In this document: positions 1-64,000 of the stretch, piece after piece
How the letters are laid out: the number at the start of each line of letters is the position of its first letter
How positions within the stretch are numbered: the stretch's first letter is position 1
NCBI GenBank assembly: GCA_030749435.1
Contig: JASMKH010000001.1
Location: forward strand, 62,001 to 126,000
From: Phycisphaerales bacterium
GTDB taxonomy: Bacteria; Planctomycetota; Phycisphaerae; Phycisphaerales; SM1A02
Reading direction: 5' to 3'
DNA length: 64,000 nucleotides
Notes under the pieces: model-generated
Told to the model about the DNA's origin: nothing
Seen by the model: only the letters and a program-made list of their open reading frames with translations
The model's database searches: none
Program-made: the position numbers and the translations under genes

Positions 1-2051
1 ATTGATTGTGCCGTTCACGCTCGGTGATTGCACCGGCGCCATAGGCTCGCTTGACCGCGTCGACCTTCTTCTGCGCCGCACCAAGCAGGTCGGCCTTGGA
101 GGCCGGAATCCGCATGTCGGTGATCGCGATGGACAGGCCGGAAGTCGTGGCGGTCTTGAACCCGATTTCCTTGAGGTCATCGAGCAGGGTCAGCGTTGCG
201 GCCCGGCCGCAATACTTGAACGTGTCGTCAATGACGCGGCTGCAGCCCTTCTTGCCAAGCGTGCAGTTGTAGAACGGCATGCCGTCAGGAAGAATCGCGG
301 CGAATCGAAGCCTGCCGACCGTCGTGACAACGCGGCCACTCTCGCCGATGGGCTCGACGCCACCCTTCTCAGTCTTGACCTGACTGTTGAATCGTGGAAG
401 TCGCACCACGATTCGTTCGTGAAGCGAGATCTGCTTGTGCTCAAGGGCCATGAGTGCTTCGGCCAGATCGCGGAATGCGTGAAGCTCGTGTTCCGGTCGC
501 TTGTCTTCGTCTCCCATGTGGGTGAGGAAGTACATGCCCATGATGATGTCCTGGCTGGGCGAGACGATCGGGTTGCCGTTGGCCGGCGAGAAGATGTTGT
601 GCGTTGAAAGCATGAGGACATGCGTTTCGACCTGCGCTTCGAGGGAGAGCGGGAGGTGCACTGCCATCTGATCGCCGTCGAAGTCGGCGTTGTAGCCGGT
701 GCAGACCAGCGGATGCAGGGTGATGGCGTTGCCCTCGACGAGCACCGGCTCGAATGCCTGAATACCCATGCGGTGCAGGGTGGGCGCACGGTTGAGCATG
801 ACGGGATGCTGGTAGATCACCTGCTCGAGAATGTCCCACACTTCGGGGTCGCGGCGCTCAAGCATCCGCTTGGCCGACTTGATCGTATCGGCGAGCCCGT
901 GCTCCTTGAGGCGTCGAATGATGAAGGGCTGATACAACTCCAACGCGATCTTCTTGGGAAGACCACACTGGTGCAGCTTCAGCTCAGGGCCCACGACGAT
1001 GACCGATCGGGCTGAGTAGTCGACCCGCTTGCCGAGCAGGTTCTCGCGGAAGCGGCCCTGCTTGCCCTTGATCATGTCGGTGAGCGACTTGAGTGGCCGG
1101 TTGCTGCTGCCGAGCACCGGGCGGCGACAGCGGTCATTGTCGAAGAGCGCATCGACGGCTTGCTGAAGCATCCGCTTCTCGTTGCGGATGATGACCTCTG
1201 GCGCGTTGAGATCCATGAGCTTCTTGAGCCGGTTGTTTCGGTTGATGATCCGCCGGTACAAGTCGTTCAGGTCGCTGGTGGCGAAGTTGCCCGAGTCGAG
1301 CAGCACGAGGGGACGAAGATCGGGCGGGATGACCGGAATCACGTCGAGCACCATCCAGGACGGGTCGTTGTCGCTGTTGCGAAGCTGCTCGACAATCTTG
1401 AGCCTCTTGGCAAGATCCTTGATCTTCTGCTTGGATCGGGTCTTGGTAAGTCCCTCGCGGATCTCGGCTGCTGTCGCAGTGAGGTCAAGTCCGTGCAGCA
1501 ACTCAATGACGGCGTCGGCGCCCATCATGGCCTTGAAGGCCGAGGGGCCGTACTCACGTTGCAGTTCCCGGCACGTGTCTTCATCCACGACCTGTCGATA
1601 CTCAAGTTCGGTATCGCCGGGATCCGTAATCACGTAGTCCTGGAAGTAGATGACCTTCTCCAGATCGGAGGTCTTCATTCCGAGCAGCGTCCCCAGTCGG
1701 CTGGGAAGCGCCTTGAAGAACCAGATGTGGACGATCGGCGCGGCCAGATTGATGTGGCCCATTCGCTTGCGTCGGACGCGTGAGTGCGTGACCTTGACGC
1801 CACAGCGATCGCAGATGATCCCCTTGAACTTCGTACCCTTGTACTTCCCGCAGGCGCACTCGTAGTCGCGTTCGGGACCGAAGATCCGTTCGCAGAAGAG
1901 ACCGTCCTTCTCAGGGCGGTATGTCCGGTAGTTGATCGTTTCGGGCTTCTTGACTTCACCGAAGCTCCAACTCCTGATGTCATTGGGGCTCGCCAAGGTG
2001 ATCTTGACTGAAGTGAAGTCGTTTACTCGATCAAAGACGTTCTCGGTCATG
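1..2051 (-). CDS. rpoC: DNA-directed RNA polymerase subunit beta' (partial, C-terminus outside window)
   Basis: Largest catalytic subunit of RNA polymerase. The ATG at 2051 opens [11 protein letters not shown]; about 683 codons are visible and the reading frame runs off the left edge, so the trigger loop and C-terminus are missing. Near residue 65 there is the N-terminal zinc ribbon (CACGKYKG...ICDRCGV). The catalytic magnesium loop [12 protein letters not shown] is encoded around 664-692, with all three aspartates present. The gene follows rpoB on the same strand after a 56-nt gap, so the two are almost certainly co-transcribed. No strong Shine-Dalgarno sequence is visible before the start; the start is chosen because the protein begins in family register there. 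Confidence 0.97.
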
Positions 2052-2107
2052 GATTGTGTGTCCGTAAAAATCCGAGTGGGGGATCAGTTTCAGTCACTCA
2101 GGGCCGA

Positions 2108-5100
2108 TCAGAGCAGCGGTCCCACTTCGTCGTGGGACTTCTCCAGATTGATGTTCATGCCGAGTCCGCGGATCTCGTGGCACAGGACATCGAAGACGAC
2201 GGGCATGCCGGCCTCGAGCGTGTTAGTGCCCTTGACCATCGAGTCGTAGATCTTGGTTCGACCCTCGACATCATCGCTCTTGACAGTGAGCAACTCCTGA
2301 AGCACGTGGGCGGCTCCGTAGCCTTCCAGTGCCCAGACTTCCATCTCGCCGAACCGCTGGCCTCCTGTGCGGGCCTTGCCACCGAGCGGCTGCTGGGTGA
2401 TGAGGCTGTAGGGGCCGGTTGCTCGAGCGTGAATCTTGTCGTCCACCAGGTGGTGAAGCTTGAGCATGTACATATAACCCAGAGACGTTGGCTGAGCGAA
2501 GGGCTCGCCTGTCCGACCGTCATACAACTGCGCCTTACCACCAAATGGCACGCGGGCGAGGAGTTCTCGCGATCCGCCGGCATCCTTGCCGGTTTCTTCG
2601 AACTGGCTCAGGCGTGAGCCGACGTGCGCATTTGCCTCGTCGATGCAGGCCAGCACTTCTTCCTCAGTCGCGCCGTCAAACACGGGCGTGATGCACTGGA
2701 ACCCGAGGACTCTGGCCGCCCAACCCATGTGCAGTTCCAGCAACTGGCCCACATTCATCCGGCTCGGTACACCGAGCGGATTGAGCAGGATGTCGACCGG
2801 GGTTCCGTCTTCGAGGAACGGCATATCTTCCTGTGGGACGATCCGGGCGACGACACCCTTGTTGCCGTGGCGGCCAGCCATCTTGTCGCCAACCGAAATC
2901 TGCCTCTTGTTGGCCAGATAGACCTTGACCATCTCGAGCACGCCGCTCTGAAGTTCGTCGCCGCGCTTCATGTGCGCCAGTCGACGCTCCTTCTCTTCCT
3001 GAACGGCTGCGATTCGAGGCCAGATCTGGTTGCGAATCGTGACGGCATCGGCTCGAACTTCCTTCGAGCCCTTGATCCACTTCTCGTTGAAGTTCTCGAT
3101 CTGCTCAATGACCACCTCGGGAATGTCCGAGGCGGCGACCTTCTGTCGGGTAGTCGGGTCGATCATCTCTGAGCCCGCGAGCTCGTTGATCATGCCGATC
3201 ATCTCGCGGAAGAGCACGATCGCCTTGAGGTTCATCTCGTCGCTAAAGGCGGCCATGTCCGACTTGAGCTTGGCCTTCTGCTCGTCGCTGAGATGCATGC
3301 GTCGACTGAAGTGCCGGGTGCCGATGACGATGCCACTGCTGCCAGCGGACACTTCGAGCGAGTCGTTCTTCACGTCTTCGCCAGCCCGGCCGAAGATCGC
3401 ATGAAGCAGTTTCTCTTCCGGTGTCAATTCGGACTTGCTCTTCGGGCTGACCTTGCCGACGAGAATGTCGCCTGGGCCGACACGTGCGCCGCACCGAATG
3501 ATTCCGCGCTCGTCCAGGTTGCGCAGCTGCTTCTCGGAGACATTCGGAATGTCGTCGGTGAACTCCTCGCGGCCGAGCTTCGTGTCACGTACTTCGACGG
3601 TGAAAGACTCGATGTGAATCGACGTGAAGTCATCGTCTCGAACCAGCCGGTCCGAAACCACGATGGCATCTTCGAAGTTGTAACCATCAAACGTATTGAA
3701 GGCGACGAGCGTGTTACGCCCGATAGCCATCTGCCCGAGATTCGTCGAGGCGCCATCGGCGATGATCTGGCCTTCGGTGACTGTATCGCCGAGGTTGACA
3801 ACCGGCTTCTGAGTCTGGCAGGTTCGCTCGTTGAGTTGGCGATACCGCTGCAGTTCATACTCGTCCGCGTTGTCGATGATGATTCGCTCTGCATCGACGG
3901 CGGTGATGGTGCCGCCGCGGCGGGCTTTGACGATCATTCCGGAGTGTTCGCCGGCAATCTGCTCCATTCCGGTCCCGACAAGCGGAGGATCGACCTTGAT
4001 GAGCGGCACGGCCTGCCGCTGCATGTTCGAACCCATCAACGCGCGGTTGGCGTCGTCATGCTCAAGGAAGGGAATCAGTGAGGCCGAGACACCGACGATC
4101 TGCTTGGGGCTGACGTCGACGTACTGCACTTCCTTTGCGGGCACAGTATTGAGTTCACCGCTGACACGGGAGAGCACGTGCTTCCCGCGAATCTTGCCGC
4201 TCTCGAGTGAGTCGGCGGTCGCCAGCACGGACTGCATCTCCTGATCGGCTCGAAGGTATTCGACATCGCCGGTTGCTTCGGATCCGTCGACTCGCTGATA
4301 CGGCGTCAGGATGAAGCCGTACTCATCGACTCGCGCGAAGATTCCAAGCGAGGCGATCAGGCCGATGTTGGTGCCTTCCGGCGTCTCGATCGGGCAGATC
4401 CGGCCATAGTGGGAGATGTGGACGTCCCGGACTTCAAAGCCGGCCCGCTTGCGGTTGAGACCGCCGGGGCCGAGCGCGGAGAGTCGTCGCTCGTGAACCA
4501 GCATTGACAGCGGGTTGGTCTGATCGACGACCTGCGAGAGCTCGCTTCGGCCGAAGAAGAAGTCGATGGCGCTGCTGATGGACTTCGAGTTCACGAGGTC
4601 GGCGATCTTTGACAGTTCATCCGGGTCCTTGACGCTCATTCGCTCCTGGACGGTGCGGCGGAGTTTCAGGAAGCCCTTGCGCATCTCTTCGACGGCGAGC
4701 TCGTCCAACGTGCGAAGGCGGCGGTTGCCGAGGTGGTCAATGTCGTCGATGTACGCCTTGTTTCGCTTTGCCCGCAGGTCGAGGACATAGCGGGTGACTG
4801 CCATGAAGTCTTCGCCTCGGAGGTGCATGACATCCTCGGGGATGTCCATGTCGAACTTCCGGTTGATGCGGAACCGCCCGACTTTGCCGAGTCGGTAGCG
4901 GTTCTCGTCGAAGAACTTCTCGCGGAACAGGGCCTTGGCCTTGTCACGCTGGGGCGGATTGCCGGGGCGGAGTCGGCTGTAGATCCGCAGGAGCGCGGCC
5001 TCGTGCTCCGTGGCGTCCGCCATGAAGTCGAGGCGTTCCATGGCGAGCGTATTGAGAATGAGCGGGTCGCTCGGGTCCTGTACGACGTTGATCTTCTTGA

Positions 5101-5890
5101 CGTTCGAGGACTGAAGCGCTTCGATCGCATCGCCGATCGGCGCGCCGACGCGGCACAACTCCTCGCCCTCGTCGGTGATAATCGTCTCAGCGGAGTAGTG
5201 CTCGGGCTCCAGTTTGGCGACAGGACACGAGATGACGTCGTAGAAGGTCTCGAGAATCGCCTCGGTACTGCTGAGCGACTCGTCCAGCGCGCGAAGGAAG
5301 ACCGTTGCAGCGATCTTCGGCGACTGGTCGATCTTCATCGCCAGAACATCCTTCTTGGTGACTTCCAGTTCGATCCAGGAGCCTCGTTCGGGGATGATCC
5401 TGGCGCTGTGCAGCGGGCGATCGCCGAGATCCTGCGTGATGCCGAAGTCTACGCCCGGTGACCGGTGCAACTGGCTGACGATGCATCGCTCCGCACCGTT
5501 GACGATGAACTCGCCGCCCCCGAGCATGATCGGGATCTCGCCGAGGTAGATCTCCTCCTCGGGAATCTCGGAGACACCCTCGCGCACGAATCGCACGCCG
5601 ATGCGGAAGGGGCGACCGTATGTCAGTCGCAGTTCCTTGCACTCATCGGGTGTGTAGCGTGGTTTGTCGAGCTTGTAGTAGAGGTACTCAAGCCGCATCG
5701 TGCCGTCATACGACTCGATGGGAAAAACCTCTTTCAGGAGACTCTCAAGCCCGATGGTCGGGTCACGCTTGAGTGTGTCCTTGTCAAGTTGGACGAAGCG
5801 TTCATACGCGGCCTGCTGTACTTCCGTCAATGCCGGGACTGGAATTGCGTCGCCGCGCTTGGAGAAGTTGCGCACCGTCATCGAAGTCAT
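2108..5890 (-). CDS. rpoB: DNA-directed RNA polymerase subunit beta
   Basis: Second-largest RNA polymerase subunit, complete at 1260 residues, within the usual range for compact bacterial beta subunits. Start ATG at 5890 has GAGGTG seven bases upstream; a second ATG three codons later is possible. The rifampicin-pocket region lies around residues 445-475 ([16 protein letters not shown], then [12 protein letters not shown]), and [16 protein letters not shown] follows near residue 495. The C-terminal block [19 protein letters not shown] is intact. In the pocket, the position equal to E. coli Phe514 is Val and the next residue is also Val; Gln513, Asp516, His526, Arg529 and Ser531 equivalents are kept. 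It has its own promoter (6024-6052) and precedes rpoC. Confidence 0.98.
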
Positions 5891-6023
5891 GCGGTCACCT
5901 CAAAGAGAGAGAAGGGAACGCGTTTTTCCATCGATCAGGCACGGAATGACCCTTGGACTGGGGGTCGTCCTGCCGAAGAAAAAACGTATTGGATGTGGGT
6001 CAAATGCCTCCGCCGAGCCGGGC

Positions 6024-6052
6024 AGTGTAGAGGAGAGGCCAAAAAACCGCAA
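6024..6052 (-). promoter_or_regulatory. Sigma70-type promoter for rpoB-rpoC
   Basis: On the minus strand TTGCGG (6047-6052) and TACACT (6024-6029) are separated by exactly 17 nt, giving a leader of roughly 125 nt before the rpoB start. The spacing matches the housekeeping consensus; the -35 matches TTGACA at 4 of 6 positions. It lies on the rpoB side of the repeat array, so rpoBC can be transcribed independently of rplKAJL. Confidence 0.65.
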
Positions 6053-6298
6053 CCGATTCTCACAAGCAAACCGCGTTCCCGAACCGAAAGACGGGGCCGA
6101 GCCATGCCGGGCTGAGGAGTTTTTGCCCTAAAGGGCTGGAGGGCAGGTATTTGGGATGTGCTGGAGGCGTGGACGGCTGCGGGCCGCCTGTGCCCGCTGG
6201 GGTGCGGCGGCATCGCACCGTCCGATAACATCTTGAAATCGAAAGCGGGTCCTTGCGAGCCGGTGGACTATCGGACGTGGGGTCGAGCCCTCTGAGCC

Positions 6299-6689
6299 AA
6301 GTTGGTGGGTGTCCAACACTCCCCTGGAGCCAAGTTGGTGGGTGTCCAACACTCCCCTGGAGCCAAGTTGGTTGGTGTCCAACACTTCACAACCCTTCAA
6401 GTTGGTGGGTGTCCAACACTTCATCTCTTCAAGTTGGTGGGTGTCCAACACTTCATCTCAACACTTCTCCTCTCTGAGCCAAGTTGGTGGGTGTCCAACA
6501 CTTCAAATTGGTGGGTGTCCCACACTTCACAACACTTCAACAATTCAACAATCCTCCAAGGTTGGTGGGTGTCCAACACTCCCCTGGAGCCAAGTTGGTG
6601 GGTGTCCAACGCTGGCAAACGCTGGCAAAGGTTGGTGGGTGTCCAACGCCTGCGCAACGCATGCGAACGCTTGCGGGTGGGTGTCCAAC
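6299..6689. repeat. Array of 11 short imperfect repeats (core GTTGGTGGGTGTCCAAC)
   Basis: Copies of the 17-nt core begin at 6301, 6334, 6367, 6401, 6433, 6483, 6507, 6561, 6594, 6631 and 6673. Seven are exact; those at 6367, 6507 and 6673 vary, and a degenerate remnant may extend to about 6740. Each core has a 5-bp inverted repeat, GTTGG and CCAAC around TGGGTGT, so either strand could fold a hairpin. Spacers vary from about 7 to 37 nt. Three of them share CTCCCCTGGAGCC, showing that larger units were duplicated. Spacers are neither unique nor constant in length, so this is not a CRISPR array. The function is unknown. Confidence 0.9.
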
Positions 6690-6751
6690 GCTGGCAAGGC
6701 CGGTGGGCGGCGGGGTGGGCGTGTTGGATGTTGGAGGTCCAAAAGCGGCAA

Positions 6752-6776
6752 GCGGGCTCCCGGACTGGGAACCCGC
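6752..6776 (-). terminator. Probable intrinsic terminator after rplL
   Basis: On the minus strand GCGGGTTCCC pairs with GGGAGCCCGC (10 bp, one G-T wobble) around a 5-nt loop, followed shortly by TTGCCGCTTTTGG. A first hairpin, GCCGCC-TGA-GGCGGC, lies at 6796-6810 just after the rplL stop. The T-run is weak, so termination may be partial. Confidence 0.5.
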
Positions 6777-6815
6777 CTGCAATGATCTGGTCTTCGCCGC
6801 CTCAGGCGGCCCGCA

Positions 6816-7229
6816 TCACTTGACGTTGACCGAGGCGCCAGCTTCTTCGAGCTTGGCCTTGAGGTCGTTGGCCTCGTCCTCGGAGACCTTCTCTTTGATG
6901 GCCTTGGGGGCGGCATCGACGAGCTCCTTGGCCTCCTTGAGCCCCAGACCGGTCGCTTCGCGGACGGCCTTGATGACTGCGATCTTCTTGTCGCCAGCCG
7001 CTTCGAGGATGACATCGAACTCTGTCTGCGCCTCGGCGCCACCAGCGTCGTCGCCGCCACCTGCCGGACCCGCCATCATGACGGCGCCGCCTGCGGCTGG
7101 CTCGATGCCGTAGGCATCCTTCATGTAGTCCGCCAGATCAACGGCTTCCTTGAGTGTCAGACCGGCGATCTCATCGCCCATCTTGGTGACCTTGGCATCA
7201 AATTCCTTGACTGCTGCTTCTTCGGACAT
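6816..7229 (-). CDS. rplL: Large ribosomal subunit protein bL12 (L7/L12)
   Basis: Stalk protein that binds translation factors on the 50S subunit; 137 residues, slightly longer than the typical 120-130. The N-terminal dimerisation helix (residues 1-40), a Gly/Ala-rich hinge (about 46-65) and the C-terminal factor-binding domain ([32 protein letters not shown]) are all present. ATG at 7229 has GGAG ten bases upstream. It lies 108 nt after rplJ in the same direction, and is followed by hairpins and the repeat array rather than directly by rpoB. Confidence 0.97.
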
Positions 7230-7337
7230 TGGTGTGAACTCCAGAACTCAGTGCTGCGATCGAGAGGAGCCGCCGTGCGGCTTTTAACCCCGAGGGGCCA
7301 GTCAATCGCGGTTGTGTATCGAAATGAACCTGGCCGG

Positions 7338-7883
7338 TCAGCCGACCTTGGCGATCTCCTCGCCCTTCTCGAGCCGCTCCTGGATCTCTTTGACGATTCC
7401 CATGAGGTCGGATCCGCCACGCATCGCCGCGCCCAGCACGTTGCCGGCCGGCGAGAGCATGAGCTGGACGACTTTGGCCTGCGACTCGTCGCGGGTCGGG
7501 AATGCGCTCAGCCGCTTGACGCCGTCATGCCCATCGAAGAACTCTCCGTCGAGGCACGCACCCTTGAGGTCCAGTTTCTCGACTTTCTTCGCCCATGTGA
7601 TCAGTTCGCGTGCGACTTCGACGACCGAGTCGGCGCCGTAGCACATCGCCGAGGGCCCGTCGAGACCTTCGGTCAATGCCTCAAGCGAGGTCTCCTTGAA
7701 AGCGTCACGCGCGAGCGTGTTGCGTACAACGGTGATCTTGATGCCGGAGGCATGCAGGCCCTGACGCAGCGCGTTGTTGTCGTTGGCTTCGATGCCGCGG
7801 ATGTCCACGAGCAACGCATTGTCGACACCCTCGAAACGGCGGCGGTAGTCCGCCACCATCATGCTTTTGATTGGCTTGCTCAT
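7338..7883 (-). CDS. rplJ: Large ribosomal subunit protein uL10
   Basis: Base of the L10-(L12) stalk, 181 residues. It starts [17 protein letters not shown] at ATG 7883, which overlaps the rplA stop as ATGA and has GGAGGTGAG just upstream; an in-frame upstream extension lacks family similarity. The RNA-binding N-terminal domain is recognisable (residues about 30-60, KITVVRNTLARDAF), and the C-terminal helix GIVKEIQERLEKGEEIAKVG is the L12-dimer binding segment. Translation is probably coupled to rplA. Confidence 0.95.
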   Translation of the reverse strand: MSKPIKSMMVADYRRRFEGVDNALLVDIRGIEANDNNALRQGLHASGIKITVVRNTLARDAFKETSLEALTEGLDGPSAMCYGADSVVEVARELITWAKKVEKLDLKGACLDGEFFDGHDGVKRLSAFPTRDESQAKVVQLMLSPAGNVLGAAMRGGSDLMGIVKEIQERLEKGEEIAKVG

Positions 7884-8707
7884 GAGACGCTCACCTCCAC
7901 GCCGGGCGTCATCGTGCCCGAGATCACGCACTTCTTCATGTAGTGCCCCTTGACCGCAGCCGGCCGGAGCTTCTCGATCGTCGAGAGGAAGAACTCCAGA
8001 TTCTCGGTCAGGTCGGCTTCGGAGAAACTCAGCCGCCCGATGACGATGTGCAGGTTGCCACCGTCGTCGTTCCGGTACTCGCTCTTGCCGGCCGCAAACT
8101 CCCCGACGGCAGTGATGGCGTCCGGCGTGACCGTTCCAGCCTTCGGTGAAGGCATCAGACCCTTGGGTCCGAGCACCTTGCCGAGTTGTCCGACGACCCG
8201 CATCATGTCGGGCGAGGCGATGGCGACGTCGAACTCGAACCAGCCGTTCCTGATCTTCTCGGCAAGTTCGTCGCTTCCCGCCTCAATGGCGCCCGCCGCC
8301 TTGGCATCGTCGACCTTGTCGGCCGCGCAGAAGCAGATGACGCGGGCCGTCTTGCCGGTGCCCTTGGGCATCGACAGTGCGCCGCGAAGTTGCTGGTCGG
8401 CCTGCCGCGGATCGATTCCGAGGTGCAGGCAACACTCGACGGTCTGATCAAACTTGGCCGGCTTGAAGTTCTTCAAGATGCGAACGGCGTCCGCGGCCGG
8501 ATGCGAGCCCGCCGCAGCCTCCGCCATCTTTCGATTCTCAGCCCCGCGGCTTGATCTCGTGCGGCGTCGGCGGCGAGCAAGTCTGGCCTTCCACGCAGTG
8601 CGTTCTTCGGTTGCGGTCGCAGCGGCAGCGTCGACCTGCGGAGTCTCCTCCGGTGCAGGGGCCTGCGTATCTTCCGCCTCGGTGTTGGGAGTGGCTTCGT
8701 CGCTCAC
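7880..8707 (-). CDS. rplA: Large ribosomal subunit protein uL1 with N-terminal extension
   Basis: rRNA-binding L1-stalk protein, and in many bacteria the autogenous repressor of its operon. 275 residues against about 230 for the family. GTG start at 8707 overlaps the rplK stop (GTGA), with AGGAGG six bases upstream. Residues 1-45 are an extra low-complexity segment, acidic and Ala/Thr-rich and then strongly basic ([14 protein letters not shown]). The conserved core starts near residue 55 and includes [24 protein letters not shown] and [21 protein letters not shown] shorter start at the ATG encoding MAEAAAGS cannot be excluded, but the ribosome binding site supports the long form. Confidence 0.94.
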
Positions 8708-9135
8708 GCGTCACCTCCTTCGACCGTGATGCCCATGGAGCGGGCCGATCCTTCGATCATCCGCATGGCGGACTCGACCGTCGGCGCGTTGAGGTCGGCA
8801 AGTTTCTCTTCGGCGATGGCCTTGACTTGATCGCGGGTCACCGATGCGATCGGCGTTTGCGGCGTGCCGGCACCCTTGTCAATGCCAGCGGCGTCCTTGA
8901 GCAGCGCCGAGGCCGGAGAACTCTTGAGTTCAAAGTCGAACGACCGATCCTGGTAGACCGAGATCAGGCACGTCACGGCCTTGCCGTTGAGTTCCTTGGT
9001 TCGCTCGTTGAAACTCTGGATGAATTGTCCGGGGTTGATGCCGTTGGCACCGAGGGCGGGCCCGAGCGGGGGGGCGGGGGTCGCCTGACCGCCGGGCGCG
9101 ACGATCTTGAACTGCTTTTCAAGCTTCTTGGCCAT
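8704..9135 (-). CDS. rplK: Large ribosomal subunit protein uL11
   Basis: Binds 23S rRNA in the GTPase centre. 143 residues, the standard length, starting [20 protein letters not shown] at ATG 9135 with AGGAGG upstream; the longer open frame upstream has no family similarity. [17 protein letters not shown] and the C-terminal [12 protein letters not shown] are typical. First gene of the visible cluster; secE and nusG, the usual upstream partners, are not found here, where an M20 peptidase gene lies instead. Confidence 0.97.
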
Positions 9136-9242
9136 TGAGATCCTCCTGCCTCCCACCCTGCGCCGTGATCCCTTCGGGGAACGCTGGTCAGGCCGGACCA
9201 GCGAGGCAGAGTGGTGTTGCGGCGTCAATTTTCGAGCCGGGG

Positions 9243-9251
9243 ATGGTAGCA
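9243..9251 (-). promoter_or_regulatory. Possible extended -10 promoter for rplKAJL
   Basis: On the minus strand TGCTACCAT fits an extended -10 (TGn plus a TANNAT-type hexamer), about 108 nt upstream of rplK. No convincing -35 is visible at 16-18 nt. Confidence 0.3.
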
Positions 9252-9390
9252 GAATCACCGGCCCCCGGGGAGGCCGAGCCCAGACGTTCGGGAGGCGTGG
9301 TGGCGGCGCGAGCTGAGGCGTCAACCCGCCTCGTTGCCAGTGAACGGCAGTATTATCGGACAAGCGAAGGCGGATGCTCGGGATCGCGGA

Positions 9391-10569
9391 CTACGCCTTC
9401 GCAAGCGCGACGAATGCCCTGATCCCGACCTCAATGGCGTCGTCATTGAAGTCGAAGGATGGATGGTGCAGCCCCGGCATCTCGGCCTGCCCCGCCGGGA
9501 GCAGCCCAAGGGCGAAGAAGCAGGCCGGGATCACCTGCCCATAGAAGGAGAAGTCCTCGCCCCCCATGATCGGCGCCATCGATTGAATCTGGTCGCGGCC
9601 GAAGGTGCCTGCCACGACCGCGTCCCAGTGGGCATGGGCCTCGGGGTCGTTGAAGGTCACCGGATAGCCCTCGTGCCAGTCAATCTCGGCGGCGCAGCCG
9701 TGGGCTGCTGCGACGCCCCGCAGGATCTCCTCGAAACCTGCGTGGAGTGCCTCGCCGGCCTCGGGCTCAAGGAATCTGGTCGTGCCCTGCAATTCGACCG
9801 CTTCCGGGATGATGTTGTGCGTCGTGCCTCCCTCGACACGGGTGATCGAGAGTACGCCTCCCTGCACGGGGTCGACGCGCCTCGACATCACGTGCTGAGC
9901 CGACTGAATGACAGCCGCCGCTGCGGCGATGGGATCGACGCAGCGATGCGGCATCGCAGCATGCCCGCCTCTGCCGGTGATTCGAGCTTCGAAGCCGTCG
10001 GCTGACGCGAGAATCGGCCCTGGCCGCGACGCAAGCACACCGAGGGGCAGCACGGGCCAACCGTGCAGTCCGAAGATGGCAGTGACCGGAGGCCCGAGCA
10101 CCGAACCATCCAGACAGCCGTCGTCGACCATCCGCTTGCCCCCGGCCCCTCCTTCCTCCGCCGGTTGAAACACCAGCGTGACCGGCCGCGGCAGTGCCCG
10201 CTCCCGGCTCATGGCTGCAAGCACTCGGGCGGTTCCGATCAGGATGGTGGTATGTCCGTCATGCCCGCACGCGTGCATTCGGCCCTGATGCTGCGACGTC
10301 CAGTCAACGCCGCTCTGCTCGACAATCGGCAGCGCATCCATGTCCGCGCGAAGTGCAATGGGGTCACCGTCCCCGCCTGGGATGTGACCGAGCACGCCGG
10401 TTCCACCCGCGAGGCCGCCGCGAAACTCGACGCCCGCAGCCTCAAGTTCCCGTTGGACCAGTTCGCTGGTCCGATGCTCCTCGTAGCCGAGCTCGGGATG
10501 CGCGTGCAGGTCGTGTCTGATGGCAACGAGTTGGGCAAGATGGGACTCAATCATCGGCGCGGTAGTCAT
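9391..10569 (-). CDS. M20D family metallo-amidohydrolase
   Basis: Relative of hippurate hydrolase, IAA-amino-acid hydrolases and N-acetyl-diaminopimelate deacetylase; 392 residues, normal for the family. The dinuclear metal ligands are visible: HACGHDGHT near residue 100, the glutamate pair in FQPAEEGGAGG near 140, FGLHGWP near 165, and the late histidines in LHHPSFDFND near 370. The lid domain has GRGGHAAMPH. ATG at 10569 has AAGGA nine bases upstream. Cytoplasmic, with no signal peptide. The substrate cannot be told from sequence. Confidence 0.9.
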   Translation of the reverse strand: MTTAPMIESHLAQLVAIRHDLHAHPELGYEEHRTSELVQRELEAAGVEFRGGLAGGTGVLGHIPGGDGDPIALRADMDALPIVEQSGVDWTSQHQGRMHACGHDGHTTILIGTARVLAAMSRERALPRPVTLVFQPAEEGGAGGKRMVDDGCLDGSVLGPPVTAIFGLHGWPVLPLGVLASRPGPILASADGFEARITGRGGHAAMPHRCVDPIAAAAAVIQSAQHVMSRRVDPVQGGVLSITRVEGGTTHNIIPEAVELQGTTRFLEPEAGEALHAGFEEILRGVAAAHGCAAEIDWHEGYPVTFNDPEAHAHWDAVVAGTFGRDQIQSMAPIMGGEDFSFYGQVIPACFFALGLLPAGQAEMPGLHHPSFDFNDDAIEVGIRAFVALAKA

Positions 10570-10584
10570 GGACTCGGTTCCTTG

Positions 10585-11181
10585 TCATTTTCGGAGGCGA
10601 TGCCAGCCGCGGGCCAGACGGCCGCGGTTGACACGGTCAAAGGCACCAGCGTCGTGGCGGACCAGCCGCACGAGTTGCGACATGGTGATGCCGAGCGTTC
10701 CGGCAGCACCGGCGACGTCCCAGGCCCGGGCTTCAATGACGTCCATAGCCTCGGCCAGGAGCGGCGGATAGTCGGCGTGTCTGGGGCTGACCCCCATCCG
10801 TGATCCCTGCCTGCGCCGCTTCCACAGATCGCTGCACGCGTAGCGATTGGTGTCGATCCGACGCCGCACCCGTCGAGCGAGTTTCAGCCTGAGCCGCCGC
10901 CAGGCCACGCGGCGATTGTCCTGCTGGCTCCGCCGCTCGGCTGCGAGGATCTCGACGCCGCTGGGCACATGCCGCAGATGGACGGCCGAGTCGCGTCGGT
11001 TGCGATGTTGGCCCCCCGGACCTCGCTGGCGACCGAAGGACTCTTCGCACTCCTTGCGGAGCTGGTCATCGTCGAGGCAGGCCGGATGCACTCCCTCCAT
11101 CAGGATGGGCGGGGGCGGCGGGGGGGCGTCGGGTGGTGGAGGCGTGTCGTGGGTCATGGTGGAGCGGCCGGGAGTGCTCAC
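10585..11181 (-). CDS. Peptide chain release factor-like protein (GGQ domain)
   Basis: Single RF-1/GGQ-type domain protein of 198 residues. FGRQRGPGGQHRNRRDSAVHL (about residues 49-69) carries the GGQ motif that triggers peptidyl-tRNA hydrolysis in release factors; the codon-recognition domains of RF1/RF2 are absent. The remaining C-terminal part has basic helices and a short helix-turn-helix-like stretch (GAAGTLGITMSQLVRLVRHD). A Pro-rich N-terminus precedes the core. GTG 11181 overlaps the tsaD stop as GTGA, favouring this start over ATG 11157 or 11100. Likely role: stalled-ribosome rescue like ArfB, or an uncharacterised release-factor paralogue. The domain call is firm; the role is inferred. 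Confidence 0.8.
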   Translation of the reverse strand: MSTPGRSTMTHDTPPPPDAPPPPPPILMEGVHPACLDDDQLRKECEESFGRQRGPGGQHRNRRDSAVHLRHVPSGVEILAAERRSQQDNRRVAWRRLRLKLARRVRRRIDTNRYACSDLWKRRRQGSRMGVSPRHADYPPLLAEAMDVIEARAWDVAGAAGTLGITMSQLVRLVRHDAGAFDRVNRGRLARGWHRLRK

Positions 11182-12236
11182 CCTACCGGAGGCGGGATTG
11201 GGTGGCGCGGCGTCGCCTGAAGATCGAGATCATCCGTGAGCCCTGCTTCGAGCCGGAGGGCTGCAAGGCCCGCAATCATCGCGGCGTTGTCAACGCAGTA
11301 CCGCATGGGTGGGATCCGGAGCAGCAGGTTGCGCTCATTCGCCAGAAGCGCCAGTTGACGCCGCAGCGGGGCATTGGCCAGTACGCCGCCACCTCCACAG
11401 AGCGAGCGAACATCTTCCGAGTCCACCGCCCGCCGCACACCGCGCACGAGTGCTGCCACTGCGGACTTCTGGAAACTCGCCGCCAGATCTGATCGGGTCG
11501 AATCGCTCAGGTCCGAGACATCGCGAGGGAACCGGGCCTCCCGTCCCCGCCCCCTCGGGTGACCTCTGGCGGCATACAGGAGCGCCGTTTTTAGGCCAGC
11601 AAAGGAAAAGTCCAGAGGGTTGTCTCTGCTGCGGGGGATCGGAAGATCGAATGCCTCCGGGTCGCCTGTTTCTGCGAGTGCTTCGATTGCCGGTCCGCCG
11701 GGATAGCCGGCCTCAAGCATCGTGGCGGCCTTGTCAAAGGCCTCGCCGACGGCGTCGTCAATGGTGCTGCCCAGGAGCGTGGCGCTCAGGGGCTCGGTCT
11801 GGCGGTAGAGGGCGGTGTGGCCGCCGGAGGCGATCAGGGAGATCGCAGGGAAGGAGATCGGTTCGTCATCCAGCGTTGGTGCGTGCAGGTGAGCCAGGAG
11901 ATGGTGCACGCCGATGAGCGGAATGCCCAGGCCCCATGAGAGCGCCTTCGCGGTACTGACGCCGACGAGCAGCGAGCCGATCAACCCGGGTGTGTGCCCG
12001 ACGGCGATGGCGTCCAGATCGCCGAGCGTTGCCCCTGCTTCGCGCAGCGCCTCTTCGATCACCGGCAGCACACGCTCGGCATGCGCTCGGCTGGCGATCT
12101 CGGGGACGACGCCGGCGTATCGGGCGTGCAGATCATGCTGGGTGGCAATGACGCTCGAACGGACCACGCTTGGACCTTCGACGAGGGCCGCCGCCGATTC
12201 ATCGCAACTGGACTCGATGCCGAGAATCAGTGGCAT
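11178..12236 (-). CDS. tsaD: tRNA N6-adenosine threonylcarbamoyltransferase
   Basis: Transfers the threonylcarbamoyl group to A37 of ANN-decoding tRNAs (t6A), with TsaB and TsaE. 352 residues. Starts MPLILGIESSCDESAAAL at ATG 12236; the longer frame upstream runs into the previous gene. Metal-binding motif HHLLAHLHA (about residues 108-116), IASGGHTALY and the ATP-site sequence GGGGVLANAPLRR are present. Cytoplasmic. Its stop overlaps the start of the GGQ-protein gene, so two translation-fidelity genes are coupled. It lies 16 nt after the S41 protease gene. Confidence 0.96.
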   Translation of the reverse strand: MPLILGIESSCDESAAALVEGPSVVRSSVIATQHDLHARYAGVVPEIASRAHAERVLPVIEEALREAGATLGDLDAIAVGHTPGLIGSLLVGVSTAKALSWGLGIPLIGVHHLLAHLHAPTLDDEPISFPAISLIASGGHTALYRQTEPLSATLLGSTIDDAVGEAFDKAATMLEAGYPGGPAIEALAETGDPEAFDLPIPRSRDNPLDFSFAGLKTALLYAARGHPRGRGREARFPRDVSDLSDSTRSDLAASFQKSAVAALVRGVRRAVDSEDVRSLCGGGGVLANAPLRRQLALLANERNLLLRIPPMRYCVDNAAMIAGLAALRLEAGLTDDLDLQATPRHPIPPPVG

Positions 12237-12252
12237 GGGGAGTTCGCTTCGA

Positions 12253-13914
12253 TCATCCAGCGTCGTCTTTGCCGTCGTCGGTGACCGGCTCGAGTTCAAG
12301 CGCACCGAGGCTCGCTCGGATGTCTTCGTTCTCAGCTACGCGCCAGGTCCCGAGGGTCGATCCGTCCGCCGCTCGAAGGGTGATTTCGGCCCCAGCCATG
12401 TCGACGTCCTCGTCGAGACCGACCAGTCCACGCTCCACGGTCGCTTCACTTCCCATGAGGCGGAGGATCTCATCGTTCAGTTGAACCAGATGGCGTTCGA
12501 ATGCCTCCCGGCGATCGAGGGCGGCGTCCAGATCTGCCTGAAGCGGCGGGAATGCGGGGTCCTCGTCCTCGTCCAGTTCGGGCCAGTCCTGATGGGCGTG
12601 GTGGTGCCGAAGCAGCGTCATCGCTTCGGCGAGCGCCGGGTCGTTGTACTCGGTCCGAAGCCACGCTTCGTCGGCAACTTGCGGCAGGTCGGGTTCGTCG
12701 TCCGTGATCGCGTCAAAGACCCAGCGTCGTTCAACTCGCTTCAGCATGTCTTCGGGCGTCTCGGGAACGACGCATCCGGGCGAGGGGTCGACGCCCCAGG
12801 CTTCATCGGGCAGGTGCCTGCGGCGGTGAATGTTGCGTCCACTTGGAACGAAGTAGTAGGCGGTTGTGAACTTGAGCATGCCCATGTCGTCGTCGAGTGG
12901 GCGAACCTCCTGGACGGATCCCTTGCCGAACGATCGCTCGCCGACAATCATCGCCCGGTTGTTGTCACGAAGTGCGCCAGCGACGATTTCACTGGCCGAT
13001 GCTGAATGCTCATCAATGAGCACGACCATGGGCGTGCCTTCGAACGCTTCGCCGGGGGATGCGGTTGCGGTTCGCCGCTCATCGGTCCGATCCTCGCGAG
13101 CAGGAGCGATGCTCACGATCTCACCCCCATCGAGGAAGAGTTCGGCCATGTCGATTGCGGCGGGGAGCGCGCCACCCGGATTGCCACGCAGGTCCAGTAC
13201 CAGCCCGTTGAGCGGCCCCTGCCGGGTAAGCGGCTCCAATGCTTCGAGCAACTGCGGCACCGTGTCCATCGTGAACTGGTTGACTCTGGCGTAGGCGAGC
13301 CCCCTGGACTCGTCGAGGTGGTACCGCCACGCCTGGTTGTGGCGGGCCAGACCCGAGACCGTCGGGGCTGTGATGGGCTGCCGCACCACCGTGAGCCACT
13401 CCTCAGACTCGTCCGTGTGTCGAACGTGAACCCGAACCTCCGAGCCAGGCTCGCCAAGCAACTCGTCGATACAGGTCTGGACCGGCTGACCCTTGGTGTC
13501 GAAGTCGTCGATCATGAGGATGACGTCTCCGGCCCGGACACCAGCTTCGAGCGCGGGTGAGCCGTCCATTGGAGAGAGAATCTCCAGGCGACCGGCACGA
13601 CCGTTCACGTGCGCGCCGATCCCCACGTAGTGACCGCTGAGGTCCTTCTGGAACTCGTCGGTGTGGGACGGGGCCACGTACATGGTGTAGGGATCGTCGA
13701 GGCTCTCGACGATGGCTTCGATGGCAGCCTGCTGCATGGCCGATTCGTCGGGGAGTTCCACGAATCCATTCATCAGAATGGACCGAGTGTCGATGACCGG
13801 GCTGAACCAGTCGTAGTTGCGTGCCCGTCCGGCGATGGCCGAGGGCAGCGTCGTGGCCAGAATCGCCGCCATCGCGATCAGCAGGATGGGAGGGAGGATT
13901 TGCCGGGTATTCAT
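12253..13914 (-). CDS. S41 family C-terminal processing peptidase (PDZ + protease)
   Basis: Exported serine protease related to CtpA/Prc, 553 residues. An N-terminal hydrophobic segment (about residues 7-28) is a signal peptide or anchor. A PDZ domain covers about 95-185 (GVRAGDVILMIDD), followed by the S41 core: LVLDLRGNPGGALPAAID, the catalytic serine in EHSASASEIVAGAL (near 308) and the lysine in GERSFGKGSVQEV (near 330). The C-terminal 150 residues are acidic and of unknown function. Likely a periplasmic protein-processing or quality-control enzyme. Divergent from hflX. Confidence 0.92.
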   Translation of the reverse strand: MNTRQILPPILLIAMAAILATTLPSAIAGRARNYDWFSPVIDTRSILMNGFVELPDESAMQQAAIEAIVESLDDPYTMYVAPSHTDEFQKDLSGHYVGIGAHVNGRAGRLEILSPMDGSPALEAGVRAGDVILMIDDFDTKGQPVQTCIDELLGEPGSEVRVHVRHTDESEEWLTVVRQPITAPTVSGLARHNQAWRYHLDESRGLAYARVNQFTMDTVPQLLEALEPLTRQGPLNGLVLDLRGNPGGALPAAIDMAELFLDGGEIVSIAPAREDRTDERRTATASPGEAFEGTPMVVLIDEHSASASEIVAGALRDNNRAMIVGERSFGKGSVQEVRPLDDDMGMLKFTTAYYFVPSGRNIHRRRHLPDEAWGVDPSPGCVVPETPEDMLKRVERRWVFDAITDDEPDLPQVADEAWLRTEYNDPALAEAMTLLRHHHAHQDWPELDEDEDPAFPPLQADLDAALDRREAFERHLVQLNDEILRLMGSEATVERGLVGLDEDVDMAGAEITLRAADGSTLGTWRVAENEDIRASLGALELEPVTDDGKDDAG

Positions 13915-14027
13915 TGGAGGAAGTGCCTCGTATCAGGTCTGCTCATGTCGTACGATCGGCCCGCCGATGCGTATCCGGGCTGACGCGGACCCCATCGTAA
14001 CTCCCAACGGAGGCCTTGATCACACCC

Positions 14028-15443
14028 ATGTCCCAAATGCAGCGTGAGCAACTCAAGGTTGCACGAGAGCGGGCCGTACTGGTGGCGCTTCGCCTGCCCG
14101 GGGATCGTCTGGATCTGGAAGATCGATTGCAGGAGCTTCAGGCGCTGGCTTCAACAGCCGGTGCCGAGGTTGTGGGCGTGCTCTCGCAGCGGCGATCGAA
14201 GCCAGTTGGGCGGACGTTTCTGGGCAAGGGCAAGGTGGAGGAACTGGCTGGCCTGATCGGGATGACCGAGGCGTCGATCGCCATCTTCGACCACGATCTC
14301 ACGCCAGCCCAGATCCGTAACCTCGAGAAGGCGCTCTCGGTCAAGATCATCGATCGAAGCGAACTGATCCTGGACATCTTTGCGCGACGGGCGACCACCC
14401 ACGCCGCCAAGCTGCAGGTGGAGATTGCCCAACTGGAGTACACCTACCCGCGACTGAGGGCGATGTGGGACCACCTTGGTCAGGTGACCGGTGGCGCGCC
14501 GGTGGGCATCGGCACGCGTGGTCCCGGCGAGCAGCAGTTGGAGATCGATCGCCGGCTTGTGCAGCGGAGGCTCAAGCAACTCAGGCGCGAGTTGGATGGC
14601 ATCCACGCCCGCAAGGAACGTGAGGTGAGCCATCGCAATGAGGACCACTTCACGGTTGGTCTGGTCGGGTACACCAACGCGGGCAAGTCGAGCCTCTTCA
14701 ACCGCCTGACTGCTGGCGGGGCCTTTGCGCACGACAAACTGTTCGCGACACTCTCCACCCGCGTCGAACAATGGAGCCTCGGTGACGGCAATGCCGTACT
14801 GCTGAGCGACACCGTCGGATTCATTCGCGACCTGCCCCACCATCTGGTGGCATCCTTCCGATCCACCCTTGAGGAGACCGTGCACTGTCAGTTGCTGCTG
14901 GTCGTGGTCGACGTCAATGATCCGACCGCGTGCCAGCAGTTCGAGTCGGTGCTGCGAACGCTTGATGACATCGGGGCCACCAACCAGCCTCGACAACTGG
15001 TTCTCAACAAGGTGGATCAACTTGAGAAGCAGGATTCACTGCTGTGCTGGCTGCGGAACCATCCGGACGCCCTCCCGGTCAGCGCGGAGACCGAAGAGGG
15101 GCTGGATCGTCTGACCGAACTGGTGCGGGATCAGTCCATCGGACCGAGGGCCGAGGTGGCTGTCACGCTGGCGACGCGGGATGCTCGCGCGGTGGACTTC
15201 CTCGAGCGGCGTACGCCGGTGACCCACCGAGAGTATGGCGACGGGACCGTGACCATCCACACCTCGCTGGGCGCACGGCAGGCCAGCCAACTGCTCTCGC
15301 ACTCCAAGAGTGTCCGAGTCGGGTCGACACCGCTGGCCGATGTGCTTGAGACCCTGTGGCCGGCGCCCTCGGTCCTCGGGGACTCATGCAGGATTCCTCC
15401 GCACCGTGCGCACGGGCTGGCGTCCCCCTGGGGCGACGCATGA
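14028..15443 (+). CDS. hflX: GTPase HflX (ribosome-associated)
   Basis: Splits stalled or heat-damaged 70S ribosomes. 471 residues from ATG 14028; a TTG at 14016 in the same frame lies only 2 nt after GGAGG (14009-14013), so the exact start is uncertain. The N-terminal HflX domain includes RRSKPVGRTFLGKGKVEEL, then the G domain: G1 GYTNAGKSSLFNRL (from about residue 214), G3 DTVGFIRDLPHHLV, G4 NKVD. The stop overlaps the next gene's ATG (ATGA), so the two are translationally coupled. Confidence 0.95.
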   Translation: MSQMQREQLKVARERAVLVALRLPGDRLDLEDRLQELQALASTAGAEVVGVLSQRRSKPVGRTFLGKGKVEELAGLIGMTEASIAIFDHDLTPAQIRNLEKALSVKIIDRSELILDIFARRATTHAAKLQVEIAQLEYTYPRLRAMWDHLGQVTGGAPVGIGTRGPGEQQLEIDRRLVQRRLKQLRRELDGIHARKEREVSHRNEDHFTVGLVGYTNAGKSSLFNRLTAGGAFAHDKLFATLSTRVEQWSLGDGNAVLLSDTVGFIRDLPHHLVASFRSTLEETVHCQLLLVVVDVNDPTACQQFESVLRTLDDIGATNQPRQLVLNKVDQLEKQDSLLCWLRNHPDALPVSAETEEGLDRLTELVRDQSIGPRAEVAVTLATRDARAVDFLERRTPVTHREYGDGTVTIHTSLGARQASQLLSHSKSVRVGSTPLADVLETLWPAPSVLGDSCRIPPHRAHGLASPWGDA

Positions 15444-16393
15444 GCAGATCATCGTCCGGGCTCGATCGGTACCGGCGCGAACTCGATCCGGCGCTGGTGG
15501 CGCGGGTGCGGTCCTGGTGCGATGTCCCCGGCCTGCAGCCGCTGCTCGAGTCGCTGTTGTCGCAGCAGCGCCGTCGGCGGTTTCTGGACCTCTGGGTCGA
15601 AGCCATGGTGGCGGATCAACTCCACAGCCGCGGATGCGAACTGCTCGCCGAAGTTGAGACGCCGTCGGGACGAACCTGCGACTTTCGGGTTCGTCTGGAC
15701 GGGCTGGAGTGGTTTCTTCACGTCAAGCGGCTCGATGAAGGCCGCCGCGGCGAGGCGCGGCATCTCTCCATTTCACCGCGGCTGCGTGTGCTCGAACAGA
15801 TTGCCCGTCCATTCATGGTCCGCATCCGGTGGGCCGAGGGAATCGACGAGGTGTTGATGCAGGAGTTTGTTGAGCGGGCGAGCGTCTTTCTTGAGATGGC
15901 GAAGATCGGCGACGAGTTGACGGTACGCGACGAGTCCGGGCTGGAACTCGGCGCGGTCCGTGTGGTGGGGCAGTGGGAGGGCGGCCACATCTCGCTCGCG
16001 ATCGGGCTTCCCTCGGGATTCGTCGATGAAACGCCCCGGATTCGCCGGCTTCTTGATCGGGCGTATCGACAGTTCATGCCGCGAGCGGAGAACGTCATTC
16101 TGGTGGTCGGCACCCGCCGGGCTGCGATCCTCGACTTTGACTCCGCCCTGCTCGGCGCGGCCGAAGAGCGGTGGGACACCCACCCCTCGGGTGGCGGCCG
16201 GGCTGCGGTGGGACGCGCACGCGACGGGTTCTGGTCGGGAGGAAGCCGTCCCGAGAGTACCATGTGCGCGTGGAGCCACGCCAACGCCGCCTCCAGCCGC
16301 TTGCACATTGAGGCGAGGTTCCGCGAAGATCCACGTCCCGATCCTACGCTGGCCGCTCAGGTGAGCGCCCTGTTCGGTGACGACGAAGTATGA
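15440..16393 (+). CDS. Conserved hypothetical protein, possible PD-(D/E)XK-like fold
   Basis: 317 residues, not assigned to a named family. The ATG at 15440 overlaps the hflX stop. In the first 120 residues there is a helix with an acidic residue (FLDLWVEAMVADQL), then EVETPSGRTCDFRVRLDG and WFLHVKRLDE. The pattern helix-E, D-F, then hydrophobic-xVK resembles the PD-(D/E)XK nuclease core, though the position of the last acidic residue is His. The rest is predicted mixed alpha/beta; no signal peptide. A role in RNA/DNA processing near HflX is only a guess. Confidence 0.6.
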   Translation: MSRSSSGLDRYRRELDPALVARVRSWCDVPGLQPLLESLLSQQRRRRFLDLWVEAMVADQLHSRGCELLAEVETPSGRTCDFRVRLDGLEWFLHVKRLDEGRRGEARHLSISPRLRVLEQIARPFMVRIRWAEGIDEVLMQEFVERASVFLEMAKIGDELTVRDESGLELGAVRVVGQWEGGHISLAIGLPSGFVDETPRIRRLLDRAYRQFMPRAENVILVVGTRRAAILDFDSALLGAAEERWDTHPSGGGRAAVGRARDGFWSGGSRPESTMCAWSHANAASSRLHIEARFREDPRPDPTLAAQVSALFGDDEV

Positions 16394-16409
16394 GAGGAAG
16401 TATGGAACC

Positions 16410-17537
16410 ATGCACGACCCACGGATGACCGAGTTGGCGGGGCTGCTGGCCTCGCACTCCACGTCGCTTCAACCTGGCGAGCATGTGCTCATCGAGGCGT
16501 TTGACATTCCAGAGGCCATGGTGATCGAACTCATCAAGGCATGCCGAGAACGCGGGGCCCACCCGCACGTGGCCCTCAGATGCAATCGGGTTCTGCGATC
16601 GCTTGTGGAAGGGGGCAGCGATGCACAGTTCGACGTGATGGCGGCCGGTGATCTGGACCGGATGCAGCGTATGGACGCGTACATCGGGCTGCGGGGCGGG
16701 TTCAATATCAATGAAATGGCGGGCGTCCCCGGGGATCGCATGAAGGCCTGGGGATCGCGGTACATGAAGCCGGTGCACCTCCAGGAGCGGGTGAATCACA
16801 CGAAGTGGTGCGTGCTGCGATGGCCGACGCCGTCCATGGCCCAACTGGCGCAGTCATCTACAGCGGAGTTCGAGGACTTCTACTTCAATGTCTGCACGCT
16901 CGACTACGCAGCCATGGCGGACGCAGCAAGCGTGTTGGTGGAGCGAATGAACCGAACCGACCGGGTTCATCTGGTCGGGCCGGGCGACACGGATCTGCAA
17001 TTCTCCATCAAGGACATTCCTGCCGTTGCATGTACGGGCTCACACAACATCCCGGACGGAGAGTGCTTCACCGCGCCGGTTCGTGATTCGATCAACGGTG
17101 TGATTCAATACAACACGCCAAGCGTGTATCAGGGGCAGAGTGTCCACAGCGTTCGGCTCGAGTTCAAGGATGGCCGGATCATCGGTCACGACGCCGAGTC
17201 CGGAGCCGAACAACTTTCCGGCATCTTTGACACCGATGATGGGGCACGCTATGTCGGCGAATTCGCAATCGGATTCAACCCTCATGTGCGTGAGCCAATG
17301 ATGGACATTCTCTTCGACGAGAAGATCGCAGGGTCGCTTCACTTCACGCCGGGGCAGGCCTACGAGGATGCGGACAACGGCAATCGAAGCGACATCCACT
17401 GGGATCTCGTACTCATTCAACGGCCAGAGTACGGAGGCGGTCGAATCGTGTTTGACGGAGAGGTCATCCGCGAAGACGGGGAGTTCGTTGTGGACGATCT
17501 ACTTCCCTTGAACGCAGCCAATCTGGTCAATCCCTAG
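16410..17537 (+). CDS. M29 family aminopeptidase (AmpS/PepS-like)
   Basis: Thermophilic-aminopeptidase-type metallopeptidase that removes N-terminal residues from peptides in the cytoplasm. 375 residues, starting MHDPRMTELAGLLASHS at ATG 16410; AGAGG lies 12 nt upstream. Visible family landmarks include the GDTDLQFSI strand, the metal-binding ECFTAP segment (glutamate ligand, GSHNIPDGECFTAP, about 212-225), ARYVGEFAIGFNP (second glutamate), and HFTPGQAYED with the following SDIHWDLV (histidine and aspartate ligands). Seventeen bases after the nuclease-like gene. Its 3' end overlaps the convergent MMPL gene by 11 nt. Confidence 0.9.
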   Translation: MHDPRMTELAGLLASHSTSLQPGEHVLIEAFDIPEAMVIELIKACRERGAHPHVALRCNRVLRSLVEGGSDAQFDVMAAGDLDRMQRMDAYIGLRGGFNINEMAGVPGDRMKAWGSRYMKPVHLQERVNHTKWCVLRWPTPSMAQLAQSSTAEFEDFYFNVCTLDYAAMADAASVLVERMNRTDRVHLVGPGDTDLQFSIKDIPAVACTGSHNIPDGECFTAPVRDSINGVIQYNTPSVYQGQSVHSVRLEFKDGRIIGHDAESGAEQLSGIFDTDDGARYVGEFAIGFNPHVREPMMDILFDEKIAGSLHFTPGQAYEDADNGNRSDIHWDLVLIQRPEYGGGRIVFDGEVIREDGEFVVDDLLPLNAANLVNP

Positions 17538-20157
17538 AGGCGTTTCGTCGCAACCGCTGGCCCCGCAATCGGAGTACTGCCGGCAGAACCGTCCACGATG
17601 CTGCCAGCGTGATCAACAGACCGATCACCATGACGATGGCGAGGGACCGCACGCCTCGGTGCGCTGCCAGCATCAGGGCGGCAAATCCGAAGGCGGTGGT
17701 GGCGGTGGTCAGCAGGATCCCCGTTCCGGTGCCTCCCCAGAGTCCGGGAGGTCGGACGCGAGGATCGCTCAGCCAGCGATGCACGACATGGACACCGCTG
17801 TCGACCCCGATGCCGAAGATCAGCGGGAGCACCATGAGGTTGGCGAAGTTCAGGTTCAGCCCGACCAAACCCATGAATCCGAACGTGCCGGCGAATCCGA
17901 TGATGACGGGGAGGAGGCCGCAGCAGGCGTCGGCGATCGATCTGAAGTCGAACAGCAGAATCGCCAGAACCGCGACCAGGGCGAACACGCCGGAGGTCGC
18001 GTAGGCGCGGACGATGAGGCTGGAGGACTCCAGAATCTGCACCGGAGGGCCGAGCACGTCGGGCGCCACACTCCGAACGGAGGAGACAAACTCGTTGAGT
18101 CGATCGGGCTCCAGTATGGACGTGGTTCCGGTTGTGGGCGCGACGCGGAGCAGCCACTGGCCATCGCGGCCAACCCATGAAGCTCGAAGAAACGGTGGCA
18201 GGTCCGAGGCATCCGGGGCGGCCGGGTCGAGGGCCTGTGTCATGGAGTCCGCAAACGCTGGCCGCTGCGCTGCCCACGCTGCCTCGAGTCGCTCAATGCG
18301 GGATCGACGTTCGGCCGCGTTTCCATCGAGGCCGTGCCAATTCCGCAGCGCCTCATCCAGGGCATGCATCATCGGCTTCAGGGCTGGCGTCGCCGCAGTC
18401 TCGCTTCGCAGCCGGTCTCGAATCCTGCCGAGCACGGTGGGCACGAATCCCACCGAGGTTGGCGCGACCTCCGGCTTCGGCGCCGAGGATGCTGCGGACT
18501 TGACGGCCTCCTGCCGCGCAGTGAGATTCGGTGGTAGGAGCATCCCCATGCCACCGACTTCCTCGACCTGATCGAGCGATCGCAGCGCGGTGACGATGTG
18601 CGGCGCCCGGGCTGCGTCGGTCATCACCAGACCGCTCCAGAGGTCGGCGCCGGGTTCTTCCGCAAGCCGCCGCTGCCATGTGACTGCCTCCAGATGCGGC
18701 GGCTGCAGGTTCATGATGTTCGAGTCGTATCGGAGTTGTGACGCCATCGCGATCAACACGGCCGTCACCACACCTGCGACGATGAGCAGGGAGGCGGCGT
18801 GTCGGTGCAGTGGCTTTACAAGCCGCCGAAGCGTGTTGGCGCCGACCGGGCGCATGACCGCGAGGTCATTGCGCCAGCGGTCGGACAGCGCCAACATCGC
18901 GGGGAAGACACTCATGACGGCGATCAGGCAGAGCAGCACGCCGCCCGCCGCGATGATGCCCATCTCGGCGACTCCGAGAAAGGCGCTGAAGGCGGTGCAT
19001 CCGAATGCGGCGGCCGTCGTGATCGCTCCGGTGACGAGGCCGGGACCGACGTCCTGAAACGTCCGCGCCATGGCGTCTGGCAGACGCTCGCCGTCCTGTT
19101 CGATCATTCGAAGTCGGGCGACGATGTGCAGGGCGAAGTCGACGCCGAGCCCGATGAGGATGGCCGAGAACACCATCGAGAGAAGTTGCAGGTGCCCGAC
19201 GGAGATCACGACCCACGCGAAGCTCCACGCGATTCCTACCAGGAGCGCCGTTGCGGCCATCAGGGGAATGCGGATTCGTCTGAATGCAGTGATCAGCATC
19301 AGCGTGACGAGTGCGAATGCGACGAGGGAAGCGATCGTCGAATCCGTGGTGGCCTGCTGCGTCTCGTCGGACTCGATGGCCGGTATCCCCGTGACGCCCC
19401 AGGGCACATCCGCGTCATGTTCCGTTTCGAGCCACCGGGCCACGCTGCTTCGCAGCGAATCGAGCGACAGGGCGATGCCACCGATTGAGTCGCTGGCGGG
19501 CGCCGCCAGCGAGACCATGATCAGTCGGATTCGGCCCGACGCGGTTTGCAATGGAGTCCAGCCCTCACGCAGCGGCGCGAGCAGATCGAACCGGACGGGC
19601 CGGCCCTCGATGGCGTCGACGTAGGGACGGAGCATCCGATCCAACTCGTCGGGCGATGCGTCCGTGGGTTCGTCTCCGCGCTTGAGCATGGTCAGGAGCG
19701 CGTCGGCGGCGGTCGGGGCCGCGGCCACCGCGCGGCCGCGGAGCAACTTCTCAAGTGTGTCCTCAAAGACCGCTTCGGGAGCGACCCGCCACAGCCGAGG
19801 GCCGGCTTCGGCGTTGGCGAAGCCTGCATCGGCGGATTGAATGCCCGGGCTGCTCCGCAGATGGTCCGCGAGTCGCCTCGCAGCTGCGTCGACCGAGTCG
19901 TCGTCCGGTTCGCCTTCGAGGCAGATGACGACGTCGTTCCAGTGGGGGAAGTCCGTTCGGTACATGGCGTACCGCCGCGCCCACGGCAGGTCCTCGGACA
20001 TCAGCGCATTTCGGTCGGCCTTGATCTCCAGGCCCGTTGCAGCCACAACGATGGAGGCTGCGGCGAGCAGGCCACAGATCCACAGCGTCCAGATGGGATG
20101 CGTGGTGACGGCTCGACCCCAAGTCTGGAGCAGGCGATCTCGAATGCGGCGATGCAT
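17527..20157 (-). CDS. MMPL/RND family transporter (HpnN-like)
   Basis: Inner-membrane exporter of 876 residues with the RND layout of two repeats: TM1 (about 20-42), a large periplasmic loop, then TM2-6 (about 270-425); TM7 near 455-475, a second loop, and TM8-12 to the C-terminus. LIGLGVDFALHIVARL and IFGIGVDSGVHVVHRW are the paired TM motifs with the proton-relay aspartate. No outer-membrane partner or adaptor gene is adjacent. The sequence resembles the hopanoid/lipid-exporting MMPL branch, but the substrate is unproven. Start ATG 20157 lies nine bases after a TAGCCT hexamer. Confidence 0.88.
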   Translation of the reverse strand: MHRRIRDRLLQTWGRAVTTHPIWTLWICGLLAAASIVVAATGLEIKADRNALMSEDLPWARRYAMYRTDFPHWNDVVICLEGEPDDDSVDAAARRLADHLRSSPGIQSADAGFANAEAGPRLWRVAPEAVFEDTLEKLLRGRAVAAAPTAADALLTMLKRGDEPTDASPDELDRMLRPYVDAIEGRPVRFDLLAPLREGWTPLQTASGRIRLIMVSLAAPASDSIGGIALSLDSLRSSVARWLETEHDADVPWGVTGIPAIESDETQQATTDSTIASLVAFALVTLMLITAFRRIRIPLMAATALLVGIAWSFAWVVISVGHLQLLSMVFSAILIGLGVDFALHIVARLRMIEQDGERLPDAMARTFQDVGPGLVTGAITTAAAFGCTAFSAFLGVAEMGIIAAGGVLLCLIAVMSVFPAMLALSDRWRNDLAVMRPVGANTLRRLVKPLHRHAASLLIVAGVVTAVLIAMASQLRYDSNIMNLQPPHLEAVTWQRRLAEEPGADLWSGLVMTDAARAPHIVTALRSLDQVEEVGGMGMLLPPNLTARQEAVKSAASSAPKPEVAPTSVGFVPTVLGRIRDRLRSETAATPALKPMMHALDEALRNWHGLDGNAAERRSRIERLEAAWAAQRPAFADSMTQALDPAAPDASDLPPFLRASWVGRDGQWLLRVAPTTGTTSILEPDRLNEFVSSVRSVAPDVLGPPVQILESSSLIVRAYATSGVFALVAVLAILLFDFRSIADACCGLLPVIIGFAGTFGFMGLVGLNLNFANLMVLPLIFGIGVDSGVHVVHRWLSDPRVRPPGLWGGTGTGILLTTATTAFGFAALMLAAHRGVRSLAIVMVIGLLITLAASWTVLPAVLRLRGQRLRRNASRD

Positions 20158-20319
20158 CGGGGGCGGAGGCTATCAGGGAGGTCTCCGCTCGGGATCATCG
20201 GCCGTCCAGACCGCACGACCTGACTTCCCGCAGCCGCCCTCGGCCTGCAATTGGCATCCCGCTTGAGTGGCCCGGGCGGGATGTCGACCTCAGAGGTGTC
20301 GAAAGGGAGTCAGGACGCC

Positions 20320-20802
20320 ATGGAACTTCGATTGGGGCATCTTCTGGTACGCAAGGGTCTTCTGGAGTCCGATCAGGTGGATCGCGTGCTTCGCGAACAG
20401 GACCGGACCGGCGAGCCGTTTGGCGCCATGTGCGAACGGCTCTTCGGTGTGGATCCGAAGGACGTCGAACAGGCGTGGGCCGATCAGTATGCGAGTTTGA
20501 CGCAGACGATCCTGCTTCGTGACGAGCCTCTGGATGCCATCGCGTTGGCACGCTTGAGCAGGCGGCAGGCATGGCAGTTCGGCGCCCTTCCGATGCGATG
20601 GGACGGTGGCGAGTTGATGGTTGCCACGACGCCTGATCTGCTGGTTCGAGCGCACCGCTTCGTCAGTCGGACGATCGAATCGCCGGTCTTCTTCGTGATG
20701 ACTTCCCGAGAGGATCTGGCGGCGGCGCTGCAGCGGGTCTATCCGCTGCCCGGGGGCGTGCTGCCTTCGGGCAGTTCGGGTACCGAGCGATCGGCTGCCT
20801 AG
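20320..20802 (+). CDS. Stand-alone GspE/PilB N-terminal (MshEN-like) domain protein
   Basis: 160 residues with only the N-terminal domain found on type II secretion and type IV pilus ATPases; no Walker motifs. It starts MELRLGHLLVRKGLLESDQV at ATG 20320 (an ATG at 20281 is also in frame). Two consecutive 24-residue blocks, RLGHLLVRKG...VLREQ and FGAMCERLFG...AWADQ, match the tandem MshEN pattern known to bind cyclic di-GMP, though the second begins with F rather than L and has a D insertion. Possibly a free-standing c-di-GMP sensor or adaptor for pilus/secretion machinery. Divergent from the MMPL gene. Confidence 0.75.
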   Translation: MELRLGHLLVRKGLLESDQVDRVLREQDRTGEPFGAMCERLFGVDPKDVEQAWADQYASLTQTILLRDEPLDAIALARLSRRQAWQFGALPMRWDGGELMVATTPDLLVRAHRFVSRTIESPVFFVMTSREDLAAALQRVYPLPGGVLPSGSSGTERSAA

Positions 20803-20924
20803 CAACCACGCTGGTGAACGTCGCTTCGATCCCACTGCCCCGACCATGTCTTGCCATGTCTTGGCAGGGGCAATCGGCGTGCGGATTCCGGCGGGCATCC
20901 GGGCTGAGCGATTCGGAGGCCGGG

Positions 20925-20953
20925 TTGCTGCCGGAGGGGAATCCGAATACGCT
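20925..20953 (+). promoter_or_regulatory. Promoter of tRNA-Phe
   Basis: TTGCTG (20925-20930) and TACGCT (20948-20953) with a 17-nt spacer; the -10 ends 11 nt before the mature tRNA. It has the same TTGC-G / TAC-CT form as the rpoB promoter. Confidence 0.6.
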
Positions 20954-20964
20954 GCCGGGCCTCA

Positions 20965-21037
20965 GGCGAGGTAGCTCAGTTGGTAGAGCACGGCATTGAA
21001 AATGCCGGTGTCCCCGGTTCAAGTCCGGGTCTCGCCA
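20965..21037 (+). tRNA. tRNA-Phe (anticodon GAA)
   Basis: 73-nt cloverleaf. Acceptor GGCGAGG pairs with TCTCGCC (last pair G-T), discriminator A. D-arm GCTCAGTTGGTAGAGC. Anticodon stem CGGCA/TGCCG around TTGAAAA gives GAA. T-arm CCCGG-TTCAAGT-CCGGG. CCA is not encoded. Confidence 0.97.
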
Positions 21038-21097
21038 TTCTCAGCAACGTCCGCAGGGCGGTGCAGTCACTTGAGCGGCTCCCCGGGCCCACTGCGG

Positions 21098-21889
21098 TCA
21101 TCCGCTGTGCCCCGCCCCACGCCATCCAAGCAGATCCTCCCGGACATCCTGCAGTGCCGGGAAGGACGCCCGCCAGGCCCGAAGCGAGTCAACATCCAGT
21201 TCCGCGGTCAACACCGTTGGCTGGTCACCGCCTTCGGCCAGCACGATGCCCTGCGGGTCGATGATCAACGATCCGCCCGCGTAGCGAAACGTCGGATCGG
21301 ACCCGGTGCGGTTACATCCGATGACGACGGCCTGATTTTCAATCGCACGCGCTTGAAGCAGCGCTCGCCAGTGGTCCGACCGCTGCTGCGGCCAGTTGGC
21401 GATGACCGTGAACACTTCGGCTCCCATCCGCATCCCGACCCGAAACGCTTCAGGGAACCGCAGGTCATAGCAGGTCAAGGGGCACAGCAGCGTTTGGGCC
21501 ACATCGAAGACGCGGACACGATCGCCCGGCGAATAGGGGCTGCCGCTGATCCCGAGGGTGAACGGGTGCATTTTCTCGGCGAGGCCGATGACCTCGCCGT
21601 TGGGGCCGATCAGCCCGGACACATTGCGTCCGCGGCCGTCGGCGCCCAGCACGGGCCAGCCGTGAACGATCCAGCATCGCCATTGTGCAGCAAGGCTGCT
21701 CGCCCAGGCTTCGGATCGTTCGTCGACGATCCGGTCGAGGGCGAAACTGAATCCGACGTCCGCCATTTCGGGAAGGACGATCAGATCGCCCGCCTCGGGT
21801 TGCGAATCGTCCAGAAGTCGCTCGATCTGCAGATGGTTGGCGTCCTTGTTCTCCCAGACGATGTCGAACTGGACGCAGTGGATTCGCAT
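21098..21889 (-). CDS. Carbon-nitrogen hydrolase (omega-amidase / Nit2-like)
   Basis: Nitrilase-superfamily amidase of 263 residues; closest in appearance to omega-amidases that hydrolyse alpha-ketoglutaramate or alpha-ketosuccinamate. Starts MRIHCVQFDIVWENKDAN at ATG 21889; the upstream part of the frame overlaps the tRNA gene. The Glu-Lys-Cys triad is visible: VLPEMADVGF (near 40), AEKMHPF (near 105), LTCYDLRFPE (near 138). Cytoplasmic. The start lies 11 nt downstream of the tRNA-His 3' end on the same strand, so both probably share the tRNA promoter and the mRNA 5' end may be produced by tRNA processing. Confidence 0.9.
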   Translation of the reverse strand: MRIHCVQFDIVWENKDANHLQIERLLDDSQPEAGDLIVLPEMADVGFSFALDRIVDERSEAWASSLAAQWRCWIVHGWPVLGADGRGRNVSGLIGPNGEVIGLAEKMHPFTLGISGSPYSPGDRVRVFDVAQTLLCPLTCYDLRFPEAFRVGMRMGAEVFTVIANWPQQRSDHWRALLQARAIENQAVVIGCNRTGSDPTFRYAGGSLIIDPQGIVLAEGGDQPTVLTAELDVDSLRAWRASFPALQDVREDLLGWRGAGHSG

Positions 21890-21900
21890 GGCCTGAAAAG

Positions 21901-21973
21901 GGCGACCGACGGGATTTGAACCCGCGACATCCTGGACCACAACCAGGTGCTCTACCCCTGAGCTACGGTCGCC
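21901..21973 (-). tRNA. tRNA-His (anticodon GTG)
   Basis: 73 nt including the histidine-specific extra G at position -1 (21973), paired with C73 (21901). Acceptor GCGACCG/CGGTCGC. Anticodon stem CCTGG/CCAGG around TTGTGGT gives GTG. T-arm GCGGG-TTCAAAT-CCCGT. No encoded CCA. Confidence 0.97.
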
Positions 21974-21986
21974 ACTGCAGCCCGGC

Positions 21987-22015
21987 AGGGTACCCGGAGC
22001 CGGGCGGATCAGCCA
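21987..22015 (-). promoter_or_regulatory. Promoter of tRNA-His (and probably the nitrilase gene)
   Basis: On the minus strand TGGCTG (22010-22015) and TACCCT (21987-21992), spaced by 17 nt; the -10 ends 13 nt before the mature tRNA. Confidence 0.5.
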
Positions 22016-22058
22016 CATTGGGGCATGTCTTTTTCAGACGTGGGAGTCCATGGTTCGA

Positions 22059-22064
22059 TACAAT
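22059..22064 (+). promoter_or_regulatory. Probable -10 element for pckA
   Basis: TACAAT, one mismatch from TATAAT, about 66 nt before the pckA start. No good -35 at 16-18 nt. Confidence 0.4.
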
Positions 22065-22129
22065 CTCCTCCTTTGCTTCGTTACGGCCATGAGGCCGAAT
22101 GGAGCATTCCATGAGACTGGAGCCGAGGC

Positions 22130-23707
22130 ATGACGACCGCCACGACAACGTCGCTTGAGTTCTCCACAACGGTCCATTCGAACAAGCCTGCCGCCTGGTT
22201 GATCGAAGAGGCCCTTCGTCGAGGCGAAGGCGTGCTCGCCGCCAACGGCGCGCTTGCAGTGGACACGGGCGAACGAACGGGTCGAAGTCCTAAGGACAAG
22301 TTTCTGGAAGACGCTCCGGGAATCCACGACACCATCGACTGGGGCAGCGTGAATCGTCCGATCACGCCCGATCGATTCGCCGAGTTGGAGAAGCGGGCGC
22401 GGCAGCATCTTGAGTCGCGGGACACGCTCTACAGATTCGACGGATACTGCGGGGCCGATCCGACGCACCGCCTCAAAGTGAGCGTCGTGACCGAACTGGC
22501 GTGGCACTGTCAGTTTGCTTCAACCCTGTTCATCAAGGCCGACTCGGCCGATCTGGAGGCGTTCGACGCCGACTGGACCATTCTCAATGCTGCGACATGC
22601 ATGGTTGATGACTGGGAGGCGATGGGACTCAACGGCCCGGTCGCCATCGTCCAGTCTCTCGAGCAGAAGAAGGTCATCATTCTCGGTACCGAGTATGCGG
22701 GCGAAATGAAGAAGTCGATCTTCTACGCCATGAACTACGACATGCCTGACGCGGGCGTGTTTCCGATGCACTGTTCGGCCAACGTGGCTGAGGATGACCC
22801 CTCCAATGTGGCACTCTTCTTCGGGCTCTCGGGAACAGGCAAGACCACACTTTCGGCCGATCCGGACCGCCCGCTCATCGGCGATGACGAGCATGGCTGG
22901 TCCGATAGCGGCGTATTCAACTTCGAAGGTGGTTGCTACGCGAAGTGCATCAAACTCTCTGAAGAGGGCGAGCCTCAGATCTGGAACGCGATTCGATTCG
23001 GCTCGGTGCTTGAGAACACGGTGATCGACGAAGACAGTCGGGTTCCCGACTACGACCGATCAGACATAACCGAAAACACGCGGGTCACGTATCCGGTGGA
23101 GTACATCCCGGGTGCGCGCATTCCCTCGGTCGGAGCGCATCCCCGGAATGTCATCTTTCTGACCGCTGATGCATTCGGCGTGCTCCCCCCGGTGGCGTTG
23201 CTGACCCGCGAGCAGGCGATGTACTACTTCGTGAACGGCTATACATCGAAACTGGCCGGTACCGAGGCCGGTGTGACCGAGCCGGTCCCGAACTTCAGTC
23301 CGTGCTTCGGGGGGCCATTCCTGCCGCGACCACCCATGGTGTATGCCGAGTGGCTCGACAAGCGGGTGCAGTCCCACGACGCCAACGTCTGGCTGCTCAA
23401 TACTGGGTGGACCGGCGGGGCGTACGGTACGGGCGATCGGTTCAAACTCGCATGGACCAGGGCGTTTGTGACGGCGATTCTCGACGGCTCGCTGAAGAAC
23501 GCCACGTGGACTCCGGATCCGGTTTTCGGACTTCAAACGCCGGATGCATGCCCGGGCGTGCCGTCCGAGGTGCTGACCGCCCGAAGCACGTGGGCGGACG
23601 CGGAAGCCTACGACCGGGCGGCGGCTGATCTGGCAGGGCGATTCAGGGCGAACGACGCCGCCTACGACCTCTCCGAGGCCGTGCGAGGGGCCGGTCCCAA
23701 CGCCTGA
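22130..23707 (+). CDS. pckA: Phosphoenolpyruvate carboxykinase (ATP)
   Basis: Converts oxaloacetate and ATP to PEP, CO2 and ADP, the first committed step of gluconeogenesis. 525 residues, normal for the ATP-dependent class. ATG 22130 with GGAG seven bases upstream. Substrate-binding RTGRSPKDKF is near residue 47, the kinase-1a P-loop GLSGTGKTTLS near 232, kinase-2 LIGDDEHGW near 250, and ENTRVTYPVEYIPGA with the adenine-binding region follows. Cytoplasmic, monocistronic in appearance. Confidence 0.97.
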   Translation: MTTATTTSLEFSTTVHSNKPAAWLIEEALRRGEGVLAANGALAVDTGERTGRSPKDKFLEDAPGIHDTIDWGSVNRPITPDRFAELEKRARQHLESRDTLYRFDGYCGADPTHRLKVSVVTELAWHCQFASTLFIKADSADLEAFDADWTILNAATCMVDDWEAMGLNGPVAIVQSLEQKKVIILGTEYAGEMKKSIFYAMNYDMPDAGVFPMHCSANVAEDDPSNVALFFGLSGTGKTTLSADPDRPLIGDDEHGWSDSGVFNFEGGCYAKCIKLSEEGEPQIWNAIRFGSVLENTVIDEDSRVPDYDRSDITENTRVTYPVEYIPGARIPSVGAHPRNVIFLTADAFGVLPPVALLTREQAMYYFVNGYTSKLAGTEAGVTEPVPNFSPCFGGPFLPRPPMVYAEWLDKRVQSHDANVWLLNTGWTGGAYGTGDRFKLAWTRAFVTAILDGSLKNATWTPDPVFGLQTPDACPGVPSEVLTARSTWADAEAYDRAAADLAGRFRANDAAYDLSEAVRGAGPNA

Positions 23708-23947
23708 AGCCATCGACCCGGCGGGTGTTGGATCTGCCGCGCACCACAGCACCTGCACGCGAGCGGAGTTGTAATCCACTGGGGCACAATGGGATGAATC
23801 GGCCGTCAGGTCGTTGGAGGGGGCCTTTCACGATTATCGCGAAGGGGGGGGATATTCCAATTATCTTCAAAATGAGGGTTCTCGGCACGGTTCTCGAAAG
23901 ATGCCAAAGGCCTGGTGAACTGTCCCCTTGAACGAACCGATGCAGGT

Positions 23948-23969
23948 TGCGGGACATATCGATCCCGCA
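23948..23969 (+). other. Hairpin upstream of the HTH-receiver gene
   Basis: TGCGGGA and TCCCGCA form a perfect 7-bp stem with an 8-nt loop, ending 27 nt before the ATG at 23997. It could be an operator or an RNA structure near the ribosome binding region. The rest of 23708-23996 holds an AT-richer patch (about 23850-23875) that could contain the promoter. Confidence 0.4.
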
Positions 23970-23996
23970 CAAAGCTGACACGAGGACCTCAAACCA

Positions 23997-24575
23997 ATGA
24001 CGATGTTCGACAAAGATGTATTCACCACCGGCGAAGTTGCCAAGATCTGCAATGTGGCCGCCCGAACCGTGAGCAAGTGGTTCGACTCCGGGCAATTGCA
24101 GGGATACAGGATTCCCGGCTCCAAGGACCGCCGGATACCGGTCGCCAGCCTCATGCAGTTCATGAAGGCCCATGGGATCCCGCTGGACGGACTGATGTCC
24201 GGATCGACCAGAGTGTTGATCTGTGACTCGGACGACAGTGTGTGCGAAGCACTCAGCACCGTGTTGAAGCAGGAAACCAACTACGAAGTGCACACCAGCA
24301 GCGACCTCTTTTCGATGGGGCTTGAGTGTGAACGATTCCGTCCGCACGTGCTCTTGATAGACGTCAACGTGCCGAACTTCGATGCGTCCAAGTTCATGGA
24401 GTCCGTTCGCTGCGTCGACGATCTCAGCGCCATGCGGGTCATTGCGATCAGCGGCAGTCTGACGGACGGCCAGGCAGCCTCATTGGAGCGGAACGGTTTC
24501 GATGGGACGCTCCGAAAGCCTTTCACCGTTCGCCAGGTCATTGACTGTGTCGAGACGGCATCCTCCTTCGTCTGA
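23997..24575 (+). CDS. Helix-turn-helix (excisionase/MerR-type) plus receiver-domain protein
   Basis: 192 residues. Residues about 8-60 form an excisionase-like winged HTH (FTTGEVAKICNVAARTVSKW, then GYRIPGSKDRRIP). Residues about 70-190 form a receiver domain with the acidic pocket (CDSDDS), phospho-acceptor aspartate (LLIDVNVPNFD), conserved serine (AISGS) and lysine (LRKPF). DNA-binding domain before receiver is the reverse of the usual response-regulator order. ATG 23997 with GAGG about 12 nt upstream. No histidine kinase gene nearby. Followed by a strong terminator, so it is probably its own transcription unit. Confidence 0.85.
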   Translation: MTMFDKDVFTTGEVAKICNVAARTVSKWFDSGQLQGYRIPGSKDRRIPVASLMQFMKAHGIPLDGLMSGSTRVLICDSDDSVCEALSTVLKQETNYEVHTSSDLFSMGLECERFRPHVLLIDVNVPNFDASKFMESVRCVDDLSAMRVIAISGSLTDGQAASLERNGFDGTLRKPFTVRQVIDCVETASSFV

Positions 24576-24602
24576 CCCGCAGTCGTCACCACTTTGACTT
24601 CT

Positions 24603-24637
24603 CCGCAGGAGCCCCGTGGGCTCCTGCGGTGTTTTTG
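24603..24637 (+). terminator. Intrinsic terminator after the HTH-receiver gene
   Basis: Perfect 12-bp stem CCGCAGGAGCCC / GGGCTCCTGCGG with a 3-nt loop, followed by TGTTTTTG. Strongest terminator in the window; it lies 28-62 nt downstream of the stop. Confidence 0.9.
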
Positions 24638-24648
24638 TCCCGGATGGC

Positions 24649-24654
24649 TACCAT
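24649..24654 (+). promoter_or_regulatory. -10 element of nadE, leaderless arrangement
   Basis: TACCAT lies six bases before the GTG start of nadE, so the transcript would begin at or within one or two bases of the start codon. No Shine-Dalgarno sequence is visible and no clear -35. Confidence 0.45.
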
Positions 24655-24660
24655 GCGCCC

Positions 24661-26322
24661 GTGCGAATCGCCGTCCCCAGATTTGATCCAACGGTGGGCG
24701 ACATCGTCGGCAACGGTCGGTTGATCGTTGAAGCCGCCGAGTCTGCGGTGGCCGCTGGCGCCCACATGCTGCTGCTGCCGGAGCTGGCCTTGTCGGGCTA
24801 TCCGCCGAGAGACCTGCTCCTTCGTGGCGACTTCGTTGCTGCATGCGAGGCGGAGATCGACCGCCTGATGCTGCAGTTGCCCTCGGAACTGCTGGTTCTG
24901 GCAGGGACTCCGACCCGCGGCGCTGGCGGGGTGCTTCACAACTCGGTCGTCGCGCTGCGCGACGGGAATCGAGTTGGAATCTGTCACAAGCGGCTGATGC
25001 CCGACTACGACGTCTTCGATGAGGATCGCTGGTTTACGCCGGGTGGCACGTCGACCATCGTCGACCATCGCGGGCAACGGATCGGGCTGCTCGTGTGCGA
25101 AGATCTGTGGCAGGGCGACGACGCGGAGGTGTCCACGTATTGGCCGTGTGACCCGGTTGCCGATCTGGCGGTGGCAGGGTGCGATGCAGTCTTGGCGGCA
25201 TCGGCCAGCCCGTTTGTGGCAGGCAAGTCGGTTCGGCAGGTGCAGCGGGTGCGGGATGTCGCTCGACAACTCGGCGTTGACGTCGTGTCGGTCAATCAGG
25301 CTGGTGCGAATGACGATCTGGTGTTCGGCGGTGATGTCATTCATGCCGGCCCCGACGGCGAGTTGCGGAAGGGCCGTCTCTCGTTCTGCGCCCGCGATCC
25401 GGAACTGGTCGTGCAACTCGGCGCGGCACCGATGGAGCCGGAGCCGACGTGGGGGGATGACTTCGACCGGGCCTTTGCGCTGCGAGAGGCGATCCGCGGG
25501 TATGCCAGCAAGACCGGGTCGGCTGGCGTCCTGATCGGGCTGAGCGGCGGCATCGACTCGGCGCTCACAGCGACGCTGGCGGTGGCGGCGGTGGGTTCCG
25601 AGCGAGTGCGCGGCGTGTCGATGCCTTCACGGTACTCCGCGGACGCCAGCCTCCGTGATGCGCAGTTGCTCTGCGAATCGCTCGGGATGGCGCCGCCCGA
25701 TGTCGTCGAGATCGAACCAGTGCACCACGCCATTCGCGACACACTGCAGAGCGCGGGCAGATCGGTTGTGGATGGAGACCTGGTCGACCAGAATCTGCAG
25801 GCGAGGATCCGCGGGCAGATTCTCATGGCCATGTCGAACGAACTTGGTTGGCTGGTTCTGCCAACAGGGAACAAGTCCGAGTTGGCTGTTGGATACGCCA
25901 CGCTCTATGGAGACATGTGTGGTGCGCTTGCAGTCCTCGGTGACGTTCGCAAGACGCAGGTGCAGGCGATGGCCGTGGCGATCAACGGCGCACCCGAGCG
26001 GCTGGGACTGTCACGACCGCCGATTCCGATCGGCACCATCGACCGGCCACCGACAGCGGAGTTGGCGCCCGATCAGTGTGACCAGGACAGCTTGCCGGCG
26101 TATGAAGTGCTTGACGCCATCATCGAGCACATCGTCGACCACGATCGCTCGGTCGCCGAAACTGTCGCCGCAACCGGGCTCGAGGCGGAGTTCGTTGCCT
26201 CATGGGCACGCCGAATCGATCGCAATGCGTTCAAGCGATGGCAGGCGGCCATCATTCCGAAGGTGTCGCGGAGGGCATTCGGGAGAGGCCGCCGCTGGCC
26301 GCTTGTGGCCCGGATGCCGTGA
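24661..26322 (+). CDS. nadE: Glutamine-dependent NAD+ synthetase
   Basis: Final step of NAD biosynthesis: amidates deamido-NAD using ammonia released from glutamine. 553 residues with two domains. The N-terminal carbon-nitrogen hydrolase (glutaminase) has Glu in LLPELALSGYPPRD, Lys in CHKRLMPDYDVF and Cys in LLVCEDLWQ. The C-terminal synthetase has the PP-loop GLSGGIDSALT near residue 293 and PTGNKSELAVGY. GTG 24661 (MRIAVPRFDPTVGD) is chosen because the longer frame starts inside the upstream terminator stem. Confidence 0.95.
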   Translation: MRIAVPRFDPTVGDIVGNGRLIVEAAESAVAAGAHMLLLPELALSGYPPRDLLLRGDFVAACEAEIDRLMLQLPSELLVLAGTPTRGAGGVLHNSVVALRDGNRVGICHKRLMPDYDVFDEDRWFTPGGTSTIVDHRGQRIGLLVCEDLWQGDDAEVSTYWPCDPVADLAVAGCDAVLAASASPFVAGKSVRQVQRVRDVARQLGVDVVSVNQAGANDDLVFGGDVIHAGPDGELRKGRLSFCARDPELVVQLGAAPMEPEPTWGDDFDRAFALREAIRGYASKTGSAGVLIGLSGGIDSALTATLAVAAVGSERVRGVSMPSRYSADASLRDAQLLCESLGMAPPDVVEIEPVHHAIRDTLQSAGRSVVDGDLVDQNLQARIRGQILMAMSNELGWLVLPTGNKSELAVGYATLYGDMCGALAVLGDVRKTQVQAMAVAINGAPERLGLSRPPIPIGTIDRPPTAELAPDQCDQDSLPAYEVLDAIIEHIVDHDRSVAETVAATGLEAEFVASWARRIDRNAFKRWQAAIIPKVSRRAFGRGRRWPLVARMP

Positions 26323-26339
26323 GGCCGCTGCCTCGGGAG

Positions 26340-26345
26340 TAGGAT
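26340..26345 (+). promoter_or_regulatory. -10 element of mutL, leaderless arrangement
   Basis: TAGGAT lies six bases before the mutL ATG at 26352, in the short gap after nadE. No -35 match. Confidence 0.4.
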
Positions 26346-26351
26346 GGCCGC

Positions 26352-28085
26352 ATGACCATTCGCCCCTTGCCACCAGTCGTCGTCAATCAGATTGCCGCAG
26401 GCGAAGTGGTCGAGCGACCCGCAAGCGTCGTCAAGGAAGTCGTTGAGAACGCGTTGGACGCTGGCGCAACGCACATCGAAGTGCTCGTTGAAGGTGGCGG
26501 CGTTGACTTGATGGAGGTCATCGATGACGGGTGTGGCATTCCGCGAGCGGAATTGCCGCTTGCCATCGCATCACACGCCACCAGCAAGGTCTCGGCGCTC
26601 GATGATCTTGAGCACATTGCGACCATGGGATTCCGAGGCGAGGCGCTCGCGTCCATCGGCGCTGTGGCGCGGCTCGAGGTTCGCAGCCGTGTTCGTGCGG
26701 AGGATGCTGGTGGCGTGATCGTGGTCGATCACGGTGCAGTGGAGGCAGCCCAGCCTGCGGCCTGCCCGCCCGGAACTCGAGTCAAGATCACCAACCTGTT
26801 CGGTCGCGTGCCAGCACGCCGGAAGTTCCTGAAGTCCGCTCAGGCGGAGACGACGCGCATTCGGCGGGTCGTGCGTGATCTTGCGGCCGCCAATCCCGGT
26901 GTCGGGTTTCGTCTGGCATCGGGCGGCCGAACGCTGTTGGAGTTCCCGGCCGCGGATGCCACGACACGGATCCACGCCATCCTTGGCAAGGATGCTTCGG
27001 ATCAGATGTTCGAGGTCGACCTGAGCCGGGACGGTGTGTCCGTCTGGGGTCTTGCGGGACGTCCGGATCTGGCGCGGCCGACTGCGCAGCACCAGATTCT
27101 CTGCCTCAACGGGCGACCAATCACCGACCGAAGCCTCCGCTTCGCGATTCGAGAAGCGTATCGGGGCCTCATCGAACCGAGCCGGCATCCCACGGCGGCA
27201 CTCTTTCTGGGCGTGCCACCGAGTCGAGTGGACGTCAACGTGCACCCGGCGAAGACCGAGGTTCGATTCAGAGACGACCGGCTCGTGTTCTCGGTACTCA
27301 AGCGGGGACTGGAGCAGGCACTTTTGCAGGCGGACATTGTCCCGCCGCTCAGGATGCCTGCGGCGGACTCACCGCGGGTGGGGGGGACGAACCGGCCACT
27401 CTTCGGACGCGGCGAGCAGCGGGCGAGCGCCGGATTCGTCGCTGAGCAGGCACGTGAAGCGATGACGGCAGCGGCTCCGCCGCCAGAACGCGTCTCGGTC
27501 GTCGACGCGGCTCGCCCAGCCATTCAGGTTCACCGCATGTTTCTGGTGACCGAGGATGCCGAAGGCATGGTGATCATCGACCAGCACGCGCTGCACGAGC
27601 GGGTCATGTTCGAACGCCTGCTGGAGCGGATCGAGTCGGCCAACCTTCCCTCCCAGAGGCTGCTCGTTCCCGACCTGGTCGACGCCTCTGCGGACGCGAT
27701 GGAGGCGTTGGAGTCGCTCCGCCCAATGCTGGAACGGCTCGGCTTCGACGTGGCGCCAAGCGGGCCGGGCGTGCTGGGCATTCACGCAGTGCCGTCGCTG
27801 CTGGCAGAGCGCGGCGTTGAGATCGGCCCCTTCATGACCGATCTGCTTGACCGAGCAGCGGACCTTCGAGCCGCTGCGGATGCAGAAACCGCGCTGCGAG
27901 ATGTACTCGACATGATGGCTTGCAAGGCCGCGATCAAGGCCGGGGACTCGCTCACCGACCGAGAACTCGCCGACCTGCTGTCGATGCGGGAGAAGGTGGA
28001 GCGGTCGAGCAACTGCCCTCATGGCAGACCGACGTCGCTCAGACTCTCCATCGAGGAGTTGGAGCGCAGGTTCGGTCGGCGATAG
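26352..28085 (+). CDS. mutL: DNA mismatch repair protein MutL
   Basis: GHKL ATPase that links MutS mismatch recognition to downstream repair. 577 residues. N-terminal ATPase motifs are intact: IAAGEVVERPASVVKEVVEN (residues about 14-33), DDGCGIPRAEL, GFRGEALASI, and the late motif VHPAKTEVRF near 300. A variable linker with Ala/Pro leads to the C-terminal dimerisation domain (IIDQHALHERVMFERLL near 410, then ACKAAIKAGD). The zinc/endonuclease motif DQHAxxERxxYE is seen as DQHALHERVMFE, so a nicking activity is possible but not certain. Follows nadE after 29 nt. Confidence 0.96.
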   Translation: MTIRPLPPVVVNQIAAGEVVERPASVVKEVVENALDAGATHIEVLVEGGGVDLMEVIDDGCGIPRAELPLAIASHATSKVSALDDLEHIATMGFRGEALASIGAVARLEVRSRVRAEDAGGVIVVDHGAVEAAQPAACPPGTRVKITNLFGRVPARRKFLKSAQAETTRIRRVVRDLAAANPGVGFRLASGGRTLLEFPAADATTRIHAILGKDASDQMFEVDLSRDGVSVWGLAGRPDLARPTAQHQILCLNGRPITDRSLRFAIREAYRGLIEPSRHPTAALFLGVPPSRVDVNVHPAKTEVRFRDDRLVFSVLKRGLEQALLQADIVPPLRMPAADSPRVGGTNRPLFGRGEQRASAGFVAEQAREAMTAAAPPPERVSVVDAARPAIQVHRMFLVTEDAEGMVIIDQHALHERVMFERLLERIESANLPSQRLLVPDLVDASADAMEALESLRPMLERLGFDVAPSGPGVLGIHAVPSLLAERGVEIGPFMTDLLDRAADLRAAADAETALRDVLDMMACKAAIKAGDSLTDRELADLLSMREKVERSSNCPHGRPTSLRLSIEELERRFGRR

Positions 28086-28094
28086 GGGGGTGGG

Positions 28095-28358
28095 TCAGCC
28101 GCCGCTGACGGGTGGAATGACGGCGATGACGTCGTCCGGCTTGATCATCCGGGTCGGTGGGGCGTAGGCGTTGTTGACCGCGATCGCCAGGGAACCGCTC
28201 ATGTCCCGCACCGCTGGGTGGCGATCCGACACCGCGGCCAGCGCCGCTTGGACAGTGGCACCGCGCGGGATATCGATCGTCTCTTCTCGAGCACCAATTC
28301 GCTCAGCCAGCACCGCGAAGTACTGCACGGTGACGGTGATGGTGGCTTCGTCGGTCAT
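28095..28358 (-). CDS. moaD: Molybdopterin synthase sulfur carrier subunit (MoaD/ThiS family)
   Basis: Small ubiquitin-like protein, 87 residues, ending VIPPVSGG; the terminal Gly-Gly is adenylated and thiocarboxylated to supply sulfur to cyclic pyranopterin monophosphate. Starts MTDEATITVTVQYFAVLAER at ATG 28358, which overlaps the moeA stop (ATGA). Pairing with moeA supports MoaD over ThiS. The partner moaE is not in the window. Its 3' end faces mutL across a 9-nt gap. Confidence 0.9.
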   Translation of the reverse strand: MTDEATITVTVQYFAVLAERIGAREETIDIPRGATVQAALAAVSDRHPAVRDMSGSLAIAVNNAYAPPTRMIKPDDVIAVIPPVSGG

Positions 28359-29539
28359 GGCCAGGGCGTGAACCATACATGGTCGCCGGCAGCGGCGCGA
28401 TCGGACAAGGGAAGCCGCACGATGCCGCTTGTGGACGCAGTATGGACCAGATCGCCCGACCCCTGCCAGATCGGAATCGAGGCGATTGACGGGCTCGTCA
28501 ACCTGGCCGGTCGCAGGAGTGTACGACCCGCGTTCGATTTCGCGTCCGCCCCGAGTTGGACCTGCCGCCATGCCGCGGCCGGATTGCGGCCAAGGCACGT
28601 TCGCAGAATCGGCGCCAGGAAGAGGCTCGCCGTAACGAGCGCCGAAACCGGGTTGCCGGGAAGGCACACGATCGTCTTCTGGCCCCAGGTGCCGACTCGA
28701 ACGGGCTTGCCTGGTTGCATGCGGACACCGCTGATGACCCACTGGCACCCCAACGACTCACACGCCGCCGGAAGATGATCGTGGCGGCCCGCACTGATGC
28801 CGCCCGTCGTCACGACGACTTCGCACGACTCGGCGGCCCGCTCGATGGACTCGAGGGTCGACTGCAGATCGTCTCGGAGGTGTTCATGCCGCTCGATGTG
28901 CCCGCCAAGGCGGCGCGTCAACGCAGCCACCATCGGACCATTGGAATTGCGAATCTGGTGTGGTGCCGGATCGACTCCCTCGCCGACGACTTCGTCGCCG
29001 CTGGTGAGCAGGGCGACGCGAGGCCTCGATCGCACCGAAAGCGTGGTGCACCCGACCATCGCGGCGATCCCGACTTCGGCGGCACCAATCATGACCCCGG
29101 GACTGAGCAGCGTGTCACCTTCCTTCGCATCGCTGCCCTGCGTGTGGACATGCCGACCGGCCTGCGGAATGGCCCCGTCGACCCGCACCGGGTCTCCGCG
29201 GTCGGTGCACTCGAATGGGACCACGGTATCGCACGGCGGGGGCACGGCGGCGCCGGTCGAGATGCCGATGCAACTCCCCGCCGGAACGGTGAGGTCGTCT
29301 GCCTCACCAGCGCGGCGGGCGCCAGCAACGGGCATGCAGTCCGACGCCGACTCGTGCGCGAAGGCGTACCCATCCATCGCTGCCCGGTTGAATGGAGGGA
29401 GATCACGATCGGACACGACACCATTGGCCAGAACCCGCCCCATGGCCTCGCCGAGCGGGCATGACTCGATGGCGGTCACCGCGAGCGACATCGACTGCAC
29501 CAACTCGATTGCACGCTCGAAGTCGATCAGTTCCGCCAT
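28355..29539 (-). CDS. moeA: Molybdopterin molybdenumtransferase
   Basis: Inserts molybdate into adenylated molybdopterin. 394 residues, typical length. MoeA landmarks: LPPFNRAAMDGYAF near residue 50, then GSDAKEGDTLLSPG, the MoCF-binding domain with LLTSGDEVV and SNGPMVAAL, TTGGISAGRHDHLP, and LPGNPVSALV near the C-terminal third. ATG 29539. Downstream moaD overlaps. Upstream, a BFD-like gene on the same strand ends 37 nt before, and a TACCCT hexamer lies in that gap. Confidence 0.95.
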   Translation of the reverse strand: MAELIDFERAIELVQSMSLAVTAIESCPLGEAMGRVLANGVVSDRDLPPFNRAAMDGYAFAHESASDCMPVAGARRAGEADDLTVPAGSCIGISTGAAVPPPCDTVVPFECTDRGDPVRVDGAIPQAGRHVHTQGSDAKEGDTLLSPGVMIGAAEVGIAAMVGCTTLSVRSRPRVALLTSGDEVVGEGVDPAPHQIRNSNGPMVAALTRRLGGHIERHEHLRDDLQSTLESIERAAESCEVVVTTGGISAGRHDHLPAACESLGCQWVISGVRMQPGKPVRVGTWGQKTIVCLPGNPVSALVTASLFLAPILRTCLGRNPAAAWRQVQLGADAKSNAGRTLLRPARLTSPSIASIPIWQGSGDLVHTASTSGIVRLPLSDRAAAGDHVWFTPWP

Positions 29540-29548
29540 GGCCCGGAG

Positions 29549-29554
29549 AGGGTA
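29549..29554 (-). promoter_or_regulatory. Possible -10 element of moeA
   Basis: TACCCT on the minus strand, preceded by TG at the extended -10 position (TGCTACCCT), nine bases before the moeA start. This implies a 5' leader of only a few bases. Confidence 0.35.
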
Positions 29555-29576
29555 GCACCTCAGTCTCGCGACGTGA

Positions 29577-29810
29577 TCAGCAGGTCGGGACCATCAGGGG
29601 GATGCGCACGTCCCCGGTTTCCAGCACCTTCTGAATGTATGGACGGCACATTCCACAACTTCGCCCGCACCCCCAGTGGGCGCGAACCTTGTCAAGCGTC
29701 GTGTCTTCTCGGTCGTCGGCCCACGCACGGATGTCGGCGAACGATACGCCGTGGCAGATGCATCGATCCACCATGGGTTGGGGGCGTGGCTGCGACTGCG
29801 GCAGGCTCAT
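29577..29810 (-). CDS. BFD-like [2Fe-2S]-binding protein
   Basis: 77 residues with the four-cysteine pattern of bacterioferritin-associated ferredoxin-type domains: CIC near residue 17 and GCGRSCGMC near 47-55. ATG 29810 has AAGGGA seven bases upstream (a TTG codon just before is in frame). Known family members carry electrons or release iron from bacterioferritin; no bacterioferritin gene lies here. It follows the prepilin-like gene by 22 nt on the same strand, so it may belong to the operon headed by the cobalamin riboswitch. Confidence 0.85.
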   Translation of the reverse strand: MSLPQSQPRPQPMVDRCICHGVSFADIRAWADDREDTTLDKVRAHWGCGRSCGMCRPYIQKVLETGDVRIPLMVPTC

Positions 29811-29832
29811 CAATCATCCCTTCCTGAACAGG

Positions 29833-30657
29833 TCAACGAGGATCATACGCCGAGGCATCGTCGCAGAGAAACCCGTTGTTCGGCCAGTCGAGCGAGTCGG
29901 TGAGCCATGTAGGGAGCGCATCCCAGTGGATGCCTCGGGAGGGGGTGCGGCAAGTGGAGACGTGTCCATCGATCCACCCGACGTTGCTCCCGCCCCCCGG
30001 GAACGACTGACCACCTGCGTACGCGGTGTCGTAACCGCTTCCCGCGTTGACAGGCGAACGCATGAACTTGTTGACGCCGCCCCGGCGGCCGCCTGTTCCG
30101 AAGAGGGCCGCGGTGCCGGCGGTACGGCACTGCGCAAGCGTCAGTTCCTTGAGACCCTCGAGGTTGGGCTTGCCGACGACCAGTTCCCACGCGCCCAGGC
30201 CCGCATCGCCAGCAGTGGGTGGGCGAGCCTCCGCCGCGACGAAGGCGACGTTGTAGTTGTAGCCGGTGACCGGATCGCCCTCCCAACTTGCCGGCGTCTC
30301 GGGCGCCGTTGGACATCGCAGCACCGCGACTTCGCTCCCTCGGTCGGTCAGGGCCCACAGCGGGCCGGCCTGCACGGTTCCGTCGGGCCGTCGCCACCAG
30401 TCCCAACTTCGAACGTCGCCACTGAGGGCGTCGGCGTCCGTGCCGTAGAGCAGCCCCGGAGGAAGACGCCCGCCGTGGCCGATTGCGTACTGGGTTGCCG
30501 CGCGAGCGAGTTGCCTGAGGTTGGCGCGGCAATGGGTCCGAGTCGAGGCGGTGGACGTCAGTTGCAGCGCGGGAAAGAGCAGCCCCGCCAGCACGGCGAT
30601 GACGACCAGCACGGTCATCATCTCCAGCATGGTGAAAGCCCGCCGCTTCACGTCCAT
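29833..30657 (-). CDS. Prepilin-type protein with methylation motif
   Basis: 274 residues. The N-terminus MDVKRRAFTMLEMMTVLVV is a type IV prepilin/pseudopilin cleavage and methylation site (cleavage before Phe8, Glu at mature +5) followed by the hydrophobic helix (about residues 8-30). The remainder resembles the planctomycete pilin-like family: CRANLRQLARAATQYA, LRCPTAP, and near the C-terminus NVGWIDGHVSTC, akin to the H-X9-DG signature. ATG 30657 overlaps the 3' end of the upstream surface-protein gene by 10 nt. Probably processed by PilD and displayed or secreted by a type II/IV-like apparatus. Confidence 0.85.
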   Translation of the reverse strand: MDVKRRAFTMLEMMTVLVVIAVLAGLLFPALQLTSTASTRTHCRANLRQLARAATQYAIGHGGRLPPGLLYGTDADALSGDVRSWDWWRRPDGTVQAGPLWALTDRGSEVAVLRCPTAPETPASWEGDPVTGYNYNVAFVAAEARPPTAGDAGLGAWELVVGKPNLEGLKELTLAQCRTAGTAALFGTGGRRGGVNKFMRSPVNAGSGYDTAYAGGQSFPGGGSNVGWIDGHVSTCRTPSRGIHWDALPTWLTDSLDWPNNGFLCDDASAYDPR

Positions 30658-31529
30658 GCCTTCAGGACGACCAGCAGATCGTTGACGCCGGTCGTTCCGT
30701 CACCATCGGCGTCACCCGGCCCGTCGACGGCGCCCCAGTGCCCAATGACGATCAGCAGATCATCGACCGTGACGACGCCGTCACTATTGAGATCGGCAGT
30801 GGTCCACACGCCAGCGTCGACGAGGGCGTCGATTTCAACCGAGAGGAAGGCGTCCTCGGGAACGTCGATTCGCACAGCGATGGCCGATGCGAGTCCGGCG
30901 CTCTGCAGATCGATACCGGCGCCGCCGGCGGATCCGTTGTAGAGGGCGACCAGTTCGTCGTGGGTGAACCCATCGACCGATGCGACGTCGAGGGCTGGAT
31001 CGACTGGTCTGGTTGGATCCGACGGGATCTGGCCGGGCGACTCGTCGTAGGGGCCAGCGTCGAGCCACCCAAGCGTCGGCCAGGGACCATCGGCAGCGAC
31101 GTTCTCGACCACCACCCACGACACGCCGTCTTCGCTGAGCGAGATGGCCCCGCCGTCTGCGCCGAAGAGACCGCCGCAGACGCCGGCGGGCCACGCCATG
31201 TCGATGAAGCCGGCGTTGCCGAAGACAATCAGATCGATGCCGAACAGATTGTCGGGATCGTCCAGAATCGGCGTCTCGAACGCGACCGTGATCGAGCCGC
31301 CCGCACCGATTGAGACGATTTCGTCGGGCATCCATGCCGGCGCGAACGGCGAGACCACGGTCGGGGTCTCGGTGCCTTCACCGGTCCACCGGGTGGGGGC
31401 GCCAAGCACGGTGCTGGCTTCGTCGTACCCAGGGGCGCCTCCGAGTCCGGGGTCAAAGTGACTCACGGTATCGGCCCACGGGTCGGCGGCAGTCAGAACG
31501 GTCATCAGAGCACACAGGGGCAGCGGCAT
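30648..31529 (-). CDS. Secreted dockerin-repeat surface protein under cobalamin riboswitch
   Basis: 293 residues. A short hydrophobic N-terminus (MPLPLCALMTVLTAADPW) looks like a signal peptide. The body (about 20-235) is a beta-rich domain with VLGAPTRWTGEG, GGSITVAFETPI and FGIDLIVFGNAGF. The C-terminus has two calcium-binding dockerin-like repeats, DLNSDGVVTVDDLL and DADGDGTTGVNDLL. ATG 31529 with GGAG nine bases upstream. The cobalamin riboswitch lies about 135 nt upstream on the same strand, so expression is probably repressed by B12. A role in corrinoid capture at the cell surface is an inference from this regulation. Confidence 0.8.
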   Translation of the reverse strand: MPLPLCALMTVLTAADPWADTVSHFDPGLGGAPGYDEASTVLGAPTRWTGEGTETPTVVSPFAPAWMPDEIVSIGAGGSITVAFETPILDDPDNLFGIDLIVFGNAGFIDMAWPAGVCGGLFGADGGAISLSEDGVSWVVVENVAADGPWPTLGWLDAGPYDESPGQIPSDPTRPVDPALDVASVDGFTHDELVALYNGSAGGAGIDLQSAGLASAIAVRIDVPEDAFLSVEIDALVDAGVWTTADLNSDGVVTVDDLLIVIGHWGAVDGPGDADGDGTTGVNDLLVVLKAWT

Positions 31530-31664
31530 GGCCGTCTCTCCATCATCCCAGTTCGCGTGGGACGACTCCAGATAAGCCCGGGCGAGGGGTGGTGTTCGGC
31601 AGGGAGTTCACCGGGAGTGCAATGGTGAGCGGCCGCTGTCGACCCGATTCGCGCGGGAGCGAGC

Positions 31665-31825
31665 AAGAATCACCGGTGGCCAGGTTTTCCGGCTCCGGGA
31701 CCGCTGCGGGCCTTCCCACTCCGGTGGAGCAGTGGCGAGTGAGCAGCGGGGGCACGAGGGCCTTCCCGTTACGGCGGCGCGTCCGCGGTGGCCTTTCACC
31801 ACACTTCCCTGAGACGCCATTGGTG
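31665..31825 (-). promoter_or_regulatory. Cobalamin (B12) riboswitch
   Basis: Read on the minus strand, the conserved blocks occur in the family order: GGGAAGTGTGGTGAAAGGCC, then GCCGCCGTAACGGGAAGG, later CGCCACTGCTCCACCGGAGT followed by GGGAAGG, and finally GAGCCGGAAAACCTGGCC. These match the E. coli btuB element blocks (GGGAATCCAGTG, GCAGCGGTAAGGAAAGG, GACACTGCC...GGTGGGAAG, AGCCCGAAGACCTGCCGG). The ends are approximate. It precedes the dockerin surface-protein gene, prepilin and BFD-like genes. Confidence 0.92.
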
Positions 31826-31976
31826 ATGCGGGAGCATATCACAGCGAAGGCTGCACGCTCGGGGCCCCGGCAGGTTGCCGAGGCCCCTTCTCGGGGCTAT
31901 CCTCGCTGCCTTCACCCGCTTGTCTCCCCTGCTGTGGCCTCTCGCAGGGAGGGACGATCACTCGGAGCCAGTATTC
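31826..31976. other. Divergent spacer between riboswitch and the HEAT-like gene
   Basis: Within the gene-free stretch 31530-31976, this part should hold the promoter of the riboswitch transcript (minus) and that of the HEAT-like gene (plus). I could not identify either promoter with confidence. The 31530-31664 part is the riboswitch-to-gene leader. Confidence 0.5.
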
Positions 31977-34136
31977 ATGCTCACGCGCAATCGTTTCGCC
32001 GCAGCCTCGCTGCTCGTGGCCTCCATCTGTACTCCGATGGGGCTTGCTGCATCGTCGGACGCCTCCCCGGCCACGCTGCTGGAGGACTTCGTGCACTACG
32101 CGTTGACCGCGCAGGTCGAGATGGCGCAGGCCAACGCCGAGGCGTTGCTCAGCAGCGGCCTGGATGCCGAGCAACTGGCGGCGCTGGTGGACGATCACCC
32201 CCGCATGCGGGACCGACTTCCGGTCGCGATTCGGTGGGCCCGCGAGGTGCCGGCACTGGAGGTGGTCGCCTCGTCGATCGAGTCGAAGGTCGAACAGGGC
32301 CGTTTAGACCTGGCCCGCGACGGCGGCCGCATTGATGAAGCCATCGAAATGCTCTCCGGCACGCGTCGCTCGCGGATGCTTGCGCACGACCGGCTGGTCG
32401 AGGCCGGTGAGTATGCGGTTCCCCCCATGCTTCGCCGACTGGCCGACCCGAACACCTCGCCCGACACGCGGCTGGGTGTCACGAGCACGCTTCCTGCGTT
32501 GGGTCGGGAGGCTGTGCTTCCGCTCACGGTGGCGCTTCCAAATGTTCCTGAAGAGCAGCAGATCGTCATCATCAACACGTTGGCCGATATCGGGTATCCG
32601 CACGCTGCCGCCGCCATTGTTGAGGCGGGACGCGGTGAGGGTGCCAGCGACGTTGTGGCCGCCGCATCGGCGAGGGCCGTCAAGCGACTCGGTTGGGAGG
32701 ATGTCGAAGCCATTGACCTCGCCGGTCTGCATGTGCAGGCGGCAGAGGACTATTTGCGGGAAATGGAACACCTGCGGTCCCGTCCGACCATCGTCCCCGA
32801 TTCGGATGGCGGGGCAGTGGAGTATCAGAACATCTGGCAGTGGGACCCCCACGAAGGATTGGTGACGCTGCTCGTGCCGAGCGATCTGTACTGGCCGGTC
32901 ATGGCGGTGCGGCACGCCGACACGGCGAGGGACTTGCAGCGGGACAACGCGATCGCGCTGGCCATGTTCGTGGCGGGCAACCTGAGAATCGAGAATCGAC
33001 TCGGCGATCGGGACGTGACGCTGCCCGTGCCCGAGTTGGAGCGTAGCCCGTCCTTCCACGCTACGGTGCATGGTCCCGGCGTTGCTCGCGATGTGCTGGT
33101 CATGGCAATCGATCAGGGTGATACGGAAATGGCACGCGACGCGCTGGCGGCGCTCGCGCGAACGGGTGGCGCCTCGAGTCTCCTTGGCGGAGGCGACCGC
33201 GAGCCCCTGACTGACGCATTGAACTACCCCGATCAGCGGGTCCGGTATGACGCGGCACTGGTTGTCGCCCGAGCGATGCCTTCCCACGGGTTCCCCGGCA
33301 GTCATCAGGTGGTACCGCTTCTTGGTAGTGCAGTCCGCGGTGAATCCGGCCAACAGGCGGTCATCGTCGGTGGCGGCGAGTCCGATCGGGACAGCGTTGC
33401 CGACCGACTCAAGGCCGCGGGGTATCAGGTCGCTGCTGCAGGGGCGAGTTGGCAGGCCGTTGCGGATTCCGGCAAGGGCGGCGCTTCCGATCTCGTGTAT
33501 CTGATTGCCGACCAATCCGGTGAACTGGATACCGTCGAGCATCTCTCGGACATCGGTGTTCCCGTCATCATGGTGGTGCCTGAGGGATCGCTCACCGAGA
33601 TTCGCACGGCCCTCGTCGGCCTGCCAAACGTGGGCGTACTCAAAGATGGTGCTTCTGATGCTGCCTTCACGGCCCTGATTGAAGCGCTTGGGTTGGGCAA
33701 GGCCTTGAGCACGAGCGACCAGCGGTACTACGCCGCCGAGGCTGTTGCTGCGTTGCGGGACCTGGCGATGTCGCGGCCGGCGGGTCTTGATGCCACCGAG
33801 GCGACCACGCTGCTGGAACGGGCGATGGCCACCTCGTCCGGTCCCAGACAATTGATGGTCGCCGAGGTGCTGGCGCTTCTGGATGACGATTCCGCCCAGC
33901 GATCGCTCGTGAATGCAGCCTTGGCTGCCAGTGACGAGTACCAGCAGATCTCACTGCTGGATCTGGCGGCGGCATCGGTTCGCCGGTTTGGTGCTCGCGT
34001 GTCCTCCCGCCAGGCGGCAGACCTGAGGAAGTTCATCGCACATGCCCGCGGTGACGTTGCGGACGCTGCCGGTCGGCTCTACGGCGCGCTCGACCGTGGC
34101 GACGTGACCGCGAGTGTGGAGGCCTCGGGCTCCTGA
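31977..34136 (+). CDS. Exported HEAT-like repeat protein
   Basis: 719 residues, starting MLTRNRFAAASLLVASICTP at ATG 31977, a signal peptide with likely cleavage near residue 26 (GLAASS). The body is helical repeat in character: segments such as VPPMLRRLADPNTSPDTRLG, VLPLTVALPNVPEEQQIVII and ALNYPDQRVRYDAALVVARA are HEAT-like units. Between about 455 and 565 is a compact alpha/beta stretch (VIVGGGESDRDSVADRLKAA...LVYLIADQSGE...PVIMVVPEG) that resembles a degenerate receiver-type domain. Probably a periplasmic scaffold; no enzyme motif. It is followed by tRNA-Thr after 33 nt. Confidence 0.75.
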   Translation: MLTRNRFAAASLLVASICTPMGLAASSDASPATLLEDFVHYALTAQVEMAQANAEALLSSGLDAEQLAALVDDHPRMRDRLPVAIRWAREVPALEVVASSIESKVEQGRLDLARDGGRIDEAIEMLSGTRRSRMLAHDRLVEAGEYAVPPMLRRLADPNTSPDTRLGVTSTLPALGREAVLPLTVALPNVPEEQQIVIINTLADIGYPHAAAAIVEAGRGEGASDVVAAASARAVKRLGWEDVEAIDLAGLHVQAAEDYLREMEHLRSRPTIVPDSDGGAVEYQNIWQWDPHEGLVTLLVPSDLYWPVMAVRHADTARDLQRDNAIALAMFVAGNLRIENRLGDRDVTLPVPELERSPSFHATVHGPGVARDVLVMAIDQGDTEMARDALAALARTGGASSLLGGGDREPLTDALNYPDQRVRYDAALVVARAMPSHGFPGSHQVVPLLGSAVRGESGQQAVIVGGGESDRDSVADRLKAAGYQVAAAGASWQAVADSGKGGASDLVYLIADQSGELDTVEHLSDIGVPVIMVVPEGSLTEIRTALVGLPNVGVLKDGASDAAFTALIEALGLGKALSTSDQRYYAAEAVAALRDLAMSRPAGLDATEATTLLERAMATSSGPRQLMVAEVLALLDDDSAQRSLVNAALAASDEYQQISLLDLAAASVRRFGARVSSRQAADLRKFIAHARGDVADAAGRLYGALDRGDVTASVEASGS

Positions 34137-34169
34137 CCCTCCGCTCAGCCGGTATCCTCCCGCCTTCAG

Positions 34170-34242
34170 GCCACCCTAGCTCAGTTGGTAGAGCGGAGCT
34201 TTCGTAAAGCTCAGGTCAGCGGTTCGAGTCCGCTGGGTGGCT
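34170..34242 (+). tRNA. tRNA-Thr (anticodon CGT)
   Basis: 73 nt. Acceptor GCCACCC/GGGTGGC, discriminator T. D-arm GCTCAGTTGGTAGAGC. Anticodon stem GAGCT/AGCTC around TTCGTAA gives CGT. T-arm AGCGG-TTCGAGT-CCGCT. CCA not encoded. A TATCCT hexamer at 34153-34158 may be its -10. Confidence 0.97.
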
Positions 34243-34290
34243 CTTGGTCGGCGTTGTCGGCAGCTTGGCTCGCGCAGCTGGAGAGTCCAC

Positions 34291-35313
34291 ATGACACGGT
34301 TCCGAAGCGTTTCGTTCTCAAGTCTGGCGGTGCTGGCGTTGGTCGGTGCCGGAGCGGCTCAGGAGGCGGCACCCACCGATCCGCTGACCGCCGAAGCGAT
34401 CCTCGATCGATGCATCGAAGCTTCGGGTGGCCGGGCCGCTTGGGAGTCGTTGACCAGCATTCGCGGTCTCGGGACGATCGAAGTTGTCGGGGCCAATGTG
34501 CGTGGGTCGGTCGCGATCTACCAGACGGCGGATGGGTTCCGACGGTCGGTCGATGCCGGGGGGGCCGGTGTGCAGGTCACGGTCCGTCGGGGAGACGAGG
34601 CATGGGTATCCAACGCACGCGGGCAGGTCAAGGCGATGGAAGGGCCTGAACTGTTGAAGATGCAGCGGGACAAGTCCTTCAACCCACTCCTGGACCCGTC
34701 CAGAATCTACGCGTCGCTCTCGGTGACGGGTGTGGAGGAAGTTGCAGGCTCGCAGGCATGGGTCATTCGATGTGTTCCGGTGAATGACCCGGAAGCTGAG
34801 GACCTGCGCTACTTTGACCTCGAGTCCGGGCTGCAGGTCAAAGTCGTGCAGCGAGGGTCGGGGCAGGGTGCGGCAGTCCCGACCGAAGTGTTCCTGTCGG
34901 ACTACAGGCCGGTCGGCGACGTGCAATTCGCCTTCACGACCATGATCGTGGCGGGGCGTGGGCAGGTACAAGTTGCGCTGGAGACCATGCAAGCCAATGT
35001 GTCGATCCCGCCATGTCTCTTCGAGAAGCCGGACGGCGAGGTGGTCAAGCCGTTCATGGCGCAGCCTCGGCAGGTTCTTGAAGCCTTCATGAAAGAGGAC
35101 GTCAATGCGTTGTCGCCAGCGGAGGCTCGGTCATGGATGAAGCGGCTGATCGATGCGCGTGCTCGCATCCCCGAAGACTTCCCACAGACTGAGGCGTTGG
35201 AGGCAGTCTTTCAGGAGTGCATCCGGGCGTGCATGGAACGCCTGGGCCGGATCGAGCCGCAGGATGGCGACGGCCGGAGTGAGCATCCGTCCGGATCGGA
35301 TCACCCGTCCTGA
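34291..35313 (+). CDS. Exported LolA-like / outer-membrane-lipoprotein-sorting-like protein
   Basis: 340 residues, starting MTRFRSVSFSSLAVLALVGA at ATG 34291 with GGAGAG upstream; a signal peptide with cleavage around GAGAAQ. The mature part is a beta-rich LolA/LppX-like domain: ILDRCIEASGGRAAWESLTS, then GTIEVVGANVRGSVAIY, LLDPSRIYASLSVTG and VFLSDYRPVGDVQFAFTTMI. These planctomycete/Acidobacteria-type proteins are usually described as lipoprotein-sorting-like with unproven function. A C-terminal helical tail (about 270-340) is unassigned. Begins 48 nt after tRNA-Thr. Confidence 0.7.
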   Translation: MTRFRSVSFSSLAVLALVGAGAAQEAAPTDPLTAEAILDRCIEASGGRAAWESLTSIRGLGTIEVVGANVRGSVAIYQTADGFRRSVDAGGAGVQVTVRRGDEAWVSNARGQVKAMEGPELLKMQRDKSFNPLLDPSRIYASLSVTGVEEVAGSQAWVIRCVPVNDPEAEDLRYFDLESGLQVKVVQRGSGQGAAVPTEVFLSDYRPVGDVQFAFTTMIVAGRGQVQVALETMQANVSIPPCLFEKPDGEVVKPFMAQPRQVLEAFMKEDVNALSPAEARSWMKRLIDARARIPEDFPQTEALEAVFQECIRACMERLGRIEPQDGDGRSEHPSGSDHPS

Positions 35314-35350
35314 AGCGAATGGGGATCCGGTGGTCGGTACCCGCACGGCT

Positions 35351-35366
35351 CACCCCCCGGGGGGTG
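35351..35366. other. Perfect CACCCCCC-GGGGGGTG palindrome
   Basis: A 16-nt GC-only palindrome 37 nt after the LolA-like gene's stop. It has no T-run, so it is at best a weak transcription or mRNA-stability signal. Confidence 0.3.
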
Positions 35367-35469
35367 GGGGGGATGCTGCACGCTGCGTTTGAATCCGTGT
35401 TCCAGCGGGGGCGATCCGGACGCGCCGAGGCTGGGCATCCCGCGCGTGGTTGCGGCTGCGCAAAGCAAG

Positions 35470-35500
35470 GCGGGTGCCGGTCTCTCAGACCGGCACCCGC
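35470..35500 (-). terminator. Terminator-like hairpin after the trypsin-like gene
   Basis: Perfect 14-bp stem GCGGGTGCCGGTCT / AGACCGGCACCCGC with a 3-nt loop, 28 nt beyond the minus-strand stop. On the minus strand it is followed by CTTGCTTTGCG, a weak U-rich tract. Convergent genes may share it. Confidence 0.6.
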
Positions 35501-35528
35501 CGCAAGGTCACACTGAACGCAGGTCAGA

Positions 35529-38500
35529 TCACGGGGTGCATCCGAAGTCGGCGATCGCGTTGAGCAGATCGTCAACGTCGAACTCGCCGCCGAATCCGTT
35601 GATGATGTGGAGGATGTCATCGACATCGGTGTCTCCATCACCATCGGCGTCGCCGTCGCAGCCACTGTCACACTCATCGGGGATTCCATTGCCATTGGAA
35701 TCCTCGCTCGTGCCGTTGGCGATGTCACACGCGTCGGGCACTCGGTTGAGGTTGCAGTCCTGCTCGCCCTGGTAGGCGATTGTGCCGGTTGTCGGCAACT
35801 GCCAGACGACATTGTCGTTGTCGCGGCCCTGGAAGAGGGCATCGAACATGATCTCGGCAGAGAGATCGAACGTCGTCAGGCGGGCGATCCAGACACCGTT
35901 GCGGGTGGTGCAGTCCTGGCTGATGAAGTCAGCCGGGCCACCTGCAGGGTCGTCCGGAATCACGAACCACACGCCGTTGTCGGCCGACACGTCCCCACCG
36001 TTCTCGAAGTCGGTGAAGTCGATGCCGATGTGGTTCAGACCGTTGTTGTCGTAGGGGGCACCGCTCGAATCGATTGAACCGACTCCGACACGGCTGTCCC
36101 ACTCAAGGTCCGGGACCAGATCGTAGAAACCAGGGTTCACGTCCAACGACGTTGGGCCGCCAAGGTCGTCCTGATAGAACGTACCCGTGCTCGCAATCGT
36201 CTTCTGTTGCGTCTGGTTGCCGGCAACGGCGTCGAGTCGCCATCCATCCGGCGTTTCGAGGTACACCTCCACCGTGTAGTGGGGCTGGTCCAGCGCAGTC
36301 AGGTCGACGCCAATGACGCGCCAGCCGATCGCGATTTCCTCGCCACCGACGTCACACGGGTTGGGATCGCACGAACTACCGACACCGTGGAAGGTTCCGC
36401 CCTGGATGCCGCACTCGGACTCCGAGTACTGGTGGCAACTTGCGCCGACGCAGCAAGCGCCGAGTTCGCTCGAGCCACAGGGATCACCGGCGCAGGTCGT
36501 GTCGTCACCCTGGTAGGTGCCGCCCGAATTGGTGCACGTCAGCTCATCCATGACCTCGCAGATATCGCTGAGACAGCATGCGCCCTGCGCTGGTGCTTCA
36601 CATGGATTCGGAGTGCATGGGACACCGTCACCGATGTACATGCCGCCATTTGAGGCGCAGGTGCTGGCGGAGAGGTACTCGCACGACTCACCGAAGCAGC
36701 AGGCACCTTCCTCGGGCGTTCCGAGGTCGGCGTCAATCGTCAAGGTGCCGCTTCCGGTGGCGGCCAGCCACCCGCCGAGGCGGACGTAGTAACTCTGGCC
36801 ACCCGAGACCGACACGCCGTCAATCTGAGAGTGATAGGCCTGGCAACCGGTACTGTCGTCGTAGTCGCCGTTGCAGGCGATCTGAGCCAGGCTTCCGCAG
36901 GACGCGCCTTCGTAGAGAACCATCGATGTGTCGTATGAGGACGTGTCGCAGGTCGTGAAGGTGGCTGTGCCATCGGCGGCTGGAGTCCAGACGAACCAGA
37001 AGTCCTGGCTGCCGCTCCAGTCGAGATAGGTGCCGTCGCATTGCGACTCATCGGGTTCGCCATAACCGCTGTCGGTCATCGACGAGGTGTCAAAGGCGTT
37101 GCCGCCCTCGAAGGCAATCACAGCGTCATCGCAGGTATCGCCATCTCCGCCACCACCACCGCCGCAGGGATCACCCGAGCAGTTGGTGCCGTCGCCGAGA
37201 TAGTTGCCGCCAAGGGCGCCGCACTCGGCCGCAGTGACGACTGTGCAGGACGTACCGATGCAGCATCCGCCGGTCGGATCGCCACCGCCGCACGGATCAC
37301 CCGAGCAGTCGGTGCCGTCGCCGAGATAGTCGCCGCCCTGCGAACCGCACTCGGCTGCAGTGACGACAGAGCAGGAGGTGCCGACGCAGCATCCGCCGGT
37401 CGGATCGCCACCGCCCGTGCAGTTTGCTGGGTCGCAGTCGCCGCCGTCGCAGTCGAACTCGTCGCAGTTCAGATAGATCGCAATGCCATTCCAGGAATAC
37501 GTCCCGTCATCGCAATAGCCGTCGCCGACCCAGTAGTCCGGGCAGCAGTTGCCGTTGCAGTCTTCGATTTCACCGGAAGGGCAGTCGCCGCCGCCGCCGC
37601 CGCCCGCGCACACGTTGTCACGCAAGGTTTCGAAGCCGGTGCGATCGATGCGTGTGCCGTAGTTCTCGCAGCTGTAGGAGCAGTGCGTGACGACACCGAC
37701 GATCTGGCCGTTGTACAGCAGCGATGACCCGGAGTTTCCGTACGTGACATCGAGGTTGTACATGATGGCCGTCGAATCAACACTGAGAATGGGCCCCTCG
37801 CAGAACTGTTGGATCTGCGAACGTGTGCACTCCGAATCAACGCCATAGCCGTTGACGGTCAGTGTGCCGGAAGAGGGGACCGAACCGGCGATGTCGACAA
37901 AGGCACCGTACTTCTCGTACGGAGTCTGGCCATCACCATTGGTTCCAGCTTTGACAGCGCCATAGTCGTTGCCGACGCCGCCGTTGACGCCGTCAATTGC
38001 CGTCAGGGGGAATTGGTCGCTGACCGGAGGCTGATTGGTGCTGCAGTCGCCGTTCGAAGCCGGGACGTTGAACTGAACGACATCGCCGGAGGAGATGCAA
38101 TGGCCCGCTGTGACCATGCAGGAATCTGCGTTGTAGATCGTGGCGCTGCAGCCTGTGGGCATGAGCCGGCCGAAGCGGTTGTCACTGGATGGCGTTCGGT
38201 CATCGCTTCCGCAGATGCCGCAGCTGTCGCCGCGATCTGTGGACACGGGCTCCCAGGTCGCCGTATCGATGCTGAGCCGGTTCGTGGTCAGCCCGCCTGC
38301 AATCAACTCGACGCGGAGGGTATTGCCGTTGAAGTAGGCCGATGACTCGTTCCACATCGCCAGGGCGTCGGCGTCGAGTTCCTGAACCTCGCCGTCGCGG
38401 AGGCTCGTGACTCGAATCACGGAGTTGGGGCCCAGTTTGGTGTCGGCGCCGAAGTGCAGCCTGATCCAGGCCGCGCCCTGCACCGAGATGAGGTCATCGA

Positions 38501-38678
38501 ACACCACGGCGGGTGCCTTTGTCTGATTCCTCGCGTCGGCCGACTCGACGCCGATCCAGGCGTGATTGCCAACCGGCCAATCCAGCGTCGATCCGCTGGG
38601 CGTGTCTGCCATTGCTACTGTCAGCGGAATCGCCGAGAGCACCGCTGCCATAGCAGCGGACTTCATGCGTGTCACCAT
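35529..38678 (-). CDS. Secreted trypsin-like serine protease with Cys-rich repeats and dockerin-like tail
   Basis: 1049 residues. Start ATG 38678 (MVTRMKSAAMAAVLSAIPLT) has AGGAGAGGAG upstream; signal peptide to about residue 25. The chymotrypsin-fold protease follows: His in CMVTAGHCIS (near 190), Asp in GNDYGAVKAG, Ser in TYGNSGSSLLYNG (near 320). Next comes an LNR/Notch-like Cys motif (WVGDGYCDDG...CDEFDCDGGDC), two tandem GGCC...C...C modules, a PPC-like beta domain (DTCDDAVIAFEG...GSGTLTIDA), and three more GACC modules, five in all. A C-terminal beta domain and a calcium-binding tail (DCNLNRVPDACD, DSNGNGIPDECD, CDGDADGDGDTDVDD) finish it. Extracellular or surface bound; substrate unknown. 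Confidence 0.85.
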   Translation of the reverse strand: MVTRMKSAAMAAVLSAIPLTVAMADTPSGSTLDWPVGNHAWIGVESADARNQTKAPAVVFDDLISVQGAAWIRLHFGADTKLGPNSVIRVTSLRDGEVQELDADALAMWNESSAYFNGNTLRVELIAGGLTTNRLSIDTATWEPVSTDRGDSCGICGSDDRTPSSDNRFGRLMPTGCSATIYNADSCMVTAGHCISSGDVVQFNVPASNGDCSTNQPPVSDQFPLTAIDGVNGGVGNDYGAVKAGTNGDGQTPYEKYGAFVDIAGSVPSSGTLTVNGYGVDSECTRSQIQQFCEGPILSVDSTAIMYNLDVTYGNSGSSLLYNGQIVGVVTHCSYSCENYGTRIDRTGFETLRDNVCAGGGGGGDCPSGEIEDCNGNCCPDYWVGDGYCDDGTYSWNGIAIYLNCDEFDCDGGDCDPANCTGGGDPTGGCCVGTSCSVVTAAECGSQGGDYLGDGTDCSGDPCGGGDPTGGCCIGTSCTVVTAAECGALGGNYLGDGTNCSGDPCGGGGGGDGDTCDDAVIAFEGGNAFDTSSMTDSGYGEPDESQCDGTYLDWSGSQDFWFVWTPAADGTATFTTCDTSSYDTSMVLYEGASCGSLAQIACNGDYDDSTGCQAYHSQIDGVSVSGGQSYYVRLGGWLAATGSGTLTIDADLGTPEEGACCFGESCEYLSASTCASNGGMYIGDGVPCTPNPCEAPAQGACCLSDICEVMDELTCTNSGGTYQGDDTTCAGDPCGSSELGACCVGASCHQYSESECGIQGGTFHGVGSSCDPNPCDVGGEEIAIGWRVIGVDLTALDQPHYTVEVYLETPDGWRLDAVAGNQTQQKTIASTGTFYQDDLGGPTSLDVNPGFYDLVPDLEWDSRVGVGSIDSSGAPYDNNGLNHIGIDFTDFENGGDVSADNGVWFVIPDDPAGGPADFISQDCTTRNGVWIARLTTFDLSAEIMFDALFQGRDNDNVVWQLPTTGTIAYQGEQDCNLNRVPDACDIANGTSEDSNGNGIPDECDSGCDGDADGDGDTDVDDILHIINGFGGEFDVDDLLNAIADFGCTP

Positions 38679-38785
38679 GTTGAGGACTCCTCTCCTGGTT
38701 TGGGTGAACCCGCCCCTTGCCATGACCCTACCACATCAGGATCGGAACGCCACCATGTTTGTTGACGCTGTGGGCGGGCCTGGCC

Positions 38786-38840
38786 CCCGGAAACCGCCCC
38801 GGAAACCCCCCGGAAACCCCCCCGGAAACCCTCCGGAAAC
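38786..38840. repeat. Five tandem CCGGAAAC repeats
   Basis: CCGGAAAC at 38786, 38798, 38809, 38822 and 38833 with C-rich spacers (period 11-13 nt). It lies in the 263-nt divergent gap between the trypsin-like gene and the cytochrome c gene. Possibly slippage-prone; no function evident. Confidence 0.7.
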
Positions 38841-38941
38841 AGCCCCGGGACGCCTTGAATCGCCGCTGCTGCCGCGGCGGTGTTGCGGTGGCGGGCGGTC
38901 GTGGACTACGCTCCCGGGCTCATGAGGGAGGCTCCGACGAC

Positions 38942-39805
38942 ATGCTGCTGCTGATGGCGAACGGTGGATTCGAGCACTTCATTGGGCGGCTGCACCCGCT
39001 CCTGCTTCACTTTCCGATCGCCTTTCTTCTGCTCGCCGCCCTCCTGGAGGGGGTCAGGTACCTCTGCGGCCGCCGGGAGAAGCCCTCTCCATCGGCGAGC
39101 ACCTGCTTGTGGGCGGGACTGCTGACGGCCGCCGCGGCGGTGTGGGCGGGGTGGGAACTGGCCGAGCAGCAGGGGGACGCCGGAGACGCCATCGGTCTGC
39201 ACCGCTGGACCGCCATTGCCTGCCTGGTGGCGGCCACGCTTGCAGCCGCAGCGTGGGTCATGCGAACCATCAGGGGCAGGGACTGGACCGGCCCGCACGT
39301 GGCGATGCTGCTGCTTTCCGGGGTGCTGGTCGCCGTGAGCGGCCACTTCGGGGCCGAACTGGTCTGGGGCGAGGGCTGGATTCTGTCTCCCCTCAAGGCC
39401 TCCGAGCCTTCACAGGATGCGGGCCCGTCAGCGACGTGGGCTCAGGTCGAGCCGATTCTGGCCGACCACTGCGCCAAGTGCCATGGGGCCACCCGGCAAA
39501 AGGGCGGGCTCCGTCTGGTCCCGTGGACGGCGCTCTTCGCGGGCGATCCAGCCGAGTGGGTGGTTCGGGCGGGAGATCCCGATGCGAGTCTGATGCATCA
39601 GGCCATCGTCATGCCGGCCTCCGAGGAGGGGGCCATGCCTCCGGAGGGCAAGGCCGACCCGCTGAGCGATCTCGAGGTGGAGACGATCACGATGTGGATT
39701 CGCCGCGGCGCACGAGGGCCGGACGGGCAATCGCCACCCGAGCCGACCGGCCCCGCAGCAGGGGATGCTGCAGGTGCGGCAGCCCGCGGTGACCACGATG
39801 CTTGA
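38942..39805 (+). CDS. DUF2231-type membrane protein with cytochrome c domain
   Basis: 287 residues from ATG 38942 (MLLLMANGGFEHFIGRLHPL). Four predicted membrane helices (about 18-36, 53-70, 90-110, 122-140) form a DUF2231-like module with FIGRLHPLLLHFPIAFLLL. The periplasmic C-terminal half is a planctomycete-type cytochrome c domain: ILADHCAKCHG (CxxCH heme site near residue 180) and a possible distal Met in SEEGAMPPEGK. Probably an electron-transfer or sensing membrane protein. It is followed by a small lipoprotein gene. Confidence 0.85.
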   Translation: MLLLMANGGFEHFIGRLHPLLLHFPIAFLLLAALLEGVRYLCGRREKPSPSASTCLWAGLLTAAAAVWAGWELAEQQGDAGDAIGLHRWTAIACLVAATLAAAAWVMRTIRGRDWTGPHVAMLLLSGVLVAVSGHFGAELVWGEGWILSPLKASEPSQDAGPSATWAQVEPILADHCAKCHGATRQKGGLRLVPWTALFAGDPAEWVVRAGDPDASLMHQAIVMPASEEGAMPPEGKADPLSDLEVETITMWIRRGARGPDGQSPPEPTGPAAGDAAGAAARGDHDA

Positions 39806-39836
39806 CGGTGAGCGAGAAGTGGGGCACGATCACCAC

Positions 39837-40031
39837 ATGATCCTCCGTGGAGCCGTGGTGTTGTGCGTTGCCGCCGTGAGTTTGACCGCGGGGTGTGGCC
39901 CCGAGGAGACGGCATCCATGCGGGCGGACCGCGCCGCGCGGGCGAGCGAGGCAGCCGAGCGGCGTGCCCTGCTTCAACAGGGCCGGGACGATACCGCCGC
40001 GCAGCTTCGGGAACTCGGTGTGGGGCGCTGA
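39837..40031 (+). CDS. Small lipoprotein
   Basis: 64 residues. MILRGAVVLCVAAVSLTAGC is a lipoprotein signal peptide with lipobox LTAGC (Cys20). The mature part is a charged helix (RADRAARASEAAERRALLQQ). Function unknown. Its stop TGA is directly followed by the yjbQ ATG at 40032. Confidence 0.65.
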   Translation: MILRGAVVLCVAAVSLTAGCGPEETASMRADRAARASEAAERRALLQQGRDDTAAQLRELGVGR

Positions 40032-40442
40032 ATGACCCGCGTTCTGGAGGTCGACGTGCCGGGCCGGGGCCTGCATGAACTGACGCCGCTGATCAACGGC
40101 TGTATTGATGCCGACTGCCACACGGGCGTCTGCGTCGTGTTCATCCAGCACACGTCCGCGAGTCTGACCGTGCAGGAGAACGCAGACCCTTCCGCGCGGC
40201 ACGACCTGGAGCAGTGGCTCGAGCGCACCATTCGAGAGGATGATCCATCATGGACCCACGTGTCAGAAGGTCCGGATGACATGCCCGCACACGTCCGGGC
40301 GATGTTGACGGATGTGTCGCTCTCCATTCCGATCTTGAATGGCCGGCTGGCGTTGGGGACGTGGCAGGGAATCTACCTGTGCGAGCACCGACGCGGTCGG
40401 CACGTTCGCCGCATCGCCGTGACGATCATCGCGTCTGCTTGA
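40032..40442 (+). CDS. YjbQ/UPF0047 family protein (secondary thiamine-phosphate synthase-like)
   Basis: 136 residues, full family length. The conserved core HTSASLTVQENADPSARHDL (about 37-56) and the late GRLALGTWQGIYLCEHRRGR are clear. E. coli YjbQ has weak thiamine-phosphate synthase activity; the physiological role is unsettled. Cytoplasmic. It starts immediately after the small lipoprotein stop. Confidence 0.93.
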   Translation: MTRVLEVDVPGRGLHELTPLINGCIDADCHTGVCVVFIQHTSASLTVQENADPSARHDLEQWLERTIREDDPSWTHVSEGPDDMPAHVRAMLTDVSLSIPILNGRLALGTWQGIYLCEHRRGRHVRRIAVTIIASA

Positions 40443-40460
40443 ATCTTCGGAGCGTCTTGC

Positions 40461-40649
40461 ATGTCACAACGCAACTTCCTCGGCCTGGTGATCTTCGTCG
40501 GCATTCTGGTGCTGCTCAACGCGATCTTCGCGGGGCTCGGCGTTCACGAACACATCGATGTCGTCGGGAGCGTCGTTCTGACGGTTGTGCTTTCCCTTGG
40601 GTTGACGTGGGTGTTCAATCGCCGCGGTGGAGGCTCGCGAGGCTCCTGA
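40461..40649 (+). CDS. Small two-helix membrane protein
   Basis: 62 residues, MSQRNFLGLVIFVGILVLLN, with two hydrophobic segments (about 6-25 and 34-51) and a basic C-terminus (FNRRGGGSRGS). CGGAG nine bases upstream supports the start. No family recognised. It follows yjbQ by 18 nt. Confidence 0.6.
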   Translation: MSQRNFLGLVIFVGILVLLNAIFAGLGVHEHIDVVGSVVLTVVLSLGLTWVFNRRGGGSRGS

Positions 40650-40691
40650 ATCAGGCCGCGGGGTCGCTGACACGCTGCAGGGTTCTCGTAT

Positions 40692-41270
40692 TCAATGCTC
40701 GCCACAGCGTGAGGTGCACTGCTTCCACTTGATGTTGCACCCCAGGGAGGGAACCTGCTCAACCCTCATGGGACCGCCCGCGAGCAAGGCGTTCAGGGCG
40801 GCGCGGAGATGCGTTCCGGTCACCGGCGTGTCGTTCCCGGGGCGGCTGTCATCGAGCTGGCCGCGATAGACCAGGCTGCCGCTGGCATCAAAGAGGAAGA
40901 AGTCCGGCGTACAGGCGGCCTTGAATGCTTGAGCGACCAGTTGGGATTCATCGTACAGATACGGAAAGGTCAATCCGTGCCGTGCGGCAAAGGCGGGCAT
41001 GTGGGACGGGGCGTCCGCGGGGTACTTCGAGACGTCATTGCTCGTGATGCCGACCAGGCCGATGCCGCGATCGGCGTAGTCGGCCCCAATCCTGCCGAGC
41101 TCATCCGCCACGTGGACGACGTAGGGGCAGTGGTTGCACAGGAACACGACCAGCGTCCCGCACTCGCCCGCGATCGATGCAGACGCGTGCATGGTGCCCG
41201 ATGCGTCGGGAAGCGTGAAGGTGGGCATCGGACGCCCGAGTGGAGCCATGATTGAGGGCGTTTCGGCCAT
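40692..41270 (-). CDS. Thioredoxin-family (AhpC/TSA-like) protein
   Basis: 192 residues from ATG 41270 (MAETPSIMAPLGRPMPTFTL). Thioredoxin-fold peroxiredoxin-like protein with CNHCPYVVHVADEL (CxxC near residue 45), SNDVSKYPADAP and the cis-Pro region ACTPDFFLFD. This CNHCPY family is widespread in planctomycetes and is annotated only as thioredoxin family. No signal peptide. It may reduce or oxidise thiols; the partner is unknown. A TAGGAT hexamer at 41335-41340 may be its -10. Confidence 0.88.
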   Translation of the reverse strand: MAETPSIMAPLGRPMPTFTLPDASGTMHASASIAGECGTLVVFLCNHCPYVVHVADELGRIGADYADRGIGLVGITSNDVSKYPADAPSHMPAFAARHGLTFPYLYDESQLVAQAFKAACTPDFFLFDASGSLVYRGQLDDSRPGNDTPVTGTHLRAALNALLAGGPMRVEQVPSLGCNIKWKQCTSRCGEH

Positions 41271-41413
41271 CGTTTCAGCAGCCTCTCCAAGATGGCTTCG
41301 CTCGGCGCCACGTCGCCAGCGAAGGCCGGACTTCATCCTATCAAGCCTCGGCCGGAGGCAGCGGGTCGTTATGATTCGCAGCCCACGACACGTCGCGAGC
41401 ACAAGGACCTCTC

Positions 41414-42610
41414 ATGAAGATCCACGAGTATCAGGCCCGAGCCCTTCTTGCGGGCGCCGACATCCCGGTTCCAGACGGCGACATGGTGACCAGCGTCGAT
41501 GACGCGGTCGCCGCTGCCGAACGTCTGCTCGCTGATGAGCCACCGGTCATCGTCGTCAAGGCGCAGGTGCACGCAGGCGGCCGCGGCAAGGCCGGATTCG
41601 TAAAGGTCGTTCGCACGGCCGAAGAGGTTCGCGACGCAGCGACCTTCATGCTCGGCAACCGCATGGTTTCGCCGCAAACCCCCGCCGAAGGCCTCGAAGT
41701 CGATCGGTTGCTCGTGGCGGAGGGAGTCGACATCGAGCGAGAGATCTACCTCGCCATCACGACGGACCGATCCCGCCGCACCAACACAATCATCGCCTCG
41801 GCGGAGGGCGGTGTGGAAATCGAACAGGTGGCCGCCGAGCGCCCCGAGGCGATTCACAAGGTGCCCCTGCACCCGTTGGACGGGCTGTGTCCATTCCAGG
41901 CTCGTGACCTTGCATTCACGCTGGGACTCAGGGGCAAGCAGGTCCGTCAGTTCGTGACCCTGGCACTCAACCTCGCCCAACTGTTCGTCGAGACCGATGC
42001 ATCGCTCGCCGAGATCAACCCGCTCGTTGTGACGCCCGCGACCGAGGCGTATCCAGACGGCCAGGTCATAGCGATCGACGCGAAGTTCAACTTCGATGAC
42101 AACGCCATGTTTCGTCAGCAGTCCATCGCCGAACTCTTTGATCCCAAAGAGGAGGATCCCGATGAGCTTCGGGCGAGAGATTTCGGTCTGAGTTTTGTTG
42201 CCCTCGACGGTACGATCGGCTGCCTCGTCAATGGGGCGGGCCTCGCCATGAGCACGATGGACATCATCAAACTGCACGGTGGAGACCCAGCGAACTTTCT
42301 CGATGTTGGCGGTGATGCGTCTCAGGAGGCAGTCACCGAAGCGTTCCGGATCATCCTTGCCGAGGACTCGGTCAAGGGCGTGCTCGTCAATATCTTCGGT
42401 GGCATCATGCAGTGCGACCGAATCGCCAGAGCAATCGTGGCAGCTGTGGAGGAGGTCGGGTTCGAGGTCCCGCTGGTGGTTCGGTTGGAGGGCACCAACG
42501 TCGACGCGGCTCGGACGGTGCTGGAGGAGGCGAGCAGTCGTCTGCCGACGATGCGCACCGCAACGGACCTCGGGGACGCTGCCAGGTTGGTGTGCAGCGC
42601 GGTCGCCTGA
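41414..42610 (+). CDS. sucC: ADP-forming succinyl-CoA ligase subunit beta
   Basis: TCA-cycle enzyme subunit, 398 residues. [20 protein letters not shown] at ATG 41414 with AAGGA upstream. The ATP-grasp domain includes [20 protein letters not shown] (near 50), [14 protein letters not shown] (near 195), and the CoA-ligase part has [26 protein letters not shown] and [10 protein letters not shown]. The alpha subunit sucD, usually next, is absent here; a HAD phosphatase gene follows after 5 nt instead. A TATGAT hexamer (41370-41375) may be its -10. Confidence 0.96.
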
Positions 42611-42615
42611 TCCGA

Positions 42616-43299
42616 ATGCTCGTACTCTTTGATATCGACGGTACGCTGCTGCAGACGGGCGGTGCCGGCGTGTCGAGCTTCTCGCAAGCCGGGAAACACC
42701 TGTATGGGAGCCGGTTCACACTGGACGGCGTGGTACTTGCAGGCCGACTGGACGGTTCGATTCATCGCGATGCGGCGCAGGCTGCGGGCGTCGACCCTTC
42801 CAGCGACGAGGGGTTTTGCGCCGAATACTCGAAGCGACTCGGCACGCTCCTTGAGACCGGCGCACGCCGCAGTGAGGTGCTGCCCGGCGCGCGGGCATTC
42901 GTCAATCACATCGCCACGTCCGATGTCCATACATGCGGCGTCCTGACGGGGAACTGGTCACAGTCGGGTCGGCTGAAACTGGAGGCCGCTGGTCTGGACC
43001 CCGATCGTTTTGCAGTGCAGGCATGGGCGGAGGACTCCAACACGAGGTCCGGACTCGTCGAAGTGGCCCTTCGGCGGTGGCGTCAGAAAGGTGGTTCCGG
43101 CGAGGGCGCTGATGCAGTCATCGTGGGAGACACGCCGCACGACGTGCGGTGCGGGCAGGCACACGGATGTCGGACGCTTGCCGTCGCGACGGGGCCGGTC
43201 GATCGAACCGAACTGGAAGCTGCAGGAGCTGATCGAGTCGTTGATGATCTTGAGGACTTCTCCACGCTGCTCGACTGGCTCGGAGCGTCGCAGTCGTGA
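42616..43299 (+). CDS. HAD-family hydrolase (phosphoglycolate phosphatase-like)
   Basis: 227 residues, starting [20 protein letters not shown] at ATG 42616. HAD motif I is DIDGTL, motif II is around [10 protein letters not shown], and motif IV is [10 protein letters not shown]. Likely a cytoplasmic phosphatase of small phosphorylated metabolites; the exact substrate cannot be told. It lies 5 nt after sucC and overlaps the DUF418 gene (GTGA). Confidence 0.88.
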
Positions 43300-44540
43300 C
43301 CGGTCCCCGCCTGGCACCAACGCTCGGATCTGATCGCATCGAGTCGATCGATGTGCTTCGTGGTGTGGCTGTGCTCGGCATCCTGTTGATGAACGTCCGG
43401 ACGTTCGCGCTGCCATCGGCGGCATACTCATCGCCTGTGCTGTGTGGCGGCGAGACTTCGATCGACATGGCGGTCTTCATGATTGTCGAGGCAGCGGCGT
43501 CGCTGAAGTTCATGGCCATCTTTTCCTTTCTCTTCGGTGTCGGTGTCGTGCTGTTCACGTCGAGGTTGGAGTCGCGATCCGGTCGGAGCGCAGGACTCTG
43601 GTATCGCCGCATGGTGTGGTTGCTGGTGATCGGTCTGGCCCATGCCTGGCTGCTCTGGTGGGGCGACATTCTGGTGGCCTATGCGCTGTGCGGGATGCTG
43701 GTGTATCCACTCCGCCGGCTGAGACCGTTGGCGCAGGCGGGAATCGGCGTGGGGCTGATGCTGGTGGGAACGGCGATCTGGTGGGGGCTTGGCGAAGCCA
43801 TTGCGGTGGCTGAGTCGCAAGGCGCGATCGATGTCGCGGCGGAGTTCTCAACATCACCTGAACAGGTCGAAGCGGAGCGGGCGGCATGGCGGGGCTCCTG
43901 GCTGAAGCAGTCCGACGAGCGTCTCTCACTGGCCATCGGGCTGGAAACGGGGGTCTTTGCGATCTGGCTCCTTTGGCGGTGTGGAGGACTCATGCTTCTG
44001 GGAATGGCGTGCTACAAGTGGGGACTGTTCAGCCGCCAACTGCGTGGACGAGCACTTGGCTGGATGGCAGCGATCGGGGTTTGCGCAGGTGGGCCGCTGG
44101 TCGCGATCGGTCTCATGGCCAACGTCTCCAGTGATTGGGACGGGCTCGATGTGGCCTTTGGCAACAGTTTGTGGAACTACTGGGGAAGCCTCGGCGTCGC
44201 GGCCTTCTGGGCCGCCCTCGTCCTGCTTCTGGTCAGGGTTCGGGCGGCGGAAGGCGTGTGCCGTGTGGTGGCGTGTGTGGGCCGAATGGCGTTGACGAAC
44301 TACCTGGCGCAAAGTGTGGTGTGCGGCGTCATCTTCTACGGGTGGGGGTTCGGGTGGCATGGCGAGCTCGGATACGCATCCCAACTTCTGGTCGTGATCG
44401 GCGTCTGGTCGCTTCAATTCGTGTGGTCGCCCCTCTGGCTTCGTACCTTCCGGTTCGGTCCTGTGGAGTGGTTGTGGAGATCGCTCACGTATTGGCAACG
44501 GCAGCCGATGCGGCGCGGATCGTTACACTCCGAGGTGTGA
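43296..44540 (+). CDS. DUF418 family membrane protein (YeiB-like)
   Basis: 414 residues with about eight to ten membrane helices. It begins, after a short soluble lead, with the family hallmark IESIDVLRGVAVLGILLMNV (residues about 14-33) and FLFGVGVVLF; the C-terminal DUF418 part has RMALTNYLAQSVVCGVIFYG. Function unknown; related to acyltransferase-3-like membrane proteins. GTG start 43296 overlaps the HAD stop, and its own stop overlaps the next gene. Confidence 0.88.
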   Translation: MTGPRLAPTLGSDRIESIDVLRGVAVLGILLMNVRTFALPSAAYSSPVLCGGETSIDMAVFMIVEAAASLKFMAIFSFLFGVGVVLFTSRLESRSGRSAGLWYRRMVWLLVIGLAHAWLLWWGDILVAYALCGMLVYPLRRLRPLAQAGIGVGLMLVGTAIWWGLGEAIAVAESQGAIDVAAEFSTSPEQVEAERAAWRGSWLKQSDERLSLAIGLETGVFAIWLLWRCGGLMLLGMACYKWGLFSRQLRGRALGWMAAIGVCAGGPLVAIGLMANVSSDWDGLDVAFGNSLWNYWGSLGVAAFWAALVLLLVRVRAAEGVCRVVACVGRMALTNYLAQSVVCGVIFYGWGFGWHGELGYASQLLVVIGVWSLQFVWSPLWLRTFRFGPVEWLWRSLTYWQRQPMRRGSLHSEV

Positions 44541-45286
44541 GCACCGTTTCGACATCACTGCGGGCCCTCTGCACGGACTTCTATGTCAACCAGCGAGTCG
44601 GCCTGACGCTGGATCTGCCGAGTCATCGCGAATCGGTGCTCGATCTGTTCGACCGGCTGCGGCGGGAAATGCCCGAACTCGATCGATTCCGGCGCTACGC
44701 CTCCGAACTCGCCCTCGAGTCCCCCGAGATCGCAGGCAGGTATGCCTGGGTCGCCTTGCAGCGGACCAGTGTTCGCAGCGGGTGGGTGAATCCGGATGAT
44801 CTGGACAGCCCATATCGTCTGCATCGACTGCTGCTGGAGACGTCGCCGTACTTTCTGTCAATCACGCCGCTCGATATCGAGTGCATCGAACTCGTTTTCG
44901 GGTTTGACCTTGAGGTGGCCGGCGATCGCAACGAAGTCGTGTTCGATGCCTTGCTGGCGGGGTCGGCCATGGCGGAAGTGGTCGATCAGGGCCGTGAACA
45001 TCTTGCGGACGTGCAGCCATTCATCGCGGTGTCACTGGACGAGGGCGGCCGAACCCAGGCCAGCGTGGAAGTGAAGACGCGGGGCGGCCACCGCGAAGGA
45101 GCGGCTGAAGCGGCGCCTGATCCGCTGAGCGTGTATCTGACGCTGCGGAGAAACGGCCCGTTCCGGGATCTCAAGGAACTGTCCGGGATCTTTGCGATGC
45201 TGGCTGGCCACGCCGAACGAATGGTGGAGCAGCGGGTCATTCCGAGCATTCTGATGCCGCTTCACGCGAGAATCGTGTCGGGGTGA
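44537..45286 (+). CDS. Conserved hypothetical protein
   Basis: 249 residues from GTG 44537, overlapping the DUF418 stop as GTGA, so it is the last gene of the sucC unit. Starts MSTVSTSLRALCTDFYVNQR. The sequence looks globular and soluble: PSHRESVLDLFDRLRREMPE, then SPYFLSITPLDIECIELVFG, a charged linker (VKTRGGHREGAAEAAP) and a helical end. I do not recognise the family and see no catalytic motif. Confidence 0.65.
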   Translation: MSTVSTSLRALCTDFYVNQRVGLTLDLPSHRESVLDLFDRLRREMPELDRFRRYASELALESPEIAGRYAWVALQRTSVRSGWVNPDDLDSPYRLHRLLLETSPYFLSITPLDIECIELVFGFDLEVAGDRNEVVFDALLAGSAMAEVVDQGREHLADVQPFIAVSLDEGGRTQASVEVKTRGGHREGAAEAAPDPLSVYLTLRRNGPFRDLKELSGIFAMLAGHAERMVEQRVIPSILMPLHARIVSG

Positions 45287-45304
45287 CTCCGTAAATGCAG
45301 TGTG

Positions 45305-46255
45305 TCAGCCGCGGCCGAGCATGTTGCGAACGTGCTCGGGATCTTCAACCTGCCTCGTGAGACAACTGAGTCTCGCGGTCTCAAGCACAATGGCTGCATT
45401 CAGTGAAATGGCGGGCGTGTCGCCGCCGGTGGCCATCCGTCGAAGATGCCAGCCGGCGAGCTCGCCCGCGTTCGCCTGACCTTCGGTCGGGGGGGCTTCC
45501 AGTGCCGCGCCATCAGGGTCCGTCCAGGACACGCCTTCGTCGGTGACGATGATGCGTCCGCCCTCTCCCAGGATGACGACGCGGCGAATCCAGGTGCCAC
45601 CGCCATCGCTCACCGTGACCGATGCGGCCCGCTCCTGACCGAATCGCATTGCTGCAGTGAGGTGCCCGCTTCGCTCGACCGTCGGGTCCGGAGAGATCGG
45701 AAGCAAACCGGCGTGGGCTGCCCAGATTTCGTCCGGGGCGCCCATGAGATGCGTCACGAGATCGAAGGCATCCAGGGCCAGCGCCGCGCGGGAGGTCTGA
45801 TGGTCTCCGGCGGTCGAAGATACGTGGATGCAGTGAACCGCGCCGAAGTCCTCCAGCGCGGAGGAGGCAGCCCTGAACGCTTCGCCCGAGCGGAGCAGTG
45901 GGATGAACACTGCGGGCATGCCTCCGTCGGGTTCGCTGAGGAGATCTGCGAGCGCCGCAGGCGGCGGGGCCGACGTGGCGACAGGCATCGCCGCACCGCG
46001 GGCCATTGAGCGGGTATCCGTATCGAGCATGCGGGGGGCGGCGAGCCAGGCGATGTCGGCATCGGCCTGCAGGACTTCCCGAACATCATTGGTGGAAGCG
46101 GCCCCGCCGAGTTGGTGGGCAAACGTGTCCGCCGCCTGCCGGTCCTGGCAACCGACGATGACTGGCTCAAGCACGACGTCGGCCGTGGGTCCGGCCACCG
46201 CTCGTTCCAGAAGGCGAAGCTGATTGTCGGCGGCCCAGATGGCGAGGCGTGGCAT
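45305..46255 (-). CDS. Gfo/Idh/MocA-like protein (tentative)
   Basis: 316 residues from ATG 46255. The sequence from MPRLAIWAADNQLRLLERAV, a possible Rossmann-like start without a clear GxGxxG, through ADADIAWLAAPRML and ALALDAFDLVTHLMGAPDEI resembles degraded Gfo/Idh/MocA-type oxidoreductases found in planctomycetes. The NAD-binding glycine motif and catalytic EKP are missing, so an enzymatic role is doubtful. Monocistronic; divergent from rnpB, with a TATCCT hexamer six bases before the start. Confidence 0.5.
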   Translation of the reverse strand: MPRLAIWAADNQLRLLERAVAGPTADVVLEPVIVGCQDRQAADTFAHQLGGAASTNDVREVLQADADIAWLAAPRMLDTDTRSMARGAAMPVATSAPPPAALADLLSEPDGGMPAVFIPLLRSGEAFRAASSALEDFGAVHCIHVSSTAGDHQTSRAALALDAFDLVTHLMGAPDEIWAAHAGLLPISPDPTVERSGHLTAAMRFGQERAASVTVSDGGGTWIRRVVILGEGGRIIVTDEGVSWTDPDGAALEAPPTEGQANAGELAGWHLRRMATGGDTPAISLNAAIVLETARLSCLTRQVEDPEHVRNMLGRG

Positions 46256-46261
46256 GGGTGG

Positions 46262-46267
46262 AGGATA
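46262..46267 (-). promoter_or_regulatory. -10 element, leaderless arrangement, of the 45305-46255 gene
   Basis: TATCCT on the minus strand, six bases before the ATG at 46255; no Shine-Dalgarno sequence fits in between. Confidence 0.4.
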
Positions 46268-46316
46268 GGGTCAATGAGGGTCGTCTGGCCATGCTCGGCT
46301 GGAAGGCATTCTGGTC

Positions 46317-46322
46317 TACAAT
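46317..46322 (+). promoter_or_regulatory. -10 element of rnpB
   Basis: TACAAT ending six bases before the predicted RNase P RNA 5' end. The -35 region at 46294-46299 (CTCGGC) is a poor match. Confidence 0.5.
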
Positions 46323-46328
46323 GGTGGG

Positions 46329-46712
46329 GTGGACAGGTGACCGCCGTTTCGTCATGCGGAGCGGAGGAAAGTCCGGACACGACAGGACACGGTGGTGGGT
46401 AACTCCCACCGGCTCGCGTTGGGCCAGGGAAAGTGCCACAGAAACGATACCGCCCGCTGCGGCGGGTAAGGGTGAAATGGTGCGGTAAGAGCGCACCGCT
46501 CGACTGGTGACAGCCGAGGCAGGGCAAACCCCACCGCGTGCAAGCGCAAGCAGTCCTCGCGAGCAGCTTCGGTCGCTCGGCCCGTGGTCCGCGGGATGAG
46601 GACGGGTCGCGTGCTCGAGGCGTTCGGAGACGAGCGTCCTAGATGAATGGTCGCCGCCCAGCCGAGCCGTCAAGGACCGCGAGGCAGGGAACAGAATCCG
46701 GCTTATGTCCAC
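46329..46712 (+). ncRNA. rnpB: RNase P RNA (bacterial type A)
   Basis: Catalytic RNA that trims tRNA 5' ends. The ends GTGGACA and TGTCCAC form the 7-bp P1 helix. Near the 5' end is the universal CR-I GAGGAAAGTCCGGAC, in the middle ACAGAAACGATACC and GGGTAAGGGTGAAATGGTGCG, then GGCAAACCCC, and near the 3' end the conserved ACAGAATCCGGCTTA. The length of about 384 nt is normal. It lies between divergent protein genes and has its own promoter and terminator. Confidence 0.96.
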
Positions 46713-46721
46713 AGACGAGCG

Positions 46722-46747
46722 TCGGGGCGGGTGAAAGCCCGCCCCGA
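46722..46747 (+). terminator. Terminator of rnpB
   Basis: 10-bp stem TCGGGGCGGG / CCCGCCCCGA with a 6-nt loop TGAAAG, followed by TGGCCTTTGATTCC. The stem is strong, the T-tract weak. Confidence 0.6.
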
Positions 46748-46875
46748 TGGCCTTTGATTCCAACGCACCAATCCGAGGGCTCCATCCGCCGCCTGGCATC
46801 ACAGCACGTACCGAACGGCCAGGCTGCAGTCGATTGGCACGCCGGAGGATCAATCGCCCTTCAGGGGTTGGGGGG

Positions 46876-48834
46876 CTACTCGCTGGCCTTGAGCGTCACC
46901 GGGAGATGCACCCGCTCGCCGCCCCGCTCGATGGTGATCGTGACGGCATCGCCCGGCTCGTGGCCCCGCAGGTGCTTCATGAGGTCGGCCCCTCCGTCGA
47001 TCGCCTCGCCGTCCCAAGCCACGATGATGTCGCCTGCCTTGAGGCCTGCCTCAGCGGCGCTCGTGCCCTCAGTGACGCCATCGATCAGCACGCCCGGCTC
47101 GTCCGCTGTGGTGTACGAGGGCATGACGCCAAGCCGAACGCGGCTTCCCGATTGCCGTGCTGGTGTTCCGGACGTGGACTCGACAAAGGTGAGTGTTGAC
47201 TTCTCGTGCATCGTCTCAAGCAGGATGCGCTCACACAAGTCGATGATGCGGGCGGTGCCTTCCGGGTTGACCCGCGATGCGATGTCTCGAGGCGTGTGGT
47301 AGTCGTCATGAATCCCCGTAAAGAAGAAGAGCACCGGAACGTTCGCGCGGTAAAAGTTGGAGTGGTCCGAGGGGCCCAGACCGCTGGGCGTCGTCTTTAC
47401 GGTGAGTCCCGTCGGCTCGACCAGCCGCGGGAGCATTTCATCGAATTCTGCCGCCGTGCCCGTCCCGGAGAGCGCGACGGTACCGCCACGGAGGCGGCCC
47501 ATCATGTCCAGGTTGAGCATGAAGTTCGTGCGATCCAGATCCATCGGCGGGTTGGCGATGAAGTGCCGAGATCCGTGGAGTCCTGCTTCTTCACCGCCGA
47601 AGAAGGCGACGATGGCTGATCGCCTTGCCGCCTCGTCGCTCGCGGCGCCGGTGGCGAGGCGGTCAGCCAGCACGAGCAGCGCGCCGATTCCGGAGGCGTT
47701 GTCGTCGGCTCCGGGGTGCACCCGATCGTCTTCGGGGGTGCGTGAGCCGGTGTAGCCGTGGCCGAGATGGTCGTAATGTCCGCCAAGGACGACCCATTGG
47801 TCCTTGAGTGATCCGTGCCCCGGAATGATCCCGGCCACGTTCCATGTGTCATATGCGGGGGGTTCGACATCCGTCGTGATCTGAATGGTCCGATCGCCGC
47901 CAAAGTGAATCACGTCGCCTTCCGGTGTGTCCAGCGCGTTGGCGGATGCCTGCAGTTCCGGCAGCGTCGTTGCGCCGCTTGAGGCATGGGCCACCAACTG
48001 CGCGGCCGTATCCGGAGCCACATGCAGCACCGGGATGTCGGTCGACGGGCCGAATCCGACCGAGGATGCAGGCGTCTCGAGCCCGGTAGATCCATGGGCC
48101 GTGTCCGGATTGACCAGCAGAATCGCCGCGGCACCCCGGTCTGCGATCGCAGTGAGTTTCCCCCGCAGTCCGCTGTGCCTTGAGAAGTCCCCCGGTGTCC
48201 AGCGGCTCTCACCGTCCGCGTCAAGGGGCTCATAGCGCAGCAGCAGCACGACCCGGCCGGTGAAGTCATCCCCGTGGTCGAACGATGAGTAGCCCTCGCG
48301 TCCAGACTCGATGCCGTATCCGGCGAAACTCAGTGGCAGATTGAGGTCTCCGCTTCCGCTGGGGGCCAACACCTCGAAGTCCACACCGCGTTGCCCGGTC
48401 GAATCACCAAATGAAAACTCCGCAGCACGCACCTCTGGAGCCGTGCCTCGCAGGGAGAACGAGAGCGGCTGCAGCCACGAGGCTGATCCCGTCGCGTCCG
48501 TAAAGGCTGGCTCAAGACCTGAACGACTGAGATTCCAGGCGATGTACTCGGTCGTCAGTGCATCGCCGCGACTTCCAGGACGGCGACCTCCAAACCAGGG
48601 GTTGGCCAACGTCTGGACGTGCTGGTACCAGACGGCGGCGTCCGGATCGAGGCCCTCGAAGTACCCCGCCAGGTCGAACTCGGACGGGTCCCATTCCGGG
48701 GCGAAACCGGCGATGCCCTCGTGGTTGGGAACGACCTCGCCGCCACCAGCATCGTCGGCCCCGGTGGCCACCGTGGTGACGGCAAGAACACACAAGAGAC
48801 TGGCAACGCAGCGTCGCATGGTCCGTTTCTCCAT
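46876..48834 (-). CDS. Secreted M28 family metallopeptidase with PDZ domain
   Basis: 652 residues; start ATG 48834 with GAGG eight bases upstream (ATG 48819 is an alternative). Signal peptide: MRRCVASLLCVLAVTTVATG. A PA-like inserted domain (about 140-310) precedes the zinc aminopeptidase core: GGHYDHLG (His), GADDNASG (Asp bridging), FFGGEEAGLHGS (Glu pair), NLDMMGRLR (Asp) and DDYHTPRD (His). A C-terminal PDZ-like domain (about 555-650; TSAAEAGLKAGDIIVAWDGE) is fused. An extracellular or periplasmic aminopeptidase. Confidence 0.93.
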   Translation of the reverse strand: MEKRTMRRCVASLLCVLAVTTVATGADDAGGGEVVPNHEGIAGFAPEWDPSEFDLAGYFEGLDPDAAVWYQHVQTLANPWFGGRRPGSRGDALTTEYIAWNLSRSGLEPAFTDATGSASWLQPLSFSLRGTAPEVRAAEFSFGDSTGQRGVDFEVLAPSGSGDLNLPLSFAGYGIESGREGYSSFDHGDDFTGRVVLLLRYEPLDADGESRWTPGDFSRHSGLRGKLTAIADRGAAAILLVNPDTAHGSTGLETPASSVGFGPSTDIPVLHVAPDTAAQLVAHASSGATTLPELQASANALDTPEGDVIHFGGDRTIQITTDVEPPAYDTWNVAGIIPGHGSLKDQWVVLGGHYDHLGHGYTGSRTPEDDRVHPGADDNASGIGALLVLADRLATGAASDEAARRSAIVAFFGGEEAGLHGSRHFIANPPMDLDRTNFMLNLDMMGRLRGGTVALSGTGTAAEFDEMLPRLVEPTGLTVKTTPSGLGPSDHSNFYRANVPVLFFFTGIHDDYHTPRDIASRVNPEGTARIIDLCERILLETMHEKSTLTFVESTSGTPARQSGSRVRLGVMPSYTTADEPGVLIDGVTEGTSAAEAGLKAGDIIVAWDGEAIDGGADLMKHLRGHEPGDAVTITIERGGERVHLPVTLKASE

Positions 48835-48890
48835 GAAAGGGGCCTCGCATGGTACCGGGCGATTCGACAGGAACCGGGACAGGACAATGA

Positions 48891-49373
48891 TCACGTCAGC
48901 AGCAGCACGAGCCATCCCACGCCCGCAGCGGCGAGTCCTGCCAACAGGTCGTCGACCAGGACGCCCCATCCTCGCGGAAGCCGCTGACTGGCACCGATGG
49001 GGGGCGGCTTCGTGATGTCGAAGACGCGAAACGCCAGGAACACGATCCCGCTCTGCGCGAGCGGCCACCACGGATCCGCGCCATCCACCGCCCACGGCAT
49101 GAGCAGCAGGGCCAGTGACATCCCCGCCACCTCGTCGCACACCACCTCGCCGGGATCGGTCCGACCGAAATAGGACGCATACCACGGGGCGAGCAGAATC
49201 GAACTGGCGGTTCCACCGACTAGGAGCGCTGCCATGACGCCGACGACCGCGTACTCGCCCAACGAGGCGAGGCCTGCGGCCAGGAGTGCCGGGGGCAATG
49301 ATCCCCACGTGCCGGGCGCGGGCCTGAGCAGGCCGAGCCCACCGGCGGTGGCGAGCAGGAGACGGCCGTTCAT
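48891..49373 (-). CDS. pgpA: Phosphatidylglycerophosphatase A
   Basis: Dephosphorylates phosphatidylglycerophosphate to phosphatidylglycerol. 160 residues from ATG 49373, which overlaps the pgsA stop (ATGA). PgpA landmarks: GLLRPAPGTWGSLPPAL (about 14-30), CDEVAGMSLALLLMP (about 78-92) and VFDITKPPPIGASQRLPRG (about 117-135), and the C-terminal LVDDLLAGLAAAGVGW. Four membrane helices. It acts directly after PgsA in the pathway, which fits the gene coupling. Confidence 0.94.
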   Translation of the reverse strand: MNGRLLLATAGGLGLLRPAPGTWGSLPPALLAAGLASLGEYAVVGVMAALLVGGTASSILLAPWYASYFGRTDPGEVVCDEVAGMSLALLLMPWAVDGADPWWPLAQSGIVFLAFRVFDITKPPPIGASQRLPRGWGVLVDDLLAGLAAAGVGWLVLLLT

Positions 49374-50014
49374 GCCTGATCGGCGCCGCGAAGAAGGCGT
49401 GGAATCGCAGCCAGATAGGGGAGGCCCGAAGCGACCGTCACCGCAACGGCCGCCCACATGAGTCCTCGAATCGCCCACGCCGACCAGGCATGGGTGCTCG
49501 GCGGCGCGACGATGATCAGCGTCATGGTGACCGGGATGGCGACGGACTGCACCACCATTTTGGCCTTGCCGCTCCACTTCGCGCCGAATGCCGTTCCGCT
49601 GGCTTCGGCCATTCCGCGAATGCTCGTGACGAACAGTTCCCGGGCGATGACGATCACCACCATCCAGGGCGTCAGTGCCGATGCAGTTGCCACCAGGTGT
49701 GACCCGCCTGTCCACTCCGGCACCAGAAACCGCGGGCCAGCCAGACAGATCATTGCTCCGAGAACCAGCAACTTGTCGCAGAAGGGGTCCATGACCCGGC
49801 CGAACCCGGTGACCACCTCCCAGCGGCGAGCGAGGTGCCCGTCGAGGAAGTCCGTCGCAGCAGCGATGACGAAGAGCACCGTGGCCACGACGAGCCATGC
49901 CTCGCCGTCGTTCGGGTAGCGGTACAGGCTGATGGATACGAAGAACATGACGGCCATCAGACCCCTCGCCATGGTGAGCAGGTTCGGGATGTGGCGACGC
50001 ACGCTGTGTGGCAT
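49370..50014 (-). CDS. pgsA: CDP-diacylglycerol-glycerol-3-phosphate 3-phosphatidyltransferase
   Basis: Makes phosphatidylglycerophosphate in the inner membrane. 214 residues from ATG 50014 (MPHSVRRHIPNLLTMARGLM). The CDP-alcohol phosphatidyltransferase signature is complete: DFLDGHLARR, then FGRVMDPFCDK (about residues 57-83), and NLLTMARG is the typical lead. Several membrane helices. Overlaps pgpA. Starts seven bases after a TAGGAT hexamer. Confidence 0.95.
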   Translation of the reverse strand: MPHSVRRHIPNLLTMARGLMAVMFFVSISLYRYPNDGEAWLVVATVLFVIAAATDFLDGHLARRWEVVTGFGRVMDPFCDKLLVLGAMICLAGPRFLVPEWTGGSHLVATASALTPWMVVIVIARELFVTSIRGMAEASGTAFGAKWSGKAKMVVQSVAIPVTMTLIIVAPPSTHAWSAWAIRGLMWAAVAVTVASGLPYLAAIPRLLRGADQA

Positions 50015-50021
50015 TGGCGGG

Positions 50022-50027
50022 ATCCTA
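50022..50027 (-). promoter_or_regulatory. -10 element of pgsA, leaderless arrangement
   Basis: TAGGAT on the minus strand, seven bases before the pgsA ATG; no Shine-Dalgarno sequence. Confidence 0.4.
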
Positions 50028-50187
50028 CTCGCTTGCCCGGATTGGGCCGTGAAACCGCCTTGCCGCGATCGCACGGGGGCTCTATCTTCCGCGTCTTCAC
50101 GCCGCCGGATCCCGCCAGAGACCATGTGAGGATCCCCCAGATCGACGCATCCCAGGCGATTCCCCTCGCCGCATCACAAGGCCTCGG

Positions 50188-51114
50188 ATGGATCTCCTCC
50201 TGCCCTACATCGCTACCGCAGTGGCGGCCGTTGGACTGCTGATGGTGCTCTCCTCAAGCGCCGCTCCGGTTCGCGCGGGGGGAGGCGTGTTGGGGTTGGC
50301 CGGGCTGGTCTGGTTGTTCATCCTTGCTTCGACGCTTCCCGGCGGTGTCGGCGATGTGGCGAGCGAAGTGTTCTTCCTCGTCTTCGCCGCGATGGCTGTG
50401 GCCGCCGCGGTGCAGATGATTCGCTCGCCGCGGCCGGTCTATTCGGCCCTGTTCTTCGTCCTCGTGGTGATGAGCGTGTGCGGCATGCTGGTCATGATGG
50501 AGGCCTTCTTCATGGCCTTCGCGCTGGTCATCGTCTATGCCGGCGCCATTCTCATTACCTACATGTTCGTGCTCATGCTGGCCCAGCAGGCTTCCGAGCC
50601 ATCCAATCAGGGCGAGACGCCGGAGTACGACCGCAGCCCCCGCGACCCGGTCGCCGCCGTCTGCCTCGCTGCCCTGTTCATGGGCATCGTTGTCAACGTG
50701 ACCTTCACCGGACTGACTGACCTGGCACCAGCGGCGACGAATGCGGACCGACTTCAGGCCGACGCCGCGCTGCTGAGCATGCTCCCACGCGAAGTGCGGC
50801 GGCAGGTCGGGGACGGCGTGGTGCTCCCCGAGTCGCTCGAGGGGCAGATTGCCGTGCAAGGCGACGGGCTCGTGCTTCACGCAGACTCGGCCACCGGTGA
50901 ACCGCTGCGGCTTGCACTGGAGTCTCCGGGCAACACCTCGCACGTTGGATGGAGTTTGGTGGCCAGTTTTCCTGCCAGTCTTGAATTGGCTGGCGTCATT
51001 CTGTTGATGGCGATGTTCGGGGCAGTCGTGCTGGCCCGCCGCCAGATCGATCACGCCGAAGAAGACCTTGCTTCAGCCATGGCTGCGCCGGAGTCATCGG
51101 AGGCGGACGAGTGA
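50188..51114 (+). CDS. nuoJ: NADH-quinone oxidoreductase subunit J
   Basis: Membrane subunit of respiratory complex I. 308 residues, against about 165-200 in the family. Four N-terminal helices (LLLPYIATAVAAVGLLMVLS, EVFFLVFAAMAVAAAVQMI, YSALFFVLVVMSVCGMLV and the region ALVIVYAGAILITYMFVL) are typical. Helix 4 and helix 5 (LELAGVILLMAMFGAVVLA) are separated by an extra soluble segment of roughly 90 residues (about 175-265). ATG 50188. First gene of nuoJKLMN; nuoA-I are not adjacent, the upstream neighbour being divergent pgsA. Confidence 0.92.
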   Translation: MDLLLPYIATAVAAVGLLMVLSSSAAPVRAGGGVLGLAGLVWLFILASTLPGGVGDVASEVFFLVFAAMAVAAAVQMIRSPRPVYSALFFVLVVMSVCGMLVMMEAFFMAFALVIVYAGAILITYMFVLMLAQQASEPSNQGETPEYDRSPRDPVAAVCLAALFMGIVVNVTFTGLTDLAPAATNADRLQADAALLSMLPREVRRQVGDGVVLPESLEGQIAVQGDGLVLHADSATGEPLRLALESPGNTSHVGWSLVASFPASLELAGVILLMAMFGAVVLARRQIDHAEEDLASAMAAPESSEADE

Positions 51115-51443
51115 TGAACCTCCTGGCTGCCACGATGGGATCGGTTTCGCTCGCACACGCCCTGCTGCTCAGTGGCGTACTCATGGCGATCGGCATCGCC
51201 GGGTTCGTCTCTCGCCGCAACCTGATCGTGATGTTCCTCTGCACCGAGTTGATGTTCCAGGCCGTGGTGGTGGCCATGGTGGCCTTCGGCCGGTGGTACT
51301 GGGACTTCTCGGGGCAGGTGTTCGTGATCTTCATTCTGACCGTTGCTGCCGCCGAAGCCGCGCTCGCGCTCGCGCTGGTCGTGCTGCTGCACCGCCGCCG
51401 TGCCACGCTGGACGCTGACGCATGGACGGAGCTTCGCGAATGA
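51114..51443 (+). CDS. nuoK: NADH-quinone oxidoreductase subunit K
   Basis: Three-helix proton-path subunit; 109 residues from ATG 51114, which shares one base with the nuoJ stop (TGATG; a GTG at 51111 is also possible). GGAGG lies upstream. The conserved glutamates are in FLCTELMFQAVVVAMV and TVAAAEAALALALVV. The end overlaps nuoL (ATGA). Confidence 0.95.
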   Translation: MNLLAATMGSVSLAHALLLSGVLMAIGIAGFVSRRNLIVMFLCTELMFQAVVVAMVAFGRWYWDFSGQVFVIFILTVAAAEAALALALVVLLHRRRATLDADAWTELRE

Positions 51444-53623
51444 TGCTTCACGGACTGCATGTGCCGTTGATGTCCACTGGTGTTCCGGCTGTGCCGGCGG
51501 CGGATGTCATCGTGGCGCCCGACCTCGCTTGGGCAGGCCTGATTCTGCTCCTTCCCCTCGTCTCGCTGGTGCTGTGCGGACTGTGTGCCGCCTTCCGCGT
51601 ACGGTCCAAACTGCCCGCCGTCATAACCTCGGCCGCACTGGCTGGCGCCTTCGTCACGTCGGTGATGCTCTATCTGAACTACACACCACCGGGCGAAGTC
51701 GTCCATCTGCTCGACTGGATCAATGTGAGTTGGGGGAGCGGCGCGATCGACTCCTTCGCAGCGAACTTCTCCCTGTACATCGACTCGCTTTCGCTGCTGT
51801 GGATCATGTTTGTGACCGGTCTGGGCACGTTGATCACGATCTACGCCAGCGAGTACATGGAGCCCGACCTTGGCAAGGGGTACGCCCGTTTCTTCGCGGG
51901 CGTGAGCGTGTTCCTCTTTGCGATGGCATCATTGGTGCTGTCAGACAATCTCCTGATGCTGTATCTGGGTTGGGAGGGCGTCGGGTTCGCCTCCTACTGG
52001 CTGATCGGGTACTACTACCAGCGGCCGTCCGCAGTTGCAGCGGCAAAGAAGGCGTTCATCGTCAATCGCATCGGGGACCTCGGTCTGGCGTTGGCGGTGT
52101 ACCTCATCTGGGTGACTTTCGGCACCGTCCAGTACGACGAACTGACGACGGTACTTCAGCACGAGGACTGGCGTACTTCCTTTGAAGGCTGGACCACGTC
52201 CGCCATTCCATACCTGCTCATGCTGGCGGCCTTCGGAAAGTCGGCGCAATTGCCGCTCTATGTGTGGCTGCCCGACGCGATGGAAGGTCCGACGCCGGTC
52301 TCGGCGCTCATTCACGCCGCCACCATGGTGACTGCAGGAATCTACCTCGTTGCGCGGACCTATCCGCTGTTCATGCTGGAACCCACGTCGCTTCATGTTG
52401 TCGCCTGGGTCGGGGGACTGACCGCGCTGCTTGCCGCGACCATTGGCATGGCGCAGTACGACATCAAACGGATCATGGCCTACTCGACAGTTTCACAGTT
52501 GGGCTACATGTTCCTTGGACTCGGTGTCTTGACGACCTACGGCGCCGCCTACCACGTGTTCACCCACGCCTTCTTCAAGGCGTTGTTGTTCCTCACCTGC
52601 GGCGCGATCATGCACGGGTTCGCCGGGCAACTCGACCTTCGAAAGCTCTCCGGGCTCAGGCACCTTCCCGGGTGGCGGATTACCTCGTGGACCATGCTGA
52701 TCGGGGCGTTGTGCCTTGCGGGATTCCCGTTTACGTCCGGATACTTTTCGAAGGACGCCATTCTGGCTGAAGCGTTTGTGACACAGGGCCCTGGCTTCAG
52801 GGTGCTTGGATGGCTCGCCATTCTGACGGCGGGGCTGACGGCCTACTACACCTTCAGAGTCTGGTTCAGGGTCTGCGCAGGGCCCGCAGCGTACGAAGCT
52901 GGCGATGAGCATCATGGCGACGAGGACCACTCGGGCCATTTCCACCCGCACGCCCCGCGGCTGGCGATCAACGCGGTGTTGGTCATTCTGGCCATCGGGG
53001 CCCTGGTTGCGGCATTGCCGTACTTCATGTCGAACCAGGCCGACGAGCGGCTCGTCGGAGGTTGGGTGGCGGACATGGTCCACGATTCCACCGCGCGGGA
53101 GGGCATCCCGGGGTTCCACCCGGGTGATCCTGCTCATGCAGGTGGGCATCATCACGCCGACGGGCACGCCCATGGTCACATTCTCGGGATGGACCCGCAC
53201 GTGGCCATGTACTGGATCTCGGGAACCGTGGGCATGGTCGGCCTGCTTCTTGCAGCCTGGCTTCATCTCTGGCGGCGGGACCATGCCGATGCGCTGCGAC
53301 GATGGATGCGCTCGCGGGTGTGGATCGGGTGGCTCCCGCGGGCCATGGAGCGAAAGTGGTACGTGGACGAGTTCTACCACGCGATCATTCGAGCACCGCT
53401 CTGGATTCTCGGGCATGTCTGCCATGCCTTCGATCGATTCATCATCGACGGCATTTTCGTGGATGGCCTCGCGAGAGTTCCGCGGGGTGTTGCTCGCTGG
53501 CTGCAGCCGCTTCAGGCCGGTGCGGTGCAGTCACTGGCGGTGGTGATGGTGGGCGGGACGATGATCATCCTTCTCCTGATGGCGCTCTTCATGCAGTTTG
53601 GTTGGCCGGGAGGGTCCATCTGA
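51440..53623 (+). CDS. nuoL: NADH-quinone oxidoreductase subunit L
   Basis: Largest antiporter-like membrane subunit of complex I. 727 residues, against about 610 in E. coli; ATG 51440 overlaps the nuoK stop. Family landmarks are IDSLSLLWIMFVTGLGTLIT, LYLGWEGVGFASYWLIGYYY, FGKSAQLPLYVWLPDAMEGP, AATMVTAGIYLVART, and VFTHAFFKALLFLTCGAIMH. Two His-rich hydrophilic segments, one around 495-510 (DEHHGDEDHSGHFHPH) and one around 570-585 (HAGGHHHADGHAHGH), account for part of the extra length. The C-terminal half after helix 13 is membrane/lateral-helix like. Confidence 0.95.
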   Translation: MMLHGLHVPLMSTGVPAVPAADVIVAPDLAWAGLILLLPLVSLVLCGLCAAFRVRSKLPAVITSAALAGAFVTSVMLYLNYTPPGEVVHLLDWINVSWGSGAIDSFAANFSLYIDSLSLLWIMFVTGLGTLITIYASEYMEPDLGKGYARFFAGVSVFLFAMASLVLSDNLLMLYLGWEGVGFASYWLIGYYYQRPSAVAAAKKAFIVNRIGDLGLALAVYLIWVTFGTVQYDELTTVLQHEDWRTSFEGWTTSAIPYLLMLAAFGKSAQLPLYVWLPDAMEGPTPVSALIHAATMVTAGIYLVARTYPLFMLEPTSLHVVAWVGGLTALLAATIGMAQYDIKRIMAYSTVSQLGYMFLGLGVLTTYGAAYHVFTHAFFKALLFLTCGAIMHGFAGQLDLRKLSGLRHLPGWRITSWTMLIGALCLAGFPFTSGYFSKDAILAEAFVTQGPGFRVLGWLAILTAGLTAYYTFRVWFRVCAGPAAYEAGDEHHGDEDHSGHFHPHAPRLAINAVLVILAIGALVAALPYFMSNQADERLVGGWVADMVHDSTAREGIPGFHPGDPAHAGGHHHADGHAHGHILGMDPHVAMYWISGTVGMVGLLLAAWLHLWRRDHADALRRWMRSRVWIGWLPRAMERKWYVDEFYHAIIRAPLWILGHVCHAFDRFIIDGIFVDGLARVPRGVARWLQPLQAGAVQSLAVVMVGGTMIILLLMALFMQFGWPGGSI

Positions 53624-55185
53624 TGCTGGGCCTCCTTCTTCTCGCCGTTCCACTCGCTGCCGCGGTGGCCGTGTGCTTTGTGCCGCTTCGCGCGGTGCGG
53701 GTACTGGCGTTGATCGCCTCATTGGTTACCAGCGGAATCGCCTTGGCCGCCGCGATCGAATTCGGCGGGTGGGGAAGTGGGGGTTGGGGACTTGCATTCA
53801 GTTGTGACCTGTTGCCGCAGTTCGGGATCACGTTCACGCTCGGAGCCGACTCCGTTTCGATGATGCTGATTCTGCTGACGGCACTCCTGATGCCGCTGGC
53901 GATTCTCGGCTCCTTCACCGCAGTGACCGAACGCATTCGAGAGTACTACGCCTGGCTTCTGGTGCTGACGACGGCCATGACAGGTGTGTTTCTGGCCCGC
54001 GACCTGCTGGTCTTCTACATCTGCTTTGAGTTCACGCTCATTCCGATGTACTTCCTGATCGCGATCTACGGAAGCACGAATCGAACCTGGGCGAGCATCA
54101 AGTTCTTCATCTACACATTCCTCGGCTCGCTGCTGGCGCTGGTCGGGTTCCTGTATGTGGCATGGGCATCGGCCGAGCACTCGGGAGTGTGGTCCTTCTC
54201 GATCCCGACGCTGACCCAATTCACCTCGACCGCCATGACGAGCACCGAGCAGACGTGGGTGCTCCTGGCGTTGATGGCCGGCTTCGCCGTCAAGATTCCC
54301 CTGTTCCCGGTCCACACCTGGCTGCCGCTGGCACACACAGAAGCGCCCACCGCCGGCTCGGTCATTCTTGCGGGCGTGCTGCTCAAACTCGGCACGTACG
54401 GCCTCTATCGATTCGTCCTTCCCATGGTCCCTGCGGCGGTCGTCGAGTGGGCACCCTTCATCGCCATCCTGTCAATCATCGGCATTCTGTATGCAGCCCT
54501 CATCTGCTGGGTGCAGACGGATGTCAAGAAGCTCGTGGCCTACTCGTCGGTGAGTCACCTCGGCTTCTGCGTGCTCGGCTTGTTCGCACTCAATCCGATG
54601 GGACTTCAGGGCTCCGTGCTCTACATGATCAACCACGGTCTCTCGACCGGGGCGCTCTTCTTCCTGATTGGAATGATGTATGAGCGGTACCACACCCGCG
54701 ACATGGGTGAGATCGGCGGGCTTGCCGCAACGATGCCGATCTGGTCGACCTTCATGGTTTTCTTCGTGCTGGCCTCCGTCGGGTTGCCAGGGCTCAATGG
54801 CTTCGTCAGCGAGTTTCTGTGCCTGATCGGTGCATTTGTGGCTGGAGACGCGGGGGCCTATCCAGGTGTGCTGGGGCCGTGGTTTGCTGCGATTGCAGCG
54901 CTCGGGATGGTGTTTGCGGCGATGTACCTGCTCATCATGGTCGGCAAGGTCGTGTTCGGCCCGCTGCGAACGCCGGCGGGAGATCACGGCCCACTGCCGA
55001 CCGATCTCTCGACGCGTGAGATCATCGTGCTGGTACCACTCGCGCTCGGCTGCATTCTGCTCGGCGTTCAGCCGGACATAGCGATCGACGCCATGAGTGG
55101 CTCGATTGCCGAGACGCTGGCCGCCTTCCCCGAACTGGTGACCAACTCCACCGAGCCGCTTGCGTCAGCGGGAGGGATGCCGTGA
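53623..55185 (+). CDS. nuoM: NADH-quinone oxidoreductase subunit M
   Basis: Antiporter-like proton-pumping subunit, 520 residues with about 14 membrane helices. ATG 53623 overlaps the nuoL stop by one base (TGATG). LLVFYICFEFTLIPMYFLIA carries the key helix-5 glutamate, FAVKIPLFPVHTWLPLAHTE the helix-7 lysine, and VKKLVAYSSVSHLGFCVLG is typical. Its stop overlaps nuoN. Confidence 0.96.
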   Translation: MLGLLLLAVPLAAAVAVCFVPLRAVRVLALIASLVTSGIALAAAIEFGGWGSGGWGLAFSCDLLPQFGITFTLGADSVSMMLILLTALLMPLAILGSFTAVTERIREYYAWLLVLTTAMTGVFLARDLLVFYICFEFTLIPMYFLIAIYGSTNRTWASIKFFIYTFLGSLLALVGFLYVAWASAEHSGVWSFSIPTLTQFTSTAMTSTEQTWVLLALMAGFAVKIPLFPVHTWLPLAHTEAPTAGSVILAGVLLKLGTYGLYRFVLPMVPAAVVEWAPFIAILSIIGILYAALICWVQTDVKKLVAYSSVSHLGFCVLGLFALNPMGLQGSVLYMINHGLSTGALFFLIGMMYERYHTRDMGEIGGLAATMPIWSTFMVFFVLASVGLPGLNGFVSEFLCLIGAFVAGDAGAYPGVLGPWFAAIAALGMVFAAMYLLIMVGKVVFGPLRTPAGDHGPLPTDLSTREIIVLVPLALGCILLGVQPDIAIDAMSGSIAETLAAFPELVTNSTEPLASAGGMP

Positions 55186-56771
55186 TCGATCGACTGTGGT
55201 TTCTGCTTCCGGAACTCATCATGCTTGGTGGGGCGATTGCGTGCGCCATCGTCGGGCTTTCGCGAGACGCAGGGTTTCGCCGGACGCTTCCAGCCGTTGT
55301 GATTTTGACGCTGATCGCGGCGTATGCGGGGTCACTGGCTGTGTATCAGACACCAAACCTGGAAGCGGCTCTTGGCGCAGGGGCCGTGGCTTTGCCGTGG
55401 CTCGGGAGCGTCGTCATACCCATGGTGGCGTTGATTGGAACGGTGCTCGTGCTGGTGCAGGCGGGATTCGTGGATCGAGGGTACGAGTCCGCCGTCGCGT
55501 CCGGCACGGTTCGATTCGATCCACTCCGCAGTGCTCGCGGAGAGTACTACGCCTTCTTCCTGCTGAGTCTGGCGGGCCTGATGCTGACGTGCGAGGCGCC
55601 CGATCTCATCTGGCTCTTCCTTGCGCTCGAATTGACGTCGCTTCCGACCTACATCATGGTTGCGATCGGTCGAAGCGATCGGCGAAGCCAGGAAGCGGCG
55701 ATGAAGTACTTCTTTCTCGGCGCGTTGGCTGCAGCGATCTTCCTGTTCGGCTTTGCGATGCTGTACGGCGCGACCGGAACCATGGAACTGGTTGCCATGA
55801 AGGATGTCCTCGTGGCGCGTGCAGCGGACACGGGATCAATCGGCTCGCTCGCAACAGTCGGACTGCTTGTCGCCCTCATCGGGGTCGGTTTCAAACTGGC
55901 TGCGGCCCCGTTGCATCTCTACGCACCTGATGTCTACGAAGGCGCCGCGGCCCCTGTCACCGCATTTATCGCGTTTGTTCCCAAGGCCGGTGGGGCGATC
56001 GCGATCATGCTGCTGCTTTCCGTGACAGGCTGGGCCGGAGAGGGCGGCAGCCTGCCGCCGGCAGTGCTCGTCACGTTGTGGGTCATGTCGGCGTTGACGA
56101 TGACGCTCGGCAACATCGGCGCCCTGCTGCAGACCAACGTCAAACGCATGCTGGCCTACAGTTCGATTGCGCACAGCGGATACATACTCATCGGCATCAT
56201 CGCCGGACCTGGAGCGGGGTTTGCGGCGGTGCTGATCTATCTGCTCGCGTACGGACTGGGCAATACTGCGACGTTCTCGGTGCTGGCTGGTCTCCGCCGC
56301 GGCGGGGAGGAGGTCGAGCGGATCGAGGATCTGGCGGGGCTTCGTGAACGTCACCCCGGGCTCGCGTGGGCCATGGCGATCTCCGCCGGTTCGCTGCTTG
56401 GATTCCCCCCGCTTCTCGGCTTCTGGGGCAAGGTGCTGCTCTTCATTGCCGGTGTGGTCTCCGGGCAACTCGTGCTCGTCATCATCGCTGGCGTCAACAG
56501 CGCCATCAGCGCGTGGTACTACCTGCGTCTCATTGCGCTGCCCTTGACGGGATCGCCCACTGGCAGCAGTCGGGCAGTGGAGGGGCGTCGAACCTTCGGT
56601 CCTCGACTCGCCGGTGTGCTGGCCTGTGTGCTGCTGATCGGTCTGCCATTGCTGTTGGAGCCGATGCTGCGCGAGGTGGATGCCGCCGTTCGGGATGTCG
56701 ATTCGATGCGGGTCGACATGACGTCGATTGAGCCCCCGGCATCGCCAGGTGATTACGACCTTCCCGGTTGA
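55182..56771 (+). CDS. nuoN: NADH-quinone oxidoreductase subunit N
   Basis: Third antiporter-like subunit, 529 residues. GTG 55182 overlaps the nuoM stop (GTGA). Landmarks: LIWLFLALELTSLPTYIMVA, GVGFKLAAAPLHLYAPDVYE, TNVKRMLAYSSIAHSGYILI and LAGLRERHPGLAWAMAISAG. Last gene of nuoJKLMN; its 3' end overlaps a convergent membrane-protein gene by 19 nt. Confidence 0.95.
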   Translation: MIDRLWFLLPELIMLGGAIACAIVGLSRDAGFRRTLPAVVILTLIAAYAGSLAVYQTPNLEAALGAGAVALPWLGSVVIPMVALIGTVLVLVQAGFVDRGYESAVASGTVRFDPLRSARGEYYAFFLLSLAGLMLTCEAPDLIWLFLALELTSLPTYIMVAIGRSDRRSQEAAMKYFFLGALAAAIFLFGFAMLYGATGTMELVAMKDVLVARAADTGSIGSLATVGLLVALIGVGFKLAAAPLHLYAPDVYEGAAAPVTAFIAFVPKAGGAIAIMLLLSVTGWAGEGGSLPPAVLVTLWVMSALTMTLGNIGALLQTNVKRMLAYSSIAHSGYILIGIIAGPGAGFAAVLIYLLAYGLGNTATFSVLAGLRRGGEEVERIEDLAGLRERHPGLAWAMAISAGSLLGFPPLLGFWGKVLLFIAGVVSGQLVLVIIAGVNSAISAWYYLRLIALPLTGSPTGSSRAVEGRRTFGPRLAGVLACVLLIGLPLLLEPMLREVDAAVRDVDSMRVDMTSIEPPASPGDYDLPG

Positions 56772-57562
56772 GCGGCGCTGCCCTTGGGCTTGATGAGCAT
56801 CTGAATGACGATCCCGACGCCGGAGGCCGAGAGCCAGGCGAGCACGATGAGGGTGCCGCCCTGGTGTTCGTGGAGCCAGTCGGGCGTGATGTTCCAGTGC
56901 GAGAGGATCCGGGGTGTGGCGGCCAATACCAGCCCCGCGCCTGTGACCGAGGTCAGCAGGACGGCCGCAAGTGACCCCATCAATGTGAAGACGATGAGTC
57001 CGCCCAATGCGGCGCCTCCGGCGGCGGCGAGCACCGCCAGTCGAGCGTCGGCGGGGAGGAGGCTCCACGATTCCTTGAACGGGATCAATCGATCATCCTG
57101 CATCCACGATGCGGCGTCCAGCGTCGTGGCTGCCGGCAGTGACACCGGTACGACGGCAGGCGGCTCCACCGGCGTGCGATCCTCCAGCCCGAAGATGTGG
57201 GCGACCGGGGGAGGTGGGACCGCCGGTTGGGTGAGATGCATGATCGTCCAACTGGTGCAGCCGCCAAGCAGGGCCAGCGTGAGTGCCAGCAGGGTCCCTG
57301 CGAGCAGTCGATAGGCCAGCAGGGCCACGCACGCGACGACGAGCGCTCCAACCAGGGGCGCGGCCCATGGTGGTCCGATCCCAGTCTGCATCCAGACCAG
57401 AAGGCCTCCCAGTGCGCCCAACCCAAGTCCAAGGGCCCCGACGGCGGACCGCAGCAGCCACCCACCGGTCACCCAGAGGATGAGGCCGACGGCAAGCGCA
57501 GCGATCGCCCAGAGGAGCTCGCCTGACTCGATCGGGATGTGGGTGGTGCTGAGGAAGCGCAT
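56753..57562 (-). CDS. Multi-pass membrane protein of unknown function
   Basis: 269 residues from ATG 57562 (MRFLSTTHIPIESGELLWAI). Hydrophobic helices at about 18-35, 38-60, 70-90, 93-115, 180-200, 205-225 and 240-260, with a Pro-rich soluble loop in between (AVPPPPVAHIFGLEDRTPVE). Resembles DUF4203/TMEM198-like Gly/Ala-rich membrane proteins only loosely. Its 3' end overlaps nuoN. Confidence 0.6.
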   Translation of the reverse strand: MRFLSTTHIPIESGELLWAIAALAVGLILWVTGGWLLRSAVGALGLGLGALGGLLVWMQTGIGPPWAAPLVGALVVACVALLAYRLLAGTLLALTLALLGGCTSWTIMHLTQPAVPPPPVAHIFGLEDRTPVEPPAVVPVSLPAATTLDAASWMQDDRLIPFKESWSLLPADARLAVLAAAGGAALGGLIVFTLMGSLAAVLLTSVTGAGLVLAATPRILSHWNITPDWLHEHQGGTLIVLAWLSASGVGIVIQMLIKPKGSAAQPGRS

Positions 57563-57657
57563 GTCACGGTCTATCGGATGCTCAGTCCTTGGGAATCGAG
57601 GAAAGCCGCTTTCAGCGGTCCCGCGAGTCGCCAGCGGGGGGCGGGAATGGCCCCTGA

Positions 57658-57663
57658 TATAGT
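57658..57663 (+). promoter_or_regulatory. -10 element, leaderless arrangement, of the YyaL-type gene
   Basis: TATAGT with TG upstream (TGATATAGT region), six bases before ATG 57670. No Shine-Dalgarno sequence. It drives the 57670-62665 trio. Confidence 0.45.
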
Positions 57664-57669
57664 CCCCCG

Positions 57670-60039
57670 ATGCCGACTCAGGAATCCGTGTCCAGAGCCG
57701 CGGCGACCGTGCTTGCCGCGTTGTGCGTGGCGGTTCCCGCCGCCGACGCAAGCGAGGTGCCTGTGGCACACTCCGATCACCCAGCCAACCGTCTGGCCCA
57801 CGAAACCAGCCCCTATCTGCTTCAGCACGCCCACAACCCCGTCCACTGGTATCCCTGGGGTGAGGACGCGTTTGCGGCCGCACGAGCCGAAGACAAGCCG
57901 ATCTTCCTGAGTATCGGATACTCGACCTGTTACTGGTGCCATGTCATGGAGCGGCAGTGCTTTGAAAGTCCTGCCGTGGCGGAGGTGCTCAACGCCTATT
58001 TCATCCCGGTCAAAGTGGATCGCGAAGAGCGACCCGACGTCGATGAGGTCTACATGACGGCCGTGCAGATCATGACCCGGCACGGCGGCTGGCCGCTCTC
58101 GGTGTGGCTTGATCCCGACACCCTCATGCCGTTCTTCGGTGGCACCTACTTCCCCCCGGAGGATCAGGGGTCGAGACCCGGATTCGTCACGCTGCTCCAT
58201 GCGATTCACCAGGCGTGGTTGGACAAGAACCCCGAGATGCGGGCGCAGGCCGATCGCGTCGGGGCCGCTGTTGTCAATCGCCTCGCTTCAATACCCGAAC
58301 AGATGCCGCTGGAGCCCGGGCTGGCCCAGGCCGCCGTAGCGCAGTTGATGGCCAGTTACGACCCACAGCATGCTGGCTACGGACAGGCTCCCAAGTTCCC
58401 AATGCCTGTCCATCTGAATCTACTGCTGGAAGCGGCATGGGACCGCGAGGATGTCCGCAACTCGCTTCGGCACACCCTCGATCGAATGGCGATGGGTGGC
58501 ATGTACGATCAGGTCGGTGGGGGATTCCACCGCTACAGCACGGACGCTCGGTGGCTGGTGCCTCACTTTGAGAAGATGCTCTACGACAACGGAATGCTCG
58601 CATCCGTCTATGCCGAGGCTGCGGCGCGCACCGGTGATAGTTTCTATGCGGCGATCGCGGCGGAGACCTTGGACTACGTCCTGCGAGAGATGGTCGATCC
58701 GACCGGCGCCTTCTGGTCGGCTCAGGATGCAGAGTCCAACGCGAGGGAGGGCGCTTCCTACCTGTGGACGCCAACTGAGGTGCGTGAGGCGGTGGCGGAG
58801 GGCTCGCTTCCGGAGGCGTGGGCCGACTTTGCCTTGACGCTGTACGGACTGGATCGAGGGACGAATTTCCGGGATCCGCATCACCCGAACGAGCCCGCAT
58901 CCAACGTGCTCTACCTTCCCGACCATCCCAAGGCACTGGCAGAGGCATCCGGACTCTCGATCCCGGAGTTTCATGAGCGGGTCGTGGCTATCAATGAGGC
59001 GTTGCTGGATCGCCGCGACACGCGAGACCAGCCGATCACCGACGACAAGATTCTGGCTGGCTGGAATGGACTCATGATCGGTGGCATGGCCGATGGCGGT
59101 CGTCTGCTCGGTGATCCGAGATATGTCGCTGCGGCGCGGCGAGCCGCCGATTGGATCAAGGATGCGATGTGGACGCAGGACGGTGGCCTCAAACGCACCG
59201 CCCGCAGCGGCCAGGTCAGTGAGATCCCGGGCTTCCTTGAGGATTACGCCTTTCTGGTCCGAGGGCTGCTCAAGCTCCACGAGGCGAGCGGCGAGCAGCG
59301 AGATCTGGAGTGGGCGGTGCTGCTCATGAAGCAGGCGCACGATCGGTTTTTCGACGGATCCGCAGGGTGGTTTGACGCCGAGGACGGGGACGAAGCGCTC
59401 TTCGTCCGCGGTCGATCGCTCCACGACGGTGCGGTCCCGAGCGGGACCTCGGTCATGCTGGACAACCAGCGACGTCTGCACCAGTTGACCGGCGACGAGG
59501 CATGGCTGGATGCCGCGGCTGCAACGGTGCGTCCGGTGGCACTGCCATTGAACCAATCGCCCCGCGCGGCGGCGCAGGCAGTTGCGGCCCTGCACCATCT
59601 GGAGCAACTGGCCCCGGATCGGTTTGGTGGAGCGCCGCACGCCCGCGAAGCAGTCGTGTCAATCAGGCTTGAGCCTGCGGCCGTTTCGATCGATGCCTCG
59701 GGCGGCGCTTCATCGGCGGTCGTGTTCGACATCGCTTCTCCATGGCATGTCGCCCTTCACGGGGGAGACGGCGCGGTGCTTCCCGCTCGAGTCGAATCGG
59801 CGACTGCTGGCGTCCTGGTCACCGCGTCGTGGCCCGAAGGTACGTTGTTCAAGGGACCGGTCGGCGCGGCACGGGTCATGGAGGGGACGGTGTCGGTGCC
59901 GATCGTTCTGAAGGTCGAGGGCGATGTGCCCGAAGCGGCGCAGATTGCCGTGACCTGGCAGGCGTGCGACGACCGGATCTGCCTGAAGCCGGAGACCAGG
60001 ATCCATTCGATCGAGTTGCAGGCGGCGCCCGGTTCATGA
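57670..60039 (+). CDS. YyaL/SSP411-type thioredoxin-domain protein fused to DsbD-alpha-like domain
   Basis: 789 residues. Signal peptide [20 protein letters not shown] to about residue 28. The DUF255/thioredoxin-7 domain follows ([19 protein letters not shown], then [20 protein letters not shown], and [20 protein letters not shown]), then an (alpha/alpha)6-barrel glycosidase-like domain (about 210-640). The last 130 residues (from about 660) look like the N-terminal alpha domain of Dsb[35 protein letters not shown] and [13 protein letters not shown], with the Cys pair. Probably periplasmic and redox-active. The stop overlaps the asparaginase start (ATGA). Confidence 0.85.
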
Positions 60040-60593
60040 GCAGCCAATGCCTCAGCGGTGTCAAACACGTTTCACTCCTGACGACCGGTGGGACGATTGA
60101 GAAGACCTATGATCCTCTGCAAGGTGTGTTCCAGAATGACGTCAGTGTCTTGGACATCATGCTTTCGGGTCTGGAACTTGTCGGCGTGTCGCTCGATCGC
60201 GAGTCGGTGATGAACAAGGACAGTCTCGACATGGATCAGGCAGACCACCTGTTGATCGCCGAAACCGCGATGCAGCGCGCCGCCAGTCACGACGGTGTCA
60301 TCATCGTGCACGGGACTGACACGCTGTCCAGAACCGGTGAGACGCTGGATGGGTTGGCTGGCAGGACGCTGCCCGTGCCGGTCGTTTTGACCGGAGCGAT
60401 GCGTCCATGGTTACTTCGGACGAGTGACGCCCTTCAGAACCTGACAGAGGCGATTCTGGCGGTTCAGTTGCTGGATCCGGGTGTCTATGTGTGCATGCAC
60501 AGCAACGTGCTTCGATTCCCCGGGGTCGTCAAGAATCGCTCGGCGCTCCGGTTCGAGCGAGCGCATCAAGTCCACAGTGAGGAAGGCCAATGA
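60036..60593 (+). CDS. Single-domain asparaginase-like protein
   Basis: 185 residues against about 330 for type I/II L-asparaginases; only the N-terminal catalytic domain is present. ATG 60036 overlaps the upstream stop. [19 protein letters not shown] has the nucleophile threonine motif and [16 protein letters not shown] has the second Thr-Asp pair. [20 protein letters not shown] follows. The C-terminal domain and its contribution to the active site are missing, so substrate and activity are uncertain. Its stop overlaps the POT gene (ATGA). Confidence 0.88.
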
Positions 60594-62665
60594 GCAAGAG
60601 CCATTCAGGAGCCGCCGCGGCGGCTCCCGCCCTGAGCAAGTACCGCACCAAGCCGCTGCCCATTCCAGGCATGCCCGCCGGCATTCCCTACATCGTCGGC
60701 AACGAAGCCGCGGAGCGATTCAGTTTTTACGGCATGAAGGGCATTCTCGTCATCTTCATGACGGGGTATCTGTTCATGCTTCCGGGAGCGACGGGCAATG
60801 AGCCGATGCCGGAGCCCAAGGCGCTCGAGTACTACCACTGGTTCACGACCGCCGTCTACTTCACGCCCATCCTCGGCGCGTTGCTGGCCGACATTCTGTT
60901 CGGGAAGTATCTGACCATCATCAGCCTGAGCATTGTGTACTGCCTGGGGCACGGCGTATTGGCGCTGATGGGCAGCGGCGAAGGCATCAACCCGGCGTGG
61001 ATGCTGTTCCTGGGGCTCGGGCTCATCTCGTTCGGATCCGGCGGCATCAAGCCATGCGTCTCAGCCCACGTCGGCGACCAGTTTGGCCAGACCAACAGCC
61101 ACCTCATCTCCAAGGTGTTCGGGTGGTTCTACTTTGCCATCAATACCGGGGCCTTCCTGTCAACCCTCATGACGCCATGGTTCCTGCAGTGGTACGGGCC
61201 GCATCTGGCCTTCGGCATTCCCGGGGTGCTCATGGTGCTTGCGACCATCATGTTCTGGATGGGGCGGGGGGTGTTCATCCATGTGCCTCCCGGTGGGATG
61301 AAGTGGGTGCGTGAAACCTTCAGTTGGACAGGTATCAGCGCTATTCTGAAACTCGGCGTCATCTACATCTTCGTGGCGGTGTTCTGGGCGCTCTTTGACC
61401 AGACCGGTTCGTCGTGGGTGCTTCAGGCGAAGGATCTTGATCGCTACTGGTTGGGTGTGCACTGGCTTCCTTCCCAGATTCAGGCCGTGAACCCGATCAT
61501 GATTCTCATTCTGATTCCGACGTTCTCCTTCATCGTCTACCCGGCAATCAACCGTGTGTTCAAGCTGACACCGATTCGGAAGATTGCCATCGGGCTCTTC
61601 GTCATGGTGGTCGGATTTGGGATGGTGTCGCTGGTACAGGAGGCGATCGATGCGGGGGCCCGTCCCAGCATCGGGTGGCAGATCGCGGCGTATGCCATCC
61701 TGACGGCATCAGAAGTCATGGTGTCGATCACCTGTCTGGAGTTCTCCTACACCCAGGCCCCTCGAACCATGAAGTCGCTCATCATGGCAATCTTCCTGAT
61801 GAGTGTGTCGCTCGGCAACGTGTTCACGGCTGTGGTCAATCACAGCATTCTGGTTGAGTCGTCGGCCGAGCCCGCGAAGCGGCTTGCAACATCCTTCGCA
61901 CACAGCGATGAGGGTGAGCGTGGGGAGGATCGGTCCGCTTCGGCCAATGCTGCTGGCATGCACTATGAAACCCTGCCCGGTGAGGGCTTCGCCATCAGTC
62001 TGGCAGGGATGGACGGCGTCATTGGGTCGGAAAACGACATCAAACTCGGGTTCGCCGCGGACGGGACCATGTCGGGCTTCGTCAATGACGAGGCTGACGC
62101 CATCGAGGCTGCGATTCGGCGCATCGGCGAGGTGTGGGAGCGTGACGGCCGGCTGCCACTTCCTGAGGCGGGCGAAGCCATCGCCTCGAGTTTCAAGGAT
62201 CCATGGGGGAATCCGCTTCACTACCAACTGGAGAACCGTGATCAGTTCATCGTGAGCAGTGAGGGGCCAGACAAGACATGGCAGAGTGAGTACGACATCC
62301 GTGGTGAGGTCACCGTCACCTCCAAGACGCAGGCTCAGATCGACGCCGAGCGGGCGCAAGCGGGCGGTGGCGATCTGCTGGCGTGGGCCCATCCGGATGA
62401 GAGTTGGAGAGATCGCCGCGAAGCGGAGTTGTCCTCGCAGCAGCAGGGGGCCGAGGATGGCCTCGCGCACGACGAATCTGAATCGGCCGGGCCCGGCATC
62501 TTCTCGTACGACGTCCGGTGGGACGTCGGCGGCGCGACGACGCTGACCGGAGCCAGCTACTTCTGGTTCTTCACATGGTTGATGCTGGGAACGGCCGTGG
62601 TGTTCGTGCCGGTCGGGTGGCTCTATCGACCGCGAACCTACCTGCAACTGGAGGACGCGGGCTGA
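60590..62665 (+). CDS. POT-family peptide transporter with inserted GspG-like domain
   Basis: Proton-coupled oligopeptide transporter, 691 residues against about 450-500 in bacteria. It has GNEAAERFSFYGMKGILVIF (the ExxER-type TM1 motif, about 37-56), GLISFGSGGIKPCVSAHVGD, GWFYFAINTGAFLSTLMTPW and SVSLGNVFTAVVNHSIL. Between the last two helices (about 425-645) there is an acidic soluble insert. It includes AIRRIGEVWERDGRLPLPEA, DPWGNPLHYQLENRDQFIVS and SEGPDKTWQSEYDI, close to the C-terminal part of type II secretion pseudopilin GspG. The final helix is SYFWFFTWLMLGTAVVFVPV. ATG 60590 overlaps the asparaginase stop. Confidence 0.88.
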   Translation: MSKSHSGAAAAAPALSKYRTKPLPIPGMPAGIPYIVGNEAAERFSFYGMKGILVIFMTGYLFMLPGATGNEPMPEPKALEYYHWFTTAVYFTPILGALLADILFGKYLTIISLSIVYCLGHGVLALMGSGEGINPAWMLFLGLGLISFGSGGIKPCVSAHVGDQFGQTNSHLISKVFGWFYFAINTGAFLSTLMTPWFLQWYGPHLAFGIPGVLMVLATIMFWMGRGVFIHVPPGGMKWVRETFSWTGISAILKLGVIYIFVAVFWALFDQTGSSWVLQAKDLDRYWLGVHWLPSQIQAVNPIMILILIPTFSFIVYPAINRVFKLTPIRKIAIGLFVMVVGFGMVSLVQEAIDAGARPSIGWQIAAYAILTASEVMVSITCLEFSYTQAPRTMKSLIMAIFLMSVSLGNVFTAVVNHSILVESSAEPAKRLATSFAHSDEGERGEDRSASANAAGMHYETLPGEGFAISLAGMDGVIGSENDIKLGFAADGTMSGFVNDEADAIEAAIRRIGEVWERDGRLPLPEAGEAIASSFKDPWGNPLHYQLENRDQFIVSSEGPDKTWQSEYDIRGEVTVTSKTQAQIDAERAQAGGGDLLAWAHPDESWRDRREAELSSQQQGAEDGLAHDESESAGPGIFSYDVRWDVGGATTLTGASYFWFFTWLMLGTAVVFVPVGWLYRPRTYLQLEDAG

Positions 62666-63883
62666 TCAGTCACCGGTTGTGATTGTCGTGGTGTCCGCAG
62701 GCTGCGCTGCAGGCCTCATCCCGCGAATCCGAACGACGTTGCGTCCGGGATCCAGCAGCATGAACGGCCTCATCGGGTCGGTGGTGGGTCGAGCGTAGAC
62801 CGGGGTGTGGTCCACCCGCACCACGTTGCGAAGGTCGGAGAGGCTCTGCCAGTGGAGCCCGCGCGGAAGCGTCAGCAGGAAGTTTCCCCGGTCGTCATGG
62901 ACGGCGTCGATGGAGTCCGGGGCGAGCGAGACGAGTTGGTCGGAGTTGATTCCGGTCGGCATCCAGACGGTCATCCGCTGATGTACGGGGTGGTAGAAAA
63001 CGACCTCCTCCACGGGAGGCGGGGCCAGCCCCTGCACCAGTGTGAGGTTACCTGTGGCCGTGAAAGCGTCCCACCGAGAGGCGCCGGTCATGACCGGAAT
63101 CTGATGTGCGGGCGCCGCCAATGACTGGACGTCGGTGGCATCCATGGACACCAGACTCAAAACGCCCTCCGGCGTCAGTCGCCATACGGCGAGCCGCATG
63201 CTCCGCGGGCTCCATGATGGGAGCAGCCAGTCCGATCCATTCGAGGGAACTGCGAATTCGCGGCCGTCCTGCAACCGAACTGCCAGCGAAAACAGCCGCT
63301 GATCTCGTGAGCGTGTGGACCAGGCGAGGCGATTCTGCGGGCCAAGCGTTGGCGTCGTGTTGACCTGGTCGTCCTGGACGAGCCAGGCGATCGTTCCTGT
63401 GCGCCAGTCCACTTTGCCGATCCAGCGGGATCCGTCGGGCCGTGGTGATTCGACCAGGAATCCTTCGGCATCTGCCGCATTGGTCAGCAGCAGCGGCGCC
63501 GTCAGGGTCAACTGGTGCCGGGCACCGGAGAATCCGGGGAGCAGTTCCCAGATCTCGATCTGGCTCCCCTCGGGCGGGAGCGCCCCGTCTTGTGCCGTCA
63601 GGCTCGCGTTGCTTGGGGCGACGCCCGAAGCAGTTGCGATCCAGCGGCCTTCGGGGCTGGCAACCGGCATGACGGTGGCATTCCACGGGATGGCACCTAC
63701 CGTCCAGACTTCGCCCCGGAAGGCGCCTCTGGTCGCGTCGTTGATCTCACTTTGCCTTGCGGCGATGTCGTTGATGGCCTGCGCCTGGGAAGGCGTGAGC
63801 GTCGTGCGCTTCGGCCACTTTGACTCGTGGCAACCCGTGATCGTCACGGTTGCAGTGACCAGAATGCAGCAGACCAGCCTCAT
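62666..63883 (-). CDS. Lipoprotein with beta-propeller-like repeats
   Basis: 405 residues from ATG 63883 (GTG 63886 is in frame). MRLVCCILVTATVTITGC ends in a lipobox (TITGC). The rest is rich in short strand motifs such as SPEGRWIATASG, GSRWIGKVDWRTG and DWLLPSWSPRSMRLAVW that resemble WD40/TolB-like propeller blades. Function unknown. Its stop abuts the POT gene stop (62665). The start overlaps the end of an upstream gene by one base (TGATG). Confidence 0.7.
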   Translation of the reverse strand: MRLVCCILVTATVTITGCHESKWPKRTTLTPSQAQAINDIAARQSEINDATRGAFRGEVWTVGAIPWNATVMPVASPEGRWIATASGVAPSNASLTAQDGALPPEGSQIEIWELLPGFSGARHQLTLTAPLLLTNAADAEGFLVESPRPDGSRWIGKVDWRTGTIAWLVQDDQVNTTPTLGPQNRLAWSTRSRDQRLFSLAVRLQDGREFAVPSNGSDWLLPSWSPRSMRLAVWRLTPEGVLSLVSMDATDVQSLAAPAHQIPVMTGASRWDAFTATGNLTLVQGLAPPPVEEVVFYHPVHQRMTVWMPTGINSDQLVSLAPDSIDAVHDDRGNFLLTLPRGLHWQSLSDLRNVVRVDHTPVYARPTTDPMRPFMLLDPGRNVVRIRGMRPAAQPADTTTITTGD

Positions 63884-64000
63884 CACTCGCCGCCGTCTCC
63901 GTCGTCCGACTTCTCGCCACCGCGTGGCGTCAACTCGATGAGGCTCGGCTGGAAGGCGTCGATGTCGGTCTGGGTCTGCGACTCGCCGGGGAGGACGATG
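63883..64000 (-). CDS. Partial gene, C-terminal 38 residues visible
   Basis: The window edge cuts it. The visible end reads VLPGESQTQTDIDAFQPSLI, followed by a Gly/Asp-rich tail (RGGEKSDDGDGGE). The stop overlaps the downstream lipoprotein start. Product not identifiable. Confidence 0.55.
   Translation of the reverse strand, partial: IVLPGESQTQTDIDAFQPSLIELTPRGGEKSDDGDGGE

Follow-up and report, generated by a model that had tools for sequence, protein, structure and literature searches.

Short repeats at the ends of bacterial tyrosine transposase genes have been described before. In TIRYTs (TIRtrons), tyrosine transposase genes carry terminal inverted repeats with the consensus GGGGWSAS, some of which also occur as dimers or clusters at other genomic sites (Di Nocera 2013, PMC3733652). 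Twenty of the 26 TIRYTs fall into subclass 2.1, the other 6 into subclass 2.2 or 2.5 and none into subclass 2.3. REP/BIME sequences and their RAYT genes (for example, TnpAREP of E. coli) combine a Y1 HUH transposase with dispersed palindromes that have a GTAG/GTGG foot on their 5' side. TnpA_Y1 subclass 2.3 has a published signature (about 325 amino acids, the motifs NHYH, WE and YVDLNP, and a HuH-Y distance of about 110; Quentin 2018, PMC6006769), while for subclasses 2.1 and 2.3 neither automatic nor manual searches yielded REP-like sequences (PMC6006769), which for subclass 2.3 is a reported absence and not a defining trait.

The locus analysed here is a repeat array in a Phycisphaerales bacterium, at positions 6298..6697 (+) of a 64,000-nucleotide stretch of DNA (the window), in the spacer between rplL and rpoB. 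It comprises 11 putative terminal repeats of the TGGGTGTCC type in a single orientation. Scanning the window for GTTGGTGGGTGTCCAAC with up to two mismatches gave 11 matches, all on the + strand between 6301 and 6689 (8 exact, 1 with one mismatch and 2 with two mismatches), against a mean of 0.03 and a maximum of 1 in shuffled windows, and the eleven-copy 17-nt array of the preliminary description was recovered in full. Exact copies are units 1 (6301..6317), 2 (6334..6350), 4 (6401..6417), 5 (6433..6449), 6 (6483..6499), 8 (6561..6577), 9 (6594..6610) and 10 (6631..6647), all on the + strand, as are unit 3 (6367..6383; one mismatch, loop TTGGTGT) and units 7 (6507..6523) and 11 (6673..6689), each with two mismatches and a broken stem. 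The 5-bp inverted repeat GTTGG/CCAAC, previously ascribed to every unit, is intact in 9 of the 11 and broken in those starting at 6507 and 6673. As had been noted, one spacer recurs three times within the array (CTCCCCTGGAGCC), and start-to-start spacings are irregular, ranging from 24 to 54 nt; a CRISPR-like array was set aside on account of this irregular spacing and the recurring spacers. The array lies antisense to the operon, with the repeats on the + strand and rplL and rpoB on the - strand, and there is no transposase gene nearby.

The repeat belongs to a genome-wide family. The core GGTGGGTGTCC has 98 exact copies in the 1.8-Mb assembly, compared to 0 for a reversed-pattern control, and the 9-mer TGGGTGTCC has 128 copies, compared to 6 in its control. 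Core copies are clustered into more than a dozen arrays, of which the window's is one, and the core is constant between arrays whose spacers differ. The sequences flanking the units are more similar within arrays (0.57) than between them (0.37; 0 of 500 label shuffles), a pattern that fits seeding of sites followed by local tandem duplication. When arrays were examined for avoidance of coding regions, open reading frames ran through them in this high-G+C genome. When the literature was searched for earlier descriptions of the core among bacterial repeats, only chance matches came back, for example to primers. The preliminary description had named a mobile genome-wide repeat family as one possibility and suggested counting the core across the genome and in relatives; the clustered genomic copies and the linked transposase described below support this possibility. 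Many copies were seen only in this genome and a few relatives.

Three 312-amino-acid Y1 transposase genes were found in the assembly, each situated between clusters of the repeat, with '-' copies on the left and '+' copies on the right, about 1.2 kb apart. This outward orientation is independent of gene direction (3/3 genes), and the first repeat copy lies 79–85 nt from the start and 202–208 nt from the stop of the gene. All three genes match Pfam Y1_Tnp above its gathering score (E values of 5e-6 to 7e-5) and, weakly and below its cut-off, NCBIfam REP_Tyr_transpos. The proteins display the motifs NHLH, FWE and YIDLNA, with a HuH-Y distance of 117 by residue numbers. The best hit in a scan of named genomes (L079, Phycisphaerales bacterium SS_bin_71) gave an AF2 model with a pLDDT of 84. 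The solved structure that this model matched best was 4ER8, a REP-associated tyrosine transposase bound to a REP hairpin, with a Z score of 11.4 across 159 residues; a sequence search of solved structures produced a weak match alone (2f4f, E = 0.63). The HUH motif, the catalytic tyrosine and the Y1 fold are all present, the fold being that of the L079 model.

The scan of named genomes identified at least 581 relatives, mostly from gammaproteobacteria and also from Verrucomicrobia and Planctomycetes. Homologues are about 325 amino acids long and have NHxH, FWE and YVDLNP motifs and a HuH-Y distance of mostly 112, and those from gammaproteobacteria match the subclass 2.3 signature fully. Length, NHxH, WE, YVDLNP and a HuH-Y distance near 110 are shared with the published subclass, as is abundance in Alteromonadales and Chromatiales. 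The difference lies in the repeats: subclass 2.3 was published without REP-like sequences, whereas we observed a consistently outward-facing TGNNTGTC and arrays of it in a planctomycete.

Motif counts were made on the best 80 of the at least 581 loci, from gammaproteobacteria, Verrucomicrobia and Planctomycetes, a set that includes close relatives, such that counts are not independent events. In an unbiased count across these 80 loci, the top gapped 8-mer was TG..TGTC (TGNNTGTC), pointing outward at 76 loci and inward at 8. Within 300 bp of the genes there were 192 outward copies versus 9 inward copies, distributed over 76 of the 80 loci; past about 600 bp the outward excess is lost and the two orientations are similarly frequent. 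In 66 of the 69 loci with an upstream copy, the first such copy lies 58–107 nt before the start codon, and the first downstream copy is mostly 160–235 nt past the stop. On the protein tree, loci that share the two inner letters of TGNNTGTC tend to group together (19 changes versus 24.8 after shuffling, 0/200); near copies contribute to this pattern, which is what coevolution of protein and motif would be expected to produce.

Among homologues from the same family and order as the window's genome (35–50% identity), most have other short repeats on their sides, likewise facing outward, such as TGCGTGTCC, GTGCCTGTCC and GTGTGTGTCC. Motifs that deviate from TGNNTGTC flank the genes of G088, a member of this order that is only distantly related, and those of some members of the family. 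G088 has 13 homologous genes, several of them with long and complex arrays of GATCTGCCGGGGCCTGGACACC and similar sequences (L059, L065, L071 and L077). Genome-wide, an excess of the bare 8-mer was clear in one homologue genome (207 copies versus 33 in the control) and slight or absent in the others checked. Little excess was seen in most gammaproteobacterial genomes checked, and so multiplication into arrays is not general.

The points at which homology ends suggest that the motif delimits a mobile unit. We compared 18 pairs of related elements at different loci, selected by eye using the tree and shared species names; in roughly half of them, homology on the left stopped 0–15 nt outside the motif. 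In a congener (G002), a 28-codon remnant of the gene persists with the motif about 85 nt upstream. In another genome (G027), two near-identical gene copies (L056 and L062) occupy different loci and their homology ends inside repeat arrays, suggesting that they may have moved recently. Several gene-less elements with '-' and '+' copies close together (L039, L041, L042 and L043) resemble miniature REPIN- or MITE-like forms. A different 16-nt tandem repeat, AGGGTGTCCGTGCACG, was also found near a TGGGTGTCC array (L037:7967-8055).

On the basis of these sequence comparisons, we consider the window array to be probably (at a probability of about 0.78) a detached and locally amplified cluster of the terminal repeat of an element whose Y1 HUH transposase is of the TnpA_Y1 subclass 2.3 type. 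The repeat is most likely the terminal sequence of subclass 2.3 elements that would have been multiplied into arrays in this genome. In the mechanism that we propose, the transposase would bind TGNNTGTC in single-stranded DNA, where the word perhaps forms the tip of a weak hairpin, and would cut close by; now and then an end or a gene-less element would be transferred and seed a new site, and the seed would then enlarge in place through tandem duplication.

Replication slippage could also have produced the array as a simple tandem repeat, with the transposase linkage being secondary, and both the irregular tandem structure with its repeated spacers and the higher flank similarity within arrays are what slippage would leave behind. 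Yet it accounts for growth and not for a common core, which stays the same from array to array although the spacers differ and which is found around homologous transposases of several phyla with a fixed orientation and distance, making this explanation unlikely. Somewhat less likely again is that the arrays are host-domesticated binding sites under selection, serving chromosome organisation or regulation with the transposase as the binding protein. The core is strongly constrained while its flanks vary, and RAYTs of other bacteria have been described as domesticated (PMC8049555), but the arrays are patchy, with high copy numbers only in this genome and a few relatives, and the congeners lack the array in the same spacer.

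A terminal repeat of a subclass 2.3-type element would have partial counterparts in both described repeat systems. As in TIRYTs, inverted outward copies are found at both ends of the gene and homology often stops there; GGGGWSAS includes GGGGACAC, which is close to the reverse complement of GTGTCC. The window repeat nevertheless differs from the TIRYT motif, reading TTGGACAC, two mismatches from GGGGWSAS. We regard the TIRYT group (PMC3733652) as the nearest prior report; subscription papers and supplements were outside the search, so a link to subclass 2.3 may have appeared there. With the REP/BIME system of TnpAREP, the present repeat family and its transposases share the Y1 HUH transposase fold (4ER8 being the best match) and a linked gene that has multicopy short repeats on both sides, with further copies scattered through the genome (here, 98 copies and three genes). 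Unlike REP sequences, the repeat has no GTAG/GTGG foot 5' of a palindrome, its constant part being TGGGTGTCC; the conserved word lies in the loop while the stem is weak and variable; and the copies form direct-repeat arrays facing outward on both sides of the gene.

A conserved hairpin was considered as the defining feature of the repeat and set aside. In this genome, pair counts revealed no left-right covariation of the stem that encloses the core, and folding was not weakened when the flanks of one array were exchanged for those of another. Homologous loci display weak palindromy above that of shuffled flanks (3.86 versus 3.37, 0/300), and a hairpin may assist recognition. Judged by these comparisons, the conserved part appears to be the TGNNTGTC word and not the stem. 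A broader proposal, which we put forward tentatively and hold to be rather doubtful at present, is that subclass 2.3 Y1 transposases recognise TGNNTGTC in the loop of a weak, variable hairpin and not a foot adjoining a conserved one, and that this end sequence breeds as stand-alone arrays in some lineages. If true, this would mean that single-strand transposases can recognise their targets by a different logic, and the arrays would be a new kind of repeat in bacteria.

The setting of the array was compared across eight congeners. The rpoB frame occupies 2108..5890 (-), its N-terminus being found in 8/8 congeners, and the rplL frame, aligned with rplL of congeners, occupies 6816..7229 (-). Downstream of rplL and outside the repeat lies a 14-bp terminator-like hairpin (6748..6780, -; fold z = -4.0), and hairpin-forming sequence is present in the same place 3' of rplL in congeners. 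Upstream of rpoB is a promoter-like sequence, TTGCGG-17-TACACT (6024..6052, -), which an automatic sigma-70 scan did not list and which falls in a stretch common to all congeners. The terminator-like hairpin and separate rpoB promoter that the preliminary description had placed on either side of the array thus both appear to be conserved in the genus. Its view that this spacer is normally short did not hold: the spacer measures 925 nt here and about 386–652 nt in the congeners where it was measured (in G008 it was not, rplL having been missed by the search used). The array is absent from this spacer in 7 of the 8 congeners; the only exception (G003) has a few copies that form a short inverted group and not an array like the window's. 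In G008, a single isolated GGGTGTC lies upstream of rpoB.

Since rpoB seems to have a promoter-like stretch of its own and rplL a terminator-like hairpin, the genus may transcribe rplJL and rpoBC as separate units (window 5891-6815). Insertion of the array between the two would have been tolerated because both were left intact. Folding of the array RNA was not better than that of shuffled sequences (z = -1.1) and no Rfam family matched at the locus; with the array also lying between the post-rplL hairpin and the rpoB promoter-like stretch, outside the expected rpoB leader, a role in attenuation is unlikely, as is local regulation of rpoB more generally. An rplL-rpoB attenuator would be expected to form a transcribed, structured leader that is conserved in place, whereas this array is absent in congeners. 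The idea that a series of hairpins in the transcript serves attenuation, as suggested earlier, or RNA stability, which had in its favour the inverted repeat kept in 9/11 units and the position between ribosomal and polymerase genes, is the least probable of the explanations weighed here and very improbable given the strong hairpin and promoter-like stretch enclosing the array, its unexceptional folding, its absence from the congeners' spacer, a stem that varies among members of the repeat family within this genome and the 98 core copies genome-wide.

The array looks like mobile-element debris and not like a switch for the RNA polymerase genes, which would explain a puzzling array beside an essential operon. 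Beyond this locus, a widespread transposase-like class that was published without partner repeats gains a candidate recognition sequence in TGNNTGTC, and the protein-motif pairs, which vary naturally at its two inner letters, offer material for studying target choice. Two other repeats were observed in the window: an imperfect 126-nt tandem repeat of about 2.1 copies at 37156-37415, possibly coding, and a short tandem repeat of CCCCCGGAAAC-type units with a period of 12 or 23 at 38784-38848.

Follow-up and report, generated by a model that had tools for sequence, protein, structure and literature searches.

The MshEN (GSPII) domains of MshE from V. cholerae and PilF from T. thermophilus are the closest described relatives of the protein analysed here. 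They share with it a two-subdomain fold, tandem 24-residue stretches set five residues apart, the two Gly and two Gln residues of the ligand site, and a near-perfect motif I. In MshE, c-di-GMP is contacted by R9, L10, G11, L25, L29 and Q32 of the first motif and by R38, L39, G40, L54, L58 and Q61 of the second, according to PMC5013675. That study places MshEN domains outside ATPases as well, in REC, HD-GYP and CheA proteins, NfrB and others; Bd2402, a REC-MshEN response regulator of Bdellovibrio, is one of them. The MshEN domain of E. coli NfrB is similar over residues 5-143, and 24 of 27 orthologues match it, but NfrB is a glycosyltransferase with the MshEN domain fused on. Stand-alone PilZ proteins resemble the present protein in how they work, as they are small, separate c-di-GMP adaptor proteins. 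The PilZ fold and motifs are unrelated to MshEN.

Among open-licence papers, none was found on a stand-alone or planctomycete MshEN family, nor any on c-di-GMP receptors in planctomycetes or Phycisphaerales. The available parts of PMC12943098, PMC8316039 and PMC10333796 do not describe a stand-alone MshEN family, and PMC12388122 was discarded as a planctomycete MshEN paper, the match being to the author name Mshensky. The protein described below is encoded in the window, a 64-kb stretch of DNA from a Phycisphaerales genome (1.8 Mb in 58 contigs, 84% complete). It is best explained, with fair confidence, as a stand-alone c-di-GMP receptor, a lone MshEN domain produced as its own 160-residue protein, which probably relays the signal to another protein.

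Domain assignment and ligand-site motifs

The gene (Table 1) runs from an ATG start to a TAG stop, and close orthologues use the same start Met. NCBIfam NF053729 ('c-di-GMP_motif', a 53-residue domain) matches residues 4-56 with 39.5 bits, a narrow margin over its cut-off of 38. Pfam MshEN (PF05157) scores 36.9 bits over residues 64-144 (cut-off 23.1, E 3.7e-9). Both profiles match 27/27 aligned orthologues at E ≤0.001. PF05157 was the only Pfam match to the chain; neither an ATPase family nor a T2SSE domain was detected by Pfam, and the PilZ profile did not match. The earlier note's description of a 160-residue MshEN-like protein without an ATPase part is thus upheld.

Table 1. Features of the MshEN locus and two neighbouring genes, in window coordinates
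Feature	Coordinates	Strand	Basis
Stand-alone MshEN-domain gene, 160 aa	20320..20802	+	ORF, PF05157, NF053729, orthologues' shared start Met
AGGGAG, possible ribosome-binding site, 10 nt 5' of the ATG	20304..20309	+	inferred by eye
Motif I, residues 4-27, RLGHLLVRKGLLESDQVDRVLREQ, putative first guanine half-site	20329..20400	+	10/11 consensus positions
Motif II, residues 33-56, PFGAMCERLFGVDPKDVEQAWADQ, putative modified second half-site	20416..20487	+	P33, G35, W53, Q56 invariant
RRQAWQF, residues 81-87, family-specific C-subdomain helix	20560..20580	+	conservation, model helix 81-87
HpnN-like hopanoid RND transporter gene	17527..20157	-	
Excisionase-type HTH_17 + receiver domain gene, 192 aa	23997..24575	+	

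The AlphaFold2 model, built with 27 aligned relatives, has a pLDDT of 91.6. It places helices at residues 5-11, 17-30, 34-42 and 46-60, followed by an alpha/beta part, giving a four-helix N-subdomain and an alpha/beta C-subdomain. The top 20 PDB matches to the model are all MshEN-type domains. The best are the c-di-GMP-bound PilF GSPII-B domain (Z 13.6) and MshE (5htl, Z 12.9), with Foldseek E values of 1e-9 to 1e-7. By sequence, the closest solved relatives are the Thermus PilF GSPII domains (E ~1e-7), and the match to MshE is weak (E 0.1). Pfam, NCBIfam and the model agree, and on these predictions the protein is one complete MshEN domain.

The earlier note had also claimed two consecutive 24-residue motifs of the MshEN type. 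Both stretches are present and are separated by DRTGE, five residues as in MshE, but they differ greatly in quality when scored on the 11 consensus positions of the 24-residue motif (Wang 2016 consensus). Motif I fits at 10/11 positions. By position, R4, L5, G6, V20, L24 and Q27 are the equivalents of MshE R9, L10, G11, L25, L29 and Q32, and elsewhere in the window's six frames every site stays below 9/11. Motif II fits at 3/11 positions, only G35, V44 and Q56; here P33, F34, G35, V49, W53 and Q56 stand where MshE has R38, L39, G40, L54, L58 and Q61. The expected alignment with the key Arg, Gly and Leu residues of MshE therefore holds for motif I, and in motif II extends only to the Gly and the Gln. 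As read from sequence, the protein has one near-perfect motif and one strongly modified motif, not two good ones, and the motif II score is why it is filed as a variant MshEN rather than as a canonical c-di-GMP-binding MshEN. It further differs from MshE and PilF in lacking the ATPase, in lacking an equivalent of MshE D108 (by eye), in having F42 at the position of MshE G47, and in its P33, F34, W53 and RRQAWQF.

How much modification can such a half-site bear? Two PilF studies (PMC11731258, PMC12002112) bear on this question. The PilF GSPII-A domain does not bind c-di-GMP despite a better motif II score (45%), which speaks against a receptor with 3/11. However, GSPII-A has lost both Gln and Gly and carries a Ser at position 1. 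In the GSPII-A series, measurable binding depended on both Gln residues and on position 1 not being Ser, and the Gly was required for high affinity. GSPII-C binds c-di-GMP although its motif II starts with Pro335, and in GSPII-B a Lys or Leu at position 1 accompanies high affinity. On these data, the family has kept the residues that were essential in the PilF studies and departs at positions that are partly tolerant. No precedent for Phe34 or Trp53 at their positions was found.

Conservation of the family and the state of the ligand site

The family alignment comprises 69 non-identical sequences with a mean pairwise identity of 44%; at 70% identity they form 47 clusters. Thirteen of its 146 columns are invariant: G6, Q27, P33, G35, E39, E50, W53, Q56, R82, Q86, F87, L108 and F114. 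The four polar ligand-contact residues (G6, Q27, G35 and Q56) are thus identical in 69/69 sequences, an outcome with a chance of ~4e-5 if columns were uniform, which they are not. The unusual Pro33 and Trp53 are equally constant (69/69). R4 is an Arg in 50/69 sequences and is replaced by Pro, Gln, Lys or His in 19/69, which, like the loss of D108, counts against the receptor explanation. In the C-subdomain, R82, Q86 and F87 of the RRQAWQF helix are found in 69/69 sequences and W85 in 65/69. This helix is a candidate partner surface or intersubdomain surface, judging from conservation and the model. In 18 distant or fused domains (loci L131-L147), both Gly and both Gln persist in every case (18/18), but R82 and W85 do not. 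Ten of these loci (L131-L140, family f11) hold diverged stand-alone MshEN copies that retain these Gly and Gln residues and lack RRQAWQF.

The polar-contact residues, together with the presence of GGDEF and HD-GYP proteins in the genus, make c-di-GMP the likeliest ligand. The earlier note's candidate c-di-GMP receptor accordingly stands as a predicted one, and the 160-residue protein quite probably binds c-di-GMP. The main rival is that a former c-di-GMP domain has become a ligand-free adaptor, a constitutive protein-protein module comparable to degenerate PilZ or XpsE N-domains, with Pro33 and Trp53 filling the second guanine pocket. A Trp at the position of MshE L58 could indeed occupy that pocket, and the constancy of P33 and W53 indicates that they are selected and not drifting, as such an adaptor with a 3/11 motif II would have it. 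The model is also in line with it. Superposed on the bound structures, the ligand-free model gives an rmsd of ~9 Å over 137 residues, and on 2d27 it gives 2.1 Å over 83 C-terminal residues, which suggests that the N- and C-subdomains are placed differently from those of bound MshEN domains. However, the adaptor would not explain why both Gln and both Gly, ligand contacts in MshE, are fixed throughout the family and in all 18 distant domains, whose C-subdomain surface has diverged, and PilF GSPII-C accommodates a Pro at position 1. The adaptor is therefore considered unlikely.

The asymmetry of the half-sites, fixed across the family, could alternatively mean that the protein receives a related cyclic dinucleotide such as 3',3'-cGAMP, with guanine in the intact half-site and the other base in the modified one. 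PMC5013675 reports that V. cholerae MshEN binds cGAMP weakly. On the other hand, G35 is invariant, and its equivalent in MshE reads the guanine O6/N7 through its backbone amide; GGDEF and HD-GYP enzymes are moreover present. A cGAMP-type receptor is thus quite improbable, and c-di-GMP remains the preferred ligand.

Distribution of stand-alone and fused MshEN proteins

At E 0.001, a match to the MshEN protein was found in 59/61 genomes, the source genome included. The stand-alone protein is present in 56/61, counting G048, where it takes the form of REC fusions; this count excludes G031, G035 and G036, which have only ATPase-sized matches, and the matchless G022 and G033. In a survey of the class, 51/198 genomes (hand count) have a match at E ≤1e-30: 8/11 in the window's family, 22/23 in other families of the order, 20/26 in family f11 and 1/138 in the others. 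Elsewhere in the class, most of the listed matches lie in ORFs of ~560-690 aa. At phylum level (246 genomes), a match at E 1e-17 was seen in 13, of which only G308 lies outside the order. The gene is widespread in Phycisphaerales, being conserved through most of the order, and in one sister group; it is single and has no fixed operon.

The fusions judged to be real were two proteins of G048 and, more remote from the family, one of G308. In G048, two tandem REC-MshEN genes (G048:C86; L144:64-1464 and L144:1542-2891) with Cys-rich, zinc-ribbon-like tails replace the stand-alone protein; like Bd2402, they join REC to MshEN, whereas the 160-residue protein has no receiver domain. In G308, from another class of the phylum, the MshEN domain is fused to AAA_lid_14 (G308:C118; L147:152-1081). 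Some orthologues lie in long frames (≤668 aa from stop to stop). In six of these examined by eye, two with frames >500 aa, no fused upstream domain was recognisable, and the long frames were regarded as read-through of GC-rich sequence ahead of the true start.

The source genome itself has six MshEN matches, this protein and five T2SSE ATPases in ORFs of 612-666 aa. Six is a minimum because the genome is incomplete. When the six segments were scored against the consensus and their translations compared by eye, both Gly and both Gln were found to be kept only in the 160-residue protein and in one ATPase (G000:C58:6149, L002). The other ATPases lack the second Gln (L001) or the first Gln (L005) or are degenerate (L003 and L004).

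Genomic neighbourhood, c-di-GMP network and proposed action

The earlier note had pointed to the genome context of homologues. All-against-all ORF comparison of 24 and then 41 loci, the window being in both sets, revealed no fixed operon partner across families; among recurring cross-family neighbours, ABC transporter genes forming one large cluster (c4) were the sole exception. The lack of a conserved partner and the housekeeping neighbours in the window's family weigh against a receptor. In that family, the gene is surrounded by genes for an M29 peptidase, a divergent HpnN-like RND transporter, tRNA-Phe, a nitrilase and PEPCK, a synteny taken as inherited and without functional meaning. The transporter gene (cluster c6) recurs in 11/41 loci. 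The HTH_17-receiver gene of the window is possibly the counterpart of cluster c7, which likewise recurs in 11/41 loci.

A GGDEF or T2SSE gene does lie within 4.5 kb of the MshEN gene in 7/41 loci (4 GGDEF, 3 T2SSE). Counted by genes, there are 8 in the 361 kb near the MshEN gene and 0 in the 308 kb that lie beyond this limit in these loci, a contrast with a probability of ~0.007, or ~0.02 with shared ancestry collapsed to 6 events, the 4.5-kb limit having been set post hoc after the loci were inspected. In G040 and G044, the cyclase gene immediately adjoins the MshEN gene, convergent and 49-61 bp apart, and coordinates indicate the same arrangement in G052, a third genome of their family. In G114, genes for a histidine kinase and a REC-GGDEF protein follow downstream on the same strand.

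The remaining parts of a c-di-GMP network are also encoded. GGDEF proteins occur in 61/61 genomes and in 9/9 of the genus, with two in the source genome, one of which keeps the GGDEF motif and an RxxD inhibitory site. HD-GYP (PF13487) is found in 9/9 genomes of the genus and the EAL profile in 0/9, so c-di-GMP would be degraded by HD-GYP, if at all. PilZ is found in 47/61 genomes, yet in 0/9 of the window's genus. The c-di-GMP-I riboswitch was found in 0/9 genomes of the genus, and the control genomes were likewise without a match. The idea that the protein substitutes for PilZ was rejected: it is present in 13/14 PilZ-less and in 43/47 PilZ-bearing genomes (in one, G048, as a REC fusion), so its presence does not track PilZ loss.

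Taken together, the fixed contacts, the fixed change of the second half-site, the clade-specific C-surface, the free genomic position and the presence of a network fit a soluble receptor acting in trans. How would it act? One c-di-GMP would sit in the four-helix N-subdomain. Its first guanine would be held as in MshE, by R4, V20/L24/F34, G6 and Q27, and its second by the modified half-site, by P33, L5/V49/W53, G35 and Q56. Binding would shift the placement of the N-subdomain relative to the C-subdomain, and the C-subdomain surface around RRQAWQF would then bind or release a partner protein, as in stand-alone PilZ proteins. In this explanation we infer that the ligand binds, that the subdomains switch and that a partner responds.

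What might the partner be? The earlier note had suggested that a separate MshEN copy could tune pili or secretion in trans. Action in trans is plausible, since the protein lacks an ATPase part and its gene a fixed operon; the pilus or secretion target is weakly indicated, by 3/41 loci and by the history of the domain. The type IV pilus and type II secretion machinery is nevertheless the likeliest partner class, a tentative assignment with the balance against it. In its specific form, the protein would be a trans-acting subunit of a pilus or secretion ATPase, docking like the ATPase's own N-domain on a PilM/GspL-like partner. This possibility, to which we give a little over a third of our belief, is a special case of the c-di-GMP receptor and does not exclude it. 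The C-subdomain resembles the N1 domain of EpsE from the structure with EpsL (2bh1, Z 7.7), every genome of the genus (9/9) has 7 to 13 T2SSE matches, and of the three loci with T2SSE nearby, one has two T2SSE genes and one has T2SSF next. On the other side, no pilus or secretion ATPase gene lies near the MshEN gene in the window, and MshEN-ATPases occur in the majority of class genomes, whether or not these encode the protein, which makes co-occurrence uninformative.

Should the receptor explanation be true, the range of sequences accepted as a binding MshEN site would become broader. A conserved, small, single-domain protein would also make c-di-GMP output in PilZ-less planctomycetes testable through G6, G35, Q27, Q56 and W53. 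It is a more speculative and less likely thought that stand-alone MshEN proteins have radiated in Phycisphaerales, which would use them beside PilZ adaptors or in their stead. This protein would then be the main soluble c-di-GMP receptor of a PilZ-less genus. Its Pro/Trp second half-site would grip one guanine in a novel manner, perhaps with a changed affinity or ligand, and the signal would pass to a partner through the clade-specific RRQAWQF surface.

Elsewhere in the source genome, an HD-GYP gene directly precedes a PilB-like ATPase gene (G000:C44:1000-6000, L130), which is followed by a further ORF taken for a putative GspF relative. In other genomes of the genus, HD_5 and T2SSE coordinates lie equally near each other.
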